A stretch of DNA of 64,000 nucleotides from Shewanella woodyi ATCC 51908 (GTDB taxonomy: Bacteria; Pseudomonadota; Gammaproteobacteria; Enterobacterales; Shewanellaceae). The position numbers were made by a program, and so were the translations under genes. Under the pieces are notes generated by a model, which worked only from the letters and a program-made list of their open reading frames with translations, made no database searches and was not told where the DNA came from. The stretch covers positions 4,030,001 to 4,094,000 of the forward strand of contig NC_010506.1 in assembly GCF_000019525.1 (NCBI RefSeq), in the 5' to 3' direction. Below are positions 1 to 64,000 of this stretch, in pieces; the stretch's first letter is position 1, and each line of letters starts with the position of its first letter.

Positions 1-63
1 ATGGCTCTGACGAAATATTGGCAGTAAATTACTAAACATTGCAAGAAATTAGCGTAATGTAAT

Positions 64-90
64 AAAAAGAGCCTTTGCGGCTCTTTTTTT
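64..90. terminator. Bidirectional terminator after purU
   Basis: A stem AAAAAGAGCC/GGCTCTTTTT with a 5-nt loop is A-rich on one side and T-rich on the other, so it can stop purU transcription coming from the right and any plus-strand gene ending at the window edge. Bases 1-27 read ATG..TAA (MALTKYWQ) and could be the end of such a gene, but this is too short to call. Confidence 0.8.
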
Positions 91-126
91 ATGTCAGCAA
101 TTATAATTTAAAATCAACTCTACATA

Positions 127-960
127 TTAAAAGACAACGGTTTTATTCCCATAAACAATCACCTCTTCATGCACAACTAACTGTAGTGCCTTACTCAAAA
201 CACTTTTTTCAACATCTCGACCATTTTTCGCCAGATCTTCAGCACTATAGCTATGATCAACGGGTATAACATCTTGTTTAATAATAGGGCCTTCATCTAG
301 GCAGTTATTAACGAAGTGTGCTGTTGCACCAATAATCTTGACGCCTCGCTCCCAGGCCTGACGATAGGGCGATGCACCAATAAATGCAGGCAGAAAAGAG
401 TGGTGAATATTAATGATCCTATTAGGAAATTGCTCTACAAATTCCGGCGTTAATATCCGCATAAACTTAGCTAAAACCAAGTAATCAGGCTCGTACTCGT
501 TAATCACTTCCACTATCTTTTTCTCATGTTCAACACGAGTACACCCTTCATGAGAGACAAAATGAAAAGGGATATCAAACTTATCAGCAAGAGGTTGCAG
601 ATTTTGGTAATTACCTACAATGGCTGCGATCTCTACATCTAAACCGCCATAGTATGCTTTCATTAAAATATCACCTAGGCAATGAGCCTCTTTAGTGACT
701 AAAATAACAATTCGTTTTTTATCAGTATTCACCAACTTTATACTGCTAGAGTCAGGCAGCACCTCTTCAAGATCAGCTAAGATTAAACTGTCGTTAAACT
801 CCCCCTCTAACTCTGCACGCATAAAAAACCGACCTTGAACATTATCAACAAATTCACTGTTTTTAATAATATTCAACTGATGGCTAAAACATACCCCAGT
901 TATTTTTGTGATTAAACCCTGAGCGTCGGCGCACTCCGTGATCAATACCTTACGTTCCAT
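127..960 (-). CDS. purU: Formyltetrahydrofolate deformylase PurU
   Basis: Hydrolyses 10-formyl-tetrahydrofolate to formate and tetrahydrofolate in the cytoplasm, balancing one-carbon pools and supplying formate for purine synthesis. The 277-residue protein has the family length. An N-terminal ACT-like regulatory domain (about 5-80) precedes a formyltransferase fold (about 85-270). The catalytic triad is visible as N184 and H186 in the NIHHS motif and D222 in DEGP. The ATG at 960 is followed directly by the conserved ACT strand. It stands alone, with the bidirectional terminator just downstream and the PTS gene ending 53 bp upstream. Confidence 0.93.
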   Translation of the reverse strand: MERKVLITECADAQGLITKITGVCFSHQLNIIKNSEFVDNVQGRFFMRAELEGEFNDSLILADLEEVLPDSSSIKLVNTDKKRIVILVTKEAHCLGDILMKAYYGGLDVEIAAIVGNYQNLQPLADKFDIPFHFVSHEGCTRVEHEKKIVEVINEYEPDYLVLAKFMRILTPEFVEQFPNRIINIHHSFLPAFIGASPYRQAWERGVKIIGATAHFVNNCLDEGPIIKQDVIPVDHSYSAEDLAKNGRDVEKSVLSKALQLVVHEEVIVYGNKTVVF

Positions 961-1012
961 ACCTTACTACCCCAACACTAAAGAATTAAAACTTTTCACC
1001 TGCAAAAAATCA

Positions 1013-2479
1013 TCAAAGACGCCTATCAATATATCGCTGAAGTAATCTACGAATACTTTCAGCTTTCGTCCCATACACTAGTTGTACTCCGTTACCTACC
1101 AAGATAACCCCTTTAGCGCCTAACTGATTCAATTTATCTTTATCAATTAATTCAGGTTTCTTAACACTCATTCGCAAACGGGTCAGACAAGCACTCAATT
1201 CAAGGATGTTTTTCCTCCCTCCTAACGCGCGCACTATACTAGGGATATCCGCTTTCATCCCATCAGTATGAACCACTCTTCCAGGTGTCTTAAGATCAAA
1301 AAATAATATCGACCCTCTAAAGATTAGGTAATAAAGCACACCGGTTATGGGGCCCAATATCAGGAACCATTCAGCTCTCTGAGCGTTTCCGAGTAAAAGA
1401 GTAAAATCCACAACTCCATGGGAAAAAACGATACTATGATGAATATCCAATAAGATACATACCCAGTAGGCTAATCCAGTTAGCAGCGCATGTATTAAAA
1501 ACAGTAAAGGCGCCACAAAAAGAAAAGCAAACTCAATGGGCTCAGTCACCCCTGTCAGCCAACAAGCTGTGGCGGCTGAGATCATGATCCCCGCCACTCG
1601 ATTTCTTTGATCTTTATCAGCGCAGCGCCATATGGCTAATGCAGCGGCAGGCAGGCCCCACATCTTAATAAGATACCCTCCCGCTAAATTACCTGCCAAT
1701 GGGTCGCCAGCTAAATAACGAGCAACCTCGCCTCTTACGACCTCACCATCTCTAAAGTATTGACCAAATTCTAGGTAAAAAGGAGCATTCCAAATATGGT
1801 GTAAGCCCAAAGGAATAAGCAGACGCTCAACCGCACCATAGAGTGCAAATGCTTCTGCAGGCTTTTGATAAACTACCCAGTTTGATAACCTCTCAATCCA
1901 AGCCGACATAGATGGCCATATCAGGATAAACAGATAAGCAAGCAAGATACAAAGAGGGATCATTAATAGCGGGGCACTTCGTCGACCTTCAAAAAATGAG
2001 AACACTACAGGGAGGCGTAAGCGCTCACTCTGTGACACGGCAAGGCAAGTGATAGCTCCCACTAACATGCCGCCCGCTATTCCTGTATCTATGGTTTCAA
2101 CTCCCCACAACGCTCTGGTTTGCAGGTGATATATATCCGCCAATGCCGCCATGCTAGACAGATATACACCAAAGCCAAAAACCGCACTGAATGCGGCAAT
2201 ACCTTGATCCCGACAAAATCCAATAGCAACAGCCACAGCAAATAGCATCGGCATCATACTAAAGATAAGGTTACCGACGGTCAGCATAATGACATTAACA
2301 ATATCAGGAATAAAAGGCAGCGGACTCTTCGCTAAACCAAGCATCACTCCAGCTGCCGGCAAGATAGCAATAGGAATAAGCAGTGCTTGGCTCAGCCTTT
2401 GAGCAAACCTAAACCAGTGCTCTTGAAGATAGGTTAAGAGGTTTCGATATCGATTTGGGTGTTCCAGATCTGTAGCCAT
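1013..2479 (-). CDS. PTS glucose-type EIICB permease
   Basis: Membrane permease of the phosphotransferase system that imports and phosphorylates a hexose, most likely glucose. The 488 residues match PtsG-type EIICB proteins (E. coli PtsG is about 477). The EIIC part has about ten hydrophobic segments and the glucose-type GLHHIWNAPF motif near residue 225. The C-terminal EIIB domain carries the phosphorylated cysteine C431 in ACLTRLR. No EIIA domain is fused, so a separate EIIA-Glc (Crr) would be needed. The ATG at 2479 gives a 46-bp overlap with yqcA in another frame; no closer start codon is visible. Glucose specificity is inferred from motif similarity only. Confidence 0.82.
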   Translation of the reverse strand: MATDLEHPNRYRNLLTYLQEHWFRFAQRLSQALLIPIAILPAAGVMLGLAKSPLPFIPDIVNVIMLTVGNLIFSMMPMLFAVAVAIGFCRDQGIAAFSAVFGFGVYLSSMAALADIYHLQTRALWGVETIDTGIAGGMLVGAITCLAVSQSERLRLPVVFSFFEGRRSAPLLMIPLCILLAYLFILIWPSMSAWIERLSNWVVYQKPAEAFALYGAVERLLIPLGLHHIWNAPFYLEFGQYFRDGEVVRGEVARYLAGDPLAGNLAGGYLIKMWGLPAAALAIWRCADKDQRNRVAGIMISAATACWLTGVTEPIEFAFLFVAPLLFLIHALLTGLAYWVCILLDIHHSIVFSHGVVDFTLLLGNAQRAEWFLILGPITGVLYYLIFRGSILFFDLKTPGRVVHTDGMKADIPSIVRALGGRKNILELSACLTRLRMSVKKPELIDKDKLNQLGAKGVILVGNGVQLVYGTKAESIRRLLQRYIDRRL

Positions 2480-2895
2480 GCTTTGGCACTTACCTCAGGT
2501 TCCATCGTTTCACAGGCATCAATCTTCAATAGTCGTCCAATACGATGCGCCCCCAACTCAGTTAATAACTCATCAAACTGTATTCCAGCTTGGCAGAAGG
2601 TATCGTAACTTGAGTCACCTAATGCAACGACACCGTACCTTAAATTGGGAAGGTAGGGAGCTTGGGATTTCAACATTTCAAACCAAGGAAGAATCTCATC
2701 CGGAACATCCCCTTGGCCAGTTGTAGAGCTAACAATTAATAAGGTTTCATCTTGTGGAGGAATAAAAGAGCTAAGTTCATCACTTTGAAATAATTGAACT
2801 TCCCTTCCCAACTTCTGAAGATCATCCCTTAGTGTCTCAGCCACAAATTGTGCATTCCCATACACAGTTCCAAAAATCAGATTCACTTTTCTCAT
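2434..2895 (-). CDS. yqcA: Flavodoxin-like protein YqcA
   Basis: Short-chain flavodoxin of 153 residues that should bind FMN and transfer electrons in the cytoplasm. The FMN phosphate-loop region is GTVYGNAQF near residues 9-17 (TxTGNT-like), and the SSTTGQGDVPD loop and GDSSYDTFCQAG ring-binding loop are present. It resembles both MioC and YqcA. Its place downstream of truC and yqcC matches the E. coli yqcC-truC-yqcA group, so YqcA is preferred. Its 3' end overlaps the start of the PTS gene by 46 bp, implying coupled expression or a recent join. Confidence 0.85.
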   Translation of the reverse strand: MRKVNLIFGTVYGNAQFVAETLRDDLQKLGREVQLFQSDELSSFIPPQDETLLIVSSTTGQGDVPDEILPWFEMLKSQAPYLPNLRYGVVALGDSSYDTFCQAGIQFDELLTELGAHRIGRLLKIDACETMEPEVSAKAWLQIWNTQIDIETS

Positions 2896-3222
2896 GTTAT
2901 TCGTCGCCCTGAGATCAATTTCGTTTTATACTTAAACAATACTGTATTGACAGCTTCATGCCAACTTAACTTTGCTTGAAACTTCAAGGATATAATCTGA
3001 TGCGTCATTCTAGTCGACAGAGGCACCTAAAGCACCTTCATCGCAGCGCGCACATCAGACGTATGTGCTATTTCAGAACCGTTCAGTGTGAAGATGCATG
3101 TAATGCAGACAAATCACTAACTCAAACGTTAGCCCCCCAAAAAAATAGTTCCGAATCTCCCTCTGGTGAAGAGAAAATAGCTAAATAAGACTTATACTGA
3201 TTGGGATCATTGAATCTTGGCT
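2896..3222. other. Intergenic stretch between yqcA and truC
   Basis: No convincing gene. A 70-codon plus-strand frame at 2976-3188 has no good ribosome site and no recognisable family. Positions 3190-3204 (CTTATACTGATTGG) match the end of the MITE family found elsewhere in the window, so part of the spacer may be an old insertion remnant separating genes that lie closer together in E. coli. Confidence 0.5.
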
Positions 3223-4080
3223 CTAAACAATTAAGGTGGAGGTCTCGGAGGCTAACACCTCATCATCCCAACCAAAGGCCTCAAACAGAGTCAACCACTC
3301 CTTTTCAAGCTCAGTTTCTATCGTGATTCTTTCACCGCTTCTTGGATGATCGAATGCAAGGCTTTTTGCTATCAACCACAAACGGTTTATAGCAAAATGT
3401 TCTCTAAAAAATTTATTCTGTTTACCATCACCATGAGTCGTATCACCCACAATAGGATGTCTAAGGTGTGCCATATGGCGTCTTAATTGGTGTTTTCGGC
3501 CCGTGTGTGGAATCAGCTTGACCATAGCGTATCGGCTAGTTGCATATCGCCCAGATGGAAAAGGGATCTCGGTATTAAGCAGAGGCTGATAACTTGTTAC
3601 CGCTTCTTGTGCCGCTTTATTGGGGTCCACATCTTTATCACCATGATCATCAAGCTCGACCTTAAGGGCATAATCTAAAGTGTCAGCCTCATGCATATTT
3701 CCTCTGACAATGGCCAAATATTGTTTTTCTACCGTTTTAGCCGAAAACTGCTCACACAGGTTATTTGCCATCTCACTGCTTTTTGCGAATAGCAAAATAC
3801 CTGACGTAGGTCTATCTAAACGGTGAACAGGAAAAACATGACACCCCACTTTATCGCGAGTCATCTGCATTGCAAAAAAGCGCTCACGCCGCGCAAGATA
3901 AGATCTGTGCACCAATAACCCAGCAGGCTTATGGATCACAACAATATCGTCATCTTCAAATAGTATCTCTATCTCAGGTGCTGTTTCATCATGAAGCTCT
4001 GCTTCATTAACACCAGCTTCGATCTCTTTATTAGCAGAGGAGTCTACAGACTTCTCATCAAACTGATTATCATTGTTCAC
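3223..4080 (-). CDS. truC: tRNA pseudouridine(65) synthase TruC
   Basis: RluA-family pseudouridine synthase that modifies uridine 65 of certain tRNAs. The catalytic aspartate lies in the HRLDRPTSGILLF motif near residue 129, and the core fold (IHKPAGLLVH, then TGRKHQLRRHMAH) is intact. At 285 residues it is slightly longer than E. coli TruC because of an acidic N-terminal extension of about 35 residues, where an internal start is possible. It overlaps yqcC by 11 bp upstream, which indicates one transcript, and yqcA lies 327 bp downstream. This is the conserved yqcC-truC-yqcA grouping. Confidence 0.92.
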   Translation of the reverse strand: MNNDNQFDEKSVDSSANKEIEAGVNEAELHDETAPEIEILFEDDDIVVIHKPAGLLVHRSYLARRERFFAMQMTRDKVGCHVFPVHRLDRPTSGILLFAKSSEMANNLCEQFSAKTVEKQYLAIVRGNMHEADTLDYALKVELDDHGDKDVDPNKAAQEAVTSYQPLLNTEIPFPSGRYATSRYAMVKLIPHTGRKHQLRRHMAHLRHPIVGDTTHGDGKQNKFFREHFAINRLWLIAKSLAFDHPRSGERITIETELEKEWLTLFEAFGWDDEVLASETSTLIV

Positions 4081-4387
4081 TTAGCATTCTATCCAATTCA
4101 TCGAAAATATTAATTAAGCCATGCAAATCAGGCTGATGATTCCAAACATGGTGTGCCATCGGGGCAATGGCTATATTTGAAGGAAGTGCATTCTGAGAGT
4201 TTATTAATTGCTCCATTTTAGGAATAAATATAAATTGGACCCAGTTTTCAAATGGCATGACATCGCAACTAAAGGGCGATGTATTAGCCATAGCCTCAGT
4301 AGAAGGTGGGACGCTTGACCATAAGCCATGAACCTTTAGCTCTGTTTCTAGCTGATGGAGTTTTTCTGTTGTATTCGCATACAGCAT
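4070..4387 (-). CDS. yqcC: YqcC family protein (DUF446)
   Basis: Small cytoplasmic protein of unknown function. The ATG at 4387 is preferred over a GTG at 4408 because AAGGA sits at a normal distance upstream. The resulting 105 residues match the usual YqcC length. The central segment PFENWVQFIFIPKMEQLI and the following NALPSNIAIAPMAH are the family's most recognisable part. It overlaps truC by 11 bp, so translational coupling is likely. In E. coli this gene also begins the yqcC-truC-yqcA cluster next to csrB. Confidence 0.85.
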   Translation of the reverse strand: MLYANTTEKLHQLETELKVHGLWSSVPPSTEAMANTSPFSCDVMPFENWVQFIFIPKMEQLINSQNALPSNIAIAPMAHHVWNHQPDLHGLINIFDELDRMLSEQ

Positions 4388-4512
4388 GCCATTGTTCCTT
4401 TTTACCACTTATTTAGCACTCATATTTAATACACAATAATATCATCTCAACCCACTTCTCCCTATAATAGCCATTATATTAAAAAGCAGATCATCAGTGT
4501 TACGGCAGGAAA

Positions 4513-5526
4513 ATGACAGAAATAACGACCCTAACTCAGTTCTTAACAACGGCAAATACTCAATTTCAAGTGTATGACATGGGAAGAAGAGTTCAGCATA
4601 TCGATATGCTGGCATTCCAACAGATAGAAAATTTAGCATCTTCGTACCCAAGCCCAATACAGGGGCATGCTCAATTTGCCATTGTTTTTTGGGATGCTAG
4701 TCAGCAGCACTATATCTGGTTCCTCAAGCTGCCTTTAGATGAGCGTGGCCTTCTGTCACCAGCACCAAGAACTCAATTTATCAGAATGATCATTGAGGCC
4801 TTAGGTCGAGACCCTTCCCAAGCTCTTTCCAAAGAGCAGCAGCAAAAACTGGCTAACCACCCATTCTCTTTTAAACCGACCTCTGAAAAACTTGCTTTGT
4901 TTAATGCATTAGTAAAGAAGCAACTAGGTCAAGTCGCCTCACCTCAGTATGAATTTGCTTACCAGTATCTATCTAAACAACTAAAAGCTGAGCATTGGCA
5001 AGAAGTTGGATTGCAAGGGCTCGCTGACATTTGTGTTCGAGCCAATGAGTTAGATCACTTAAATGTGCTCATTGATAGCTTCGACTTTGCTGCGACAGAG
5101 GTGCAAGTTGCAGTGTGCCAGTGTCTTGAGCACTTAGAGATAGATGAACAGCTAGCGGACACTGTACTAGAAAAACTTAAACTTGCTGACAATGAACTCA
5201 AGCCTTATTACCTCAGAGCCCTTGCCTCTGATGAGCAGAGCTCTATCGATGGAATAGCTCATCTTGCAGAGCTAAACCTACTCGACGCCAATGTACTTAT
5301 TACTATCGCAGCTCGAAATTGGCTAGCACTAAAAGAGACTCAAACTCGAAAAATATTTTTAGAAGCTTTAGCCAAACAGGAACAGCACTTCTTTAATCAA
5401 ATTTTTGCTGATATTGTAGCAATCCCAGCACTGAGAACTCAGCTACTATCTGAACTTCGCAACCCAGATAGGAGTGAGGTGCTGTCAGCCGCCATAGGTG
5501 GATTATTTAAGGTAACGAAAGCATGA
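4513..5526 (+). CDS. DUF3549 family protein
   Basis: A 337-residue, probably cytoplasmic protein transcribed away from yqcC. There is no signal peptide or membrane segment. The N-terminal third has a compact aromatic-rich region (GHAQFAIVFWDASQQHYIWF at about 52-71). The rest is mostly helical and leucine-rich and looks HEAT-like, which suggests protein binding. It resembles the DUF3549 proteins of Shewanella, Vibrio and relatives, whose function is not established. Its stop overlaps the DUF3301 start (ATGATG), so the two are co-translated. Confidence 0.75.
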   Translation: MTEITTLTQFLTTANTQFQVYDMGRRVQHIDMLAFQQIENLASSYPSPIQGHAQFAIVFWDASQQHYIWFLKLPLDERGLLSPAPRTQFIRMIIEALGRDPSQALSKEQQQKLANHPFSFKPTSEKLALFNALVKKQLGQVASPQYEFAYQYLSKQLKAEHWQEVGLQGLADICVRANELDHLNVLIDSFDFAATEVQVAVCQCLEHLEIDEQLADTVLEKLKLADNELKPYYLRALASDEQSSIDGIAHLAELNLLDANVLITIAARNWLALKETQTRKIFLEALAKQEQHFFNQIFADIVAIPALRTQLLSELRNPDRSEVLSAAIGGLFKVTKA

Positions 5527-5912
5527 TGACCGATTTTTTATTTTTTGCAGCAGTGATTGTTATCGCTGCATTCTTCTGGCAACTGCGCCAAATGGCAGAG
5601 TTAAGCCGTATCTTCGCTAATAGAGAGTGTCAAAAACAGAAGGTACAGCTATTAGCTGTTGCAATGGAATCTGCCAGACCGAGCATTGGAGGCAGCAGTG
5701 GACTAACCTGGAAAGCAAAATACCTTCTCGAATTTAGTACTGATGGCATCAATCAATACAAGGCACATATCTGGATGCACGGAAAAACGATTCAGAAAGT
5801 TCAATGGCCTATTTTTCCAGAGCCAGAGTGGCATGAAGCACCAGAGGCCAGAGGGTCTGTGGGAGGTAGTTGCGGTTCTCGCGGAAGTTGTAACACGGGA
5901 AAGTGTAAGTAA
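5523..5912 (+). CDS. DUF3301 family membrane-anchored protein
   Basis: A 129-residue protein with one N-terminal membrane segment (about 4-20) and a soluble remainder. The middle contains a conserved-looking sheet (LTWKAKYLLEFSTDGINQYK). The tail is rich in Gly, Ser and Cys (GSCGSRGSCNTGKCK), an unusual end that could bind metal. It overlaps the DUF3549 gene by 4 bp. The TAA stop is followed immediately by TACC, a pattern shared with three other genes here and with MITE ends. Function unknown. Confidence 0.75.
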   Translation: MMTDFLFFAAVIVIAAFFWQLRQMAELSRIFANRECQKQKVQLLAVAMESARPSIGGSSGLTWKAKYLLEFSTDGINQYKAHIWMHGKTIQKVQWPIFPEPEWHEAPEARGSVGGSCGSRGSCNTGKCK

Positions 5913-5930
5913 TACCATACTGCCAGATAA

Positions 5931-5961
5931 AGAAAAAGCGCGGCTCCCATGGAGTCGCGCC
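5931..5961 (-). terminator. Terminator of CsrB-type sRNA 1
   Basis: On the minus strand, stem GCGCGACTCC/GGAGCCGCGC with one mismatch is followed by TTTTTCT. It is also positioned to act on the convergent DUF3301 transcript. Confidence 0.85.
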
Positions 5962-6095
5962 CTTTATCTCTTTTGTTAAGCAATCCAGCTATTTATTGTG
6001 CTCCCTGCACCATCCATGCGTTCAATTTGCTCCTTGCCTCATCCTTGACTATTCCTTTTTCCCTGTTCAAACCCACTGTGTGAGTAAGTACTCAT

Positions 6096-6281
6096 CCATG
6101 AACTCAGCAATCCATTTACCGAGCTAGCTCAATCCATAAGCGTGTCCAGATTCATCCTTGATATCTCCCTATCAAGTCCTTTTTTCTCCATGTATCTGTT
6201 TATAATAAACAGTTACTCTTCCATGAACTCGGTTAATCCTTTACCGAGCTAGCTTATCCGTAAGCGTGTCCAAATTCATCC
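6096..6281 (-). repeat. Internal duplication within sRNA 1
   Basis: Segments 6096-6157 and 6221-6281 are near-copies about 124 bp apart. Both carry CCATGAACTC, TTACCGAGCTAGCT and AAGCGTGTCCA, with small changes. Each copy contributes several GGA hairpins to the RNA. Confidence 0.8.
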
Positions 6282-6654
6282 CTGTAGCATCCCTTCTGTA
6301 CTATCCATGTATCCTGTCTTCCAGACAGCAAACCTTCCATCCTGGATTGTTTAACTCTCCTTAGTCAGTCTAAGTACACCATCCTAGTGCACCTCATCCT
6401 TGATAGCTTCCCTCTAGTGCTTATCCTTAAGTCACTTTTGCTCATCCTAAGCAATGAATCCATTCATTCATGTATTTCCTTCTACGAGTTAAATTCTAGA
6501 GGAGTTGAGGATTAAAATGCCCCAGAGCTAAAAAATAAGATCTGCGCAAGAAGAAACCACCAACAAAAAATTAACGTAACCATCTGTTTTAAAATGAGTA
6601 AAACAACTAAGTAAGGCTTGTCCTTTGCTAACTATTTCCTATCTCTTACACTCA

Positions 6655-6672
6655 TGTGAGAGATCTCTTACG
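6655..6672. promoter_or_regulatory. GacA/UvrY-like upstream activating palindrome (sRNA 1)
   Basis: TGTGAGAGATCTCTTACG matches the known TGTAAG-N6-CTTACA Gac box layout closely. It lies about 170 bp upstream of the inferred sRNA 1 start, where such boxes normally sit. An overlapping inverted pair (TCTCTTACA at 6643-6651 against TGTGAGAGA) suggests more than one response-regulator site. Confidence 0.7.
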
Positions 6673-6730
6673 CACGTTCTAGCAGTTTGGGATAAGTGAA
6701 AAATAGTTCTAACTCCACTAACCCCCAGAT

Positions 6731-6762
6731 AAAAGAAAAGGCATACCTTTTAAGGTATGCCC
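6731..6762 (-). terminator. Terminator of CsrB/CsrC-type sRNA 2
   Basis: On the minus strand, a perfect 10-bp stem GGCATACCTT/AAGGTATGCC is followed by TTTTCTTTT. It separates the two sRNA units, so each is independently transcribed. Confidence 0.88.
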
Positions 6763-7172
6763 AATACTTTTTAGCTTCCAGCTAACTCACTGCTTCCTGC
6801 AACATCCATGAATGACACTCTCCTATATTCATCCCTGAACATCCCTCTGTTCCCTGTGCCACAAAGTTAATCTTATATAGGCACTAAATCCCTTTACCAG
6901 CAACTCCATTTTACTGTCCACCCATCATTGGGCTATCCATCAGCATCCTGCAAATCATCCCTAACTTCCTTTGAAGGAAGCTTGTATAATCAAGATTATA
7001 CAATCCATAATTCAGGTATCCTTTACCCAAACAGATTAAATCCTTTCAACCTATTTATACCAATTAGAACCTATCTAAGATCCTGTCTTCGACAAAGCTC
7101 ATCTTCCATTTGGCTTCCTGTTACGCTCCCGCGTATAGCAACTTCCTAGTCACCCGATCTCATCCTAAGATC
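6731..7172 (-). ncRNA. csrC: CsrB/CsrC-type regulatory sRNA 2
   Basis: A second CsrA-sequestering RNA directly upstream of the first, in the same direction. Read on the minus strand it has about 23 GGA triplets between about 7170 and 6780, again mostly AGGAU, GGGAUG and UGGAA, several in short stems. It ends in a strong terminator at 6731-6762. Apart from the repeated GGA units it shares little obvious sequence with sRNA 1, so it is a paralogue or csrC-like partner and not a fresh copy. The 5' end is estimated only. The csrC label is provisional. Confidence 0.8.
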
Positions 7173-7366
7173 AACAATTCAAATTCACTTTCTATGCTGA
7201 CAATGCAGCTGAACATCTGTTTTATTAACTCTAACTTAAAAAGTTATACATTGAGAGAAAGTCGACTCATAATCAAAACAACTAAAAATAGCGACAACCA
7301 CCATATCAATATAACATACTGAATAATAAAGGTTATAATCATTTGAAATAGAAAACAGTCATTATT

Positions 7367-7406
7367 TGCAATGGATCTCTTACGCCTTTGTGCGATATAT
7401 CTCACA
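7367..7406. promoter_or_regulatory. GacA/UvrY-like site region (sRNA 2)
   Basis: TGTGCG-ATATAT-CTCACA (7389-7406) is an 18-bp imperfect palindrome about 220 bp upstream of the inferred sRNA 2 start. Just beside it, GGATCTCTTACGC (7373-7385) is shared with the box upstream of sRNA 1. Together they suggest control by the same two-component regulator. Confidence 0.5.
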
Positions 7407-7502
7407 AAGGTTTTAGCAAGAACTCGGATCACATTTTTAGAAAGCCAGCTAATAAGTTAACTAAAACTTAGGTAGGAGGAGAGATAAACGAAAGAGCTTG
7501 AT

Positions 7503-7844
7503 TCAGGTATTAGATTTTCGTTGAAAAAACTTAGCTATTCCTTGTGTAAACATAACCCAATCACCGAGAAGGCTATAGAGAGGGTATTGAAAAGTCGCAG
7601 GTCTGTTCTTCTCAAAAACAAAATGGCCAACCCAAGCAAAGCCGTAACCCACTAAAGGCAATAGAGCCAATTGAATCCAGTTTTGGCTGAACAGAGTCTC
7701 TATTAAGATGACTAGAACTAAAAAGCTGCCTATATAGTGAAGCACTCTGCATGTGGTATTTTGGTGCTGAGAGAGGTAAAAAGGATAAAACGCTTTAAAA
7801 GTAGCGTACTCTCTATTTTTTGAAGGTTGAGATGACTTACTCAT
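7503..7844 (-). CDS. Mpo1-like / DUF962 membrane protein
   Basis: A small membrane protein of 113 residues from the ATG at 7844; an ATG at 7850 is also possible. It shows the family layout: an N-terminal FYPFYLSQHQN motif, three to four hydrophobic segments, and GHFVFEKNRPATFQYPLYSL. The HxxN and HFxxEKNxP signatures match Mpo1/YGL010w-type proteins; the yeast member is an iron-dependent dioxygenase of 2-hydroxy fatty acids, but the bacterial role is uncertain. It overlaps the acetyltransferase stop by about 8 bp, so the two genes form an operon. Confidence 0.82.
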   Translation of the reverse strand: MSKSSQPSKNREYATFKAFYPFYLSQHQNTTCRVLHYIGSFLVLVILIETLFSQNWIQLALLPLVGYGFAWVGHFVFEKNRPATFQYPLYSLLGDWVMFTQGIAKFFQRKSNT

Positions 7845-8484
7845 TTTCATGACCGCGATAAAACAGAAGCTCGCCTTCAACTTTACCTATCGAAAGCTGC
7901 TCTAATAGGGTAAATCCATGTTGACTAAAAAGCAGAGCATGATTTTGATCGCTAGCAAAGACACCAATTCCATCAAGCTCAGGTTGTTCATCACACCAGC
8001 TTAATGCGGCCTGAACCAACTGAGCTCCTAATCCCTTGCCTTGCTCGGTTGGAGAAACAGCAATAAATTGTAAGATGCCACAATGAGGACTAGGTAAGTG
8101 CTCCAATAAAGAGGACTCTTTCTTGATTAAAGCTTGAGTTGACTGCCATCCAGTACTGATTAGCATTTTTAAACGCCAATGCCAGTATCTAGACTCTCCG
8201 AGAGGAACTTGTTGGGTCACAATACATGCTACACCTACCATTCTATCAGCATCAAATAACCCAATTAATGCCTGTTCCTGTTGCCATAATTCATTAAGCT
8301 CTTCACGTATTGCCCCTCTGAGCTTCTGCTCATACATGGACATATCACCAGCATATAAAGAATCGATAAAAAAAGGATCATCATGGTAAGCGTTATAGAG
8401 TATTGAAGCTGCAACACGCAGATCTTCAGCTGTTAAATAAACAGCTCGATACGCTTGTGATACTGCACTATCTGCTTTAGTCAT
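7837..8484 (-). CDS. GNAT family N-acetyltransferase
   Basis: A cytoplasmic acetyl-CoA-dependent acetyltransferase of 215 residues; substrate unknown. The acetyl-CoA binding motif A is visible as ILQFIAVSPTEQGKGLGAQL (about 137-156), with a Q-x-x-G-x-G/A signature, followed by the motif B region near SQHGFTLLEQ. The ATG at 8484 is preferred over the TTG one codon earlier. It is co-transcribed with the downstream DUF962 gene, which it overlaps. Confidence 0.85.
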   Translation of the reverse strand: MTKADSAVSQAYRAVYLTAEDLRVAASILYNAYHDDPFFIDSLYAGDMSMYEQKLRGAIREELNELWQQEQALIGLFDADRMVGVACIVTQQVPLGESRYWHWRLKMLISTGWQSTQALIKKESSLLEHLPSPHCGILQFIAVSPTEQGKGLGAQLVQAALSWCDEQPELDGIGVFASDQNHALLFSQHGFTLLEQLSIGKVEGELLFYRGHENE

Positions 8485-8649
8485 CAACTGGCAACCTTTG
8501 ATCTAGATCAATTAGCACCAATGTATCAACTGAAATTAACAGTGTAAATATCAATCATAAAATGCTGTTAATATAATCACTTTTATTAAAGTATGATCCA
8601 TACTAGTAGTAACTGTTAATCATAGATATACACGTATAAGGAGCAGTCA

Positions 8650-8883
8650 ATGGATACGACGCCTCAAGACCTTAACCATCTATTTGAGCAACTCGGCATA
8701 GAGAGCAGTGAAGAGAATATCGATAGGTTTATTGCAGAGTCTACGATCCCCAATAATGTACTTCTTTATGAAGCCGATTTTTGGACTGAGTCTCAAAAAA
8801 GCTTTTTAAAAGAAGCGATAGATGAAGACGCCCAATGGTCTGAACTCATCGACCATTTAGACGCCCTAATTAGAAGACAATAA
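8650..8883 (+). CDS. DUF2789 family protein
   Basis: A 77-residue acidic cytoplasmic protein with no signal or membrane segment. An AAGGAG site sits at ideal distance before the ATG. The pattern DLNHLFEQLGI near the N-terminus, ADFWTESQKSFLKEAI in the middle and the W-SELIDHLD end match DUF2789 proteins, which occur in many marine gammaproteobacteria and have no assigned function. Monocistronic; a MITE-like repeat follows directly. Confidence 0.82.
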   Translation: MDTTPQDLNHLFEQLGIESSEENIDRFIAESTIPNNVLLYEADFWTESQKSFLKEAIDEDAQWSELIDHLDALIRRQ

Positions 8884-8884
8884 C

Positions 8885-9154
8885 TTATACCAATTACACT
8901 AAATATGTTGTCAATTCAGAGACACTCAAACTTTTCAATTCAAGGCGCATTGATGAAAGAATGATTACTCCCTTTTAAGTCAATGCAAAGCAGAAGTGGA
9001 ATGTTTGAGGGCCTCCCGCAGAGCGGGTTTCAAAGCCCTGGATGCTGTGTTAAATGATTTAGATATAGAATAACTATTAGCTTCAATCATCTGCCTTGCC
9101 TGCAGCGCTTTAAATTCCCGCTGAATGAACAGATACTTAATGTAACTGGTATTA
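8885..9154. repeat. MITE-like repeat A
   Basis: A roughly 265-bp non-coding element with imperfect inverted ends: ATACCAATTACACTAA on the left against ATACCAGTTACATTAA read inward from the right. The interior differs from repeats B-D, so this is another subfamily sharing the ends. The right end overlaps the TAA stop of the DUF3192 lipoprotein gene. Confidence 0.7.
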
Positions 9155-9514
9155 AATACTTAAGTAGGCCTTCTCTCCCCAGCCAACAACAGCATTATTA
9201 CTGATGACGACGGGAGTACATTCATCTTTTGTCGTCTTACCATCACCTTTAGTTCTCTGAGTGCGATAAAAAAGTACATGGACCTCTTTATCATTCTTCA
9301 TATAAGCCTCATAAAAGTCAGCATCTCCCATCAACACCTTAACCTGATCTTGACTCATACCCAGATTGAGTTTGGTTAGATTATCTCGATTAGCTGATTG
9401 GGTTTTCTCCCAGTGATTCCAATCAGAATCACCTTCACCAAGGTTGATTACACAACCCGATAAACCTAAACTTGCTACCCCAACAAATACTAAACCAATT
9501 AAACGTGTTTTCAT
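9152..9514 (-). CDS. DUF3192 lipoprotein
   Basis: A 120-residue exported lipoprotein. A signal peptide with lipobox LSGC puts the lipidated cysteine at residue 21. The mature part has NLTKLNLGMSQDQVKVLMGD, the same short motif seen in SmpA/BamE-like folds, and two further cysteines are not obvious apart from C106 in DECTP. It matches DUF3192 proteins of gammaproteobacteria; function unknown, probably envelope-associated. The TAA stop is fused to the end of MITE-like repeat A. Confidence 0.82.
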   Translation of the reverse strand: MKTRLIGLVFVGVASLGLSGCVINLGEGDSDWNHWEKTQSANRDNLTKLNLGMSQDQVKVLMGDADFYEAYMKNDKEVHVLFYRTQRTKGDGKTTKDECTPVVISNNAVVGWGEKAYLSI

Positions 9515-9657
9515 TATGACTTCCTGTTTCTTTATTATCGTTAAACGCTTTTAAAGCAAATTACAGGCCAAATCATATCTACATGTTTATATTAAGTTTT
9601 ATTTTTAATATCTACTTTTAATTAGTCTTTTAGGCTAGCGAGTGAGAAAAATCACCA

Positions 9658-9987
9658 ATGATGAGTCCTTTAGAACAAGTATTAGCTGCAGCCAAGTCGA
9701 TCACAGACGCAGGAAAGCAACCAAGTCTTGCCCTAATAAAAACAAAATTAGGAAATAGTGTCCCCATGCCGATACTTATCCAAGGCTTACAACAGTTTAA
9801 ATCTATGTCTCAGGATGCAATAGAGCAGCTTCAAGCACTCACAGCGGATGTATCGCTAAGCCCAAAAAGTGAAGAGTTATCTGAGCTTGATACGCTAAAG
9901 TTGGAACTAAAACGACTAAAAGAAGACTACCAACAGCTTAATAGTCGATTAACTGCACTTGAATCTGGCTATAGGTCTGAAAAATAA
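9658..9987 (+). CDS. Small conserved protein, possible DNA-binding N-terminus
   Basis: A 109-residue cytoplasmic protein. The N-terminal half (LEQVLAAAKSITDAGKQPSL, then ALIKTKLGNSVPMPILIQGL) looks like a small helical DNA-binding fold of the KfrA-like type seen at the front of some regulators. The C-terminal part (about 75-105) is a short coiled coil (LKLELKRLKEDYQQLNSRL). Its last codon abuts the downstream DUF2310 gene (TAATGC), so they are co-translated. The DNA-binding suggestion is inference. Confidence 0.65.
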   Translation: MMSPLEQVLAAAKSITDAGKQPSLALIKTKLGNSVPMPILIQGLQQFKSMSQDAIEQLQALTADVSLSPKSEELSELDTLKLELKRLKEDYQQLNSRLTALESGYRSEK

Positions 9988-10760
9988 TGCATGTTGTTGA
10001 ACTTAGATTTGAGTGTTTTGACAACACCACAATTACAGCGGCAGAAAAAGCAATAAATGGCCTTTTAGAAGCCTACAGAGCCAATGGACAGGTATTAGGC
10101 AGGGAGTTTGCAGTTGCTTTCAATGAGGGGGATTTTAAAGTCAGACTCTTGATGCCAGAAAAGAGTAGCTTAGCTAAACGATACAACAGCCCTTGGGTTA
10201 ACGCTGCATTAGCTGAACTAACAACAGCTAAACTGCTTGCTCCTCGAGAGAAATATATTGGTCAAGATATTAACTCAGAGGTAAGCAGCTCTGATAAACC
10301 AAGCTGGCAACTGCTCTATACCAGTTATGTGCATATGTGCTCACCGATACGAAATGGCGACACACTCCAGCCAATTCCACTTTATCAGCTACCCGCCACT
10401 TTTAACGGCGATCATAAACGCGTCATAAGATGGCAAACTGAGTGGCAGGCATGCGATGAACTTCAGATGGCTGCAGCCACTAAAGCTGAATTTGCCGCAC
10501 TGGAGGAGCTAACCTCAACAAAAAGCGATCTCTTTCGTCGAGGTTGGGACATACGAGGTCGAGTCGAGTTTCAAACAAAGATCCCAACATACTACTACCT
10601 CTATCGAGTAGGTGGTGATAGCTTGGCCGCCGAAAAAGAGCGACCTTGCCCCCGCTGTGGCAACCAAGAGTGGTTACTGGATGAGCCGCTACTGGATATG
10701 TTTCACTTTCGCTGCGATGAGTGCCGTATTGTTTCAAACATCTCTTGGGATCATCTTTAA
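9987..10760 (+). CDS. DUF2310 zinc-ribbon protein
   Basis: A 257-residue cytoplasmic protein with a C-terminal zinc ribbon: CPRCGNQEW (about 222-230) and a second knuckle FRCDECRI (about 242-249). It belongs to the DUF2310 family, usually described as possible nucleic-acid-binding proteins; no activity is established. It is translationally coupled to the preceding small gene. The TAA stop runs straight into TACCGATAATACCAATC, resembling the MITE ends seen elsewhere. Confidence 0.8.
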   Translation: MHVVELRFECFDNTTITAAEKAINGLLEAYRANGQVLGREFAVAFNEGDFKVRLLMPEKSSLAKRYNSPWVNAALAELTTAKLLAPREKYIGQDINSEVSSSDKPSWQLLYTSYVHMCSPIRNGDTLQPIPLYQLPATFNGDHKRVIRWQTEWQACDELQMAAATKAEFAALEELTSTKSDLFRRGWDIRGRVEFQTKIPTYYYLYRVGGDSLAAEKERPCPRCGNQEWLLDEPLLDMFHFRCDECRIVSNISWDHL

Positions 10761-10786
10761 TACCGATAATACCAATCAAATATTCA

Positions 10787-11454
10787 TTAAGATCTGGTAC
10801 CTTTTAAGTTATGCCACATCAGCTTAATACGGTGCCAGATCCCGGGGTGATCTAACTCAGCCATTGACTCCTCTATGTGTATCTCAGGAGGAGCAACTCT
10901 CGGTGTTAAGGAGTCGATGAAACTCTCAAGTGAATCGGCAAGCTTTTCACTTGGCGTTTCACCAGGGATCTCAATCCAAACGCTACCATCACTATTATCA
11001 ATTGTTAGCATTTTATCTCCATTGCCTAACACACCGATAAACCAAGTTGGCGCCTGCTTAAGTTTCCTCTTCATCATCAGATGGCCAATGATATTTTGCT
11101 GCAAGCACTCAAAATCACTCATGCTCCATACCTGAAGTAACTCCCCCTCCCCCCACTTTGACTGAAAAAGAAGTGGGGCTGAAAAGTACCGGCAATAAAA
11201 ATTATTAATATCAGAATGTAGCTTAATATCTAAAGCCGAATCGACATTATCAAAAGAGACACTGTCCTCTCTTTCTACCGGATGCCAGAGAACAATTTTT
11301 CCATCTCCGCCATAAGCTCATCATCACTAAACTCCCCCTCAATACAGGGAGATGACTCGCCTTGGGGATAATAACGAGGAGATTCACCTAGTTTATCTAA
11401 ATAAGCTTGATGATATATTTTTAAAAATTTATCCAGTGCAGGTAAAGAAGACAC
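10787..11454 (-). pseudogene. syd: SecY-interacting protein Syd, frameshifted
   Basis: Syd is a small membrane-associated protein that binds SecY. Both halves are readable. The N-terminal half starts at a GTG at 11454 ([19 protein letters not shown]) and runs in one frame through [20 protein letters not shown] until a TAG at 11277-11275. The rest ([13 protein letters not shown] through the C-terminus [11 protein letters not shown]) is in another frame, closed upstream by a TGA at 11320-11318. The joint must lie within about 11278-11317, and homology puts it near 11300-11317. The total length of 668 bp is not a multiple of three. The flanking sequence is otherwise well kept, so this is either a very recent inactivation or a sequencing error. 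It is divergent from queF, as in E. coli. Confidence 0.85.
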
Positions 11455-11513
11455 TTAGCTGTTGTCCAAAATCAGGTATAATGATCACCTATTTTGCCAT
11501 GGAAAAACCATTG

Positions 11514-12371
11514 ATGACACAAGTTCATGATCCCTATAGTAATGCACAGGCCCTTTCTGAACTGACGCTTGGAAAAGCGACTGGCTATCAGTCTGAGTAT
11601 GATGCATCACTGCTGCAAGGGGTTCCCCGTAAACTAAATCGTGATGCCATAGGCCTCAGCAATACTTTACCCTTCCACGGCAGTGATATCTGGACAGGAT
11701 ATGAACTTTCTTGGCTCAATGCCAAGGGAAAGCCTATGGTGGCTATCGCTGAATTTCTACTTAGCTTTGATAGTGAAAACCTTATTGAGTCCAAATCTTT
11801 TAAGCTATACCTCAATAGTTTTAACCAAACTAAATTTGAAAATCTAGAGCAGGTTCAAACAACCTTAGCCACTGACCTTAGTCAATGTGCAAAGGGCGAG
11901 GTTTTAGTAAAAGTTATAGAGCCTAAACAGTTTATCCATCAACGTGTTGTTGAACTGCCAGGCACCTGTATTGACGATCTCGATATTGAAGTTGAAGATT
12001 ACAGTTTTAACCCTGAATACCTCATCGACAGCACAGATGAAAAGGCGATGGTGGCAGAAACCTTAAACTCAAACCTATTAAAGTCTAACTGCTTAATAAC
12101 CTCCCAACCTGATTGGGGCAGTGTGATGATCCGCTACCAAGGACCTAAAATAGATAGAGAAAAGCTACTGCGTTACCTGATATCATTTCGCCAGCATAAT
12201 GAATTTCATGAGCAGTGTATCGAGCGTATCTTTGTCGATCTAAAGCGTTTCTGTCACTGTGCAAAATTAACTGTCTACGCACGCTACACCCGGCGCGGTG
12301 GCTTAGATATCAACCCTTACCGCAGTGATTTTGAGCATCCTCCAGAGAGTCATAGACTCGCCCGGCAGTAA
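11514..12371 (+). CDS. queF: NADPH-dependent preQ0 reductase QueF
   Basis: Reduces 7-cyano-7-deazaguanine (preQ0) to preQ1 in queuosine tRNA-modification synthesis. From the ATG at 11514 it is 285 residues, close to E. coli QueF (282). An open frame extends upstream to 11352, but that part overlaps syd and shows no QueF similarity. The N-terminal tunnelling-fold half has [20 protein letters not shown]. The catalytic cysteine is in the [13 protein letters not shown] motif (about residue 193), followed by the QueF signature for NADPH binding. The [12 protein letters not shown] end is typical. Confidence 0.95.
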
Positions 12372-12396
12372 GACCACCACGTAAATGGATAAAAAT

Positions 12397-12421
12397 AGAG
12401 GAGCGGATTTTCAGCTCCTCT
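12397..12421 (-). terminator. Terminator of the LysR gene
   Basis: On the minus strand, stem AGAGGAGC/GCTCCTCT is followed by ATTTTTAT. It lies between the convergent queF and lysR-type genes. Confidence 0.7.
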
Positions 12422-12432
12422 AACGTCTTACA

Positions 12433-13341
12433 TCACGACGACTTGATTAACAGTAATAAGGTCTCCCTTAGCCAAAGGTTAGCCGCATTGTGCTGTAACT
12501 TTTTACACCACACCATATACAGATCAATCGGCTCTGTCACAAAGGGGAGCGGTAATACCTGTAAGCCAAATAACTCAGCATAAGCATCCGTGTATGATTG
12601 TGTTGCTACCGCGATGGCATTGGATTTAGCCGCTGTCGCCAGCATATTTAACAAAGACGATTGCTCACCATACATCTCTCTTTTGGGAAGCACCTCCTTG
12701 GTCATTAGATCAGCCATGCTCAGATTAGAGCGGCGCATGTTATGAATAATATGCTTCTCAGCAAAATACTGCTCTGTGCTTAAACTTCCCTGAATTCTAG
12801 GGTGTTCCTTTCTAACCACACAGTTCAATCTATCCTGCATGACTTTTGTCGAAGCAAAAGAGGCCAGATGGGGTTGCGTAATATCCAAGGCCAGATCTAC
12901 CTTCTCCAGCTGCAGATCCATCTGTATCTGCTCCTCCCCTATTGGGGTTTCGCGAAACACGATATCAATTGCGCTATCACATAAGTATTCATCTACCCGG
13001 GTTTGCAATAGCTGAATAATTGTTTCATTCGCATAAACATAGAAGCTTCGCTTGCTCTGCTTAGGATCAAACAGGTGTAAACCTGACACCACCTGCTCAA
13101 TAGCCAGTAGGGGCTGTTCAAGTTGTTGATAAAGGTTTAATGCAACCGATGTTGGCTTAACTCCCCGGCCAACACGAATAAACAGCTCCTCACCAATAGA
13201 TAACTTCAATCTTGCAATGGCGTTACTCACCGACGATTGAGTCAAGTTTAGCTCCTCTGCCGCTCGGCTAAACGAAGCCGTTTTACAGACAATGGAGAAG
13301 ACACGCAGTAAGTTCAAATCCAATGGTTTTTCTTGAGACAT
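12433..13341 (-). CDS. LysR family transcriptional regulator
   Basis: A 302-residue regulator from the ATG at 13341; a GTG 18 bp earlier is less likely. The N-terminal winged helix-turn-helix (about 8-66) has LNLLRVFSIVCKTASFSRAA and LTQSSVSNAIARLK. The rest is the LysR effector-binding domain. It is divergent from the alkylsulfatase gene across 160 bp, the usual layout for a LysR protein controlling its neighbour, so regulation of sulfate-ester use is a reasonable inference. The ligand is unknown. Confidence 0.88.
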   Translation of the reverse strand: MSQEKPLDLNLLRVFSIVCKTASFSRAAEELNLTQSSVSNAIARLKLSIGEELFIRVGRGVKPTSVALNLYQQLEQPLLAIEQVVSGLHLFDPKQSKRSFYVYANETIIQLLQTRVDEYLCDSAIDIVFRETPIGEEQIQMDLQLEKVDLALDITQPHLASFASTKVMQDRLNCVVRKEHPRIQGSLSTEQYFAEKHIIHNMRRSNLSMADLMTKEVLPKREMYGEQSSLLNMLATAAKSNAIAVATQSYTDAYAELFGLQVLPLPFVTEPIDLYMVWCKKLQHNAANLWLRETLLLLIKSS

Positions 13342-13501
13342 ACTAAACCTAATATTCACAATATAAATATTAGAACACAGGTTAAGCCTAATTATTTATC
13401 AATTCAAGCAAGATAAACTGATTTCAACGTTTAGAAATAGACCAGCCCTTAACATCAATCCTTAAGGCTGAACCGACATACGCTTAAAAGAGGCTCTACC
13501 G

Positions 13502-15523
13502 ATGAAAAACTCATTACTTGCAGTATCAATTATCAGCGCACTATCACTCAATACATTCGCTTTTAGCGCTTACGCAGCTCAACATGAGCATGATCACATC
13601 ACTGTTAGCTATCAAGGCAAAGATGCAACCCGTCACACAGCAGCAGTTAATAAGGCCACAGCGAAAACACTCAACTTTGCTGATACGCGTGCTTTTGAAC
13701 AATCATCAAAGCAACTTGTCGCTAAATTAGATGAAAAAACAGCAAAAATACTCCGAGCTGAGTTTAAGTTTATTGGAGAGAAAGCCCCTGATACGGTCAA
13801 TCCATCTCTGTATCGTCAAGCCAAGTTGAACATGGTGGCAGATGGGCTCTATAAGGTGCGCGACGGTATTTATCAAGTTAGGGGGACAGATCTGTCTAAT
13901 TTGACCTTAATTCGTAGCGATAATGGTTGGATCGCCTACGATGTACTCCTTACCAAAGAGGCCGCAAAAGCATCCCTTGAGTTCGCGATGAAAAACCTGC
14001 CTCAAGGTGGCCAGTTACCAGTGGTTGCGATGATCTACTCACACAGCCACGCTGATCACTTCGGTGGTGCCAGAGGCGTTCAGGAGCTCTATCCCAATGT
14101 GAAGGTCTATGGCTCTGATAACATAACCAAAGAGATTGTCGACGAGAATGTACTTGCGGGAAATGCCATGAGCCGCCGTGCAGCCTATCAATATGGTGCA
14201 ACTCTGGGCCAACACGACCATGGCATTGTCGATGCGGCGCTAGGCAAAGGCTTGTCTAAAGGGGAGATCTCCTATGTCAGGCCCGACTATACCTTAAATA
14301 GCGAGTCAAAATGGGAAACACTCACCATCGACGGCCTAGAGATGATATTTATGGATGCATCAGGTACCGAGGCGGCCTCAGAGATGATCACCTATATTCC
14401 GTCGATGAAGGCACTCTGGACAGCAGAGCTGACCTATCAAGGTATGCACAATATCTACACACTTCGCGGCGCTAAAGTACGTGACGCCCAAAAGTGGTCT
14501 AAAGATATTAATGAGATGATCAATGCATTTGGTGGCGAAGTAGAAACCTTGTTTGCTGCGCATTCTGCACCAGTTTGGGGTAACGAGGAGATCAATGACT
14601 TCCTTAAACTGCAAAGAGATAACTATGGTCTAGTCCATAACCAAACACTGCGTTTAGCAAACCAAGGAGTCACTATTCAAGATATTGGTGATGCTATCCA
14701 AGAGGTGATCCCAGAGTCCATTTTCAAGGCTTGGCACACTAACGGCTACCACGGTACCTATAGCCATAATGCTAAAGCGGTTTACAACATGTACTTAGGG
14801 TATTTCGATATGAACCCTGCAAACTTAAATCCCCTGCCAACACATCCAGAAGCAGTAAAATTTGTCCAGTACATGGGTGGAGCTGATACGGTATTAGCAA
14901 ATGCCGAAGCTGACTTTGCTCAAGGAGATTACCGCTTCGTAGCAACCGCTCTTAATAAGGTCGTTATGGCAGATCCCAGTAACAGTAAGGCCCGTGAACT
15001 GCTCGCCGATACTTATGAGCAGTTAGGCTATCAATCAGAGGGCGCTGGATGGAGAAATATCTATCTAACAGGTGCTCAGGAGTTACGAGTTGGTATCCAA
15101 CCTGGCACACCTAAAACTGCTTCAGCCGATGTAATAAGTGAGATGGATATGCCAACACTCTTTGACTTTTTAGCCGTCAAAATAGACAGCCTTAAAGCAG
15201 CTAAGCAGGGGTTAGTTACCATGAATGTGATCACCCCAGATGACAATCGCATTCTCTATGTTGAGATGAGCAATGGCAACTTAAGCAATATCGAAGTCAC
15301 GACGCCAAAAGACTCAGATGCTAATCTCACTATTAATAAGGCAGATGTAAACCGTATCTTGATGGGAGAAGTCAAGCTTACGGAGCTGCTCGCCAACGGC
15401 AGTGCCAAGCTAACGGGAGATAAAGATGCCTTTAGCAAAATATCTTCAAGCTTAGTTGAGTTTAACACCGACTTTGAAATCGTCCCATTAAACCCTAACC
15501 AGAAGGGTGAGCATAAACACTAA
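13502..15523 (+). CDS. Type III linear alkylsulfatase (SdsA-like metallo-hydrolase)
   Basis: A periplasmic zinc hydrolase that should cleave alkyl sulfate esters (SDS-like compounds) to alcohol and sulfate. The 673 residues give the family layout: signal peptide ending near AYAAQ (about residue 26); a metallo-beta-lactamase core with the zinc motif HSHADH at about 181-186; a helical dimerisation region (about 390-540); and a C-terminal SCP2-like domain (about 545-665) for hydrophobic substrate. Downstream histidines are present (AAHSAPVWG near 350). The divergent LysR gene and the porin 330 bp downstream suggest a small uptake-and-use locus. Confidence 0.92.
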   Translation: MKNSLLAVSIISALSLNTFAFSAYAAQHEHDHITVSYQGKDATRHTAAVNKATAKTLNFADTRAFEQSSKQLVAKLDEKTAKILRAEFKFIGEKAPDTVNPSLYRQAKLNMVADGLYKVRDGIYQVRGTDLSNLTLIRSDNGWIAYDVLLTKEAAKASLEFAMKNLPQGGQLPVVAMIYSHSHADHFGGARGVQELYPNVKVYGSDNITKEIVDENVLAGNAMSRRAAYQYGATLGQHDHGIVDAALGKGLSKGEISYVRPDYTLNSESKWETLTIDGLEMIFMDASGTEAASEMITYIPSMKALWTAELTYQGMHNIYTLRGAKVRDAQKWSKDINEMINAFGGEVETLFAAHSAPVWGNEEINDFLKLQRDNYGLVHNQTLRLANQGVTIQDIGDAIQEVIPESIFKAWHTNGYHGTYSHNAKAVYNMYLGYFDMNPANLNPLPTHPEAVKFVQYMGGADTVLANAEADFAQGDYRFVATALNKVVMADPSNSKARELLADTYEQLGYQSEGAGWRNIYLTGAQELRVGIQPGTPKTASADVISEMDMPTLFDFLAVKIDSLKAAKQGLVTMNVITPDDNRILYVEMSNGNLSNIEVTTPKDSDANLTINKADVNRILMGEVKLTELLANGSAKLTGDKDAFSKISSSLVEFNTDFEIVPLNPNQKGEHKH

Positions 15524-15545
15524 AAAGTAGCACCGAAGATGTATT

Positions 15546-15580
15546 AAGCACAGTTAACTAATCGTTAGCTGTGCTTTTTT
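15546..15580 (+). terminator. Terminator after the alkylsulfatase gene
   Basis: Stem AGCACAGTTAAC/GTTAGCTGTGCT with a short loop is followed by TTTTTT. Confidence 0.85.
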
Positions 15581-15853
15581 ATATATGGGTATAATCACAT
15601 GCATTACAACACAAGATATCGAACTGAATTATCAAACAACTTCAGTTATAAAACCTTTAGTCATAACAACTTTAGCAGAGCTGAATAAATACCACTTTAT
15701 AGGTACCACTTAATTAGTATAAGCTGATGATCTATGTCACATTTATGACAACATAGGCATAATCATTAGTTAACATTGTTCCAGATCAAAAAGCGCACAC
15801 CTTTTAACATCTATAACAGCCTCAGAGCAATGATGAAACAAAAGGACTACCTA
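15581..15853. other. Porin upstream region
   Basis: No gene seen. GATGA-N6-TCACA near 15725-15740, within TGATGATCTATGTCACAT, resembles a CRP half-palindrome and could place the porin under cAMP-CRP control. This is tentative: only the right half matches fully. Confidence 0.35.
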
Positions 15854-17044
15854 ATGAAAGTTCGTGCACTTACCCTAGCTATACTGACAAGTTTATCCGC
15901 ATCTGCCATCGCAGCCGATACGGTTGATCCACTCAAAAAAGCCTTTATTGACGATTCAGAGATAAAGCTACAGTTCCGTTTACGTTATGAGCAAGCGGAT
16001 GTTGATAATGTCGACGATCAGAATCAAACCACTCTGCGTACGCGCCTAAACTATAAGACAGGTGATATCTATAACTTCTTCGCGCTAGCAGAAGTTGACG
16101 ATGTACGCTCAACCGATGATGAACCTCTTATTGCCGACTATGAATACACACAAATTAATCAGGCATTTATTGGTTATAAAGCACCAGCTGACACACTGCT
16201 AAAATATGGTCGTCAGCGTATCTTACTCGATAATCAAAGGTTTGTTGGCGGTGTTGGTTTCCGTCAAAATGAGCAAACCTATGATGCGTTTTCGATTCAA
16301 AATACAGCGGTCAAACATCTGACTGCTTATTATGCTTATGTCAATAATGTAAACCGCATTTTCCCTGAAGGTTCAGGCAAGGATGAGCATAAAAATGAAA
16401 CCAGCCTATTAAACGTTAACTATAAGGGACTAGACTTCGTTAAGTTAAGCGGTTATGCCTACCTTATTGACAATATCAATGTCGCTAAATTCTCTACCGA
16501 TACTTATGGTATTCGCGCAGCAGGTGGCATTAAGCTAGATAAGATTAAGCTCAATTACGAAGCCGAATTTGCTCAGCAGTCTGAAGGTGGCGATAACCCA
16601 ACCAGCTATACTGCTAACTACTACAAATTAGGTGCAGGAGTTGGCTTTAACGGTTTTGGAGCTAAGTTAGGCTATGAGGTCTTAGGCTCTGATGATGGTA
16701 AAGCAGGCTTTGTCACGCCACTGGCAACCTTGCACGCCTTTAACGGCTGGACAGATAAATTCCTCTTTGGTGGTGCTGGTAACTGGGAGAACGGCATTGT
16801 CGATACTCATTTTATCTTAACGGCGAAAGTCGCTGGCCTTAAACTTCTAGCCAAGTACCATAAATTTGACTCAGATTTTGGTGATATCGACATGGGTAAA
16901 GAGTGGGGTTTTGCGGCAACTTATCCATTTGCTAAACACTATGATGTGGGCGTGAAATACGCAAGCTTTAGTGGTGCTGATGCAGGATATGGCTTTTCAA
17001 ATGACACCGATAAGCTTTGGTTAACCCTGCAAGCCAAATACTAA
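15854..17044 (+). CDS. Outer-membrane porin
   Basis: A 396-residue outer-membrane beta-barrel from the ATG at 15854, which has AAAGGA at normal distance; an upstream in-frame start at 15776 would bury the signal peptide. The signal peptide ends at ASAIAA (about residue 22). The mature protein is made of alternating amphipathic strands (FRLRYEQADVD, TTLRTRLNYKTG) and ends in an aromatic-type terminal strand LWLTLQAKY. It resembles the alginate-export/OprD-like porins of Shewanella. The substrate is unknown; the alkylsulfatase next door makes small organic anions a guess. Confidence 0.82.
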   Translation: MKVRALTLAILTSLSASAIAADTVDPLKKAFIDDSEIKLQFRLRYEQADVDNVDDQNQTTLRTRLNYKTGDIYNFFALAEVDDVRSTDDEPLIADYEYTQINQAFIGYKAPADTLLKYGRQRILLDNQRFVGGVGFRQNEQTYDAFSIQNTAVKHLTAYYAYVNNVNRIFPEGSGKDEHKNETSLLNVNYKGLDFVKLSGYAYLIDNINVAKFSTDTYGIRAAGGIKLDKIKLNYEAEFAQQSEGGDNPTSYTANYYKLGAGVGFNGFGAKLGYEVLGSDDGKAGFVTPLATLHAFNGWTDKFLFGGAGNWENGIVDTHFILTAKVAGLKLLAKYHKFDSDFGDIDMGKEWGFAATYPFAKHYDVGVKYASFSGADAGYGFSNDTDKLWLTLQAKY

Positions 17045-17115
17045 TCTCAGTAGCAAAAGTGTAAAACGAGAGCATATTTAACCTTTAAGTAATTTGCTCT
17101 CGCTCCCTCCCTTTT

Positions 17116-17144
17116 GAGCAGACTAACCTCTGCTCTTTTTTATT
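17116..17144 (+). terminator. Terminator after the porin gene
   Basis: Stem GAGCAGA/TCTGCTC with a 6-nt loop is followed by a T-run that overlaps the stop of the convergent phosphopantetheinyl transferase gene. Confidence 0.82.
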
Positions 17145-18012
17145 TTAAGCGAGACAACATCTCCGTTAACGTGAGCTGATAAGCCTTCAGGTTAAATGTA
17201 CCAATATGAGATGCACTGACGGCAAAACGGTACTCTTCGCTTAGTCTCCCCAAGAAGAGGCACCAAGTATCAGCTGCACACTTATCTCCCTCCTCCCGGA
17301 CTAGGTATAGCTCAATACCATCAAACAACACACACTCAACCGCAGGGTTATTTAGCTTACTCACCTCTATCTTTTGTTTAGTCGCCCTAGCGAAGTCAAA
17401 ATAAAATGACTTAAGAGAGAGGGCTAAACCTAGACCTTTGGCTTTAATATAGGACTCTTTTAAGGCCCAAAGATCAAAAAATCGCTGTCGCTGAGAGGAC
17501 TCAGGCAAAGAGAGAAGCTCATCGGTTTCACTCTGGGTAAAGTAGTGGTTTAAAATAGGATAAATATTGGTTGAGTCTCTATTACGCTCAATGTCGACCC
17601 CTAACTCAATAGAAGCTCTCTCCCCACCACTTAATCCCAATTGACCTTGGTATACAGCAACCACCAGCCAGTCACCACTGTGGCTAATGTTAAACTTCAA
17701 CCCGCTTAATAGCGCCTGCTCTGTGATTAAATCAGGTTTACCTTTCTCGCCATATTCAAACTGCCACTCACTAGGTGAGAGTGTTACATCACCTGAACGC
17801 GTTAGTGATAAAATCCCTCTCAAGTACCCCCTTACCACCAAGGCTTTATCGCGAGCATCCGCTTGAACGTAGCGTGAAACTTTAGTGAGTTCATCTTCAG
17901 GTAACCAGCTGCGTATCAACTCAGCTTCATCTGGGCCTATCGCCTCAGTTGCTAACGGACAAAAATAGAGAGTGACTTCCGGTGAGGGAGACAGGGTGGG
18001 AATAGGTGACAA
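17140..18012 (-). CDS. Sfp-type 4'-phosphopantetheinyl transferase
   Basis: Transfers the phosphopantetheine arm of CoA to a carrier-protein serine. The 290 residues have the two-lobed Sfp layout: an ISHSGDWLVVAV motif (about 105-116), the Mg-binding GVDIERNRD (about 137-145), and FDLWALKESYIKAKGLG (about 183-199). Sfp-type enzymes activate polyketide, peptide or polyunsaturated fatty acid synthases. In Shewanella a PfaE enzyme of this kind serves EPA synthesis, but no pfa genes are in view, so no symbol is given. The only start found is a TTG at 18012, so the N-terminus is uncertain. Confidence 0.85.
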   Translation of the reverse strand: MSPIPTLSPSPEVTLYFCPLATEAIGPDEAELIRSWLPEDELTKVSRYVQADARDKALVVRGYLRGILSLTRSGDVTLSPSEWQFEYGEKGKPDLITEQALLSGLKFNISHSGDWLVVAVYQGQLGLSGGERASIELGVDIERNRDSTNIYPILNHYFTQSETDELLSLPESSQRQRFFDLWALKESYIKAKGLGLALSLKSFYFDFARATKQKIEVSKLNNPAVECVLFDGIELYLVREEGDKCAADTWCLFLGRLSEEYRFAVSASHIGTFNLKAYQLTLTEMLSRLK

Positions 18013-18086
18013 GTGAGCTCCGCGTACTTCTGAAGATAAACAAGAGCCGATAGTAGCAGAGCCAAGAGGTTTAGATAAGTAAACTT

Positions 18087-18167
18087 ATACCAATCAGTAT
18101 AAGGAAGCGAACTACTCAGTGTGGCTTTTGATAAACTAACTCAAAACGAAAAATACAATTGGTATTA
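18087..18167. repeat. Short MITE-like remnant
   Basis: About 80 bp bounded by ATACCAATCAGTATAA on the left and CAATTGGTAT on the right, the same ends as the larger repeats but with almost no interior. Its right end joins the TAA stop of the globin gene. Confidence 0.6.
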
Positions 18168-18581
18168 CTCCACATCATAAATATGCTTCATAAACTCAAT
18201 CCCCGGCGCCATAGTGATCCGCCAGGCAACCGCACACTCATTGTTATACTTAGGATAGATCTTCTCCAGAGCGGCAAGCACTGAGTTAACAAAAACCGCA
18301 TAGAGTTCAGAGTCCACATGAAATTTATCTTTATGATCTATTGCCAACTTAACCAGCTGCTCATCGGCAATTTTAGTCACAAAAAAACAGATGATAAAGC
18401 CAAAAGATTCTCTCACCATCTCATTCTGCTTGGCCATATTGGTATGTTTAAACGCCGCTTTAACTTGAGGACTACTGCTGACAAATATTTCATAAAATGT
18501 ACTAAAAAACAGCTCTTCATTACGCAGAACGAAATCATAACTGTCGTTAAATATTTCACTAAAATCAATATTATTACTCAT
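18165..18581 (-). CDS. Bacterial globin-like heme protein
   Basis: A 138-residue single-domain globin from the ATG at 18581; the longer TTG/GTG-type start at 18602 is less likely. The helical pattern and a likely proximal histidine in KLAIDHKDKFHV (about residue 80-91) fit the bacterial haemoglobin (Vgb/flavohaemoglobin heme-domain-like) or sensor-globin families. The E-helix position has FGFIICFFV, with no clear distal glutamine. It has no reductase or output domain. Role could be oxygen or NO binding. The TAA stop is joined to a MITE-like end (TAATACC). Confidence 0.65.
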   Translation of the reverse strand: MSNNIDFSEIFNDSYDFVLRNEELFFSTFYEIFVSSSPQVKAAFKHTNMAKQNEMVRESFGFIICFFVTKIADEQLVKLAIDHKDKFHVDSELYAVFVNSVLAALEKIYPKYNNECAVAWRITMAPGIEFMKHIYDVE

Positions 18582-18673
18582 AGTAAACCTTATAGAGTCC
18601 ATTCATCACTTCACTGATATATAAATCATAGTTGAAGCTTGGCTTCATAATTGATCCTAAGAAATTTTTTTAC

Positions 18674-18704
18674 AAAAAAAAGCCACCGAATTATCGGTGG
18701 CTTT
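18674..18704 (-). terminator. Terminator of hpf-like gene
   Basis: On the minus strand, a perfect stem AAAGCCACCGA/TCGGTGGCTTT is followed by TTTTT. It separates the hibernation factor from the globin gene. Confidence 0.88.
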
Positions 18705-18758
18705 AAATTTTTATCTTTTACCTAGGTAGCAATAAGATAAAGCTAACGCATCATTGAC

Positions 18759-19115
18759 TTAAACCAGTTTCATCTCTTGAATGATCTCATGAGCAATCTC
18801 TGGAGTCGTGCTTACAGGCTTCTCATGCTTATCGGCTTTTAATTGCCCTTTACGATGTTTAAGCGCTGCATCTAGCTTTTTGGCTGCTGAAGCAATGGCT
18901 GGGAACATGATTTCATTTGTTCCTGAAGCTGAAATTCGGCTACCTTCATAATTGGTACGCAACTCAACCTGATGCTCACCGTGTTCTTTTGAAATGATAA
19001 CATCTAGCGAGATTAACGACGGGAAATGAGTTGCGATTTTAGAAAACTTGTCGTTCACATGCTCTTTGATTGAATCGGTTACATCAACGTGGTGACCTGA
19101 AAGATTTATTTTCAT
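18759..19115 (-). CDS. Ribosome hibernation promoting factor (HPF/RaiA family)
   Basis: Binds the 30S decoding region and inactivates ribosomes in stationary phase or cold. The 118-residue protein is of the short type, with the family fold: MKINLSGHHVDVTDSIKEHV, KFSKIATHFPSLISLDVI and the basic KKLDAALKHRKGQLKADKH segment near 80-98. The C-terminal extension (about 100-118) is longer than in E. coli HPF (95 residues) and nearer to RaiA/YfiA in length, so the precise paralogue is left open. Strong terminator downstream; monocistronic. Confidence 0.88.
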   Translation of the reverse strand: MKINLSGHHVDVTDSIKEHVNDKFSKIATHFPSLISLDVIISKEHGEHQVELRTNYEGSRISASGTNEIMFPAIASAAKKLDAALKHRKGQLKADKHEKPVSTTPEIAHEIIQEMKLV

Positions 19116-19706
19116 AGGTTTTCCTTTTAAGAATTACTTCAATAATAGAGCTTGGGGCTGAGACGGGAAAACACAAGGGGGCATGTAAAAGAATTTACTT
19201 AGTCACTTTTGCCGCACACTTAATATATTTCTACCCTTTACTATCAGTCCTTTATAACTCTGTATCCATTCTAACGATGACATATAAATGTTAGCAATAT
19301 GGCCAACATATTAGCCTGTCTTACTGTTCACAGTCCCCAATCTGTACACAAATATAGATAAGCTGCGTCATAGACTATCAAACTAGCTGACTTAATATTT
19401 ACTCCTCAAATACCACAAAAGCAAGCCTCTACTATATTCAATGTCCAAAATTAAGACGAAACTAAGGTAATCGTCATAAAAATGAGCTAAATGCAGAAAA
19501 TTTTGTCAATAAAAAGTACTAAATTTAATCTACATGATAAGCATAAGCCAAAATGAACACTCTCGATATGAGATGCAGCTCTCATCTCCTCAAATTTACA
19601 GATTAAATCTAAATAAAAACCGTTCTCATTATCAAAAGTTCATGTAAAATCCCCCTATTCTTGCTTTCAATACCTGCTAAGCACGACTCTTTAGGACCTT
19701 AAAACT
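19116..19706. other. Divergent regulatory region between hpf-like and iron operon
   Basis: No gene seen in 590 bp of A+T-rich sequence. The right end holds a Fur-like box (19615-19633) and presumably the promoter of the DUF3649 operon. The left end should hold the hibernation-factor promoter. No hairpin typical of an sRNA or riboswitch was recognised. Confidence 0.5.
19615..19633. promoter_or_regulatory. Probable Fur box
   Basis: The minus strand reads GATAATGAGAACGGTTTTT. Its left half fits the Fur consensus GATAATGATAATCATTATC well and its right half poorly. The position about 75-90 bp before the first gene of an iron-type operon supports it. Confidence 0.55.
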
Positions 19707-20006
19707 GTGGCATTCGTTAATTTAAAGTGGCCAGAACTGTTATCAAAACCTAGCGTTGATATCTTCTCCCGCTCTCTCGCAGCTATCTTTGGCGGCTACC
19801 TAGTTGCCGCAACGGCTTGTGGACTGCTCGCTTTAGCGCTACCACTTCCAGTAGCACAGAGTGTACTGACAGCCATGATGCTCTCTTTTGCTCTCTATAC
19901 CATCGCTGCATTATGGGCTTTCAGCGTCAAAAGGAGCCGACAGGCTTGGCGTGATCTCTTATGTATTAGCACACTGTTTTACCTTCTTATTTTACTTTTA
20001 GGTTAA
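19707..20006 (+). CDS. DUF3649 family membrane protein
   Basis: A 99-residue inner-membrane protein with three hydrophobic segments (about 25-45, 52-72, 82-98) and the family motif FGGYLVAATACGLLALALPL. Starts at a GTG with AGGA upstream. In gammaproteobacteria this family sits in front of a PepSY transmembrane protein and a DUF3325 protein in iron-regulated operons, exactly as here. Likely an accessory of siderophore or ferric-iron reduction at the inner membrane; biochemical function not established. Confidence 0.82.
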   Translation: MAFVNLKWPELLSKPSVDIFSRSLAAIFGGYLVAATACGLLALALPLPVAQSVLTAMMLSFALYTIAALWAFSVKRSRQAWRDLLCISTLFYLLILLLG

Positions 20007-20009
20007 CCC

Positions 20010-21635
20010 ATGAAAGAGACTTTTTTCCGCACCATGACCTGGCTACATACTTGGGTCGGCCTACTGGTCTGCTGGGTATTGCTATTGGTGTTTTTCGCTG
20101 GAACCCTTAGTTACTACCGTTATGAGATCTCCCTATGGACTCAACCTGAGCTACATAAAGAGGTCTTTCAAGATTACGAGAAGAGTCAGATCAAGGCTCA
20201 ACTTACACAGGCACAAGCCTATCTTGCCCAACATGCCAGTGATACAAAAGACTGGCGAATTAATTTCCCCACGGAGCGTAAGCCTTACCTCAGTTATGGC
20301 TGGCAAACACAACCAGAGCCAGGTCAGCGCCGCGGGAAGTTTATTGAGCATATCGTTAAAACCGACGGTAAAGGGATCATCACAGATACTCGCGACTCCC
20401 GCGGTGGACATTTCTTCTATCGATTACATTTCGATCTACACTACATGCCCGCCAACATCGCACGTTGGATAGTCGGCTTCTGCACCATGTTTATGCTACT
20501 GGCCTTAATCAGTGGCATAGTGATCCATAAACGTATCTTTAAAGACTTCTTTAGTTTCAGACGTAACAAAGGCAGCCGTTCATGGTTAGATGCTCACAAC
20601 GTCAGCTCTGTATTGGCACTTCCCTATCACTTAATGATCACCTACACAGGTCTTATCACCTTAATGTTGATCTATATGCCCTGGGGCATACTGACAGCCT
20701 ATGATGGAGATGCTCGCGCTTTTCGTGCAGAGCTCAAACCTAGCCGTGTACAGGTAAAACCCGCTGATATACCAGCAGATATGATACAGATAGACACTCT
20801 GCTACCTAAGGTGAAAGATTTTTGGGGAGATGTTCCACTCAAACAGGTTGTTATCAGTAACCTTAATGACAAGAACAGCAGAATCAGTTTCTATCAAAAT
20901 ACACAACAGTCAGTAACAGATAAACGAGTCCCACTTATTTTCAGTGGCACTGACGGTAAGCTGCTCAGTGATACACCTGTCACGCCATCAGCAACTCATG
21001 TCACCCATGATACCTTGATGTCTCTACATACAGCGCGGTTTGCCGAACCTGTGCTCAGAGCATTTTTCTTCATCTGCGGCATTATGGGCTGCGCCATGAT
21101 AGCTACCGGCACCCTTTTATGGGCAATAAAAATACGTCAAAAACAGCAGAAAAGGATTAAAGATGGCGCCAAAGCGACACTAGGCTTACGTTTGGTTGAG
21201 GGGTTAAACCTAACCTTTATCGCAGGACTTCCTCTTGCCACCTGCAGCTTTTTCTACGCTAACCGCATTTTAGCTAAAACCATGGAGAACCGAGCTCAAT
21301 GGGAGATAAATAGCTTCTTTATTGCCCTAGCACTTGTCGCGCTATTAGCCTGCTTTAACCGAGGGCAAACTAGCTGGCGCTTAGTATTACGTCTATCAGC
21401 AGCAGGCCTCATCGCCATTCCAGTACTTAACGCATTAACCTCAAATAGCCATTTGATAAGTAACATCACCGGGCAACAGTGGGCGTTAGTTGGGTTCGAT
21501 CTTATCTGTATGTTATTTGGTGGCGCACTTTGGTTTGCTTCAAACAAGCTTAGGCATACAACTAACCTCGCTAAGGTAAACCGACCAGCTAAACAGGATT
21601 CTCACCTTTCACAAACAGTTAAAGAGGGAGCATAA
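20010..21635 (+). CDS. PepSY-associated transmembrane protein, iron-uptake type
   Basis: An inner-membrane protein of 541 residues with an N-terminal helix (about 13-33), a large periplasmic segment, a helix pair near 150-175 and 205-230, a second periplasmic part, and four or more helices in the last 200 residues. Conserved histidines lie at the membrane boundary (TWLHTWVG, HFDLHYMP, LALPYHLM, SLHTARF), as in PepSY-TM proteins thought to pass electrons for reduction of ferric siderophores. It follows the DUF3649 gene by 3 bp and abuts the DUF3325 gene, so all three form one transcription unit. Confidence 0.85.
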   Translation: MKETFFRTMTWLHTWVGLLVCWVLLLVFFAGTLSYYRYEISLWTQPELHKEVFQDYEKSQIKAQLTQAQAYLAQHASDTKDWRINFPTERKPYLSYGWQTQPEPGQRRGKFIEHIVKTDGKGIITDTRDSRGGHFFYRLHFDLHYMPANIARWIVGFCTMFMLLALISGIVIHKRIFKDFFSFRRNKGSRSWLDAHNVSSVLALPYHLMITYTGLITLMLIYMPWGILTAYDGDARAFRAELKPSRVQVKPADIPADMIQIDTLLPKVKDFWGDVPLKQVVISNLNDKNSRISFYQNTQQSVTDKRVPLIFSGTDGKLLSDTPVTPSATHVTHDTLMSLHTARFAEPVLRAFFFICGIMGCAMIATGTLLWAIKIRQKQQKRIKDGAKATLGLRLVEGLNLTFIAGLPLATCSFFYANRILAKTMENRAQWEINSFFIALALVALLACFNRGQTSWRLVLRLSAAGLIAIPVLNALTSNSHLISNITGQQWALVGFDLICMLFGGALWFASNKLRHTTNLAKVNRPAKQDSHLSQTVKEGA

Positions 21636-21983
21636 GTGATGATATCAAACTCAATGACACTTAGCTTATTGACCTTTAGTTACCTAGCGCTAGGCTGTAT
21701 GGCACTGGCGATGTTCTCTCACTTTCGTGATAGTTTTAAGCGCTCACCAACTCCAGCTCAAAGCCGAGGACTTTACTGGATAGGTTGGGGGATCCTCGCT
21801 CTGTGTTATTACCTAGGCATTCGTTATCTAGGTTTTGCCTATGGCAGTATTCTGTTTACGGGGATTTTATCCTTTGCGGGGCTCTTAGTTATTTTAACCG
21901 CGAGCTACCAGCCTAAACACCTCCCTCACCTAATGGCAGGCTCCAGCTCTCTGGGTGTCGCACTCATGTTTATGGGTTCGTGA
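21636..21983 (+). CDS. DUF3325 family membrane protein
   Basis: A 115-residue membrane protein with three to four helices (about 10-28, 47-64, 68-88, 98-112). The cytoplasmic loop contains SHFRDSFKRSPTPAQSRGLY. Start is the GTG at 21636, directly after the PepSY stop, or the ATG one codon later. It is the third gene of the conserved DUF3649-PepSY-DUF3325 operon, and a terminator follows. Its role is presumed to be in the same iron-related membrane complex. Confidence 0.8.
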   Translation: MMISNSMTLSLLTFSYLALGCMALAMFSHFRDSFKRSPTPAQSRGLYWIGWGILALCYYLGIRYLGFAYGSILFTGILSFAGLLVILTASYQPKHLPHLMAGSSSLGVALMFMGS

Positions 21984-21993
21984 TAATCCAAAT

Positions 21994-22025
21994 ATAGAAA
22001 AGCCGCACTATTGCGGCTTTTCTAT
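21994..22025. terminator. Terminator after the DUF3325 gene
   Basis: A stem ATAGAAAAGCCGCA/TGCGGCTTTTCTAT with a 4-nt loop, symmetric enough to serve both the iron operon and the convergent cupredoxin-like gene. Confidence 0.85.
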
Positions 22026-22074
22026 GCTTTCCAACAGATAAGTGAGAAATAAATTACCCGTTTTCTCGGTCAAG

Positions 22075-22452
22075 TTAACCTTGGATACCGTCAATATCGT
22101 ACCAAGGCGTTGGGTTGATTGGGCAGCGAAAGCGAACGCCTTCAGATGTCACGTTAATCACATCACTTTTTAAGGTTTCGCCAGGCTCTAGAGGAAACAT
22201 ATCCAACGCTTCATGAGTGGTAAAATTTTGTAATTGAAAACCGACAAGCTTGCCAGCCTTATTGGTAATGATAAATTGATACTTACCTGGTTTCAGCGAT
22301 GCTAATGTATCCCTTGCTGAAAAATGACCTCCATGTTGATCGAGATAGATCTCAACGACACCATCAGCGTTTTTCTCAGGGGTTGCAGCAAACACATTTA
22401 AGCTCAAGACTAACGCAGTAAGGGTAATAAATTGCAGAACTAATTTTTTCAT
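22075..22452 (-). CDS. Small periplasmic cupredoxin-like protein
   Basis: A 125-residue exported protein: signal peptide ending at NVFAA (about residue 23), then a single beta-sandwich-like domain. The segment SLKPGKYQFIITNKAGKLVGFQL resembles cupredoxin-type domains associated with iron or copper handling. Candidate metal ligands are H40 and H43 (QHGGHF), H80 in TTHEAL and the single cysteine in RFRCPINP. A full canonical C-H-M copper site is not obvious, so metal binding is inferred only. It lies convergent to the Fur-type operon. Confidence 0.55.
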   Translation of the reverse strand: MKKLVLQFITLTALVLSLNVFAATPEKNADGVVEIYLDQHGGHFSARDTLASLKPGKYQFIITNKAGKLVGFQLQNFTTHEALDMFPLEPGETLKSDVINVTSEGVRFRCPINPTPWYDIDGIQG

Positions 22453-22597
22453 TTTCTATTCCTAAAGTATGGCTGTTTAATTCCTGTTTAGAATAAGAAA
22501 AACATAGAGTTTGCGGTATGCCTATGAGTCTAGAGTTTATGTCTGAAGAGCTATTTATACTGATTGGTATTTAATTAACGGAGCAATGAAGGAAACA

Positions 22598-23491
22598 ATG
22601 TCAGCATTAAACGGATTACTCTCCTCTTTTCACCTCAATGCAACTATCTTTCACCGCTCACTCGTCTGCGATCCCTGGAGTACTGATACCTCAGGCTCAG
22701 GGCTTGCGAGCTTCCACCTCATCAGCTCAGGCAAAGCTTTTCTTTTTTGTGATGACTATCAAGCAGAGCCTTTAACGGCTGGCGATCTGGTGATCTTTCC
22801 CCATGACTCACCCCATATCATCAGCCATAGTCCTGATAAACAAACAGCAAAAGAAACTGACGGCTTTGTCGCTTACCCATTTAGCGACAACACGCCTCAC
22901 TCTGCTGGATTAATGTGTGGCTATTTCGACTTTAAAGAGGACAGTTCTCACCCTGTGATTGCCCAGCTTCCCTCCTGTATTTTGATAAAATCACAACAAA
23001 ACCAAGGCGTGTTAGCCAGTATCATTGAGAGCTTGATTTTAGAAGTGACACTTGGTGCTCAAGCCAGCGATATCATTCTCTCTCGCCTTTGTGAAGTCTT
23101 CTTTCTCAGCCTATTAAGGCAACTTTCTGCTGAAGATAACTCGCAAATGGGTCTTTTTCGCGCCCTACAGGATACTAAGATGGCGAAGGTTCTTCAGGCC
23201 ATAGATAGTAACTTAGCCGCGCCATGGGATCTGAACTCACTTGCTAATGTTGGTGGTTACTCCCGAGCCAGTTTCATCAACCACTTTAAAAACTATCTGG
23301 ACACCACACCGCAAGAATACCTCTCACAACTGAGGTTAACTAAAGCTAAGAAACAGCTTATTAGAGGTGATGCAGTATTAAAAGTTGCGTTAGATGTGGG
23401 TTATAGCAATGATGTATCATTTGCTAAGGCTTTTAAACGCTACTTTGGTTACGGACCAGGAGTATGCAGGGCTAACAGCAGTTCCAGTTAA
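22598..23491 (+). CDS. AraC family transcriptional regulator
   Basis: A 297-residue regulator; the ATG at 22598 has AAGGA at a good distance and is preferred over the ATG at 22586. The N-terminal cupin-like sensor (about 1-185, AraC cupin_6 type) contains GDLVIFPHDSPH. The C-terminal double helix-turn-helix (about 195-292) shows WDLNSLANVGGYSRASFINH and VALDVGYSNDVSFAKAFKRY. It is followed 20 bp later by an OsmC gene in the same direction, which it probably regulates. Effector unknown. A lone MITE-like end (ATACTGATTGGTAT) sits just upstream at 22558-22571. Confidence 0.88.
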   Translation: MSALNGLLSSFHLNATIFHRSLVCDPWSTDTSGSGLASFHLISSGKAFLFCDDYQAEPLTAGDLVIFPHDSPHIISHSPDKQTAKETDGFVAYPFSDNTPHSAGLMCGYFDFKEDSSHPVIAQLPSCILIKSQQNQGVLASIIESLILEVTLGAQASDIILSRLCEVFFLSLLRQLSAEDNSQMGLFRALQDTKMAKVLQAIDSNLAAPWDLNSLANVGGYSRASFINHFKNYLDTTPQEYLSQLRLTKAKKQLIRGDAVLKVALDVGYSNDVSFAKAFKRYFGYGPGVCRANSSSS

Positions 23492-23511
23492 TCAGACATT
23501 AAGGAGTCGTC

Positions 23512-23952
23512 ATGAGCTTCTCAGTTATCACCCAATGGAACACTCAAGCGAGCATTGAGGGTGAGTTTAATCGAGACCACAGCGTAACATTTGGGAGCGG
23601 ACAAACAGTTCAGGCTTCATCAGCCCCTGAATATAAAGGCAACCAGGAGAGGGTCAATCCGGAGGAGCAGTTACTTGCAGCACTCTCATCCTGCCATATG
23701 CTCACTTTCCTCACCATCGCACACCTAAAGCGTTTACCAGTACAAACTTATACCGATAACGCCAGTGCCATCTTAGGAAAAAATGCAGCAGGAAAAATAG
23801 CAATTGTAAAGTTAGTATTAAAACCGGAGATCGTCTTCCAATCAGGCGTCGATGTCTCAGCTGAAGTATTAGAAAAAATCCACGAAAAAGCGCACGCAAA
23901 CTGTTTTATCGCCAATAGCCTCTCATCTGAGATAGAGGTTATCTATTCATAG
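23512..23952 (+). CDS. OsmC family peroxidase-like protein
   Basis: A 146-residue OsmC/Ohr-family protein, normally a thiol-dependent reductase of organic hydroperoxides in the cytoplasm. The two conserved cysteines are visible: ALSSCHMLTF (about residue 62) and HANCFIANS (about residue 129). AAGGAG precedes the ATG at ideal spacing. It is the second gene of a pair with the AraC regulator. The sequence is closer to general OsmC-like proteins than to Ohr, so the physiological substrate is open. Confidence 0.88.
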   Translation: MSFSVITQWNTQASIEGEFNRDHSVTFGSGQTVQASSAPEYKGNQERVNPEEQLLAALSSCHMLTFLTIAHLKRLPVQTYTDNASAILGKNAAGKIAIVKLVLKPEIVFQSGVDVSAEVLEKIHEKAHANCFIANSLSSEIEVIYS

Positions 23953-23973
23953 CACAGAGCAAACTCCCCTACT

Positions 23974-25005
23974 CTAACCTTGAAACTTACTCTTAATCTC
24001 CAAAATATCATCGATACATGCGATAAAAAGCGTCACCAGGGAAGGGTCGAAATGTCGGCCCGACTCCTCTTTAAGCAGCCCCAACGCTTCATCAACACTC
24101 CATGCCTGCTTGTAGGGACGGATGCTAGTCAGTGCATCAAACACGTCTGCAATAGCAACGATGCGCCCCACCATAGGGATAGCTTCACCTTTTAATCCAT
24201 AAGGATAACCTGAGCCATCCCATTTTTCATGGTGTGATAGAGCAACAGTGCGCGCAATACTGAGCATCTCGGAGCTATCGTCACCTAAGATCTCGGCGCC
24301 AATCTCTGCATGGGTGAGCATCACTTGCCACTCATCCTCATCCAGTTTCCCCTGTTTTTGTAAAATCGAATCTGGAATACCTATCTTACCGACATCATGC
24401 ATTGGCGCTGCCACTCTTAATGTCTCGGCATCTTTCTCACTCATTCCGGTGGCTAAAGCCAGTACATAGGTGTAATGGCTCATGCGGATAACATGCATTC
24501 CAGTTTCGTTATCTTTATACTCGGCAGCTCGCCCTAGCCTTTGCACCACTTTTAACTGGTTATCAGATATCTCTTGAGTCTTCTCTAGCACCTTCCTATC
24601 AAGCTCACGGTTTTGATTATAGAGAGCTAAGTGTGTCTTCACTCTGGAAAGCACAATGGCTGGGCTGATAGGTTTACTGATGTAATCCACAGCCCCCAGC
24701 TCAAAACCTTTCACCTCATCCTCCTGAGCTATCTTAGCTGTAACAAAGATAATAGGGATATGACGAGTACTATGGTCCTCCTTTAACTGCCGACACACCT
24801 CATAACCATCAATACCGTCCATCATCACATCCAGTAAAATCAGATCAGGAGGCGAAGGCGAGCGGGTAATTTTCAGCGCGATCTCACCATTTCTTGCCAC
24901 TTTGACTTTATAAAGGTCGCGTAAAACACCTGCTAACACATCGATATTTTCCGGCGTATCATCAACCACCAGCACTGTCGCCTTCTCAACCATACTCTTA
25001 TCCAC
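23974..25005 (-). CDS. Response regulator with HD-GYP phosphodiesterase domain
   Basis: A two-component output protein expected to hydrolyse cyclic di-GMP. The receiver domain (about 8-125) has the acidic pocket VVDDTPEN and the phospho-acceptor aspartate in LLDVMMDGIDG (about residue 59). The HD-GYP domain (about 150-335) has HDVGKIGIPD, the HAEIGAEIL segment, HHEKWDGSGYPYGL and the DVFDALTS motif, so it looks catalytically intact. It starts 12 bp after the stop of the hybrid kinase, so the two form an operon and probably a phosphorelay. A GTG start at 25005 is used; an ATG four codons in is possible. Confidence 0.92.
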   Translation of the reverse strand: MDKSMVEKATVLVVDDTPENIDVLAGVLRDLYKVKVARNGEIALKITRSPSPPDLILLDVMMDGIDGYEVCRQLKEDHSTRHIPIIFVTAKIAQEDEVKGFELGAVDYISKPISPAIVLSRVKTHLALYNQNRELDRKVLEKTQEISDNQLKVVQRLGRAAEYKDNETGMHVIRMSHYTYVLALATGMSEKDAETLRVAAPMHDVGKIGIPDSILQKQGKLDEDEWQVMLTHAEIGAEILGDDSSEMLSIARTVALSHHEKWDGSGYPYGLKGEAIPMVGRIVAIADVFDALTSIRPYKQAWSVDEALGLLKEESGRHFDPSLVTLFIACIDDILEIKSKFQG

Positions 25006-25017
25006 TCTTGATATCCC

Positions 25018-28000
25018 TTAATCTAGCTTCTCATTTAGTGACGATAACATTGAGGCAACCACAGCTCTTGCAGCTTCAAAATCATAGTTTTCTATCTGCT
25101 TACTCAGCTCATTAAACGCTTTATCTAAACTCCCACCTTTTAGAAAATATAGTTCATCGAAGATAAAGTCTCCCACTTCAGCCTCATAGTTCTCTAACAT
25201 GGTATCTAATCTGTTCAACTTATCTCTCACTTCATCATCTGACAAGTTATCCTCTGATGGCTGACTCGCCACCGCTTCACTGAAGCCATCAAAATAATCA
25301 GCCAGCTCACTTCTAACCTCTTTTAATTGAGCTTTGACCTTTTCAAGCTGAGCGTTAAGCGCCACCATCTCAGTGTCAGCGACGCTACGCTGCTTAACAC
25401 AAGACTCTAATTGGGCAGCCTCAATGGCCAAATCTGTCGCCCCTATGGTGCCTGCAACCCCTTTTAGGGTATGGACAACTCTCTCTGCAGCAATAAGATC
25501 GGTCTGGGTTAATGCCTGCATTAAATCACTTTCAAATGAGTCTGTTGAGCCGTTAAAGCGCTTAAGCACTTTACGGTACAGCGCACCATCCCCTTGTGTT
25601 CGCTCTAAGCCAGACTTGGTATCAATACTATTAAACTGGAGCATCTCGATATCACATCCCAGCTCCTTGTGAGCATTATCCGCTACCTCATCTTGAACTT
25701 TCACTGGGTGTTTCGGCTTAATAGAGTTCGCCATTGTGATAAAGGTATTTTGAACGTTTATCGGCTTTGAGATGTGATCTGTCATGCCACAACCAATAGC
25801 CTTTTCTCTGTCTCCAGCCATTGCGTTAGCTGTCATGGCTATGATTGGCAAAGCTGATAACCCCTCTACTTCTCTTATCTTCTTCGTTGCTGTGTATCCA
25901 TCCATGACGGGCATCTGGCAATCCATTAACACACCATCAAATGACTCCTTGAGCAGACAATCGATAGCCTCCTGTCCATTCATAGCCACTACGGAGGTGA
26001 TCTGGTTATTTGAGAGCAGGTCGACAATCAGCTCTCTATTTAAATCGTTATCTTCGGCAATTAAGATATGCGCTCCTGCAAGCTGCTTTAACGCAGCGCG
26101 GTACATCATCTCTTTCGCCGAGCTCTTACTGCGTTTATTGACCTCCCTACCTAAGGACTCAAGTATGGTATTAAGCAGGTGTGAGGAGGTAATAGGCTTG
26201 GTTAGCACTCCAGCAAAATTGACCCCTTGGGATAGATTGATTAACTCCTCTCTACCATAGGCGGTTACCATTAACACTTTAGGTTTTTCTGTAATTAACG
26301 ACGACTCTTGGATAGCCCTAGCCGTATCGACACCACTCATGCCAGGCATCTTCCAATCTAGAAGCACCACTTGGTATGAGGCCCCCTCCTGCTCAAGTAA
26401 TGCCATCGCTTGCTGGCCATTCGCCGCTAACGAGTATGAGATCCCATGCCCCTCTAACATATTGGCAAAGATCTCCCTAGCATTGGCATTATCATCCACG
26501 ACAAGCACATGAATATTTTCAAGGGAAACCTTATCGAAGCTCTGAGTTTCAAGCGCTGAAGCTGGTGTTAAAGGCAGAATAAACTTGAAACAACTTCCCA
26601 CGCCCTCCTCACTCTCAAAGCTGATAACTCCCCCCATAAGCTCGACCAAGTTTTGACTGATCACTAAGCCTAAACCCGTGCCGCCATGCTTACGGGTCGT
26701 GGATGAGTCAGCCTGTGAAAATGCCTTAAACAGCTTCAACTGCTGCTCTTTTGACATCCCAATACCTGTGTCTGAGATCTCAAAGGCCAGCTCTATATTG
26801 GTTTCATTGATGGAGTGAGCGTACACCTTTATCTGTACCTCTCCCTGCTCCGTAAACTTAATCGCATTATTACTCAAGTTAGTGAGCACTTGCGATAAAC
26901 GCAGAGGATCACCGTTAAAATAGAAGGGTAAAGAGGATTCAGTATTAAAAAGCAGTTCAATCCCTTTATCTTTTGCTTTAAAACCGACAAGATCGCTGAC
27001 ATCTTCAAGGACATCCTCCAAAGAGAAGTCAATCTTTTCAATATCTAACTTACCCGCCTCTATCTTAGAAAAATCGAGAATGTCATTAATAATCCCCAGT
27101 AAAGACTCAGCTGAACGGTTCACTTTATCGATATAGTTTCGCTGCTTTCGATCAAGATCTGTCTCTAACGCAAGATGAGACATACCAATAATGGCGTTCA
27201 TCGGAGTTCTTATCTCATGGCTCATGTTGGCAAGAAAGTCACTCTTAGCCCGATTGGCACTGTCAGCCTTCTGCTTGGACAGCTCCAGCTCCTTCTCCAA
27301 CTGTTTGGCGGCATCAATATTCACATTGATACCGCTTATTCTTATCGCCCGCCCTTGATTATCACGTTCAAATACCTTGCCGACACTTAACATCCACTCA
27401 TATTGGCCCGAATGATTAAGTAGCCTAAGCTCTTGACGATAGATCTCTTCATTCCCAGTAATATGAGCTTCAATTAACTCAGTATAAAGCTCACGGTCAT
27501 CGGGGTGGATCAAACCAAGCCAAGTCCTGTTACCACTCTTTAATTCAGACCACTTATCATTACTGATGCAGAGATCATCCATCTTATAACCCAGCATCGT
27601 GACGCAGACATGGTTAATCAGCACCTTGCTCTCTAACGGAAAAGAGTCCCACATACCAAGCTGGGCACTACTGGAGGCGACATCGAGTCTCTCCTCTGAT
27701 TCATGTAGCTTCAATTCACTGCTTTTCTGCTCGGTAATATCAAAAATACTGACATCAAGATATTCAGCACTCCCGGAAGCATTAACAGAGAAAAGCGCAC
27801 GAAACTGCACATAGCGTTCAATATTTGAAGCGTTAATTATTCTAACGTCGGCTCTTAAAGAGGAACCATCTAATCGACTGGACTCCATCTGCAGATTAAA
27901 CTCATCCACATCGGCTGGGTGTATCAGATCAAACAGATTAACTTGAGGGGCATCCCCTAAGAAAAACTCAATCTCATAACCAGTTATCTGAGCCATCTTG

Positions 28001-29766
28001 GGACTGGTATAGAGCATCTCGGAGGTGCGCCAATCTTCACTTAATCTATATCTAAATACAGCACCTTGGATATTACTGACCATAGAGCTAAACTGGGCTT
28101 GATTATATTTCAGCTCTTTTCGTACCATCTCTCTTTGAGTCACATCCAGCAGTGAAAGACGAATATCCTCTAGCTTGCCCTGCTCATCTAATTTAGAGAT
28201 CACCGTCATAGAGGCGAATTTTTTCTGTTTATCATCCCTGAAAAGCTCAACTCTAATATCTGAGGTCACCTCACCAGAGAGCACATGATCAAGTAACTCT
28301 TGGGTAAACTCTTCGCTATGCTTAATGACATCATTAAACTTAAGATGAGAAAACTCCTCACGTTCTCGACCCGTTAACTGAGCAAAAGCCAGATTGTGCT
28401 TGATAAAATTGCCCTTAATGTCCAATGAGGCGTAAGCCACCGGTGAGTGCTCATAGAGATCCCACAAACGAGTCTCCCTCTCCTGCAGCTCCAAGGTGCG
28501 GGTATTCACTCTATCTTCAAGCTTCTCGTTGACCGCTTTGAGCTGTTCATGAATTCTGCGCCCTACCCAAACTGAGCCCATAAAGATGATACAGACGAGC
28601 AAAACAACCACAGCAAACATGCTGTAAACAATCCGCTGAAAGCTGGTGTAGTTTTTTCTTGCCTCTTTTAGAGTGAGTTCAGATACGATGCCAAAGCCAT
28701 ATTTATCGCTCCAGCGCCAAGCACCGATAACCTTATCCCCCTTAAAATCGATATAACCCGAAAAGTCCTCGCCATCTAAATGGTCGCGGATCTGCTTGGC
28801 GCTCTCAGTAAGGTGGACCTGATCACTTGAGCTAGGAGTGATCCCCGCAGCTTCATAACTGCTTTTGGGGATTTGAGAGGTAAGATTCAATACTGATGTT
28901 TGCCCCTTTTTTAATAGACCAAGGTCAACTAGCTTGCTGTTAAAACGACTTTCGGTTAATAAACGACCACGGTCATCGACAAAATATGAATCTCCAGTGT
29001 CCCCCACATGAGCACTACTGGTCAGTTTTGAGAACTCTTTATAGGGATTAATGCGCAGCGCTAGCACTGCGGGGATAGTGCCATTAACGAACTCAATAGG
29101 GCTCATCACAAACATGGTTGGAGTGTTTTTATTGAAGCTACCATCGGGAGTTTCAAGCTCAACATCTGAGTGCATCGGTGGGGTTATCACTATCTCCCCA
29201 TTAAAAGCACTGGCCAAAAGCTCCGGGTATTTAGTCTGAACAATATTGATCAACCCTAAATTTGCATCTCGGTTTGACGCAAGGTTTATCCCATCTGGTG
29301 CGATAATAAAAAAGCCCATGGTGCCAAACGGTTTACTGTAACGAAAGTAAGCTGAGCGAGCCCACTCCACATCGGAGTCGAGCAGTAAGCTCTCCCTGTC
29401 TCTCGGCGCATGGAGCAGATCCTCCACATGGCTATGAAGTATGGGGTTAAACGCGACACTTAAAATTCTATCTTCCCATCCCGATACCCAAGCTTCAATC
29501 GCTGCATCGGCAACATCAACGACCCCTAATAGTGACTGGCCGCTCTTCTCTCTATCATTTTTGTCCGCAACAATGAGTCCAATCTTGGCGATAAGAAAAA
29601 TGATGGTGACAAAAATAATCACCCCTGCACCCGCTAAACGACCATAGCGTGCATAACCAGAAAATTTCTCTTTGTCTTTAATCGTTAATAAACGCAAACG
29701 CCAAAACACAACACAAAGCGCAAGTAACATGACCACAAGTAAGGCAATTTGAAGCAACTTATCCAT
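25018..29766 (-). CDS. Large hybrid sensor histidine kinase (Cache, PAS, REC-REC, Hpt)
   Basis: An inner-membrane sensor of about 1582 residues from the ATG at 29766; an upstream frame to 29823 is unlikely to be coding. Layout: helices near 4-22 and 45-67, a large periplasmic Cache-like domain (about 80-370, with GDTGDSYFVDDRGRLL), a helix near 385-405, a coiled segment, three PAS domains between about 430 and 800, then HisKA with the phospho-histidine in NMSHEIRTPMNAI. The ATPase domain has NLSNNAIKF and GTGLGLVISQNLVELMGG. Two receivers follow (LLDWKMPGMSG; LMDCQMPVMDG), and an Hpt domain with HTLKGVAGTIGA. All phosphorelay residues are present. Ligand unknown. The HD-GYP regulator downstream is the likely target. 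Confidence 0.92.
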   Translation of the reverse strand: MDKLLQIALLVVMLLALCVVFWRLRLLTIKDKEKFSGYARYGRLAGAGVIIFVTIIFLIAKIGLIVADKNDREKSGQSLLGVVDVADAAIEAWVSGWEDRILSVAFNPILHSHVEDLLHAPRDRESLLLDSDVEWARSAYFRYSKPFGTMGFFIIAPDGINLASNRDANLGLINIVQTKYPELLASAFNGEIVITPPMHSDVELETPDGSFNKNTPTMFVMSPIEFVNGTIPAVLALRINPYKEFSKLTSSAHVGDTGDSYFVDDRGRLLTESRFNSKLVDLGLLKKGQTSVLNLTSQIPKSSYEAAGITPSSSDQVHLTESAKQIRDHLDGEDFSGYIDFKGDKVIGAWRWSDKYGFGIVSELTLKEARKNYTSFQRIVYSMFAVVVLLVCIIFMGSVWVGRRIHEQLKAVNEKLEDRVNTRTLELQERETRLWDLYEHSPVAYASLDIKGNFIKHNLAFAQLTGREREEFSHLKFNDVIKHSEEFTQELLDHVLSGEVTSDIRVELFRDDKQKKFASMTVISKLDEQGKLEDIRLSLLDVTQREMVRKELKYNQAQFSSMVSNIQGAVFRYRLSEDWRTSEMLYTSPKMAQITGYEIEFFLGDAPQVNLFDLIHPADVDEFNLQMESSRLDGSSLRADVRIINASNIERYVQFRALFSVNASGSAEYLDVSIFDITEQKSSELKLHESEERLDVASSSAQLGMWDSFPLESKVLINHVCVTMLGYKMDDLCISNDKWSELKSGNRTWLGLIHPDDRELYTELIEAHITGNEEIYRQELRLLNHSGQYEWMLSVGKVFERDNQGRAIRISGINVNIDAAKQLEKELELSKQKADSANRAKSDFLANMSHEIRTPMNAIIGMSHLALETDLDRKQRNYIDKVNRSAESLLGIINDILDFSKIEAGKLDIEKIDFSLEDVLEDVSDLVGFKAKDKGIELLFNTESSLPFYFNGDPLRLSQVLTNLSNNAIKFTEQGEVQIKVYAHSINETNIELAFEISDTGIGMSKEQQLKLFKAFSQADSSTTRKHGGTGLGLVISQNLVELMGGVISFESEEGVGSCFKFILPLTPASALETQSFDKVSLENIHVLVVDDNANAREIFANMLEGHGISYSLAANGQQAMALLEQEGASYQVVLLDWKMPGMSGVDTARAIQESSLITEKPKVLMVTAYGREELINLSQGVNFAGVLTKPITSSHLLNTILESLGREVNKRSKSSAKEMMYRAALKQLAGAHILIAEDNDLNRELIVDLLSNNQITSVVAMNGQEAIDCLLKESFDGVLMDCQMPVMDGYTATKKIREVEGLSALPIIAMTANAMAGDREKAIGCGMTDHISKPINVQNTFITMANSIKPKHPVKVQDEVADNAHKELGCDIEMLQFNSIDTKSGLERTQGDGALYRKVLKRFNGSTDSFESDLMQALTQTDLIAAERVVHTLKGVAGTIGATDLAIEAAQLESCVKQRSVADTEMVALNAQLEKVKAQLKEVRSELADYFDGFSEAVASQPSEDNLSDDEVRDKLNRLDTMLENYEAEVGDFIFDELYFLKGGSLDKAFNELSKQIENYDFEAARAVVASMLSSLNEKLD

Positions 29767-29966
29767 AGGGGTACCCAAAAAAGAAAAAGCTACAGAGTCG
29801 CAGAGCGACATCACTAATATCAATCAAATACAATCAAATATACAAGAAATTTCCCTTCAGAGGGTACTTGAATATAAAAATTAAGGAGATATGCAGAATA
29901 ATTAACTATTGAAAGCTGACTTTTTACTCTGATTCAATGAAATATAGACGAAGGGAAATCAAAAAT

Positions 29967-30005
29967 GGGGGTTACTGGCCTGGGAACCGCTTGGCCGTAA
30001 CCCCC
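29967..30005 (-). terminator. Long hairpin terminator after the tricorn-like gene
   Basis: GGGGGTTACTGGCC pairs with GGCCGTAACCCCC across a 12-nt loop. On the minus strand it is followed by CATTTTTGATTT, so it should end the S41 peptidase transcript before the kinase gene. Confidence 0.75.
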
Positions 30006-30114
30006 TAATATGTTCATAACAGACGAGGTGAAGGTCTGCGTACAACATAAACGCTTACTTCAAACTTTGACTTAACAATCTTTTTTACTCAATTGAGTGG
30101 ATCTCGATCTACCT

Positions 30115-33100
30115 CTATTGACGAGTAATATCCTGAGCCATCCCTTTAGCTGGAATTGGTTGAGCCTTCAGGGGAAGAACAGGCGCTTGTACCAGCTCCT
30201 CTTTGAGATAGTTAATGGCACGCTCTAATTGAGCATCACCACCTTTAAAAGTCGCATAGGGTAAGTTATCAACCTCAATATCAGGACTGACTCCACGCCC
30301 CTCCAGCACCCAACGTCCATCCATCGCATATTGAGGGTATTCAGCGACCCGAGCCATCCCTTTATCCGTTAATGAATTTCGGCCAGATAGCCAGACACCG
30401 GCTCCAGCGGTTTGCTTACCAATAAGTGGGGCGATCCCGAGGGCCTTAACACCTGCAGAGAAGGTTTCACCATCGGAATAGGTCAATTGATCGGTCAACA
30501 CCACTAAGTGTCCGCGGAAAGTTTGCTGCATATTAGTACTTGGAGTACCACGAGTTGGCTGCCAGAAAGCCCATGTTCTGCGCAGTAATTTCTCAATAAT
30601 CCAACTATCGATATTACCACCACGATTACGGCGAACATCAATCACAAGACCCGCTTTATCGTAGTTGGCATAAAACTCACGGGCAAAGCTGGCAATATCA
30701 CCGCTGCCCATGGCATACAGGTGCAGGTAACCAAACTCTCCGTCGCAGGCCTCACTCACTTTCTCAGCGTTTGAATTAACCCAATCTAAATATCTAAGCT
30801 TGGCATCACGACCAGGAGAGACAGGTTTGACGATGGTCTTGTGCTGTTTACTGCCCCGCTTGAGGGTCAACAGCACCTGCTTTTTAGCCTGATTTGTTAA
30901 AAAGCGAGTCACATCGGCGCGGTTTGTGACACTCTTGCCATTAATCTCCACCAAGATATCACCGACTTTAGCGTCCACACCTATCTGGGCTAATGGGGCT
31001 GCTTGAGATGGCAGCTCAGGATCGTTAGCATAGATATGAGTGATAGCTACTCCATTTTTTGTCTGCGCTAAACGAGCACCAAGACTTGCCGCTTTTGCCA
31101 TATCCAGATCTTTAGGAAGATCGCCACCACGCACCTGAGAGTGCAGTGAGTCTAACTCGCCCATCATCTGTTTAAAGATATCATTGAGCTCATGTCGGTC
31201 CGTTAATCTGTCCACCAACGGCTGATACTTTTGCTTTGTTGCTTGCCAGTCAAGACCGCGCATCTGCTTATCAAAGAAGGAGTCTCTGTGCATTAGCCAA
31301 GCATCTTCAAACATCTGCTGCCACTCAAGTGCAGGCTCTATCGCTAACTGCCACGCTTGAGTCTGTACCTTGGCATTGGTTAATTTTTTAGGAAGCTTGT
31401 CAGCAGCATCGACTATCAACATATCTTGACCATCTTTGCTGTGCTTACGGATAAAGAGCTTCTTGCCGTCGCGTGAAAGACCAAAACTGCCAACATCCTC
31501 ACTAAAGGTCTCAACCTTTGGTGATAATGGGTCAAACTTAACCACTTTAAGGCCCGGTACACTCTCTTTGCCCGGAGCCTGATCGATAAAATAGAGGCCG
31601 TTATCGTTCACCTTAAGCGCAGAATAGTTACCCGAAGCAACTGGCACCTGCCATAAACGCTGACCCAGACCACTCCAATCGACTTTAACGTCCGCAGTGC
31701 CCGCTGCTTTATCCTCTTTACCAACCGATGTTGTTTGAGTTAACTCATCTGGTTGACGAAATGGGAACTTGGCATCTTTATCTAAGGCTAAAGCAAATAT
31801 TTCAGTGCGCTTATCAAACATGGGTCCCATATTACGATCGCCCCAAGGTGAGGTAGGTGTTGAGCTAAATTGACGGTCTGAGAGAAAATATAGCCACTGA
31901 CCATCAGGGCTAAATGCGGGTGCATATGACTCATATTTATCACTGGTTAAAGCTTCACTTCGATCATCATCCAATGAATAGAGCACCACTTGCGGCCTTG
32001 GTGTGCCTAACTCAAATTTAGTCACGGCGATGTATTGGCTATCCCCCGACCAGACCACATCGGCATAGGGACCTAAGCCTTCACCTTGAGTAATGATTTT
32101 TTTGGTGCGGTTTCTTTTAAGATCCAATAGCCAAAGGTCACCATTGTAATCATCGGTCGCGATATAACGCCCATCAGGCGAGAGCTTAATCCCCATCCGT
32201 AGAGTCGTGCCATCTTTAGTTAGCTGCTTTGCCCCCTGACTGCCATCGGCAGGAAAGCGCCAGATCTCCTGCTCTCCCGATGCATCGCTTATCCCATACA
32301 CCCAGCTCCCGTCTGGGCTCATCACTGCAGATCGCACTCGGCTGTTTCCGGGAAGTGCTAACTCAACAAGGCGGGAGCCATCGGTTCCCGCTATCGCAAC
32401 ATGACTTCTTGCGGTGATAACAACCTTATTTCCCTCAGGTGAAAGCTGAGTAGAGGTCGCATACTTCATCGGGCTATTGACCCAGTGAGCACGGCGATGG
32501 GGAAAGTCAGAAACCAGTTGAATATCCAAAGTGCGGCTTTCATGATTACTCAGGTCAAACAGCTTAATGTCAGCCCCTTGCTGAAACACTATCTTGCCGT
32601 TATCTAGGCGTGCTCCACGTACCGACCACTCTTTAAAATCACTGCTCTGTTTAATATCAGTGCCATCGAGTGCCATCGACCAGAAATTATCATTGCCATC
32701 TGCATCACTGATGAAATAGAGGCGGTTGTCCCACAACATAGGTTGACGAACAGAGCCTTGATGAGCACTGGTTAATAACTGCGCCTCTTGATCTGAATTG
32801 AGCTTATAACGCCATAACTCGCCCTTAGCACCGCCACGATAGACCTTGGCATTATCCCCTGTGGTTTGCAGGCCAAAACGGGTAAAGTAAAGGTACTCGC
32901 CTTTATCATCAATTGCCCCTTCAATGGCATCGGCTAGTGGTAGATCTTGAGCCTCTAATGTCTCGGGGTTAACCGTTCTTAATACCCAGTAGTTAGCCGG
33001 ACCAAAAGCGTTATCAGTGGCGTAAAGCACTTTGCCATCAGCTGTCCAGCCTTGAACCCGAACACGGCTATTTTCAAAACTGACTCGCTTGGCCTGACCA

Positions 33101-33408
33101 CCCGCTATCGGGATAACATAGACCTCACTGGTCCCCTCATAGTTGGCGACATAAGCCACCCACTTACCATCTTTAGAGATGGTTGCCCCTAACTCCTGTG
33201 CAGGCAAACTCGTTAACCTTTGCGCTTGCGGCTCACCCATCTGCTTAGTCCAGAGATCGCCCTCAGCGGTAAAAACTAACGTATTTTCACTCAGCGCTGG
33301 AGCTCGGTAGTAACCAGGAAGTGCTGTCGATTCTGATGCAATCGCGGTCGAAAAATTTAGACCACCGAATGCCAATAGGGTGCAAACAAGCGAGAGGCGA
33401 GGTTTCAT
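30115..33408 (-). CDS. Tricorn-like S41 family peptidase
   Basis: A periplasmic serine protease of 1097 residues. A signal peptide (about 1-24, ending STAIASES) is followed by TolB/tricorn-type beta-propeller repeats (about 30-660; repeated SPDGxxxxx motifs such as LSPDGRYIATDD and FSPDGQWLYFLSD). Then come the tricorn core (about 690-760), a PDZ domain (about 765-855, VGDILVEINGKSV) and the S41 catalytic domain (about 870-1060), with the nucleophile region TYSDGETFSAG and GAGVWLSG. This architecture matches tricorn protease homologues, which degrade peptides further. A terminator follows; no operon partner. Confidence 0.92.
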   Translation of the reverse strand: MKPRLSLVCTLLAFGGLNFSTAIASESTALPGYYRAPALSENTLVFTAEGDLWTKQMGEPQAQRLTSLPAQELGATISKDGKWVAYVANYEGTSEVYVIPIAGGQAKRVSFENSRVRVQGWTADGKVLYATDNAFGPANYWVLRTVNPETLEAQDLPLADAIEGAIDDKGEYLYFTRFGLQTTGDNAKVYRGGAKGELWRYKLNSDQEAQLLTSAHQGSVRQPMLWDNRLYFISDADGNDNFWSMALDGTDIKQSSDFKEWSVRGARLDNGKIVFQQGADIKLFDLSNHESRTLDIQLVSDFPHRRAHWVNSPMKYATSTQLSPEGNKVVITARSHVAIAGTDGSRLVELALPGNSRVRSAVMSPDGSWVYGISDASGEQEIWRFPADGSQGAKQLTKDGTTLRMGIKLSPDGRYIATDDYNGDLWLLDLKRNRTKKIITQGEGLGPYADVVWSGDSQYIAVTKFELGTPRPQVVLYSLDDDRSEALTSDKYESYAPAFSPDGQWLYFLSDRQFSSTPTSPWGDRNMGPMFDKRTEIFALALDKDAKFPFRQPDELTQTTSVGKEDKAAGTADVKVDWSGLGQRLWQVPVASGNYSALKVNDNGLYFIDQAPGKESVPGLKVVKFDPLSPKVETFSEDVGSFGLSRDGKKLFIRKHSKDGQDMLIVDAADKLPKKLTNAKVQTQAWQLAIEPALEWQQMFEDAWLMHRDSFFDKQMRGLDWQATKQKYQPLVDRLTDRHELNDIFKQMMGELDSLHSQVRGGDLPKDLDMAKAASLGARLAQTKNGVAITHIYANDPELPSQAAPLAQIGVDAKVGDILVEINGKSVTNRADVTRFLTNQAKKQVLLTLKRGSKQHKTIVKPVSPGRDAKLRYLDWVNSNAEKVSEACDGEFGYLHLYAMGSGDIASFAREFYANYDKAGLVIDVRRNRGGNIDSWIIEKLLRRTWAFWQPTRGTPSTNMQQTFRGHLVVLTDQLTYSDGETFSAGVKALGIAPLIGKQTAGAGVWLSGRNSLTDKGMARVAEYPQYAMDGRWVLEGRGVSPDIEVDNLPYATFKGGDAQLERAINYLKEELVQAPVLPLKAQPIPAKGMAQDITRQ

Positions 33409-33561
33409 TTTTAGCTCATTATTTTTATTTAATTTTTTATGGCCAACAAGGTAACAAACTTTTATTAATTCAACAGTAAAATAGTCAGTAAGAATTATTA
33501 CGAAATGTGTACAGCTTACTGACTATACTTAACAAATATTATCCAATACCTCGGGTTATCT

Positions 33562-34038
33562 ATGGAGCAAGGCGATCAGGAGAGTGCTGTAACAAAAACA
33601 GTTTTGGAAGATATTGAGATCATGAATGAAGCAGATGCCTTGCCTATCAGACAAGATCCAATTATCGAAAAACTACTCAAAAAGCTACCAAAAGAGATCG
33701 CCGATAGTTATACAGATACACAACTGCAAGGTTTCAGGATAGCCTTAGGCGATCGCACTTGGGCTAAGCATTTTATCGATAACCGTGGCACCTTTTCGTT
33801 TCCTTTTGTTCGCCTACGTTTTTTCTATGTCTTCCTACTAGGCAAAAACAAACGTGCTTATACAAGGCGTGAGAAACATGCTTCTATGTTGATGTTTGTC
33901 GGCTTGGTATTAAGTTTTATTGCCATCAGCATCCTTTTAGGATTATTCACCCTCTATATTCTAAAGTCGGCAATGGGGATAGATCTACTGGAGGGAACTT
34001 CACTAGGGGTATGGGATTGGTTTAGAGATCTGTTTTAA
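33562..34038 (+). CDS. Conserved hypothetical membrane protein
   Basis: A 158-residue protein with an acidic N-terminal half and one strong hydrophobic stretch (about 110-135). The middle part (RTWAKHFIDNRGTFSFPFVRLRFFYVFLLGKNKR) is basic and aromatic, and could lie against the membrane. I do not recognise a family. A start at ATG 33562 is used; the in-frame ATG at residue 21 is also possible. It is divergent from the tricorn-like gene and faces the anti-sigma gene, without a clear link to either. Confidence 0.6.
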   Translation: MEQGDQESAVTKTVLEDIEIMNEADALPIRQDPIIEKLLKKLPKEIADSYTDTQLQGFRIALGDRTWAKHFIDNRGTFSFPFVRLRFFYVFLLGKNKRAYTRREKHASMLMFVGLVLSFIAISILLGLFTLYILKSAMGIDLLEGTSLGVWDWFRDLF

Positions 34039-34114
34039 AACTCAGTAAGGCACTGACTTGGATTGATCTTGCCCCCTAATACACAAGATATCAGAGGGCA
34101 AACCTTAAAGTTAA

Positions 34115-34954
34115 CTACTTATCAGAACTTGGCACTTTAGGCTTAGGCAGAGGAATAATGACCTGCTCACTTAAGGCTTTCCATCTTAGATGTTGAGGGT
34201 GATCCTCACTTCTTAGTTCAGGATAGTTTCTGCGAAGCTTCAACACTAGCTTCTCAGCGTCAGCCCACTTCTCCATCTCCACTAAACTTTCAAGATGATT
34301 CAGCGCCTGTTTTGCACTCACCATAGCTTCACGTTGAGACGCGGTCTTAGCCGATTTACTGCTAGAGAGAGATTCAATTTTCGCTCTCACATCTTGGTCA
34401 ATATCATCAACCGATATCGCGATACTTTCCACTTTAGGATCGCTTTGCTGCTGAGCAGTGTTGGGTGACGACTTTGCAGGTAAGGCTTCAGCTTGAGGCG
34501 AACTTGCCATGGCTCTAGGTGCAGTTCGTTTCATCTCATCGGTTTCTTGCACACTTTGCGCTTCAACACCTTTATCTCCAGCATAGGAGCGAGTATCCAT
34601 TGCCGCGGGCTGCGCACTATCACTATCTCCAAGCTCACCTTGTGGCTCACTCATCTGCATCATAACTGGAACATCATCAGACAATATATCTTGGGTGACA
34701 TCCTGATTAATCAAGAGTAATGTCGCGACAAACATGACAGAGGCTGCCGATGACAGTGGCCAACGATGACGACGCCAAAAACTCGTCTCTACAATGACCA
34801 CATTATCATCTTGGCTTTTTTTCACTGCAGCTCGAGCGAGCTTTAAAATCGCTTCATCCAACTCAGCACTAGGCACCTCCTGCTCTTGGGCCTTATATAA
34901 CTGCTGAAGTTCATCATCAAATTCAGCAGGTTTATCAATATTTTCATCTTTCAT
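34115..34954 (-). CDS. Probable membrane-bound anti-sigma factor
   Basis: A 279-residue protein with a cytoplasmic N-terminus (about 1-65), one membrane helix (about 72-86) and a large polar periplasmic region rich in Ser, Ala and Gln (about 95-190), ending in a helical part. The N-terminal FDDELQQLYKAQEQEVPSAE has the short helical look of anti-sigma regions. GGAGG precedes the ATG at 34954, and the gene overlaps the sigma gene by 11 bp. The call rests mainly on this overlap and the topology; no zinc anti-sigma motif is visible. Confidence 0.65.
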   Translation of the reverse strand: MKDENIDKPAEFDDELQQLYKAQEQEVPSAELDEAILKLARAAVKKSQDDNVVIVETSFWRRHRWPLSSAASVMFVATLLLINQDVTQDILSDDVPVMMQMSEPQGELGDSDSAQPAAMDTRSYAGDKGVEAQSVQETDEMKRTAPRAMASSPQAEALPAKSSPNTAQQQSDPKVESIAISVDDIDQDVRAKIESLSSSKSAKTASQREAMVSAKQALNHLESLVEMEKWADAEKLVLKLRRNYPELRSEDHPQHLRWKALSEQVIIPLPKPKVPSSDK

Positions 34955-35570
34955 TTTCAACCTCCTGCCATTTGTTCATGACACATGTCTTTAAACTTTG
35001 ATTGGCGTAACGAATACGACTTTTCGTCGCCTCAAGTGATGTTCCGACCACCTCGGCAATGGTTCCTGCCGTAAACCCCGCTTCCATATTGAGCAGTAAA
35101 GCCTCTTTTTGTACCGTAGGCAGTAGTGAGATGCAGTGCTTAAGCAGCTGAGCTTTGGTCCAGGCTATAAATTGCGTTTGCGGTGCTTGCTCATCACTTG
35201 GTAAAAAGGAGTCTGCATCCTGCTCCTCGGTAAATACTTCACTAAAGTGATCCACTGGCTTTACGGCTCTAACATGGTCAATCAATAGGTTATGCGCAAT
35301 TCGATATAACCAAGTGGTGAACTTCGCACTTGGCTCATAACTCGCCGCCGCTTTAATCACTCGTCCCCAAGTGTCTTGATAAAGATCTTCAGCCAACTGA
35401 AGATCTCCTATCTGACGAACGAAATAGCGATATAAACCGCCCTTATGTTTTTGATACAGTGACTCAAATGCTGACATATCTCCCTGCATATATTGCAACA
35501 TTAAGGCTTGATCACTGTCAGCTTCGCCTCTCTTATCCAATGCTTCTGCCACGCGATTCTCCAAACTCAT
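34944..35570 (-). CDS. ECF-type RNA polymerase sigma factor
   Basis: A 208-residue sigma factor with region 2 (about 38-108: DLYQDTWGRVIKAA, then FTTWLYRIAHNLLIDHVR, the -10-binding helix) and region 4 (about 140-195: LPTVQKEALLLNMEAGFTAG, then VGTSLEATKSRIRYAN, the -35-binding helix). The spacer between them is longer than usual and acidic (FTEEQDADSFLPSDEQ). It follows the VWA lipoprotein gene by 29 bp and overlaps the putative anti-sigma gene, so the three are co-transcribed. Confidence 0.9.
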   Translation of the reverse strand: MSLENRVAEALDKRGEADSDQALMLQYMQGDMSAFESLYQKHKGGLYRYFVRQIGDLQLAEDLYQDTWGRVIKAAASYEPSAKFTTWLYRIAHNLLIDHVRAVKPVDHFSEVFTEEQDADSFLPSDEQAPQTQFIAWTKAQLLKHCISLLPTVQKEALLLNMEAGFTAGTIAEVVGTSLEATKSRIRYANQSLKTCVMNKWQEVENER

Positions 35571-35599
35571 CGGCCTCCCTGAACCTACCTTCAGGGAAC

Positions 35600-37522
35600 T
35601 TAATGCTGGAAAGTGTGCACGGCTCGCCCCTCTTTGTCTACTACTGCACTTCCAACTTGCTCGGGCTCAGTTTGTAAAGCCAATAAACCTGCGGTTTTAG
35701 TGAGTTGCACAAATTCATGACGATAACCAAAACTATCCTCTCCCATGGCAGCCTGAGCAATGTCACTTACCTTGGCATAGTCCATATCATGCAGATAGTG
35801 GCTGTGATTAATCAGTTGACCAAAGCCTGCCACTGCGGCCGCAAACCTAAAATCATCACTGGCTTGGGCAAACTCATTAATCGCTGTGCTTGTTAAAACC
35901 GGATAACTGATAAGCTTACTCTTCTCTTGGCCTATAGGTTTGTACCTGAGTTTCAAATAAGCTAACTCATCGCGGCTGTACTTCTCTTTGCCCGTCTTGA
36001 TATCCAAACCATATCGAAGCACATCGTTAGCTTGATTTGGGCTGTCCACAAAACTAAGTTCATACAAGGCTGTCACCCTGTGCCCCGCACCTATCTCGCC
36101 GGCATCGACCTTGTCATTATTAAAGTCCTCACGATTTAGTGCTCGGTTCTCATAACCGATGAGGCGATACTCAGATACCAATGCTGGATTAAACTCAATC
36201 TGCACCTTCACATCTTTAGCTATGGTCAGTAGTGTTGCGCTAATCTCATCCACCAGCACTTTACGAGCCTCATTTAAGGTGTCGATATAGGCATAGTGAC
36301 CATTACCTTTATCAGCCAGTTGCTCCATCAGATGATCATTATAGTTTCCCTGTCCAAACCCTAAAGTGGTCAAGGCAATACCTTGTTTACGCTTCTCCTC
36401 AATCATATCTTCCAGAGCCTGCTGATCCGATACACCCACATTAAAATCACCATCTGTGGCCAAAATAACTCGGTTAACCCCTCCAGCAATGAAATGTTTC
36501 TGCGCTAGTTGATAAGCAAGCTCAATCCCTGCGCCTCCATTGGTCGAGCCCCCCGCTTTTAATTTATCCAGAGCCTGGGAGATGGCAAGGGTATCGTTAC
36601 CTTTGACCCCATCAAGCACGACTCCAGATGCACCGGCATAGACCACAATCGAGATACGATCACCCTCGTCGAGTTGTTGACTCAACATCTTCAAAGCATT
36701 TTTCAATAGCGGCAGCTTATCTTGTGATGACATTGAGCCCGACACATCAAGCAGAAATACTAACTGACTAGCCCCTAAATCCGCTTTCTCTTTTTCAAAG
36801 CCTTTAAGACCAATCCTAAGCAACATTTTATGGGGATTGTATGGTGATGGCGCAAGTTCAGTATTCACACTAAATGGCTGCTCTCCTGCATCTGGTGCGG
36901 GGTATTGATAAGCAAAATAGTTAATCAACTCCTCCACACGAACAGTGCCCCTCTCTGGCAGCACTCCGTGATTAATCGAGCGTCTCAAGGTCGAATAACT
37001 GCCAGTATCGACATCGATTGAGAAGGTAGAGACCGGGATCTCCCCTGCAACCATAATTCCATTGGCAACTTGACGCTCAAATTTGTCGCGATTTTGCAGC
37101 TCTGGAAGATAAATATCTTGGCTTGGACGTGAGGGCAGTCCCATCAGAGCAAAGGACTCCGGACGAGAATGTACCTTCATGGATTTCATGCGTTCACTGG
37201 CTTGCTTAGCAGCTCGGTAGGTCTCACGCACACTCACTTCACCTTGGCTCGCCTCAGACTGCACCTCTGTACCTCCAATCCCTGAAGCGGTATCGATACT
37301 TTGCTGGTTCGGTGAACTCCCCGCAATAGGATTGGACTCAGACTTCCCCGTGGAGAGCTCACTTTGCTTATTGTCATTCGCCCCTTTCTCTTCTTTGGAC
37401 TCGATAGCTTGCTGCCCACTACAAGCCACTAACGCTAAACTTGAGCTCAATAACAGTGAAGCTGAAACTCTGGATAATCTACATCCTTTTTCTCTAGCAC
37501 TAATTTGAGGTTGAATCTTCAT
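35600..37522 (-). CDS. VWA-domain lipoprotein (YfbK-like)
   Basis: A 640-residue exported lipoprotein. The signal peptide ends in lipobox LVAC with the lipidated cysteine near residue 34, then a low-complexity linker (about 40-105). A YfbK-type N-terminal domain contains FSIDVDTGSYSTLRR, then a VWA domain (about 240-420) with the metal-binding MIDAS motif DVSGSMSS and ATDGDFNVG. The C-terminal region matches the DUF3520 end. It is first in an operon with the ECF sigma and anti-sigma genes. Likely an envelope-stress or surface-assembly role; unproven. Confidence 0.88.
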   Translation of the reverse strand: MKIQPQISAREKGCRLSRVSASLLLSSSLALVACSGQQAIESKEEKGANDNKQSELSTGKSESNPIAGSSPNQQSIDTASGIGGTEVQSEASQGEVSVRETYRAAKQASERMKSMKVHSRPESFALMGLPSRPSQDIYLPELQNRDKFERQVANGIMVAGEIPVSTFSIDVDTGSYSTLRRSINHGVLPERGTVRVEELINYFAYQYPAPDAGEQPFSVNTELAPSPYNPHKMLLRIGLKGFEKEKADLGASQLVFLLDVSGSMSSQDKLPLLKNALKMLSQQLDEGDRISIVVYAGASGVVLDGVKGNDTLAISQALDKLKAGGSTNGGAGIELAYQLAQKHFIAGGVNRVILATDGDFNVGVSDQQALEDMIEEKRKQGIALTTLGFGQGNYNDHLMEQLADKGNGHYAYIDTLNEARKVLVDEISATLLTIAKDVKVQIEFNPALVSEYRLIGYENRALNREDFNNDKVDAGEIGAGHRVTALYELSFVDSPNQANDVLRYGLDIKTGKEKYSRDELAYLKLRYKPIGQEKSKLISYPVLTSTAINEFAQASDDFRFAAAVAGFGQLINHSHYLHDMDYAKVSDIAQAAMGEDSFGYRHEFVQLTKTAGLLALQTEPEQVGSAVVDKEGRAVHTFQH

Positions 37523-37924
37523 CTCGCTCTCCTTTCAATTCTATTGGGTATATAAACGCAGAGAGAAACCAAAAGGGTTAAAAATAATTCAATCTATATC
37601 GTTAGGTCATCATCACCATTTGAAGCACTTCATAAAGTATTAAGCTCCAGCGACTTAGATCACATTTTAAAAAGTGAAAATATGGTACTTTTGCCTAATA
37701 CCTAATCAAGTTCATACCCGCAATACTGACAAACAGACTCTTTTGCCACTCACTTGCTGATATCTACTGATATAGAATTCTTTCTACTCAGGAGCGATTC
37801 ACGTGCCTCAAATAAACGCGCTTTTTTCACACTCTCAAAGCCCCCCTGTAAGCGGTTTTACCTACAAGTAAAAACAAGGTTCAGTGCCTGAACACCGACT
37901 GAAAACCGTTCCATCTTTTCGGGA
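37523..37924. other. Divergent intergenic region
   Basis: No gene recognised in 400 bp between the VWA and SulP genes. It contains a small perfect hairpin GTTCAG-TGC-CTGAAC (37879-37893), about 40 bp before the SulP start, that could affect translation. No known riboswitch pattern was recognised. Confidence 0.45.
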
Positions 37925-37933
37925 TTGATTAAC

Positions 37934-39655
37934 GTGCCACATAAAGCTCATCTATTCTCTCTCTCTTTGGGTCATGCTTTTTCTGAAGCTTGTATCAAGG
38001 AGAAATACAACCTCAAACGCCTAGGGAAAGACCTACTTGCGGGGATCTCAGTGGGGATTATCGCCATTCCTTTAGCGATGGCCCTTGCCATCGCCAGTGG
38101 TGTACCTCCCCAATATGGACTTTACACCGCGATTATTGGCGGGTTTATCATCTCTTTGACTGGTGGATCGCGATACAGCATATCAGGTCCAACTGCTGCA
38201 TTTGTTGTACTGCTCTACCCCATAGCCCAAGAGTTCGGTCTTGCAGGTTTACTGATGGCAACGGTGATGTCTGGCGTTATCTTAGTCATCATGTCGCTGT
38301 TAAAGCTTGGGCGACTTATTCAGTATATCCCCGAACCTGTCACTTTAGGCTTTACTGCTGGGATCGGAGTGGTAATCGCGACACTGCAACTTAAAGATTT
38401 CTTCGGGCTCACCATGGCTGAGATGCCTGAGCACTATATTGACAAATTAGGTGCGCTTGCAGATGCAATGCCCACCATAGGGAGTGCTAGCACCAGCGTC
38501 GCTTTAGCGACATTTGCAGTTATGCTCTTATGGCCTAAATTAAAAACGCCGATCCCTGCACATCTACCCGCCATCATTATCGGCAGTTTTCTCGCACTCT
38601 GGTTTAATCAAGATGGAACTGTAGTTGAAACCATAGGCACACGCTTTAGCTATACCTTAGCCGATGGCAGCATCGGCATGGGGATCCCACCTTTGATGCC
38701 AAGTTTTGAGTTACCTTGGCTACAAGATGGGGCCAATCATCAAGCCTTAGGTTTTAGTTGGAGCATGGTACAAGCTCTACTTCCCAGTGCCTTTGCAATC
38801 GCTATGTTAGGTGCGATTGAATCCCTTTTATGTGCCGTTGTACTCGATGGAATGACAGGGAAAAGACACAGCGCCAATAGTGAGCTTCTTGGTCAGGGGA
38901 TCGGTAATATTATCGCCCCTTTCTTTGGTGGCATCCCAGCAACAGCAGCCATAGCAAGAAGTGCAGCCAATGTGAAAGCTGGCGCTCAGAGCCCGATAGC
39001 AGGCATGATCCACTCCATTGTTTTGCTACTGGGTCTGCTTCTGTTAACCAATATCCTCGCCTATCTTCCTATGCCAGCCATGGCGGCTCTGCTACTCGTT
39101 GTCGCTTGGAACATGAGTGAGGCACCTAAGGCTGTACACCTGATAAAATCCGCGCCTAAGAGCGATATTATCGTCTTCCTCACCTGCTTCTCACTGACCG
39201 TTATTTTCGACATGGTGATTGCGATCACTGTCGGAATAGTATTGGCCGCCCTGCTATTTATGAAAGAGATTGCCGAGATGACTAGGCTCTATGATATTAG
39301 CCAAAATAGGCGTTATATCGACCGGGACATTCCACAGCACTGGTCGGTATTGAAAGTCAACGGTCCGCTGTTTTTTGCCGCTGCCGATTCTATCTTCTCT
39401 GAGATAACCCTATTAGCAAAGGAGCGACAAACCATCGTTATCTATATGGACGGCGTCTCTATTTTAGATGCAGGAGGCTTAGCGTCATTAACTAAGTTAC
39501 TGGAACATCTAAAGACAAAGCAGAGCGAACTGGTGATCACCGATCTGCAGTTCCAGCCCATCCGAACTTTAGCAAGGGCAAAAATACAACCCATAGATGG
39601 CTTACTGCACTTCTATCCAACTCTGAGTGACGCTCTGGAAAAGCATCCCCATTAG
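37934..39655 (+). CDS. SulP family anion transporter with STAS domain
   Basis: An inner-membrane transporter of about 573 residues, using the GTG at 37934 with GGGA upstream; a TTG at 37925 is an alternative. It has about 12 to 14 hydrophobic segments, the SulP signature near GLYTAIIGGFIISLTGGSRY and SGPTAAFVV, and a C-terminal STAS domain (about 455-570, VIYMDGVSILDAGGLASLTKL). Family members carry sulfate, bicarbonate or dicarboxylates (DauA), so the substrate is left open. It stands alone with its own terminator. Confidence 0.9.
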   Translation: MPHKAHLFSLSLGHAFSEACIKEKYNLKRLGKDLLAGISVGIIAIPLAMALAIASGVPPQYGLYTAIIGGFIISLTGGSRYSISGPTAAFVVLLYPIAQEFGLAGLLMATVMSGVILVIMSLLKLGRLIQYIPEPVTLGFTAGIGVVIATLQLKDFFGLTMAEMPEHYIDKLGALADAMPTIGSASTSVALATFAVMLLWPKLKTPIPAHLPAIIIGSFLALWFNQDGTVVETIGTRFSYTLADGSIGMGIPPLMPSFELPWLQDGANHQALGFSWSMVQALLPSAFAIAMLGAIESLLCAVVLDGMTGKRHSANSELLGQGIGNIIAPFFGGIPATAAIARSAANVKAGAQSPIAGMIHSIVLLLGLLLLTNILAYLPMPAMAALLLVVAWNMSEAPKAVHLIKSAPKSDIIVFLTCFSLTVIFDMVIAITVGIVLAALLFMKEIAEMTRLYDISQNRRYIDRDIPQHWSVLKVNGPLFFAAADSIFSEITLLAKERQTIVIYMDGVSILDAGGLASLTKLLEHLKTKQSELVITDLQFQPIRTLARAKIQPIDGLLHFYPTLSDALEKHPH

Positions 39656-39686
39656 ACAAATGATTTGCAGCAAAAAATCAGTGCAA

Positions 39687-39716
39687 AACGCCAGCAAACT
39701 TAAACTTGCTGGTGTT
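39687..39716 (+). terminator. Terminator after the SulP gene
   Basis: Stem CCAGCAA/TTGCTGG with flanking AAC/GTT is followed by TGTTTTATT. Confidence 0.75.
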
Positions 39717-39827
39717 TTATTAATAAACAATTAAGCCCTCAACTCATTTCATTCATCTCAGCCTCTAACTAAATGCATCATCAAGCTATCATAGACTTAA
39801 TCAAACTGAGCAATTTGCCAGCAAAGC

Positions 39828-39856
39828 TTCGATTAACAGGCTTGTATGTGTATAAT
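39828..39856 (+). promoter_or_regulatory. Probable purE promoter
   Basis: A perfect TATAAT -10 at 39851-39856 lies 17 bp after TTCGAT. ATGCGCAAATTT just downstream carries a CGCAAA half like the PurR box, but the other half is not clear. Confidence 0.45.
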
Positions 39857-39912
39857 CATGCGCAAATTTCACCTATGTCGTGTTTTTAAGCTCACCCTAC
39901 GAAGGAGTATGT

Positions 39913-40395
39913 ATGAAAGTTGGTATCATTATGGGTTCCAAATCTGACTGGCCGACCATGGAACATGCGGCGCAAATGTTAGATACATTTGGTATCGCCT
40001 ATGAAACTCGTGTGGTTTCAGCACATCGAACCCCGCAGCTACTCGCTGAATACTCCTCAACTGCTGCAGAACGTGGCATAAAAGTCATTATTGCTGGTGC
40101 TGGCGGTGCTGCCCACCTTCCAGGCATGGTTGCTGCTCACACCAGCTTGCCAGTTTTGGGCGTGCCAGTTAAATCTAAAGCCCTCAACGGCATTGACTCA
40201 CTACTCTCTATTTGCCAAATGCCGAAAGGGGTTGCGGTAGGTACCTTGGCGATTGGCGATCCAGGTGCTGCCAATGCAGGCTTATTAGCCGCGCAAATTC
40301 TAGGCTGTCAGCAACCTGAAATCTTTGCGAAAATAGAAGCTTTCCGTCAGGCACAAACCGACTCAGTACTTCTTAATCCGGACCCTGCTATTTAA
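39913..40395 (+). CDS. purE: N5-carboxyaminoimidazole ribonucleotide mutase PurE
   Basis: Converts N5-CAIR to CAIR in de novo purine synthesis. From the ATG at 39913 (AAGGAG upstream) it has 160 residues, as expected for class I PurE; an in-frame start at 39880 adds an unlikely 11 residues. Signatures are [11 protein letters not shown] (about 5-15), the SAHRTP loop (about 37-42) with the catalytic histidine, and [11 protein letters not shown] (about 64-74). Only 1 bp separates it from purK. Confidence 0.96.
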
Positions 40396-40396
40396 T

Positions 40397-41545
40397 ATGA
40401 ACATATTAGTTTTAGGTGCTGGACAACTAGCACGTATGATGAGTTTAGAGGGGGCGCCACTGGATTTGAATGTGCGCGCTTTTGATGTCGGCTCTCAAAA
40501 AATCATTCATCCACTTACCCATCAAGTGTTTGAGCAAAGCTTAGGGCAAGCTATCTCAATGGTTGATGTGATAACCTCTGAGTTTGAGCATATTCCTGAC
40601 GATGTCTTAGCTCTGTGCTGCCAAAGTGGCAAGTTCTACCCAGGTAAAGCTGCCATCAAAACAGGTGGTGATCGCAGTATTGAGAAAGATCTACTCGATA
40701 AAACCGGGGTTCCATCAGCTCCCTATCAGTTGATCACTGAGAAACAGCACCTGTTAGATGCCGTGTCCCAGCTCGACTTACCTCTTGTGATAAAAACTTG
40801 CCAAGCGGGTTATGATGGTAAAGGACAGTGGCGTTTAAAGTCATTAGATCAAGTTGACGCTATTTGGGCTGAGATGGCCGGATTTATTGCCAGTGGAACT
40901 GAGAGTTTTCCCCACACCATTATTGCAGAAAAAATGATCCCATTTGATCGTGAAGTCTCTGTGATTGGAGCCCGTGATAAAGAGGGTAATGTAAAAATTT
41001 ATCCCGTCACTGAAAACCAACATACCAATGGCGTACTCACTCTATCCCTAGCGATTGAGATGGATGAAAAAATCCAGCAGCAAGCCGTCGATGCCTTTAA
41101 CAAGCTCTCGCTCTCTATGAATTATGTTGGTGTATTGGCTATCGAGTTTTTTGAGGTTTCAGGCACCTTGATGGTTAATGAGATCGCCCCTCGAGTGCAT
41201 AATTCAGGTCACTGGACACAACAAGGGACTGCTTGCAGTCAATTTGAAAACCACCTGCGCGCAGTTGCCGGATTGCCACTAGGTTGCACACAAGCGCAAA
41301 AGCCAAGCGTGATGATCAATGTGTTGGGTCAAGGCGCAATTCCATCGCAAGTGCTAACTATTGATGATGTTAAAAGCCACTGGTATGGCAAAACTCAACG
41401 GGCTGGTCGAAAAATGGGACATATTAATGTTTCAGCTGAAGATAACAGCGCATTAGGCAATAAACTGTTGCAACTGGCTGATATGTTACCTGAGCAAGAT
41501 TACCCTGGCGTGCGGTTAACAGCCGAGCGGTTATTAAATAGCTAA
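40397..41545 (+). CDS. purK: N5-carboxyaminoimidazole ribonucleotide synthase PurK
   Basis: ATP-grasp enzyme that makes N5-CAIR from AIR, bicarbonate and ATP, handing product to PurE. The 382 residues include an N-terminal Rossmann-like domain (LGAGQLARMM, about 4-13), the ATP-grasp core (about 105-290, with KTCQAGYDGKGQW and NEIAPRVHNSGHWT), and a C-terminal subdomain. It is the second gene of the purE-purK operon and is followed by a strong terminator. Confidence 0.95.
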   Translation: MNILVLGAGQLARMMSLEGAPLDLNVRAFDVGSQKIIHPLTHQVFEQSLGQAISMVDVITSEFEHIPDDVLALCCQSGKFYPGKAAIKTGGDRSIEKDLLDKTGVPSAPYQLITEKQHLLDAVSQLDLPLVIKTCQAGYDGKGQWRLKSLDQVDAIWAEMAGFIASGTESFPHTIIAEKMIPFDREVSVIGARDKEGNVKIYPVTENQHTNGVLTLSLAIEMDEKIQQQAVDAFNKLSLSMNYVGVLAIEFFEVSGTLMVNEIAPRVHNSGHWTQQGTACSQFENHLRAVAGLPLGCTQAQKPSVMINVLGQGAIPSQVLTIDDVKSHWYGKTQRAGRKMGHINVSAEDNSALGNKLLQLADMLPEQDYPGVRLTAERLLNS

Positions 41546-41575
41546 TCTGTTAAACAAGTTAGTCGCAAACTAGAT

Positions 41576-41620
41576 AAAAAGCTGAGTTGATACCATTGAT
41601 GTATCGCTCAGCTTTTTTTT
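41576..41620. terminator. Terminator after purEK
   Basis: A long stem AAAAAGCTGAGTTGATAC/GTATCGCTCAGCTTTTT followed by a T-run. It also faces the convergent small gene. Confidence 0.9.
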
Positions 41621-41624
41621 ACTC

Positions 41625-42161
41625 CTACTTCCAATCATCACTGTACTTTTCATTTGCTTTAAATGCCTCAGCTTCCAAAGGAGCATCCTCATAGTCATAC
41701 TGAGCACGTTCAGAGAAGTATCGAGTAACGGTTGCATCTAAACTAGACCTTTCAATTTGCAACACATGCACCAACTCATGAGCTAGTTTTGGCCTATTCA
41801 ACTCATAGCCGTTTCGAGCATAAATTGAATAACCAAAAACTTGAGCATTGTTAACGATTCCTTCGCCAACAAACCCAACAGCTTCGCCAAAAAGTTTTAA
41901 TGCAAAGTTTTCATAAGGGAAAGGAACTTCATCAACATACACAATTCTTACTTTTTCTGGAGACTTAATTCCTATATCAGAAGCCAGTGATAACTCCTTA
42001 TCACCAAGCGGAATACCTGTATCCACTCCCTTCTTATCGATCTCATATGCCCAATCTATGTATTGAGGTAATAATACGCCAGAAATAATTTGTTTATGAA
42101 AAAATGCAACAGCAATCGTTAGGACAATTAAGAGTAACGATAGTATTTTGATTAACTTCAT
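41625..42161 (-). CDS. Membrane-anchored protein with HExxH motif
   Basis: A 178-residue protein with one N-terminal membrane segment or signal anchor (about 4-22). The zincin-type motif HELVHVLQ lies at about 127-134. The region resembles the short DUF4157-like peptidase domain (EHELVHVxQ), and C-terminal YDYEDAPLEAEAFKANEKY could supply a third ligand (E160 or thereabouts). The gene is A+T-rich compared with its neighbours. No protease partner or inhibitor is next to it. Enzyme activity is not established. Confidence 0.6.
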   Translation of the reverse strand: MKLIKILSLLLIVLTIAVAFFHKQIISGVLLPQYIDWAYEIDKKGVDTGIPLGDKELSLASDIGIKSPEKVRIVYVDEVPFPYENFALKLFGEAVGFVGEGIVNNAQVFGYSIYARNGYELNRPKLAHELVHVLQIERSSLDATVTRYFSERAQYDYEDAPLEAEAFKANEKYSDDWK

Positions 42162-42333
42162 CTGTTTTTAGAATTCCTTTCAAAGTTTCAGGTACTTTAT
42201 AGTTGAACATAAATCTATCGCTCAATTGATGAGCCTAAAGTTATGCCTATGTTTTTATAACAAAAAAACAAGAATGTATGCAATAACTGGCCACACAAAA
42301 GTCTGCTACAAGCAATTAACGATATTGACTAAA

Positions 42334-42951
42334 TCAACCAAAGAACAGACGCCATAACCAAGAGGAGTCCAGATCTTCCTTACAAGTATGGTACTGGGCA
42401 GCATAACGCTTTGCCCTATCATCAACCCGTTTAGCCACCTTAATTAACCAAGGCTTTTGGTTATAGGTCTTACGTTTATATCCGCCCCAGCCCTCATGGT
42501 AGTTGAGGTATTGATTACGGGCATCCCATTTAGAAACACCATTGATCTTATTGGTTTTATAGATAAACCATCCCATAAAATCCATGGCATCATCAAAGTT
42601 ACTGCGACTCGACCAAGAGTTCCCCGTCTCTTTGACATAGTCATCCCAAGTCATGGTTTTAGCTTGGGCATAGCCATAAGCATCGCTTGCTCTACCAATA
42701 GGGATAAAACCAAGAAAATACTCCATTGGTGGCGCGGCATTATGCTTAAAAGAACTCTCTTGATACATCATGGCCAGAGGGATATGAACAGGTACGCCCC
42801 ACTTCTCCCGCGTGTTTTTAGCCGCTTCATACCAATCGCGATTCTCTTGATAGATAGAACATAAGTTCTCAGGTTCTTTAGGAGGAGAGGTCGCGCAGCC
42901 CGACAAGAAGATAGCCATAAATAACGCGATTATGTGGGTAAAGAGTTTCAT
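42334..42951 (-). CDS. Lytic-transglycosylase-like lipoprotein
   Basis: A 205-residue exported lipoprotein; the ATG at 42951 is preferred over the adjacent TTG. The lipobox LSGC puts the lipidated cysteine near residue 19. The mature domain has the SLT-type pattern: VPVHIPLAMMYQESSFKHNA with the catalytic glutamate in YQESS (about residue 65), then ASDAYGYAQAKTMTWDDY and NQYLNYHEGWGGYKR. This fits peptidoglycan-cleaving transglycosylases, probably at the outer membrane inner face. Monocistronic. Confidence 0.82.
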   Translation of the reverse strand: MKLFTHIIALFMAIFLSGCATSPPKEPENLCSIYQENRDWYEAAKNTREKWGVPVHIPLAMMYQESSFKHNAAPPMEYFLGFIPIGRASDAYGYAQAKTMTWDDYVKETGNSWSSRSNFDDAMDFMGWFIYKTNKINGVSKWDARNQYLNYHEGWGGYKRKTYNQKPWLIKVAKRVDDRAKRYAAQYHTCKEDLDSSWLWRLFFG

Positions 42952-43040
42952 CAATGAAAATACCGAAAGGCCAAATTATCAAAGCCATAGTGTCACATTG
43001 ATAGAAAAAAGAAGCAATTACAGGCCAGATAAAAACGGGA

Positions 43041-43478
43041 TTATTTTATCTCAGGTAGCTCACACTCGTGCTCCTGTGTAAGCCATACCTCTGGCTCCCA
43101 AAAAGCAGTATTGTTACCACGGTAGACTTTATCGGTATTAAACCTTGCCGCGATATGATACCTCTGATTAGCTTCAACCTTAACAGACAAGACTTTAGGC
43201 GTTCTCGCCGCCAGCTTCACCTTTAAAGTAGGAGAGTCTATCAACTCCGCCAGAGTAAACTCATAGACTCCGGGAGAGAGTTGATAGTTAGGCTTTGAGA
43301 TAACTGGCTTGCCATTAAGGTGGGTCACCACTACGCGATAGATATTTTGCTCACGATCGGGCTCTGAATAGCCCGACACAGTGCCACAATATCGACTCGT
43401 ATCAGGCTGAGACGCACACGCAGACAGGAGCATGCACACACCTAAAAGCAGTAAAACCTGGTTACGCCATAAGCTCAT
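43041..43478 (-). CDS. Conserved lipoprotein of unknown function
   Basis: A 145-residue exported lipoprotein: signal peptide with lipobox LSAC (lipidated cysteine near residue 21), then a compact beta-rich domain (NIYRVVVTHLNGKPV, LSPGVYEFTLAELID, KVEANQRYHIAARF). The LxPGxYxxxL and VxANxxYHIxARF pattern is like small domains that bind or present ligands in the envelope. No family name recognised. Its ATG overlaps the gshA stop (ATGA), so it is translationally coupled to gshA. Confidence 0.72.
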   Translation of the reverse strand: MSLWRNQVLLLLGVCMLLSACASQPDTSRYCGTVSGYSEPDREQNIYRVVVTHLNGKPVISKPNYQLSPGVYEFTLAELIDSPTLKVKLAARTPKVLSVKVEANQRYHIAARFNTDKVYRGNNTAFWEPEVWLTQEHECELPEIK

Positions 43479-45106
43479 CAGGCGTTACTAACCTGAGTCT
43501 TGACCTCTGGTGAGGGCTCAGCAAAATACTCAGCAAGAAAAGCATCAAAGCTTTGGTTGGTTTCAACCTCCATCACTCTCTGCTTCTCTATCGATACAGC
43601 AGCAGCTTGTCGATATTGCTGTTCAACACTTTCTGGCAATGGATACTCATTTAACGTATTAAAGTAGGTTTCAGCCAACGCCTTCACCCAGTAACCATGA
43701 TCTGTTTGAGCCGATTTAAGCTCTTTCATAATTAAGCCAGAAATTGAACGTTCAGGATCATCTACCGCCGCTCGCCATCGAATCAAGGCTTGGTGGTAAG
43801 CGCCATCACTGCCATCGTCAAGCAGTACAGATAAACGCTCAAGATCATCAAATAGCTGATTCATCCATGCCGATAACGTGATTGATTCGCCGTTTCTGCT
43901 CAGCTCTAATCCTGGCTTACGTCCCTCTAAAATCACTCGGCTTAAGTTACTTGAGATCTCGGCCTCTTGAGCCGCATCACTCGCAGGCGCTGTATTTAAC
44001 AGGCAGTGAAGTAAAAATAGATCTAAAAACCTTACTTGGGATCCCTCAATACCGATAGGGCTATATGGATTAACATCCAAGGCTCTAACTTCAATATATT
44101 CGATCCCCGCTCTTGCTAACGCTTCTGAAGGCTTCTCACCATTTTCTGTGACTCGTTTAGCACGAATAGGTGAGTAAAATTCGTTCTCAATCTGTAGTAC
44201 ATTGGCATTTAACTGACGATACTCACCATCAACTTTCACCCCAATCTCTTCAAAGTTTTTCGAGGACTTACCTATGGCTACTTTCATACCCGCCAAGTAT
44301 TTATCCAGCGAGTCATAGCTGATATTAAGCTGCTCCTGCTCCTTGTTGGTATAGCCAAGATCACTCATACGCAGTGAGGTCGCATAGGGAAGATACAGGG
44401 TACCTTTGCCCATCTTCTCAAACGGTATATCTGTCTCTTGCTGTTTGATAAAGGAGCTACACAGTGCTGGAGATGCGCCAAATAGATAGGGCAATACCCA
44501 CACCATACGGCGATAGTTACGGATCAAGCCAAGATAGGACTCCGAGATAAAATCACTTTTCGTGAGCGAGCTGCCTGAGTAGGCATACAAGTTGTTCCAA
44601 AGCTCATTTGAGACAGAGAAGTTAAAATGTACCCCGGAAATTATCTGCATCTGAGCACCATATCGATAGGTTAGTCCTTTTCGATACAAACTCTTCATCA
44701 TGCCTGGGTTTGAGATCCCATAATTGGCGATTGGAATATCTTTTACATCACCAACATAGCAGGGCATGCTTACTGGCCAAAGTCTTTGGTTATCAAGATT
44801 TTGAACTGTAAAAGCATGAGTGTAAGTCAGATCTTGTAGTAAGTTATCGATATCCTTATAAACAGGAGTGATAAACTCTAACAGTGACTCACTATAATCG
44901 GTTGTGATCCGCGAATGAGTTAACGCAGAGCCTAACGCTTGTGGATGACGGTCGGTCGCAAGCTCTCCAGAGCCATTGATCCTCAATGCTTCACGCTCAA
45001 TACCACGTTGCATTCCCTGTAGTGCATTACGCCCCTCAGAGTTCGAGAGATGCTCAATTACTTCATTGAAAGAGTTCAATATATTTTTCTCTAGTTTCGT
45101 CATCAT
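43478..45106 (-). CDS. gshA: Glutamate-cysteine ligase GshA
   Basis: First enzyme of glutathione synthesis: joins glutamate and cysteine using ATP, in the cytoplasm. The 542 residues match the gammaproteobacterial type (E. coli 518), with GMQRGIEREALRI (about 31-43), the TDYSESLLEFITP segment (about 69-81), HFNFSVS and YIEVRALDVNPYSPIGI (about 330-346). Two adjacent ATGs (45106 and 45103) can start it. It overlaps the downstream lipoprotein gene by 1 bp (ATGA). Confidence 0.95.
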   Translation of the reverse strand: MMTKLEKNILNSFNEVIEHLSNSEGRNALQGMQRGIEREALRINGSGELATDRHPQALGSALTHSRITTDYSESLLEFITPVYKDIDNLLQDLTYTHAFTVQNLDNQRLWPVSMPCYVGDVKDIPIANYGISNPGMMKSLYRKGLTYRYGAQMQIISGVHFNFSVSNELWNNLYAYSGSSLTKSDFISESYLGLIRNYRRMVWVLPYLFGASPALCSSFIKQQETDIPFEKMGKGTLYLPYATSLRMSDLGYTNKEQEQLNISYDSLDKYLAGMKVAIGKSSKNFEEIGVKVDGEYRQLNANVLQIENEFYSPIRAKRVTENGEKPSEALARAGIEYIEVRALDVNPYSPIGIEGSQVRFLDLFLLHCLLNTAPASDAAQEAEISSNLSRVILEGRKPGLELSRNGESITLSAWMNQLFDDLERLSVLLDDGSDGAYHQALIRWRAAVDDPERSISGLIMKELKSAQTDHGYWVKALAETYFNTLNEYPLPESVEQQYRQAAAVSIEKQRVMEVETNQSFDAFLAEYFAEPSPEVKTQVSNA

Positions 45107-45323
45107 TTTGTCTATATGTGTCAGACCAGCTTAAGTCCCATTAACTTTCAAAATACCACCTCATATAAGATGGCAGGACTAGTAAGATGATGAACAAGGC
45201 TCCATCACGCTAGTTAACTCTCATTCGACCTATAAAGTAAAGCAGTATCTGATCGCCATTCACTCTTCAGTTTATGATAACCAGATACTACAACCCCTTA
45301 GATATATGGGGCTATCTTACAAA

Positions 45324-48158
45324 TTACAACTCTAAAATCGAAACTGGATATCCAAGTGCTTTAATATCCGCCTCAATCTTGGCCCTATCCCCCACAATCA
45401 CAAGGATCATCTTCTCAAGCTTTAACTGCTCTTTCGCTAGTTGATTTAGCTCAGACTTAGTCACACTCTTAGTGATCTCAGTCTGTTTATCGGTAAAGTT
45501 AGCATCAAGGCCGTAACGCTGGATACGACGCATAAAGCCAGCTTTTTGGTAAGGAGTCTCATAATCAAGCGCCTTACCTTGAGAGATAGAGGCTTTCATA
45601 AAGGCCAGCTCTTTATCTGTCATTCCGTTAGCTTGATATCGGTTAATCTCTTTAGCAAATTCAACCAAAGAGGGAGCGGTTACATCGGTTCTCACACTCG
45701 CTTTAGCTTCAAATACACCAAGCTCAATGCCACCAGAGAAGTAACTTCGAGCACCATAGGTGTAACCTTTATCTTCACGAAGGTTAAGGTTAATACGACT
45801 ATTAAAAGCGCCGCCTAGGGGATAGTTCATCAGGTACGATTTAAAGAACTCTCCTGTCGCATCCCATGGCAACCCTTGCTTACCTATCTTGATAACCGAC
45901 TGAGCGGCGCCAGGTTTATCCAAAATGTAAACCGTTCCACCTTTAAGTTCTGGCAAATCTGTTAATGCAGGTAAAGTCGAAGCCTCACCAGTCCAGTGAG
46001 ATAATCCACTAAGTTTGGCCAGCACCTCACTTTCATTAAGGTTACTCACAGCGACAACTTGTGCATTACCGCCTGTATATTGCTGACGATAAAAAGCCTT
46101 TATATCCTCTAAGGTTAACCCTGATACCGTCTCTAAGGTGCCATTACTGCTAACCCCTAGCGGGCTCTCGGTGCCGTAGAGTAAACCATCAAATGCGGTT
46201 TCGGCTATATAGTTAGGATCTGACATCATATGCTGCAGACTTTGGAGCTGCTGCTGTTTAAGACGCTTGAAATCTTCACTTTTGAAGGCTGGCTGAAACA
46301 GGCGCTCTTCGACAATGGCCAAGGTTTCATCTAGATGAGAGGTTAAACTCGAGATCTGAATGTAGCTCTGATAACCACTGGCTCCAAAGCTCACACGGCT
46401 ACCTAACATCTCCAATGCTTGCGCCAGCTCCTCTGCACTATGCTTCTGACTTGACTCATTAAGCATGGCCGCGGTTAACCCTGCAAGCCCAGCTTTGCTA
46501 ACAGGCACTAACCTGTGACCACCATTGAGATATATCACTAGCTCAACCGTCGGCGTCTCTTCACTCTCGGTGCCAATTACCTCAATGCCATTAGCAAGTT
46601 TGCCGCGCCATAGCTCTGGAGATTTAAGCATCGGTGCTTCACCCGCAGCAGGCATAACCGTTCGATCAAATGATGAGGTGATCTGTTGATGTGTATCTAG
46701 CTCTTCTACTGCAGCATCTGATACCGTCAGTACAGGTGGAGTAAAATTATCTTCATGGGCAATCAACTGCTTCTGCCCTTCAGGCACCACACTTATCACC
46801 ACCATAGGCTTATTTTTAATGTAAGTATTAAAGACGCGCATCACGTCGGCTTTTGTGACATTGGCGTAGCGAGCTAAGTCTGAAGCTATCATATTCGGGT
46901 TGCCCGAAAATGTCTGATTAAAGGCCAGTGTCGACACCTTACCAGAGACACTTTGCAGACCGAAGATGGTACCGGCTTCAAATTGCACCTTCACCTTCTG
47001 CAGATCTTCATCTGTCACGCCGCGAGCTTCAAACTCCTCAATGGACTCCTTCATCTTCTGCTCAAGATCTTTTAGCTGCCCGCCTTTGGCAGGGTTCGCC
47101 AAGGCGTACATAGAAAACTGACAGGCAAGTTCCTGACAAGGGTGGCTCACTCCCGCCTGAACGGCATAACCATCTTTAACTAAGTTTTTATAGAAGATAG
47201 AGGTTTTGCCACCTCCGAGAATGTTAGAGAGCAGATCCAGCGCCGCTTCATCTTCATGGCGAGCATAAACGGTTGGGAAACCAATTCGAATCAAAGGAAG
47301 GTGCACCTTGTCTTCCATTGAGATATAACGGGTCTTATCTAAGGTGACTAAAGACTTGGTATCTGATGTGACTTCGGGCCCTGATGGGATCTCACCAAAG
47401 TACTTATTTATCCAAGCTAACGTTTGCAACTCATCAAAATCACCACCCACGGTTAAAGTGGCGTTATTAGGTCCATACCAACGTTTAAAGAAGTTTTTAA
47501 CATCAGCTAAACTCGCCCGTTCCAGATCTTCAGGCCAACCAATCACAGGCCAAGAGTATTGATGTCCCTGGGGGTAGAAAGCTTGATTAAACTGCTCACC
47601 CATACGGCCATATGGCTGATTGTCGATGCGCTGAGCACGTTCATTTTTGACGGTTTCACGCTGAACCTCAAACTTTTCCTCCGTTAACGCAGGAAGGAAA
47701 AAGCCCATACGATCTGATTCAAGCCAGAGCATCTTCTCCAACTGATTACTGGGTACAGTTTCAAAATAGTTGGTTCTATCAGTGTTGGTCGTACCGTTAA
47801 GGTTTCCGCCCGCTTCGGTCACTGTTTTAAAGTGCTGCTCATCACCAACATGCTGAGAACCTTGAAACATCATATGTTCAAAAAGGTGAGCAAAGCCTGA
47901 ACGGCCCTCGAGCTCTCTCGCCGAGCCCACATGGTAGGTCACATCTACATGCACTAAAGGATCTGAGCTATCTTGATGCAGTAGAACCGTGAGGCCATTA
48001 GCAAGTTGATATTTTTTATAGGCAATACCTACCTCTGAATCAGCTAGGCTAACCGATTCAATCAGGCTGATACCTTTAGGTAGGTTTGACTCGGCCTCTT
48101 GACTTGCACATCCTGCCAACGCGGCGGAGATAGCCACGGCTAATATCCATCTTCTCAC
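45324..48158 (-). CDS. M16 family zinc metallopeptidase, lipoprotein type
   Basis: A 944-residue exported lipoprotein peptidase. The start is the GTG at 48158, which has AAGGAG seven bases upstream; an ATG at 48215 would overlap the preceding gene and put 19 extra residues ahead of the signal. Lipobox LAGC lies near residue 15. The active half (about 45-480) has the inverted zinc motif HLFEHMMF and a downstream glutamate in VKNERAQR; the second half (about 520-930) is the inactive homologous repeat. Both form the usual clamshell that degrades peptides. Likely bound to the outer membrane facing the periplasm. Confidence 0.9.
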   Translation of the reverse strand: MRRWILAVAISAALAGCASQEAESNLPKGISLIESVSLADSEVGIAYKKYQLANGLTVLLHQDSSDPLVHVDVTYHVGSARELEGRSGFAHLFEHMMFQGSQHVGDEQHFKTVTEAGGNLNGTTNTDRTNYFETVPSNQLEKMLWLESDRMGFFLPALTEEKFEVQRETVKNERAQRIDNQPYGRMGEQFNQAFYPQGHQYSWPVIGWPEDLERASLADVKNFFKRWYGPNNATLTVGGDFDELQTLAWINKYFGEIPSGPEVTSDTKSLVTLDKTRYISMEDKVHLPLIRIGFPTVYARHEDEAALDLLSNILGGGKTSIFYKNLVKDGYAVQAGVSHPCQELACQFSMYALANPAKGGQLKDLEQKMKESIEEFEARGVTDEDLQKVKVQFEAGTIFGLQSVSGKVSTLAFNQTFSGNPNMIASDLARYANVTKADVMRVFNTYIKNKPMVVISVVPEGQKQLIAHEDNFTPPVLTVSDAAVEELDTHQQITSSFDRTVMPAAGEAPMLKSPELWRGKLANGIEVIGTESEETPTVELVIYLNGGHRLVPVSKAGLAGLTAAMLNESSQKHSAEELAQALEMLGSRVSFGASGYQSYIQISSLTSHLDETLAIVEERLFQPAFKSEDFKRLKQQQLQSLQHMMSDPNYIAETAFDGLLYGTESPLGVSSNGTLETVSGLTLEDIKAFYRQQYTGGNAQVVAVSNLNESEVLAKLSGLSHWTGEASTLPALTDLPELKGGTVYILDKPGAAQSVIKIGKQGLPWDATGEFFKSYLMNYPLGGAFNSRINLNLREDKGYTYGARSYFSGGIELGVFEAKASVRTDVTAPSLVEFAKEINRYQANGMTDKELAFMKASISQGKALDYETPYQKAGFMRRIQRYGLDANFTDKQTEITKSVTKSELNQLAKEQLKLEKMILVIVGDRAKIEADIKALGYPVSILEL

Positions 48159-48195
48159 TGTAAAACTCCTTATAAACCGAGTCTCTACCCGGTAT

Positions 48196-48618
48196 TTATA
48201 ACCATTGAAGTGCAAAAGCTGCCACTAAGAGATAACGAATGCACTTACCTATTAATATCATCAGAGTCGATCTAAGCAATGGAAGTTTCATCCACCCTGC
48301 TAATAAACATAAAAGATCACCAATTAACGGTGCCCAAGACAGTAGCAGTGCCCAATAACCATATTTTTGAATCATGTTTACGCTGTGACGGTATTTCCCC
48401 TGCGTCATCGCCTCTGGACTGCGTGCAAACCGACCTAAACGCCCTAAATAGAAGCTAGTCATGGCACCGAGAGTATTGCCTATTGTTGCAACAACCACTA
48501 AAGATAGCCATTCAGAGCGACTTTCATTTAACAGAGCGACAAGTAAAACTTCTGATCCTCCCGGTAACAGGGTTGCAGCAAGAAAAGCGGCACTGAACAT
48601 CAACCATAGCGTTGTCAT
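48196..48618 (-). CDS. YqaA-type DedA/VTT-like membrane protein
   Basis: A 140-residue inner-membrane protein with about four hydrophobic segments. It matches the YqaA/DedA-like (VTT) pattern: LLPGGSEVLLVALL near the start, TIGNTLGAMTSFYLGRLGR (about 45-63), and SWAPLIGDLLCLLAGW near 95-110. DedA-family members act in phospholipid and proton-linked transport; the role of YqaA is not defined. It lies 38 bp upstream of the M16 peptidase start, so the two may share a transcript. Confidence 0.82.
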   Translation of the reverse strand: MTTLWLMFSAAFLAATLLPGGSEVLLVALLNESRSEWLSLVVVATIGNTLGAMTSFYLGRLGRFARSPEAMTQGKYRHSVNMIQKYGYWALLLSWAPLIGDLLCLLAGWMKLPLLRSTLMILIGKCIRYLLVAAFALQWL

Positions 48619-48919
48619 AAATGCTTACCTAATGAAAAATCGTAATTTTTTATTTTTATTCGGTGAAATATATTTCATGTTAACCACCTGTTAACCGTTA
48701 AAGTTATTAAAACAAACTCTATTATCACAATAAGTTATAACGAAATTGGTTTGTTTTGCAAGTAGTGCTATCTATACAATGAAAACATCGGATAATGGCC
48801 TAAATTCTTTGCTCCTGTATTGAGCATATAAAATATTACTTACTGACTTATTACCTCAATGATCTCAACGGGCAGTTTGATATCATTTAGGTAAAATAAT
48901 AAAAATTGGAAAATTCATA
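48619..48919. other. Divergent promoter region
   Basis: About 300 bp of A+T-rich sequence between the yqaA-like gene and the dicarboxylate symporter gene. No gene, repeat or structured RNA recognised; it should hold both promoters. Confidence 0.5.
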
Positions 48920-50200
48920 ATGTGGCAAACCATTAAGCAGATCCCCTTTTGGCAGAAAGTCTTAGCAGGCTTTATTTTAGGTGCCAGCATAGGTGTTATT
49001 TTCGGCGAATCAGCAACGGTACTCAAACCCCTTGGCGATCTATTTATCAGTGCAATTAAGATGTTGGTTGCCCCACTCGTCTTCTGTGCCATCGTGGTCA
49101 GCATCACCTCGCTCGGTTCGCAAGTGAGCCTAAAGCGACTTAGCTTTAAAACCTTAGCCATGTTTATGTTCACAGGCACCTTAGCCTCATTAATAGGGTT
49201 AACCGTAGGCTCGCTTATCGATATGGGCGGTTCGATGGAGCTAGTAGCAACTGAGGTACGTGAACGTCATGTTCCAGAGTTTGCGCAGGTGCTGTTGGAT
49301 ATGATCCCAGTTAACCCGTTTGCTTCGCTCGCAGAAGGTAAGGTATTGCAGATCATTGTCTTTGCAGCTTTGGTTGGCATAGCCATCAACAAGGTAGGTG
49401 AGAAAGCCGTTCCATTAAAACAGGCATTCGAAGCAGGTGCAGAGGTGATGTTCCAACTCACTCGCATGGTACTTCAGCTCACCCCTATCGGTGTATTTGG
49501 TTTGATGGCTTGGGTCGTGGGTGAATATGGGCTTTCGACTCTACTCCCTTTAGGTAAGTTTATTGCCGCTATCTACATCGCTGCACTTATCCATATTATC
49601 TTTGTTTATGGTGGCCTAATAAAATTTGCCGCGAAACTCAGCCCCTTGCAGTTCTTCCGTAAAGCGATGCCTGCTCAACTGGTTGCCTTTACTACCGCAT
49701 CAAGCTTCGGTACTTTGCCTGCAAGCACACGTTGTACTGAGTCTATGGGCGTCTCTAAGCAGTATGGCGCTTTTGTACTGCCTTTAGGCGCAACCATGAA
49801 TATGGATGGCTGTGGTGGTATCTATCCCGCTATTGCTGCCATATTTATCGCTCAAATCTATGGTATTCCACTGGACATGACCGACTACATGCTAATTGCC
49901 GTTACCGCAACCGTGGCATCCGTTGGCACTGCTGGTGTACCAGGCAGCGCCATGGTGATGCTATCGGTAACCTTAGGTGTTGTCGGCTTACCACTTGAAG
50001 GTATCGCCTTTATCGCTGCTATCGATCGCATCATAGATATGATCCGTACCAGTACTAACGTAACTGGCGATATGATGACGGCAGTGGTGATAGGAAAGTC
50101 TGAAGGCCAACTGGATGAGCAGCAGTTTTATAACGATCAAGAGGCCGACACTATTGAGGAGTCGCAGCAAGCCACTACTCAATCTAAATCTGTGTCTTAG
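48920..50200 (+). CDS. Dicarboxylate/amino acid:cation symporter (DAACS family)
   Basis: A 426-residue inner-membrane symporter of the GltP/DctA family that imports glutamate, aspartate or C4-dicarboxylates with Na+ or H+. It has eight membrane segments with the re-entrant serine-rich loop FTTASSFGTLPAS (about 256-268), the cation-site motif NMDGCGGIYPAIAA (about 293-306), and the GVPGSAMVML and RTSTNVTGD signatures near 337-380. All key transport motifs are intact. The ligand cannot be chosen from sequence. A terminator follows. Confidence 0.92.
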   Translation: MWQTIKQIPFWQKVLAGFILGASIGVIFGESATVLKPLGDLFISAIKMLVAPLVFCAIVVSITSLGSQVSLKRLSFKTLAMFMFTGTLASLIGLTVGSLIDMGGSMELVATEVRERHVPEFAQVLLDMIPVNPFASLAEGKVLQIIVFAALVGIAINKVGEKAVPLKQAFEAGAEVMFQLTRMVLQLTPIGVFGLMAWVVGEYGLSTLLPLGKFIAAIYIAALIHIIFVYGGLIKFAAKLSPLQFFRKAMPAQLVAFTTASSFGTLPASTRCTESMGVSKQYGAFVLPLGATMNMDGCGGIYPAIAAIFIAQIYGIPLDMTDYMLIAVTATVASVGTAGVPGSAMVMLSVTLGVVGLPLEGIAFIAAIDRIIDMIRTSTNVTGDMMTAVVIGKSEGQLDEQQFYNDQEADTIEESQQATTQSKSVS

Positions 50201-50240
50201 CAAGATCACAAATGTCTGACTTAAATAAGTCATCAACAAT

Positions 50241-50268
50241 CAAGCCGCTTCTGCGGCTTGATTTGTTC
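50241..50268 (+). terminator. Terminator after the symporter gene
   Basis: Perfect stem CAAGCCGC/GCGGCTTG with a 4-nt loop, followed by ATTTGTT. Confidence 0.75.
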
Positions 50269-50347
50269 CTAGAGACCCTAATATACTGTTCAAATTAAGT
50301 TATTTAGTATTATACTTAGACCTTGGCGCAGAAAATAAGGCAAATAT

Positions 50348-50533
50348 ATGGCAAAGTTTTTCCTACTCCCTATTATCTTATGCCTTTTTTGGACACTCTT
50401 TTTACACTTCAATGGCGTGCCAATTAAACAGGGTAAAAAAGGCTTTATCTACATAATAGCCATCAGTGCAACCATCATCCTCTCCCTCGGCTTGCTATTG
50501 TGGATCACTGCTGAGCAGAACATACGTAGCTAA
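50348..50533 (+). CDS. Small two-helix membrane protein
   Basis: A 61-residue hydrophobic protein with two membrane segments (about 3-19 and 33-53) joined by a basic loop (PIKQGKKG). AAGG lies at a reasonable distance before the ATG. I do not recognise a family; such small membrane proteins are often conserved within Shewanella. The clear two-helix topology with positive inside loop argues for a real gene. Confidence 0.55.
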   Translation: MAKFFLLPIILCLFWTLFLHFNGVPIKQGKKGFIYIIAISATIILSLGLLLWITAEQNIRS

Positions 50534-50650
50534 ACCTAACCCGCAAAACCGATACCGACCTCTCCATTTTAAATGGATCTGTCGCTGTATTTGTAGTATA
50601 AGCACTCCCAAATAAGCTTCATCAATTAAATTAGCGGTGTCCAGAAATCC

Positions 50651-50986
50651 ATGTCAGATAAATTTTTCTTTAAAGGGCGTAAAACCCCTAAGCCTAAACA
50701 TGAAAGTTTTGGCTACAACACTAAGCGCGCCTCAAAACTTGGTACGAGTGATAATCCTCTTAACTTAGTTGTTAATAGTGAAGCCCGAAAAGCCGAAATA
50801 GAGGCACTACTAAGCAGCCACGAGCTAACGGCTAATATTGAAATTAATCCAGAGGCAAAAGAGAATACACTTGAACTAGATGGTGTATTAAATAAACCTC
50901 AAACCACTCGATTCGATAAGAAGCCCAACAGAAATGAGCCTTGTCCTTGCGGTAGTGGCAATAAGTTTAAAAAGTGCTGTGGTTAA
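50651..50986 (+). CDS. SEC-C motif protein (PBPRA1643 family)
   Basis: A 111-residue cytoplasmic protein ending in a zinc-binding SEC-C motif (NEPCPCGSGNKFKKCCG) of the kind found at the C-terminus of SecA. The basic N-terminus FFKGRKTPKPKHESFGYNTK and the overall length match the PBPRA1643 family of SWIM/SEC-C proteins, which have no assigned function. The metal site is complete (four cysteines). A SecA-like SecB or ribosome interaction is possible but unproven. Monocistronic. Confidence 0.88.
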   Translation: MSDKFFFKGRKTPKPKHESFGYNTKRASKLGTSDNPLNLVVNSEARKAEIEALLSSHELTANIEINPEAKENTLELDGVLNKPQTTRFDKKPNRNEPCPCGSGNKFKKCCG

Positions 50987-51010
50987 CACCAACTGGTATA
51001 ACGCCTGCCA

Positions 51011-51050
51011 AATAAAAATGTCACTAATTTAATAAATAAATTAGTGACAT
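51011..51050 (-). terminator. Terminator of the small minus-strand gene
   Basis: A long palindrome ATGTCACTAATTTA/TAAATTAGTGACAT (51019-51050). On the minus strand it is followed by TTTTTATTT, 27 bp after the stop of the gene at 51077. This supports that gene being real. Confidence 0.75.
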
Positions 51051-51076
51051 ATCTAGTATCTAAAACAAAACATCAT

Positions 51077-51262
51077 CTACATATTGCCTGAGATAACCGT
51101 TAAATGTTGCTCCAGCTCATCTTCAGTTTTTGGCAATGAAACTAGCTCAAAGGTCAATGGATCCCCTCCATTGAGCATAAACACTGATAACTCACCATGA
51201 TCATAGTGGAACCATTTACCATTGATGCAAAGGTCCGTGTAGCAATTTGGCAATAATTCCAT
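51077..51262 (-). CDS. Small conserved hypothetical protein
   Basis: A 61-residue cytoplasmic protein from the ATG at 51262, with AGAGG at good distance. Sequence is acidic with aromatic residues (CYTDLCINGKWFHYDHGELS). No family recognised. The well-placed terminator downstream supports transcription of the gene. Confidence 0.55.
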   Translation of the reverse strand: MELLPNCYTDLCINGKWFHYDHGELSVFMLNGGDPLTFELVSLPKTEDELEQHLTVISGNM

Positions 51263-51551
51263 AGGCACACCTCTTATTTTTGTCGTTCTAGTCCGAAACT
51301 AAAGATAGCTAACGTGATATTAATCACCTTCATAAGACCTCATCTGACGTAGAGGCACCTTGATCTACATCAAATACCAAATAGATAGAATTGATAAACC
51401 TAGTGAAGAGCAAAGTATAAAACTAATTATCTAATGATAACCCAGGAGATTTAGCGTTATATTTCAAAATATTATTCAGAGGGAGTTAAAAACGTTGAAG
51501 TGGTGAGTAAAACATCGAAACTAGATTCAATTTTAAGCCGAAAGCTATCCC

Positions 51552-52139
51552 TTACTTTACCTCCTCGTTCCTCGATTTGTGTAGGGAAAACAGAAACTCT
51601 CTGATCACATCCTGATCATGATTCAAACACTCAAATCTAGCCGCAAACACATGCCTGTCGGATCTCACAGGTTCAAGTTGTAACTCAACATGCTTCTGAT
51701 CTGGAAGGTTGAGATACAGGACTTTCCCATCAATTCCTTGCTTGAGAGCCTTAGGATCTTGTATACGCAGCGTTAAGCCTGTCGATGAGAGCGAGAGAAT
51801 ATCACCCAGTTGATTATTCGTTTCGTCAGTTAAGGTAACATCTTCAGGCTGTTTCACACGCCAGCTACGTTCATGACCATTGATATCAATCACTTCAGGC
51901 GTACCAAAGTTTGGTCTGAGTCCACCAAATTCATCTTTTTCAATCTTAAGCGGGATCCACAGCTTATACCCCTGCCCCTCAGCTAAGAGAGACAAGCTTG
52001 ACTGATGGAGAATAGAAGCCAAAGAGCTGGGTATTTGAGTTTGAATATCCAGGACTTTATTACTTTCTCCAACTAGCTCAGTTGATGTCGATGAGAACAG
52101 CTCTTGAAAGAGTGCTACTTCATCTGTTGAGAAGTCCAT
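51552..52139 (-). CDS. PilZ-like domain protein
   Basis: A 195-residue cytoplasmic protein. The C-terminal half is beta-rich and follows the PilZ pattern (GDILSLSSTGLTLRI, LYLNLPDQKHVELQLEPVR, HVFAARFECL), though the classical RxxxR and D/NxSxxG cyclic di-GMP residues are only partly visible (LSLSSTG in place of DxSxxG). The N-terminal half carries VIDINGHERSWRVK. It may be a degenerate PilZ protein or YcgR-like fold; c-di-GMP binding is doubtful. Confidence 0.55.
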   Translation of the reverse strand: MDFSTDEVALFQELFSSTSTELVGESNKVLDIQTQIPSSLASILHQSSLSLLAEGQGYKLWIPLKIEKDEFGGLRPNFGTPEVIDINGHERSWRVKQPEDVTLTDETNNQLGDILSLSSTGLTLRIQDPKALKQGIDGKVLYLNLPDQKHVELQLEPVRSDRHVFAARFECLNHDQDVIREFLFSLHKSRNEEVK

Positions 52140-52230
52140 ATTGCTTTTACTACATAAGGTGGTCCAAGTTGATTATAAAGTGTTCACCCCTTAGCTTCAA
52201 TCCCTATTTATCAGGCGTAAATTGTTAAAT

Positions 52231-52490
52231 AATACCGTTTAGTATAAAGATGTAGTCACTCAGCGAGAACTTAGCGCTTTTGAGACAAGGAAGCGGGTAA
52301 AGGGCATAGTTGCTCTACGCTCAAGCTCGATAACGTAGTATTCAGAAGCGCTAAGACTCGCCTTTTAGGAGCGTTTTAGGCTGCCTACTTCTTCGTTGAA
52401 TAACTTCCTAAGGGAGCCACCATTACTTCAGTTATCCGCCTTTGCCTAAAACAGCTCTGAGCTGACTACTTTCTTATACTAATTGGTATA
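52231..52490. repeat. MITE-like repeat B
   Basis: A 260-bp non-coding element with ends AATACCGTTTAGTATAA and (inward from the right) TATACCAATTAGTATAA. The interior follows repeats C and D throughout (AGCGAGA..TTAGCG, AAGCTCG.TAACG, GGCTGCCTACTTCT) but is clearly diverged, so it is an older copy. The IS3 element is inserted 4 bp beyond its right end. Confidence 0.85.
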
Positions 52491-52526
52491 ACACTGTCCC
52501 ATCCTGAAATAGGTTGACGGTTTTAA

Positions 52527-53378
52527 TTAGACCAGTTGCTCTTGCTGCTGGTCTTTTTTATGCACTTGATTTGGTGTTCTCATACCTAAACTCAAGTGCG
52601 GCCTCATTTCATTGTATATAAAAACTGACTCTTCAACGAGTCGCTTTAACTCATCAAGATTGCTGCACGGATATAACAAAAACTCTTGCTTCAAAATACC
52701 ATTTACTCGCTCCGCTAATGCGTTTTGATAGCAATCATACCCATCCGTCATTGATGCTCGGATACCATTTTTCTGTAATGCTGACTGATAGACTGCTGAA
52801 CAATACTGTAACCCTCTGTCTGAATGATGAACTGCATGGCCTTGATATTGGCGATTATTCACTGTCATTTTTAAGGCTTTAACTACATCAGTTGCTTTCA
52901 TCTCATCACTAAGTTCATAACCCATAATCTTACGACTAAACGCATCCGTCACCAGTGACAAGTAGTGAACACCTTGCTCTGATTGAACATAAGTTATGTC
53001 ACTCACAAAGACCTCTTCAGGCGATAAAGGCGTAAACTCTTTGAGTAAATTCGGGTGTTTCTTCATCCAGTGTTTACTGTGGGTTGTCTTGGTATAGTTA
53101 TGCTTAGGTTTTACCAATAACCCTTCACGTTTCAAGTAACTAAAGAAGTTATCTCGCCCAAGTTTAATTCCTTTCTCGATGAACTTGGGTTTCAGTAAAA
53201 AGTAGAGTTTCCTGCCACCCACACGTGGCATAAAGCGACGGATATCAAGCACCATTGCTTTTACTGGGGCCAGTTCTATAGCTCGGCAGAGTTCTCTCGT
53301 TTCTCTTTGGTAGATAGCTTGTCTTGTTATGCCAAGAAGCTCGCAAGCACGATTTAAGCTTGTTACTTTCTGTTTTTG
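52527..53378 (-). CDS. IS3 transposase OrfB (DDE integrase)
   Basis: Catalytic part of the transposase, made as an OrfAB fusion by -1 frameshifting. The readable frame goes from about 53378 (QKQKVTSLNRACELLGITRQ) down to 52527; an internal ATG at 53255 gives 242 residues. The DDE residues are visible: D in FVSDITYVQSEQ, D in HHSDRGLQYCS, and E in NALAERVNGILKQEF. The last region matches the IS3 (IS2/IS51-like) groups. The gene looks intact. Confidence 0.9.
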   Translation of the reverse strand, partial: QKQKVTSLNRACELLGITRQAIYQRETRELCRAIELAPVKAMVLDIRRFMPRVGGRKLYFLLKPKFIEKGIKLGRDNFFSYLKREGLLVKPKHNYTKTTHSKHWMKKHPNLLKEFTPLSPEEVFVSDITYVQSEQGVHYLSLVTDAFSRKIMGYELSDEMKATDVVKALKMTVNNRQYQGHAVHHSDRGLQYCSAVYQSALQKNGIRASMTDGYDCYQNALAERVNGILKQEFLLYPCSNLDELKRLVEESVFIYNEMRPHLSLGMRTPNQVHKKDQQQEQLV

Positions 53379-53761
53379 AAGACTTCTCGCTCCCTGGCTA
53401 AGTACTTTTTTCTTAGGCCTGCGCCATACTCAGCATCAATGATATCAACGGCTTCATTGAGTAATAGATTACGTAAATGTTCATCCTCAAGCTCTTTTTC
53501 AAGGCGCTTTATTTTTTGAGCTGGCGTTTCTTTAGCTTTGGTGGTCTTAGGCATGGTTATTCTCACTGGTTGAGTCCAATCCATCTTACCGTGCTTTCTG
53601 AGCCAAGTAAGTACGGTTGAACGACCTTGGATACCATAAATGCTTTGAGCTTGCTTATAAGTCATGTCGCCTTTTTCAACGGCTGCTACAACTTGTAATT
53701 TAAAGCCTAACGAATAATCTCGTTGTGTTCGCTTAACGTGGGTGGGGATTTGAGTTGTCAT
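53363..53761 (-). CDS. IS3 transposase OrfA
   Basis: A 132-residue DNA-binding protein: helix-turn-helix of the transposase_8 type (YSLGFKLQVVAAVEKGDMTY, then KQAQSIYGIQGRSTVLTWLR) and a leucine-rich coiled segment (KIKRLEKELEDEHLRNLLL). It recognises the IS ends. Its 3' end overlaps the OrfB frame by 16 bp around TTCAAAAACAG; OrfB is in the -1 frame. Confidence 0.9.
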   Translation of the reverse strand: MTTQIPTHVKRTQRDYSLGFKLQVVAAVEKGDMTYKQAQSIYGIQGRSTVLTWLRKHGKMDWTQPVRITMPKTTKAKETPAQKIKRLEKELEDEHLRNLLLNEAVDIIDAEYGAGLRKKYLAREREVFKNRK

Positions 53762-53859
53762 AATAAAGTCCTAAATGTGTAAACACATTTCAGGACAAGA
53801 CACACAGATACAAAAAAGCCCATCAAAGATGGGCTTTAAAATTACTTTTACGCTAACGA

Positions 53860-54990
53860 CTAACCTAGTACAGCAATCAACACACCAGCGGCGACGGCCG
53901 ACCCAAGTACGCCCGCCACATTGGGTCCCATAGCATGCATTAACAAGAAGTTATGTTGGTTAGACTCTAGCCCAACCTTATTCACGACTCTTGCGGCCAT
54001 AGGCACAGCAGAGACACCAGCAGCTCCTATTAGTGGGTTGATCTTACCTCCTGACAGCTTAGACATCAGCTTCGCCATCAGTACACCGGTCGCGGTACCA
54101 ATAGCGAAGGCAACCGCCCCAAGAAGCAAAATTCCTAAGGTCTCAATTTGCAAAAACTTATCCGCCGACAACTTTGAGCCCACCGCTAAACCTAGGAAGA
54201 TGGTAACGATATTGATCAACTCATTTTGAGCCGTATTGGATAATCTATCCACAACACCGGATTCACGCATCAGATTACCAAGACAGAACATCCCCACTAA
54301 AGGCGTCGCTGCTGGCAGAAACAGAATTGTTAAGCCAAGTACCATAAGCGGGAAAATAATCTTCTCCTTCTTACTCACCTCCCTTAACTGCTCCATCTTT
54401 ATCTGACGTTCAGCCTCAGTGGTAAAGAGTTTCATAATTGGAGGCTGAATAAGAGGAACTAGCGCCATATAAGAGTACGCAGCCACTGCAATAGCTCCCA
54501 GCAGATCTGGGGCAAGTTTGGAAGCAAGGAAGATAGCTGTAGGCCCATCCGCGCCACCGATGATGGCAATGGCACCTGCATCTTTCATACTAAAATCAAA
54601 ACCCGGCACAAAATTTAGCGCCACAGCACCGATTAAAGTTGCAAAGATACCAAATTGAGCAGCCGCCCCTAAAAGTAACATTTTAGGGTTAGCTATCAGA
54701 GCTCCAAAGTCGGTAAGTGCACCAACCCCCATAAAGATCAACAGAGGAAATATGCCCGTTTCGATCCCCACATGATAGGCAAAGTAGAGTAAGCCCCCCT
54801 CATCGGTAAAACCACCGTTCGGGATATTTGCTAAAATAGCACCAAAACCGATAGGCAAAAGCAGCAGTGGCTCAAAACGTTTTACTATTGCTAGGTAAAG
54901 CAGTAGTGCACCGACACCCATCATAAATAACTGACCACCGGTAAAATTAGCAATACCGGACTCAGACCAAAATGCAATTAACCCGTCCAT
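53860..54990 (-). CDS. oadB: Oxaloacetate decarboxylase beta subunit OadB (Na+ pump)
   Basis: Inner-membrane subunit that decarboxylates carboxybiotin and exports Na+. The 376 residues carry about nine membrane segments and the family landmarks [15 protein letters not shown] (with the essential aspartate, about residue 180), [13 protein letters not shown] and the C-terminal [23 protein letters not shown]. Follows oadA by 8 bp; third gene of oadG-oadA-oadB. The IS3 element begins 57 bp after its stop. Confidence 0.94.
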
Positions 54991-54998
54991 CTAAACTC

Positions 54999-56807
54999 CT
55001 ATGCTAGACCTAACAGTTGATGGCCTACGGCGACAGAGTCACCCTCTTTAACCCAAATTTTACTGATCACACCGTCAATCTCTGCGCGCACTTCGGTCTC
55101 CATCTTCATTGCTTCTAAGATAATAACCACATCACCTTGGCGAACGGTATCACCTGGGGAGACATTCACTTTAAAGATATTGCCTGAAAGTGGTGCGTTC
55201 ATCTCAAGCTTGATTTCGCCACTTTGTTCTGGTGCAGCCGTAGCAGGCGTAAAGGGAACCACATTCTCTGTTGAGCTGATTTGACTAATTTCGCCCCCCT
55301 GTGACACCTCAACAACAAAGCTCTGCCCTTGGACATTCACCGTATAAGTTTCAGGTCCTCGCTCCTGCTTGGCCACCTCCTGCTGAGTGTCTGCGGCTTG
55401 TGCGGACAACTTAGCAGCTAGCTCAGGTTTAGGCTCAAAAGCATCTGGGTTGTTTCTGTTTTTAATGAACTTCAAACCAATTTGTGGAAATAGAGCATAG
55501 GTCAGCACATCATCGATAAGCTCGCTTGCCAACTCCAAACTCTCTTCGGCTGCTTTTGACTTAAGCTCATCTGTTAACCTTTCCAGTTCAGGTGATAGCA
55601 GATCGGCAGGGCGACAAGTGATCGCTTCAGCACCATTAAGTACCTTAGCTTGCAGTGCTTCATCAACAGGTGCTGGTGTCGCGCCATACTCACCTTTTAG
55701 TACCCCTTCGGTCTCTTTAGTCATCGACTTGTAACGCTCACCAGTCAATACATTGATAACCGCTTGCGTTCCAACTATCTGAGATGTTGGCGTCACTAAG
55801 GGAAGGAAACCAAGATCTTCACGTACTCTAGGGATCTCCTCTAACACTTTATCTAGCTTGTCAGCAGCGCCCTGCTCCTTTAACTGACTCTCCATATTGG
55901 TCAGCATCCCGCCGGGCACCTGAGCACGAAGAATACGAGAATCAATGCCCTTGAGCTCTCCCTCAAATTGAGCGTACTTCTTGCGCACATCTCTAAAGTA
56001 GGCTGATATCTCTTCAAGCAGAGCCATATCATAACCTGTTGCTCTGTCAGTCCCTTCAACCATAGCAACGAGTGTCTCTGTTGCGCTGTGACCATAGGTC
56101 TGGCTCATCGAAGAGATGGCGGTATCTAGCACATCAATTCCTGCCTCTATCGCCTTCTGGTAGGTTGCTGTGCTCAAGCCTGTGGTGGCATGACAATGCA
56201 TAGAGACCACAAGATCAGTTTGAGATTTAATCTGACTAATCATGTCGAAAGCATCAAAAGGCTTAAGAAGACCTGCCATATCCTTAATACATAAAGAGTT
56301 ACAGCCCATATCTTCAAGGCGTTTGGCCATATCGACCCAGGTATCTAGGTTATGTACAGGGCTTGTTGTATAAGAGATGGTTCCCTGAGCATGACCGCCC
56401 ACTTCAACCACAGACTTAACTGCAGTCTCTAGGTTGCGAACATCATTCATCGCATCGAAAACACGAAATACATCAACACCATTAGTATGAGCACGCTCAA
56501 CAAACTTATGAACAAGATCATCAGCATAGTGACGGTAACCTAATAGGTTCTGTCCGCGTAAAAGCATCTGCTGAGGAGTATTAGGCATCACCTTTTTCAA
56601 CTCACGGATCCGCTCCCACGGATCTTCGCCTAAATAACGAATACAGGAATCGAATGTGGCTCCTCCCCATGACTCCAAAGACCAGAAACCAACTTTGTCC
56701 AGCAGTGGTGCGATAGGCAGCATATCTTCGGTGCGAAGACGCGTGGCCAGTATTGATTGGTGTGCATCTCTTAGGACGACATCGGTTAACGCAAGTGGCT
56801 TACTCAT
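54999..56807 (-). CDS. oadA: Oxaloacetate decarboxylase alpha subunit OadA
   Basis: Cytoplasmic carboxyltransferase/biotin carrier subunit: moves the carboxyl group from oxaloacetate to biotin. 602 residues. The N-terminal TIM barrel (about 1-300) has [15 protein letters not shown], metal ligands in [11 protein letters not shown], and the catalytic lysine segment [11 protein letters not shown]; then the PYC_OADA region; then an Ala/Pro-rich linker (about 460-530). The C-terminal biotinyl domain ends with the biotinylated lysine in [10 protein letters not shown] (about residue 568). Intact. Confidence 0.96.
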
Positions 56808-56827
56808 AGAAAATCCCTACTGCTTTA

Positions 56828-57073
56828 TTATGCTTTAGCGCGATATTGCTCAATGGCGGCGGTGATAACAGCAACCATTTTGGGATCAACTCCCTGATTT
56901 TGTGTCGCTGACCCGTTTTCAGCTGGTGTTTTAGGCGTAATAGGCAGAGGAGCAAATCTCCACGCCACCAACTTAACGCCCAAAATAAGTACCGTTAAAA
57001 AAACAAACACCAAACCCATACCCAATAGCATGATGCCAAACGATTCAACAATTTGTTCTGATATCGAGTTCAT
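56828..57073 (-). CDS. oadG: Oxaloacetate decarboxylase gamma subunit OadG
   Basis: Small membrane subunit that holds the complex together. From the ATG at 57073 (GAGGA upstream) it has 81 residues, the normal length; a longer frame to 57145 lacks support. One N-terminal membrane helix (about 12-34) is followed by a Pro-rich linker and a C-terminal end (MVAVITAAIEQYRAKA) that contacts OadA. First gene of the operon. Confidence 0.9.
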   Translation of the reverse strand: MNSISEQIVESFGIMLLGMGLVFVFLTVLILGVKLVAWRFAPLPITPKTPAENGSATQNQGVDPKMVAVITAAIEQYRAKA

Positions 57074-57514
57074 ACCATCCTCTTTATTAGTCCAGAGCAT
57101 AGGAGAGATAAAAACGTATCGCCTCTGACTCCAGTACTCTATCAACTAGGGCTCACAGCCTAGAAAATAACTTTTTATTCATTTTTGATAATATAACCAG
57201 TCATCCTGACAGTCTTGTTTGTTAGCATCAGAGCTGAACATAAGCTCTCCCTGACTAAAAACAATAACTAATCTATAACAAAATAGCGAATGCGTTGTAA
57301 ATTGGTCATACCAAAATAGTCAAAAGTATCGCTAGATGAATGAGGAATTCATAAAATATAGTCCAATAAATTAAGGAAGCATCAACCCCCTAACGCAATA
57401 TGATAATTTCTATGCAGAAAGTCGTAGCTAAAGATCAGTGAGAATTCAAAATGGAAGCGATGAGAATAGCGAAGTGAAATTTTATGCAGTTTATAGGGGA
57501 AAGTTCAGGCTTTT
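57074..57514. other. oad operon upstream region
   Basis: About 440 bp without a gene. It should hold the oadGAB promoter, but no clear regulatory box was recognised. Confidence 0.45.
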
Positions 57515-57780
57515 ATACCAATCAGTATAAAGATTTGATCGCTCAGCGAGAGTTTAGCGGTCCTGAGGCAAGGCAACGAGTGAAGAGCATAGTTATTCTA
57601 CGGTTAAGCTCGTTAACGCAGTATCAGAACCGCTAAAACTCGCCTGTAAGGAGTGTTTTTGGCTGCCTACTTCTGCGTTGAATGAACTCACAAGGGAACA
57701 ACCATTCTGTCATTCATTCGCCTTGAACTAGGTTGCCAAAAGACACTCTGAGTAGATCAACTTCTTATACTGATTGGTAT
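57515..57780. repeat. MITE-like repeat C
   Basis: A 266-bp non-coding element with perfect 16-bp inverted ends ATACCAATCAGTATAA / TTATACTGATTGGTAT. Internal parts contain CAAGGCAACGAGTG and AGCTCGTTAACG but no open frame. About 96% identical to repeat D, same orientation; the two bracket the tRNA array. Confidence 0.92.
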
Positions 57781-57877
57781 TATTCAACCTAAGCAAAAGA
57801 AACGCCTAGATAAAATAGAATAAAGTCCACTCAGAGGCCAGCTCTAACTCTACAACTTGTACCGAGCTTGAATATGT

Positions 57878-57994
57878 GTGTTCCAGACACAACACACAAC
57901 CTTTACCATCCATGGTGATTGCGCATAAGTGTTCCAGACACAACGCACAACCTTTACCATCCATGGTGATTGCGCATAAGTGTTCCAGACACAA
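57878..57994 (-). repeat. 51-bp tandem repeat downstream of the tRNA array
   Basis: Two full units (starting 57878 and 57929) and the first 15 bp of a third (57980), differing by a single base (ACAC/GCAC). On the minus strand each boundary reads GTGTCTGGAACAC, a palindromic 4-bp stem with CTGGA in the loop, and each unit also has CATGGATGG. It starts just beyond the tRNA terminator. Confidence 0.85.
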
Positions 57995-58022
57995 AAAAGC
58001 CCATTGATTTCTCAATGGGCTT
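57993..58022 (-). terminator. Terminator of tRNA block 1
   Basis: On the minus strand a perfect stem AAGCCCATTGA/TCAATGGGCTT is followed by TTTTTT. It ends the whole tRNA array. Confidence 0.92.
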
Positions 58023-58028
58023 GATTGA

Positions 58029-58120
58029 TGGCGGAGAGGGAGGGATTCGAACCCTCGATGGGATTTAAAGCCCATACTCCCTTAGCAGGGGAGCGCCTTC
58101 GGCCACTCGGCCACCTCTCC
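58029..58120 (-). tRNA. tRNA-Ser (GCT)
   Basis: 92 nt including encoded CCA. The acceptor stem GGAGAGG pairs with CCTCTCC, the anticodon loop is CTGCTAA (anticodon GCT) in a CTCCC/GGGAG stem, and a long variable arm marks a class II tRNA. Last gene of the array in the direction of transcription; serV-like. Confidence 0.96.
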
Positions 58121-58144
58121 TAATCTTACTCATAAAATGAATAA

Positions 58145-58221
58145 TGGTGCGCGTGGGAGGATTCGAACCTCCGACCGCCTGGTTCGTAGCCAGGTACTCT
58201 ATCCAGCTGAGCTACACGCGC
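58145..58221 (-). tRNA. tRNA-Arg (ACG)
   Basis: 77 nt with encoded CCA. Anticodon loop CTACGAA (ACG, normally changed to ICG) between CCTGG/CCAGG, acceptor stem of the GCGCGTG/CACGCGC type. Confidence 0.96.
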
Positions 58222-58289
58222 AAATCTATCTTCTGCTTATCGATAAAGATAAGCCTATTTCGGGTTAACGATAAACACGAAACAAAATA

Positions 58290-58366
58290 TGGTGCGGATG
58301 GGAGGATTCGAACCTCCGACCGCCTGGTTCGTAGCCAGGTACTCTATCCAGCTGAGCTACATCCGC
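58290..58366 (-). tRNA. tRNA-Arg (ACG)
   Basis: 77 nt with encoded CCA, anticodon ACG in loop CTACGAA. Acceptor stem of the GCGGATG/CATCCGC type; the body is otherwise the same as the other Arg copies. Confidence 0.96.
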
Positions 58367-58395
58367 ACAAGTTTACAACCTTTATTTAGTAAGTA

Positions 58396-58472
58396 TGGTG
58401 CGCGTGGGAGGATTCGAACCTCCGACCGCCTGGTTCGTAGCCAGGTACTCTATCCAGCTGAGCTACACGCGC
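58396..58472 (-). tRNA. tRNA-Arg (ACG)
   Basis: 77 nt with encoded CCA, anticodon ACG in loop CTACGAA, acceptor stem of the GCGCGTG/CACGCGC type. Confidence 0.96.
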
Positions 58473-58546
58473 AAATCTCTTACTTGACTGAAGTTAACAC
58501 TAGAAACAATCCAGTGTATGACTCTCGTCATTTTCTATTTTTAGTA

Positions 58547-58623
58547 TGGTGCGGATGGGAGGATTCGAACCTCCGACCGCCTGGTTCGTAGCCAGGTACT
58601 CTATCCAGCTGAGCTACATCCGC
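58547..58623 (-). tRNA. tRNA-Arg (ACG)
   Basis: 77 nt with encoded CCA, anticodon ACG, acceptor stem of the GCGGATG/CATCCGC type. First gene of the downstream Arg(x4)-Ser block, just after the internal terminator. Confidence 0.96.
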
Positions 58624-58690
58624 ATCGAAAACTAAAAATATCTTGCCCAAATCGCATTATAAAACCATTTAGCTTTATAACCTAGGGCGA

Positions 58691-58722
58691 CAAAAAAACC
58701 CGCTGATGATATCAACGGGCTT
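58691..58722 (-). terminator. Internal terminator within the tRNA array
   Basis: On the minus strand AAGCCCGTTGAT pairs with ATCAGCGGGTT (one G-T pair), followed by TTTTTTT. It sits right after Ser copy 2, matching the terminator after Ser copy 1; the following ATTGATGG spacing is also the same, evidence of block duplication. Confidence 0.85.
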
Positions 58723-58728
58723 GATTGA

Positions 58729-58820
58729 TGGCGGAGAGGGAGGGATTCGAACCCTCGATGGGATTTAAAGCCCATACTCCCTTAGCAGGGGAGCGCCTTC
58801 GGCCACTCGGCCACCTCTCC
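58729..58820 (-). tRNA. tRNA-Ser (GCT)
   Basis: 92 nt with encoded CCA and anticodon GCT. Appears identical to the copies at 58029 and 59313. Closes the upstream Arg(x4)-Ser block. Confidence 0.96.
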
Positions 58821-58848
58821 TAATCTCGTCTTATTCAATAAAGAATAA

Positions 58849-58925
58849 TGGTGCGCGTGGGAGGATTCGAACCTCCGACCGCCTGGTTCGTAGCCAGGTA
58901 CTCTATCCAGCTGAGCTACACGCGC
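58849..58925 (-). tRNA. tRNA-Arg (ACG)
   Basis: 77 nt with encoded CCA, anticodon ACG, acceptor stem of the GCGCGTG/CACGCGC type. The spacer to the following Ser resembles the one between 58145 and 58120. Confidence 0.96.
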
Positions 58926-58993
58926 AATTTACTTTTACTTATCAATAAAGATAAGAAGGCTCCAAGTTAACACTCAACTCGAAACAAAAATTA

Positions 58994-59070
58994 TGGTGCG
59001 GATGGGAGGATTCGAACCTCCGACCGCCTGGTTCGTAGCCAGGTACTCTATCCAGCTGAGCTACATCCGC
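58994..59070 (-). tRNA. tRNA-Arg (ACG)
   Basis: 77 nt with encoded CCA, anticodon ACG, acceptor stem of the GCGGATG/CATCCGC type. The spacer to its neighbour contains CTTATC.ATAAAGATAAG, also found in the matching spacer of the other block (58222-58289). Confidence 0.96.
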
Positions 59071-59104
59071 ACATATAAAACATCACATGAACATTAATAT
59101 TGAA

Positions 59105-59181
59105 TGGTGCGGATGGGAGGATTCGAACCTCCGACCGCCTGGTTCGTAGCCAGGTACTCTATCCAGCTGAGCTACATCCGC
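59105..59181 (-). tRNA. tRNA-Arg (ACG)
   Basis: 77 nt with encoded CCA, anticodon ACG, acceptor stem of the GCGGATG/CATCCGC type. Confidence 0.96.
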
Positions 59182-59214
59182 AACGCGTTTCAATATATCT
59201 GTTCTCTTACAAAA

Positions 59215-59291
59215 TGGTGCGGATGGGAGGATTCGAACCTCCGACCGCCTGGTTCGTAGCCAGGTACTCTATCCAGCTGAGCTACATCCGC
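59215..59291 (-). tRNA. tRNA-Arg (ACG)
   Basis: 77 nt with encoded CCA, anticodon ACG, acceptor stem of the GCGGATG/CATCCGC type. Second gene of the array after the leading Ser. Confidence 0.96.
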
Positions 59292-59310
59292 ATCGTATTT
59301 GTAAGTAAGA

Positions 59311-59404
<94 letters not shown>

Positions 59405-59411
59405 GTTTCTT

Positions 59412-59446
59412 GGCGCACATATTACTGTTTGAAGAAAATAAGTCAA
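59412..59446 (-). promoter_or_regulatory. tRNA array promoter
   Basis: Minus strand: TTGACT (59446-59441), 16-bp spacer, TAATAT (59424-59419), then GTGCGCC, a G+C-rich discriminator typical of stringently controlled stable-RNA promoters. It lies a few bases before the first tRNA-Ser. Confidence 0.8.
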
Positions 59447-59535
59447 ACCATTTCTTATAAAGGATTTCCGTTTGGAGTGTTTTTAGTCAGATTAAACAAA
59501 TAATGCACGTCTTCAATATATAAGGGCTAATCTTT

Positions 59536-59801
59536 ATACCAATCAGTATAAAGATTTGATCGCTCAGCGAGAGTTTAGCGGTCCTGAGGCAAGGCAACGA
59601 GTGAAGAGCATAGTTATTCTACGGTTAAGCTCGTTAACACAGCATCAGAACCGCTAAAACTCGCCTGTAAGGAGTGTTTTTGGCTGCCTATTTCTGCGTT
59701 GAATGAACTCATAAGGGAACAACCATTATATCATTCATTCGCCTTGAATTAGTTTGCCAAAAAACACTCTGAGTAGATCAACTTCTTATACTGATTGGTA
59801 T
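59536..59801. repeat. MITE-like repeat D
   Basis: A 266-bp element with the same perfect 16-bp ends as repeat C, the same length and about ten differences across the whole length. It lies between csrA and the tRNA promoter, in direct orientation relative to C. Confidence 0.92.
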
Positions 59802-59849
59802 TATCCATAAAAGATGGAGGATAAAGCTAAGTTATCTTATAACAAAAAA

Positions 59850-59876
59850 CAAAAAAGCCAGTTAATAACTGGCTTC
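59850..59876 (-). terminator. Terminator of csrA
   Basis: Minus-strand stem AAGCCAGTTA/TAACTGGCTT followed by TTTTTTGTTTT. Confidence 0.85.
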
Positions 59877-59908
59877 TCTATAAATTCATGTTTAAAAGTA
59901 GCAATAAA

Positions 59909-60106
59909 CTAAAAATTGCCGCCTTCTGAAGAGTTCCCAGCTTTCTCAGACTGAATACGTTGATAAATCTCTTCACGATGTACCGAAACTTCTTTAGGCG
60001 CATTAACACCTATACGCACTTGATTACCCTTGACGCCTAATACGGTGACAGTTACTTCATCACCAATCATCAGTGTTTCACCAACACGACGAGTCAATAT
60101 CAGCAT
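59909..60106 (-). CDS. csrA: Carbon storage regulator CsrA
   Basis: RNA-binding dimer that recognises GGA in mRNA leaders and controls translation and stability of carbon, motility and biofilm genes. The 65 residues are near the usual 61-65. The first strand [10 protein letters not shown] includes L4, R6 and R7, and the C-terminal helix region [12 protein letters not shown] carries R44, the key RNA contacts. The tail ([13 protein letters not shown]) is variable, as expected. Neighbours alaS upstream and serV/argV-type tRNAs downstream match E. coli. Its RNA antagonists are encoded at 5.9-7.2 kb in this window. Confidence 0.98.
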
Positions 60107-60571
60107 TAGTTTACTCCTTTAGTTCTAAACTCTGCTTTATACGGCACTAATCCGTTATATGCTTATTATAAGGTTAGCTTAGTACAAATTAATAGTACTC
60201 AAACTCAAAACCACCATTTAAATACAGCTTATTTAACTATAAACCGCAATATGAGCTTACTACACTAGCCTTACACTCAAAATGAGTTGGAATCAGTAGA
60301 TGATACTACAATCTACAACAGCCTTAACCTAGCACTAAAAATGAAAATCCCCAAGAACAAAGCATTAACCGCGGCAGATTAAGACAAAAAACAGACAAAA
60401 CACAACAATAAAACCCCAAGATGAAACGATAAAAACACATGAGTAACTAGATGTCGTACGACTATTAGCGTATCTATCCAAACTCTATACAATTAAACCT
60501 TTGTGATTTGAAGCACAAAAAAAGCGCTTTAACTAAAAGCGCTTTTTTATCGGGAAATGTGTGCATTTAAC
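60107..60571. other. csrA upstream region
   Basis: 465 bp between alaS and csrA. It holds the alaS terminator at its right end and presumably several csrA promoters. No gene is seen; in some Shewanella an aspartokinase gene is reported here from memory, and none is present. Confidence 0.55.
60516..60548 (-). terminator. Terminator of alaS
   Basis: Minus-strand stem AAAAGCGCTTT pairing with AAAGCGCTTTT around a 4-nt loop, followed by TTTTTTT. Confidence 0.88.
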
Positions 60572-63196
60572 CTAAGCTAAACGTTCCTCAAGCCAAGGTA
60601 AAACTTGTTCTAAGGCTCCATCTAGCTTTTCTGGCTCTGTTCCACCAGCTTGAGCCATATCTGGACGTCCGCCACCTTTACCACCCACTTGAGCAGCAAT
60701 TGAAGCAACAAGCTCACCCGCTTTTACTTTAGCGGTAAGATCTTTGGTCACACCAACAATAAGGTTAACTTTCGCTTCACCAGCAATAGCAAGTACAACT
60801 ACACCTGAGCCTAACTTCTGCTTAAGTTCATCTTGCAACCCTCGAAGAGCGCCAGCATCAACTCCTTCAAGCTTCTTAATCAGAACCTTAGCCCCATTAA
60901 CCTGCTTAGCTTCACCGGCTAAATCAGCGCTAGTGGCTGCCGCAAGTTTATCTTTGAGTTGAGACAACTCCTTTTCAAGTAACTTAGTGCGATCTAATTG
61001 AGCCTTTAGCTTAGTCACAACTGAGTTACTATCTGCTTTGAGCAAGGCTGCCGCTTGATCTAACTCAGCTTTCTGAGCAGCCACATATGCCATAGCAGCC
61101 GCTCCAGTGACCGCCTCAATACGACGAACACCTGCAGCAATACCACCTTCAGAGGTGATCTTAAACAAACCAATGTCACCAGTGCGGCCAACATGAGTAC
61201 CACCACAAAGCTCGATTGAGAAATCACCCATAGTGACCACGCGAACCTCATCTGTGTACTTCTCACCAAACAGTGCCATTGCACCGCGCTCTTTGGCCTG
61301 ATCCATATCCATCACATCAGCGGATAGTTTATGGTTACGACGGATCTGAGTATTGACAAGATCTTCAACCGCTTTCAACTCTTCAGGTTTTACACCTTCA
61401 AAATGAGAAAAGTCAAAGCGTAACCTTTCTGCATCAACCAAAGAGCCTTTCTGAGTGACATGCGTACCTAAAAGTTGGCGCAATGCTGCATGCAGCAAGT
61501 GAGTAACAGAGTGATTTAACTCAGTACGATGACGAAGCTTCTTATCAACAATCGCCTCGAGTGTATCACCCACGCTGATGCTACCTGAATTAACCGTTCC
61601 CTGATGTCCAACGGCTTGACCATATTTTTGTGTATCTTTAACGTCAAACTCGACGCCTTTAGCTGTCAGTAGACCTTTATCACCACACTGTCCGCCTGAC
61701 TCACCATAAAATGGCGTGCTATCGAGAACGATAACCGCATCTTCACCAGCATTTAAGCTATCTGTTGACTCGCCAGCTTTATAAATAGCGGTAACCTTGC
61801 CCTGTGCAGTGAGTTCGGTATAACCAGAAAAATGAGTCTCTTCATCAATTTTAAGAGAATCATTGTAATCTGTGTCGAACTGGCCAGCAGCTTGAGCACG
61901 GCTTCTTTGCTCGGCCATAGCAACTTCAAAACCAGCCTCATCAACAGTGATCTCACGCTCACGACAAACATCAGCGGTTAAATCAACAGGGAAACCATAT
62001 GTATCATAAAGTTTAAATGCAGTCTCACCGTCAAGTACATCGCCCTTAAGCTCATTAAGCGCACCATCAAGAATGCCTAAACCACGCTCAAGCGTACGAG
62101 CAAACTGCTCCTCTTCCGCTTTCAATGATTTCTCAACAATAGCTTGTGTCTCAACCAGTCCCTTAGCAGCATCCCCCATCACCTCAATCAGTGTTGGTAC
62201 CAACTTATAGAAGAAGGAGCTTGTTGCACCTAACTTATTACCATGACGAACTGCGCGGCGAATAATACGGCGAAGCACATAGCCTCGACCTTCATTTGAT
62301 GGCATAACACCATCTGCAATTAAAAACGCACATGAGCGAATATGATCAGAGATAACCCGCAAGGATTTATTCTCTAAATCTGTAACCCCTAAGATCTCAG
62401 CCGTTTTCTTGATCAACGCCTGGAAAATATCTATTTCATAGTTAGAGTGAACACCCTGCATAATCGCAGCAATACGTTCAATCCCCATACCAGTATCAAC
62501 AGAGGGCTTTGGCAGCGGTAACATCTCGCCACTAGCTTGGCGGTTGTACTGCATAAATACGATATTCCAGATCTCGATAAAACGATCACCATCCTCTTCA
62601 GGCGTACCTGGACGACCACCCCAGATATGATCGCCATGATCATAGAAGATCTCAGAACAAGGACCACAAGGACCTGTATCACCCATCTGCCAGAAGTTAT
62701 CAGAGGCATATGGAGCCCCTTTATTATCGCCGATACGGATCAAACTCTCTGCTGGAACTCCAATCTCTTTAGTCCAGATATCAAAAGCTTCATCATCGGT
62801 TTCATAGATGGTGACACATAGACGTTCTTTAGGAAGCTTTAGCTCTTGAGTCAGAAAGTTCCATGCAAAGCTGATTGCTTCACGCTTAAAGTAATCACCG
62901 AAGCTAAAATTACCTAACATTTCGAAAAAGGTATGGTGACGAGCGGTATAACCCACATTATCCAGATCATTGTGCTTACCACCGGCACGCACGCAACGCT
63001 GAGAAGAGGTAGCTCGTGTATAACTACGCTTATCTTCTCCTAGAAATACATCTTTAAACTGGTTCATACCTGCGTTAGTAAACAGCAAGGTTGGATCATT
63101 TACAGGTACCAGTGAACTACTGTCCACAACCTGATGACCGTTAGTGCGGAAATACTCCAAGAAAGCACTTCTTAGCGCTGCAGTGGTTTGATACAT
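60572..63196 (-). CDS. alaS: Alanyl-tRNA synthetase AlaS
   Basis: Charges tRNA-Ala and edits mischarged Ser or Gly. The 874 residues match E. coli AlaS (876). Visible parts: class II motif 2 region with [20 protein letters not shown] (about 83-102), motif 3 near [13 protein letters not shown], the editing/zinc motifs [11 protein letters not shown] (HxxxH, about 560-570) and [13 protein letters not shown] (CxxxH, about 663-675), and the glycine-rich C-Ala domain end [15 protein letters not shown]. Intact. No recX gene separates it from recA. Confidence 0.98.
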
Positions 63197-63412
63197 GAAA
63201 TCATCCTGAATTAATTAAGCTAACAGTGAATATAACATTCACCGACATACTATTTAGCCGGACATTATAATCAGTCTAAAGGATAACAACCAGAGATTTA
63301 GCGGTGGAAAAGTCGGAAAGAGTCGAAATTTAGAGGAAGCGCTAAGCTAGCAGGGGAAAACTGAGTCACAGTCAATAAAACAGTTTAGAGATTATATCAA
63401 TCAGTATAATAA

Positions 63413-63437
63413 TCGCGGTGGCAAGATACCACCGCGA
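63413..63437 (-). terminator. Terminator of recA
   Basis: A perfect 9-bp stem TCGCGGTGG/CCACCGCGA with a 7-nt loop lies about 50 bp after the recA stop. The minus strand continues TTATTATACTG, whose last part overlaps a MITE-like end (ATCAATCAGTATAA, 63396-63409). Confidence 0.7.
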
Positions 63438-63487
63438 GATAGTGAGCGTGAGCAATGATGCAAACAGTTAAGCTTAGTGCTCAGTGC

Positions 63488-64000
63488 TTAGAATATTTCA
63501 CCAGTTTCAAGATCAACATTCTCATCACCCACTTCAGACTCGACTGCAGGCTCAACAGAGGCAAGCAGCATGCCACGTAGTGCTGTATCAATCTCCTCAG
63601 CAATCGCTGGGTTATCAAGCAGGAACTTACCCGCATTTGCACGACCTTGGCCTATCTTATCGCCTTTATAGCTATACCAAGCACCAGCTTTCTCAACCAG
63701 TTTATGAGCCACACCTAAGTCAACCAATTCACCAGTACGGTTAATACCTTGCCCGTATAGGATCTGGAACTCAGCCTGTTTAAATGGTGCAGCAATCTTA
63801 TTCTTAACCACTTTCACGCGAGTCTCGTTACCAACAACCTCATCACGCTCTTTAATTGCACCAGTGCGGCGGATATCAAGACGGACAGAAGCATAAAACT
63901 TCAGTGCGTTACCACCTGTAGTGGTTTCAGGGTTACCAAACATAACACCAATCTTCATACGGATCTGGTTAATAAAGATAAGCATGGTATTGGTTTGTTT
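63488..64000 (-). CDS. recA: RecA recombinase, C-terminal part (runs off the window)
   Basis: Strand-exchange ATPase central to homologous recombination and SOS induction. The visible 171 codons begin mid-gene at the window edge ([20 protein letters not shown]) and include the L2 loop region [21 protein letters not shown], then the C-terminal domain ([20 protein letters not shown]) and an acidic tail ending DLETGEIF. The 5' part, including the Walker A motif, lies outside. Expressed toward alaS, with a terminator between. Confidence 0.97.

Follow-up and report, generated by a model that had tools for sequence, protein, structure and literature searches.

In Shewanella oneidensis, AGGA motifs and UvrY boxes had led to the prediction of csrB1 and csrB2, and PMC3171408 reports that both RNAs were seen by northern blot and depend on BarA/UvrY, the csrB signal being down more than 100-fold in uvrY and barA mutants. 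According to the same source, the predicted lengths of the two RNAs are 420 and 421 nt, the northern sizes are ~450 for csrB1 and 700, 600 and 450 for csrB2, and csrB1 is expressed 3-10 times less than the other copy. The csrB1/csrB2 double mutant grows like the uvrY mutant (PMC3171408; PMC11045786); its siderophore synthesis is restored by either RNA in trans, CsrB2 being the stronger, and titration of CsrA by these RNAs is supported by genetics (PMC11045786). A transposase stands between csrB1 and csrB2 in strain MR-1, whereas the two are adjacent in other species such as S. putrefaciens CN-32, and a csrC of S. oneidensis, tested between mutM and SO_4727, was found to be UvrY-independent (PMC3171408).

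Several partly redundant sponges per genome are likewise described for Vibrio (CsrB1-4 or CsrB/C/D), Pseudomonas (RsmX/Y/Z) and Pseudoalteromonas (Pf1-3) (PMC11882849, PMC6262261); the Shewanella copies stand side by side. CsrB of Escherichia coli carries 22 GGA triplets (PMC11882849), and PMC4682653 places the UvrY repeat of its gene at -183/-182, with a partly conserved half-site, TGTAGGAGA, 5 bp further on. No paper containing both 'Shewanella woodyi' and 'csrB' was found in the open-licence literature.

Here we analyzed a 64,000-nt stretch of the S. woodyi ATCC 51908 genome, positions 4030001-4094000 on its single contig (hereafter the window). We are highly confident that its positions 5913-7502 hold a pair of separately transcribed CsrB-type small RNAs, the counterparts of S. 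oneidensis csrB1 and csrB2. Because such pairs have already been described in other Shewanella, the pair is ordinary as a find; the new information is modest and lies in the comparative history of the units.

Results

Two GGA-rich units in a locus free of recognised genes

The locus had been described as a gene-free stretch of 1.6 kb, which agrees with its measured 1590 bp (Table 1), and the three ORFs tested inside it (73, 70, and 62 aa) gave no Pfam match at E <= 0.01; three more frames overlap the left edge. Pfam matches and the E. coli locus show that the gene order beside the units, yqcC-truC-yqcA, is the one beside E. coli csrB, on the same side, so the claimed synteny stands. In contrast to E. 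coli, which has one csrB at this place, S. woodyi has two units, and genes for DUF3549 and DUF3301 proteins lie between them and yqcC. Of the 78 loci that encode a relative of the DUF3549 protein, in a listing that may omit the window's own record, 77 belong to Shewanella or Parashewanella; among the named organisms S. nanhaiensis comes closest (96% identity).

Table 1 Features of the csrB locus and related genes of S. woodyi. Positions are those of the window, except that C1 positions refer to the genome and L150 positions to a fetched locus.
Feature	Position	Strand	Remarks
Stretch free of recognised genes	5913-7502		1590 bp, between DUF3301 stop (5912) and Mpo1-like gene (7503)
Unit A (upstream unit), ~490 nt, 23 GGA	6731..7221	-	GGA shuffles, RF00018 match, fold; start predicted from -10-like block
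UvrY-type inverted repeat of unit A, TGTGAGATATATCGCACA	7389..7406	-	1 mismatch to TGTRAGN6CTYACA
Half-site of unit A, CGTAAGAGA	7376-7384	-	4-nt spacing to repeat, as in unit B
Putative -10-like TAGAGT of unit A	7228..7233	-	analogy with unit B; weak conservation of the block in 57 upstream units
Intrinsic terminator of unit A	6731..6762	-	10-bp stem and T-run
Unit B (downstream unit), ~555 nt, 35 GGA	5931..6486	-	GGA shuffles, RF00018 match, fold, GGA conservation; start predicted
UvrY-type inverted repeat of unit B, CGTAAGAGATCTCTCACA	6655..6672	-	1 mismatch to TGTRAGN6CTYACA
Half-site of unit B, TGTAAGAGA	6642-6650	-	4 bases past repeat
Putative -10-like TAGAAT of unit B	6493..6498	-	CTCTAAAATTTAACTCGTA block conserved in 10 clade sequences, window included
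Internal duplicate in unit B, 5' copy	6214..6284	-	counterpart of 6089-6160
Internal duplicate in unit B, 3' copy	6089..6160	-	copy of 6214-6284, offset 124-125 nt; two blocks with 83% and 90% identity
Intrinsic terminator of unit B	5930..5961	-	11-bp stem with one mismatch and T-run
yqcC (DUF446)	4070..4408	-	Pfam PF04287
Pseudouridine synthase, truC by position	3223-4080		after yqcC; Pfam PF00849
Flavodoxin, yqcA by position	2434-2895		after truC; PF00258
csrA, 65 aa, presumed target	59909..60106	-	PF02599, 93.2 bits; same window
BarA	C1:4111966-4114716		1364 bits, over curated cut-off
UvrY	C1:2639143-2639790		412.6 bits, over curated cut-off; directly upstream of uvrC
csrC candidate	C1:68043-68296; L150:8044-8297	-	RF00084, 22.9 bits

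On the minus strand we counted 23 GGA triplets in 7172-6731 and 35 in 6480-5931, close to the ~23 and ~34 announced in the preliminary description, and neither count was reached in 1000 dinucleotide shuffles, whose means were 14.4 and 21.0. No other 450-nt stretch of the window is as dense in GGA as the two units (31 and 24 GGA); the runner-up on the minus strand holds 13 and the densest plus-strand stretch 14, and over 5919-7502 the plus strand counts 10 GGA only. Each unit ends, as had been noted, in a terminator hairpin with a T-run of its own, and a crude scan gave a weaker 7-bp hairpin at ~7304-7288, upstream of units A and B. Both fold more stably than 100 shuffles each, with z = -3.75 for unit A and -4.41 for unit B. 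As to the further claim that many GGA triplets sit in stem-loops, 8/23 lie in hairpin loops in unit A, a fraction reached by 0/100 shuffles; in unit B it is 7/35, which 13/100 shuffles reach, so that the excess there is not significant.

Conservation was measured in unit B, over all but the last 60 nt, among 5 of 10 clade members chosen for like length; the other five differ in repeat number. In these 5 species 27/33 GGA triplets are invariant throughout, compared with 20% of the 332 triplets not touching GGA, and invariant positions make up 86% of the GGA bases versus 47% of the others. Changes on both sides that keep the pair occur at 16/121 of the predicted pairs. The excess of GGA over chance that marks CsrB RNAs is found in both units, and conservation of the triplets is seen in unit B.

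In a covariance search, the Rfam CsrB model (RF00018) matched both units from its first to its last position, 5926-6264 in unit B and 6729-7042 in unit A, which supports the CsrB-type identity proposed earlier. The E-values are significant (1.6e-8 for unit B and 5.3e-6 for unit A in a 2 kb search; 1.1e-8 and 3.7e-6 genome-wide), but the scores, 38.4 and 30.0 bits, fall short of the 71 bits of the gathering score. Across the genus, 112/117 genomes have RF00018 matches at E <= 1 and yet only 5/117 pass that score, so this threshold seems ill-suited to Shewanella. The stricter filters of the genus search returned only the downstream unit from S. woodyi itself, whereas the single-genome search returned both; among 14 control genomes, 8 had some match at E <= 10 and only E. 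coli exceeded the cut-off. Besides its own terminator, each unit has the conserved 3' core of the Rfam consensus, GCAGGGAGCA...TAGCTGGATTGCT, exact in unit B, as in E. coli CsrB, and diverged in unit A. CsrC (RF00084) is not the best family for either unit, matching 6322-6475 only, at 12.1 bits. None of RsmX, RsmY, or RsmZ was among the matches listed over the units at E <= 10, a listing that omits three weaker overlapping matches of the same clan.

Upstream boxes, predicted transcript starts and the Csr pathway

Each unit lies behind a UvrY-type inverted repeat, as do the two nearby csrB RNAs of S. oneidensis MR-1 and S. putrefaciens CN-32 (PMC3171408). The CTCTAAAATTTAACTCGTA block is found ~170 nt downstream of the repeat start in near relatives, and, as we take its TAGAAT to be the -10 element, transcription of unit B probably starts near 6486 and, by analogy, that of unit A near 7221. 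The right end of 7172 that had been given for the pair would consequently trim ~50 nt from unit A. The centre of the repeat, which has one mismatch in each unit, would then lie ~177 nt before the start, near the position of about -180 known for UvrY/GacA boxes and comparable to the -183/-182 of E. coli (PMC4682653); the half-site follows after 4 nt instead of 5. With these starts, the S. woodyi RNAs would measure ~490 and 555 nt, as opposed to the 420 and 421 predicted in S. oneidensis (PMC3171408). The promoter stretches of units A and B align weakly above shuffles (2/300 reach the score).

The csrB regions of 79 loci (defined below) contain 87 exact and 39 one-mismatch UvrY boxes versus none for the reversed pattern, counts that are not independent because the sequences are related. 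As stand-alone evidence the box was rejected: genome-wide, 34 places match with at most one mismatch compared with 28 for the reversed pattern, and 18/100 shuffles of the window contain at least two. We inspected 15 of the 34 places (L118-L132); the exact box of L118 has no GGA-rich stretch, and L120 and L123 reach 11 GGA. Another exact UvrY-type box, at ~C1:4748829 (L119), has 14 GGA in the 300 nt behind it, and this stretch appears to belong to a repetitive element, in which two short frames are nearly identical.

CsrA, BarA, and UvrY are all encoded in the same genome (Table 1). A second, divergent CsrA-like protein of 58 aa (C1:1825628-1825801, minus strand; locus L151:5626-5802) scores 29.7 bits to PF02599 with a cut-off of 27, and matches to it at E <= 0.001 occur in 15/60 genus genomes, its own included. 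We also observed an array of eleven tRNA genes close to csrA, at 58032-59404 on the minus strand of the window.

History of the two units in the genus

The preliminary description saw no similarity between the units beyond the GGA motif. This view had to be abandoned, since their bodies align with a score of 238, compared with a highest score of 183.5 among 500 shuffles in which all GGA segments are preserved (230 versus 132 in 300 dinucleotide shuffles), and the excess persists without the 3' ends (190.5 versus 153.5). Among the stretches in common are the box region (73% over 44 nt), two blocks from the 5' half (77% over 22 nt and 80% over 30 nt), and 20 nt near the 3' end (90%).

For the comparison across species we assembled 78 loci anchored on DUF3549 together with the window, 79 in all. 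Counting by box and GGA density with hand curation gave two units in 57, one in 17, and 5 cut by contig ends; a stricter rule gave two in 45, one in 26, and none in 8. Curation assigned one unit to L043 and L045, which have a spurious two-mismatch box, and two units to L089 and L093; the totals were the same before and after these changes. The loci without units (L050, L077, L094, L105, and L108) end at a contig end, and L083 touches one too. Two other ways of counting were discarded, a two-state segmentation on GGA that merges neighboring units and a 3'-core marker that misses units.

We built a tree from 130 units (57 upstream, 57 downstream, and 16 single), with a midpoint root and no outgroup and with Vibrio L117 left out; six units shortened in extraction cover 225-334 nt only. 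Most upstream units group with upstream ones and most downstream units with downstream ones, units A and B of the window included, and 15/16 single units fall among the downstream ones, L115 being in a mixed group. Exceptions are the upstream units of L088, L089, and L112, placed inside the downstream half, and the upstream units of L097, L099, L100, and L102, which attach to it unsupported (0.04). Within the limits of its midpoint root and these exceptions, the tree fits the earlier suggestion of an old duplication followed by divergence. The simplest reading would be one old duplication and then repeated loss of the upstream copy (in S. hanedai, S. benthica KT99, S. colwelliana, and others), so that the pair looks old and the downstream copy looks to be the one usually kept in single-unit species. 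S. atlantica and S. canadensis retain the upstream box in exact form, followed by only 5-6 GGA.

The downstream units also vary internally. Compared with csrB1 and csrB2 of S. oneidensis and CN-32, unit B stands out by its 125-nt internal duplication and its 35 GGA; this one duplication is absent from the output of Tandem Repeats Finder. That program (periods of at least 30) detected arrays in 5/130 units (L043, L044, L045, L046, and L047), all downstream-type and all from the window's own clade: 120 bp x 3.7 in S. canadensis, 123 x 1.9 in an uncultured isolate, 130 x 2.8-3.1 in a MAG, 97 x 3.8 in S. benthica DSM 8812, and 81 x 5.8 in Shewanella sp. UCD-KL12. The repeat-bearing units hold 33 to 56 GGA, with up to 56 in the repeat-rich L046 and L047; S. 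benthica DSM 8812 combines an upstream unit of 14 GGA with an expanded downstream unit of 55, and the single units of S. hanedai and S. benthica KT99 have 37 and 32. One further locus (L184, G043:C1:1274500-1281500) has three csrB units in tandem, each behind an exact UvrY box of its own; of these, the two closest to DUF3301 share 95.6% identity over 385 nt. These sequences suggest that csrB sponges grow and shrink by tandem duplication. Absence of the upstream unit and expansion of the downstream one are found in one and the same clade, and this would fit compensation, although S. benthica DSM 8812 has a short upstream unit next to its expanded downstream unit. Among the matches listed from the open-licence literature, no title dealt with repeat expansion inside csrB.

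A third Csr-like RNA at the csrC position

Elsewhere in the S. woodyi genome, RF00018 matched C1:68044-68280 on the minus strand with 21.7 bits, and RF00084 matched nearly the same segment in a search of 1.4 kb, with E = 1.7e-4 and a score (Table 1) below the gathering score of 61. This csrC candidate is flanked by a GTPase gene (engB by position) and a cytochrome c gene on one side and by methyltransferase-yihI-hemN on the other, with polA further off; in E. coli, csrC is flanked by yihA and yihI-hemN and shares the strand of yihI, and the candidate is likewise on the yihI strand. BLASTN matches to it occur in 108/114 genus genomes, the neighbors having been checked in the fetched loci. In a search of 40 genomes with RF00084, the gathering score was passed in 0/40; of the 30 loci fetched, 11 are at the csrC position and 19 elsewhere, and for S. 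woodyi this search listed three weaker terminator-end matches instead of the candidate.

Aligning 11 copies (all 12 except L166) revealed invariant stems that carry GGA in the loop, and 10/48 pairs show compensatory change. No UvrY box with at most one mismatch was found in the 12 spacers of the candidate; a 2-mismatch box is present in two. A promoter-like and leader-like block, TTGACA ... CCCGTACCGAGATGAACCCA, between the cytochrome c gene and the candidate (L150 ~8310-8737) is kept in most of the 12 spacers. The candidate is possibly the true csrC of the genus. Judging by the stated neighbors, the mutM-SO_4727 locus of PMC3171408 seems to be a different place, and the work on S. oneidensis may then have tested the wrong locus as csrC.

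Discussion

The S. woodyi pair is almost certainly the csrB pair that has been predicted, northern-blotted, and deleted in S. oneidensis and that is adjacent in S. putrefaciens. At the S. woodyi locus itself we observed the sequence, the structure potential, the conservation, the synteny, and the presence of csrA, barA, and uvrY; by analogy with the work on S. oneidensis, the two units would also be transcribed, depend on UvrY, and antagonize CsrA. Phosphorylated UvrY, the partner of BarA, would bind the inverted repeat of each unit and switch on its transcription. Each RNA would offer ~20-35 GGA sites, some of which would lie in loops or be single-stranded, and would bind several CsrA dimers, a capture that would free the mRNA targets of CsrA.

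A GGA-rich but unrelated stretch, repetitive or translated, could in principle mimic CsrB, and the internal duplication in unit B and the plus-strand frames of 73 and 70 aa that overlap unit A might be read in this way. This explanation is largely refuted, and we give it next to no weight: the three frames tested have no Pfam match, the GGA triplets are conserved far above the rest, and most of the 79 loci have GGA-rich units, 3' cores, and terminators at this same position. It is also hardly credible that units A and B stem from one recent duplication instead of being old paralogues. The identities of the common box region and 3' piece, the nearly identical extra copy in G043, and a tree lacking an outgroup would allow it, but the two units of the window group with the upstream and the downstream units of other species, respectively, and nearly all single units sit among the downstream ones.

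More deserving of attention, though still improbable, is the proposal that the downstream unit is the sole working CsrA sponge and that the upstream unit is a decaying copy heading to loss, as seemingly in sister species. S. hanedai with its single unit and the boxes with few GGA left in S. atlantica and S. canadensis speak for it, as do the lower Rfam score and fewer GGA of unit A and perhaps the asymmetry reported for S. oneidensis, where csrB1 is the less expressed (PMC3171408) and CsrB2 the more effective (PMC11045786). However, unit A retains its box, terminator, GGA excess, and strong fold, the two units occur together in most of the hand-curated loci, and either RNA suffices to restore siderophore synthesis in S. 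oneidensis (PMC11045786). We retain the reading of two separately transcribed CsrB-type RNAs.

It is a genuine but tentative possibility, which we lean slightly against, that CsrA-sponge capacity in Shewanella is a tunable dial. It would be set by nested tandem duplication, with 1-3 csrB units per locus and 81-130 bp GGA repeats in the downstream unit (up to 5.8 copies and 56 GGA), and by a third conserved sponge at the csrC position that, having no recognisable UvrY box, would add a BarA/UvrY-independent input.

In summary, the S. woodyi pair adds one more species in which a known global regulator is confirmed. Comparison across the genus yields a titrating RNA that varies naturally in length and copy number, and selection on sponge capacity, that is, on the number of sites, is therefore directly testable.
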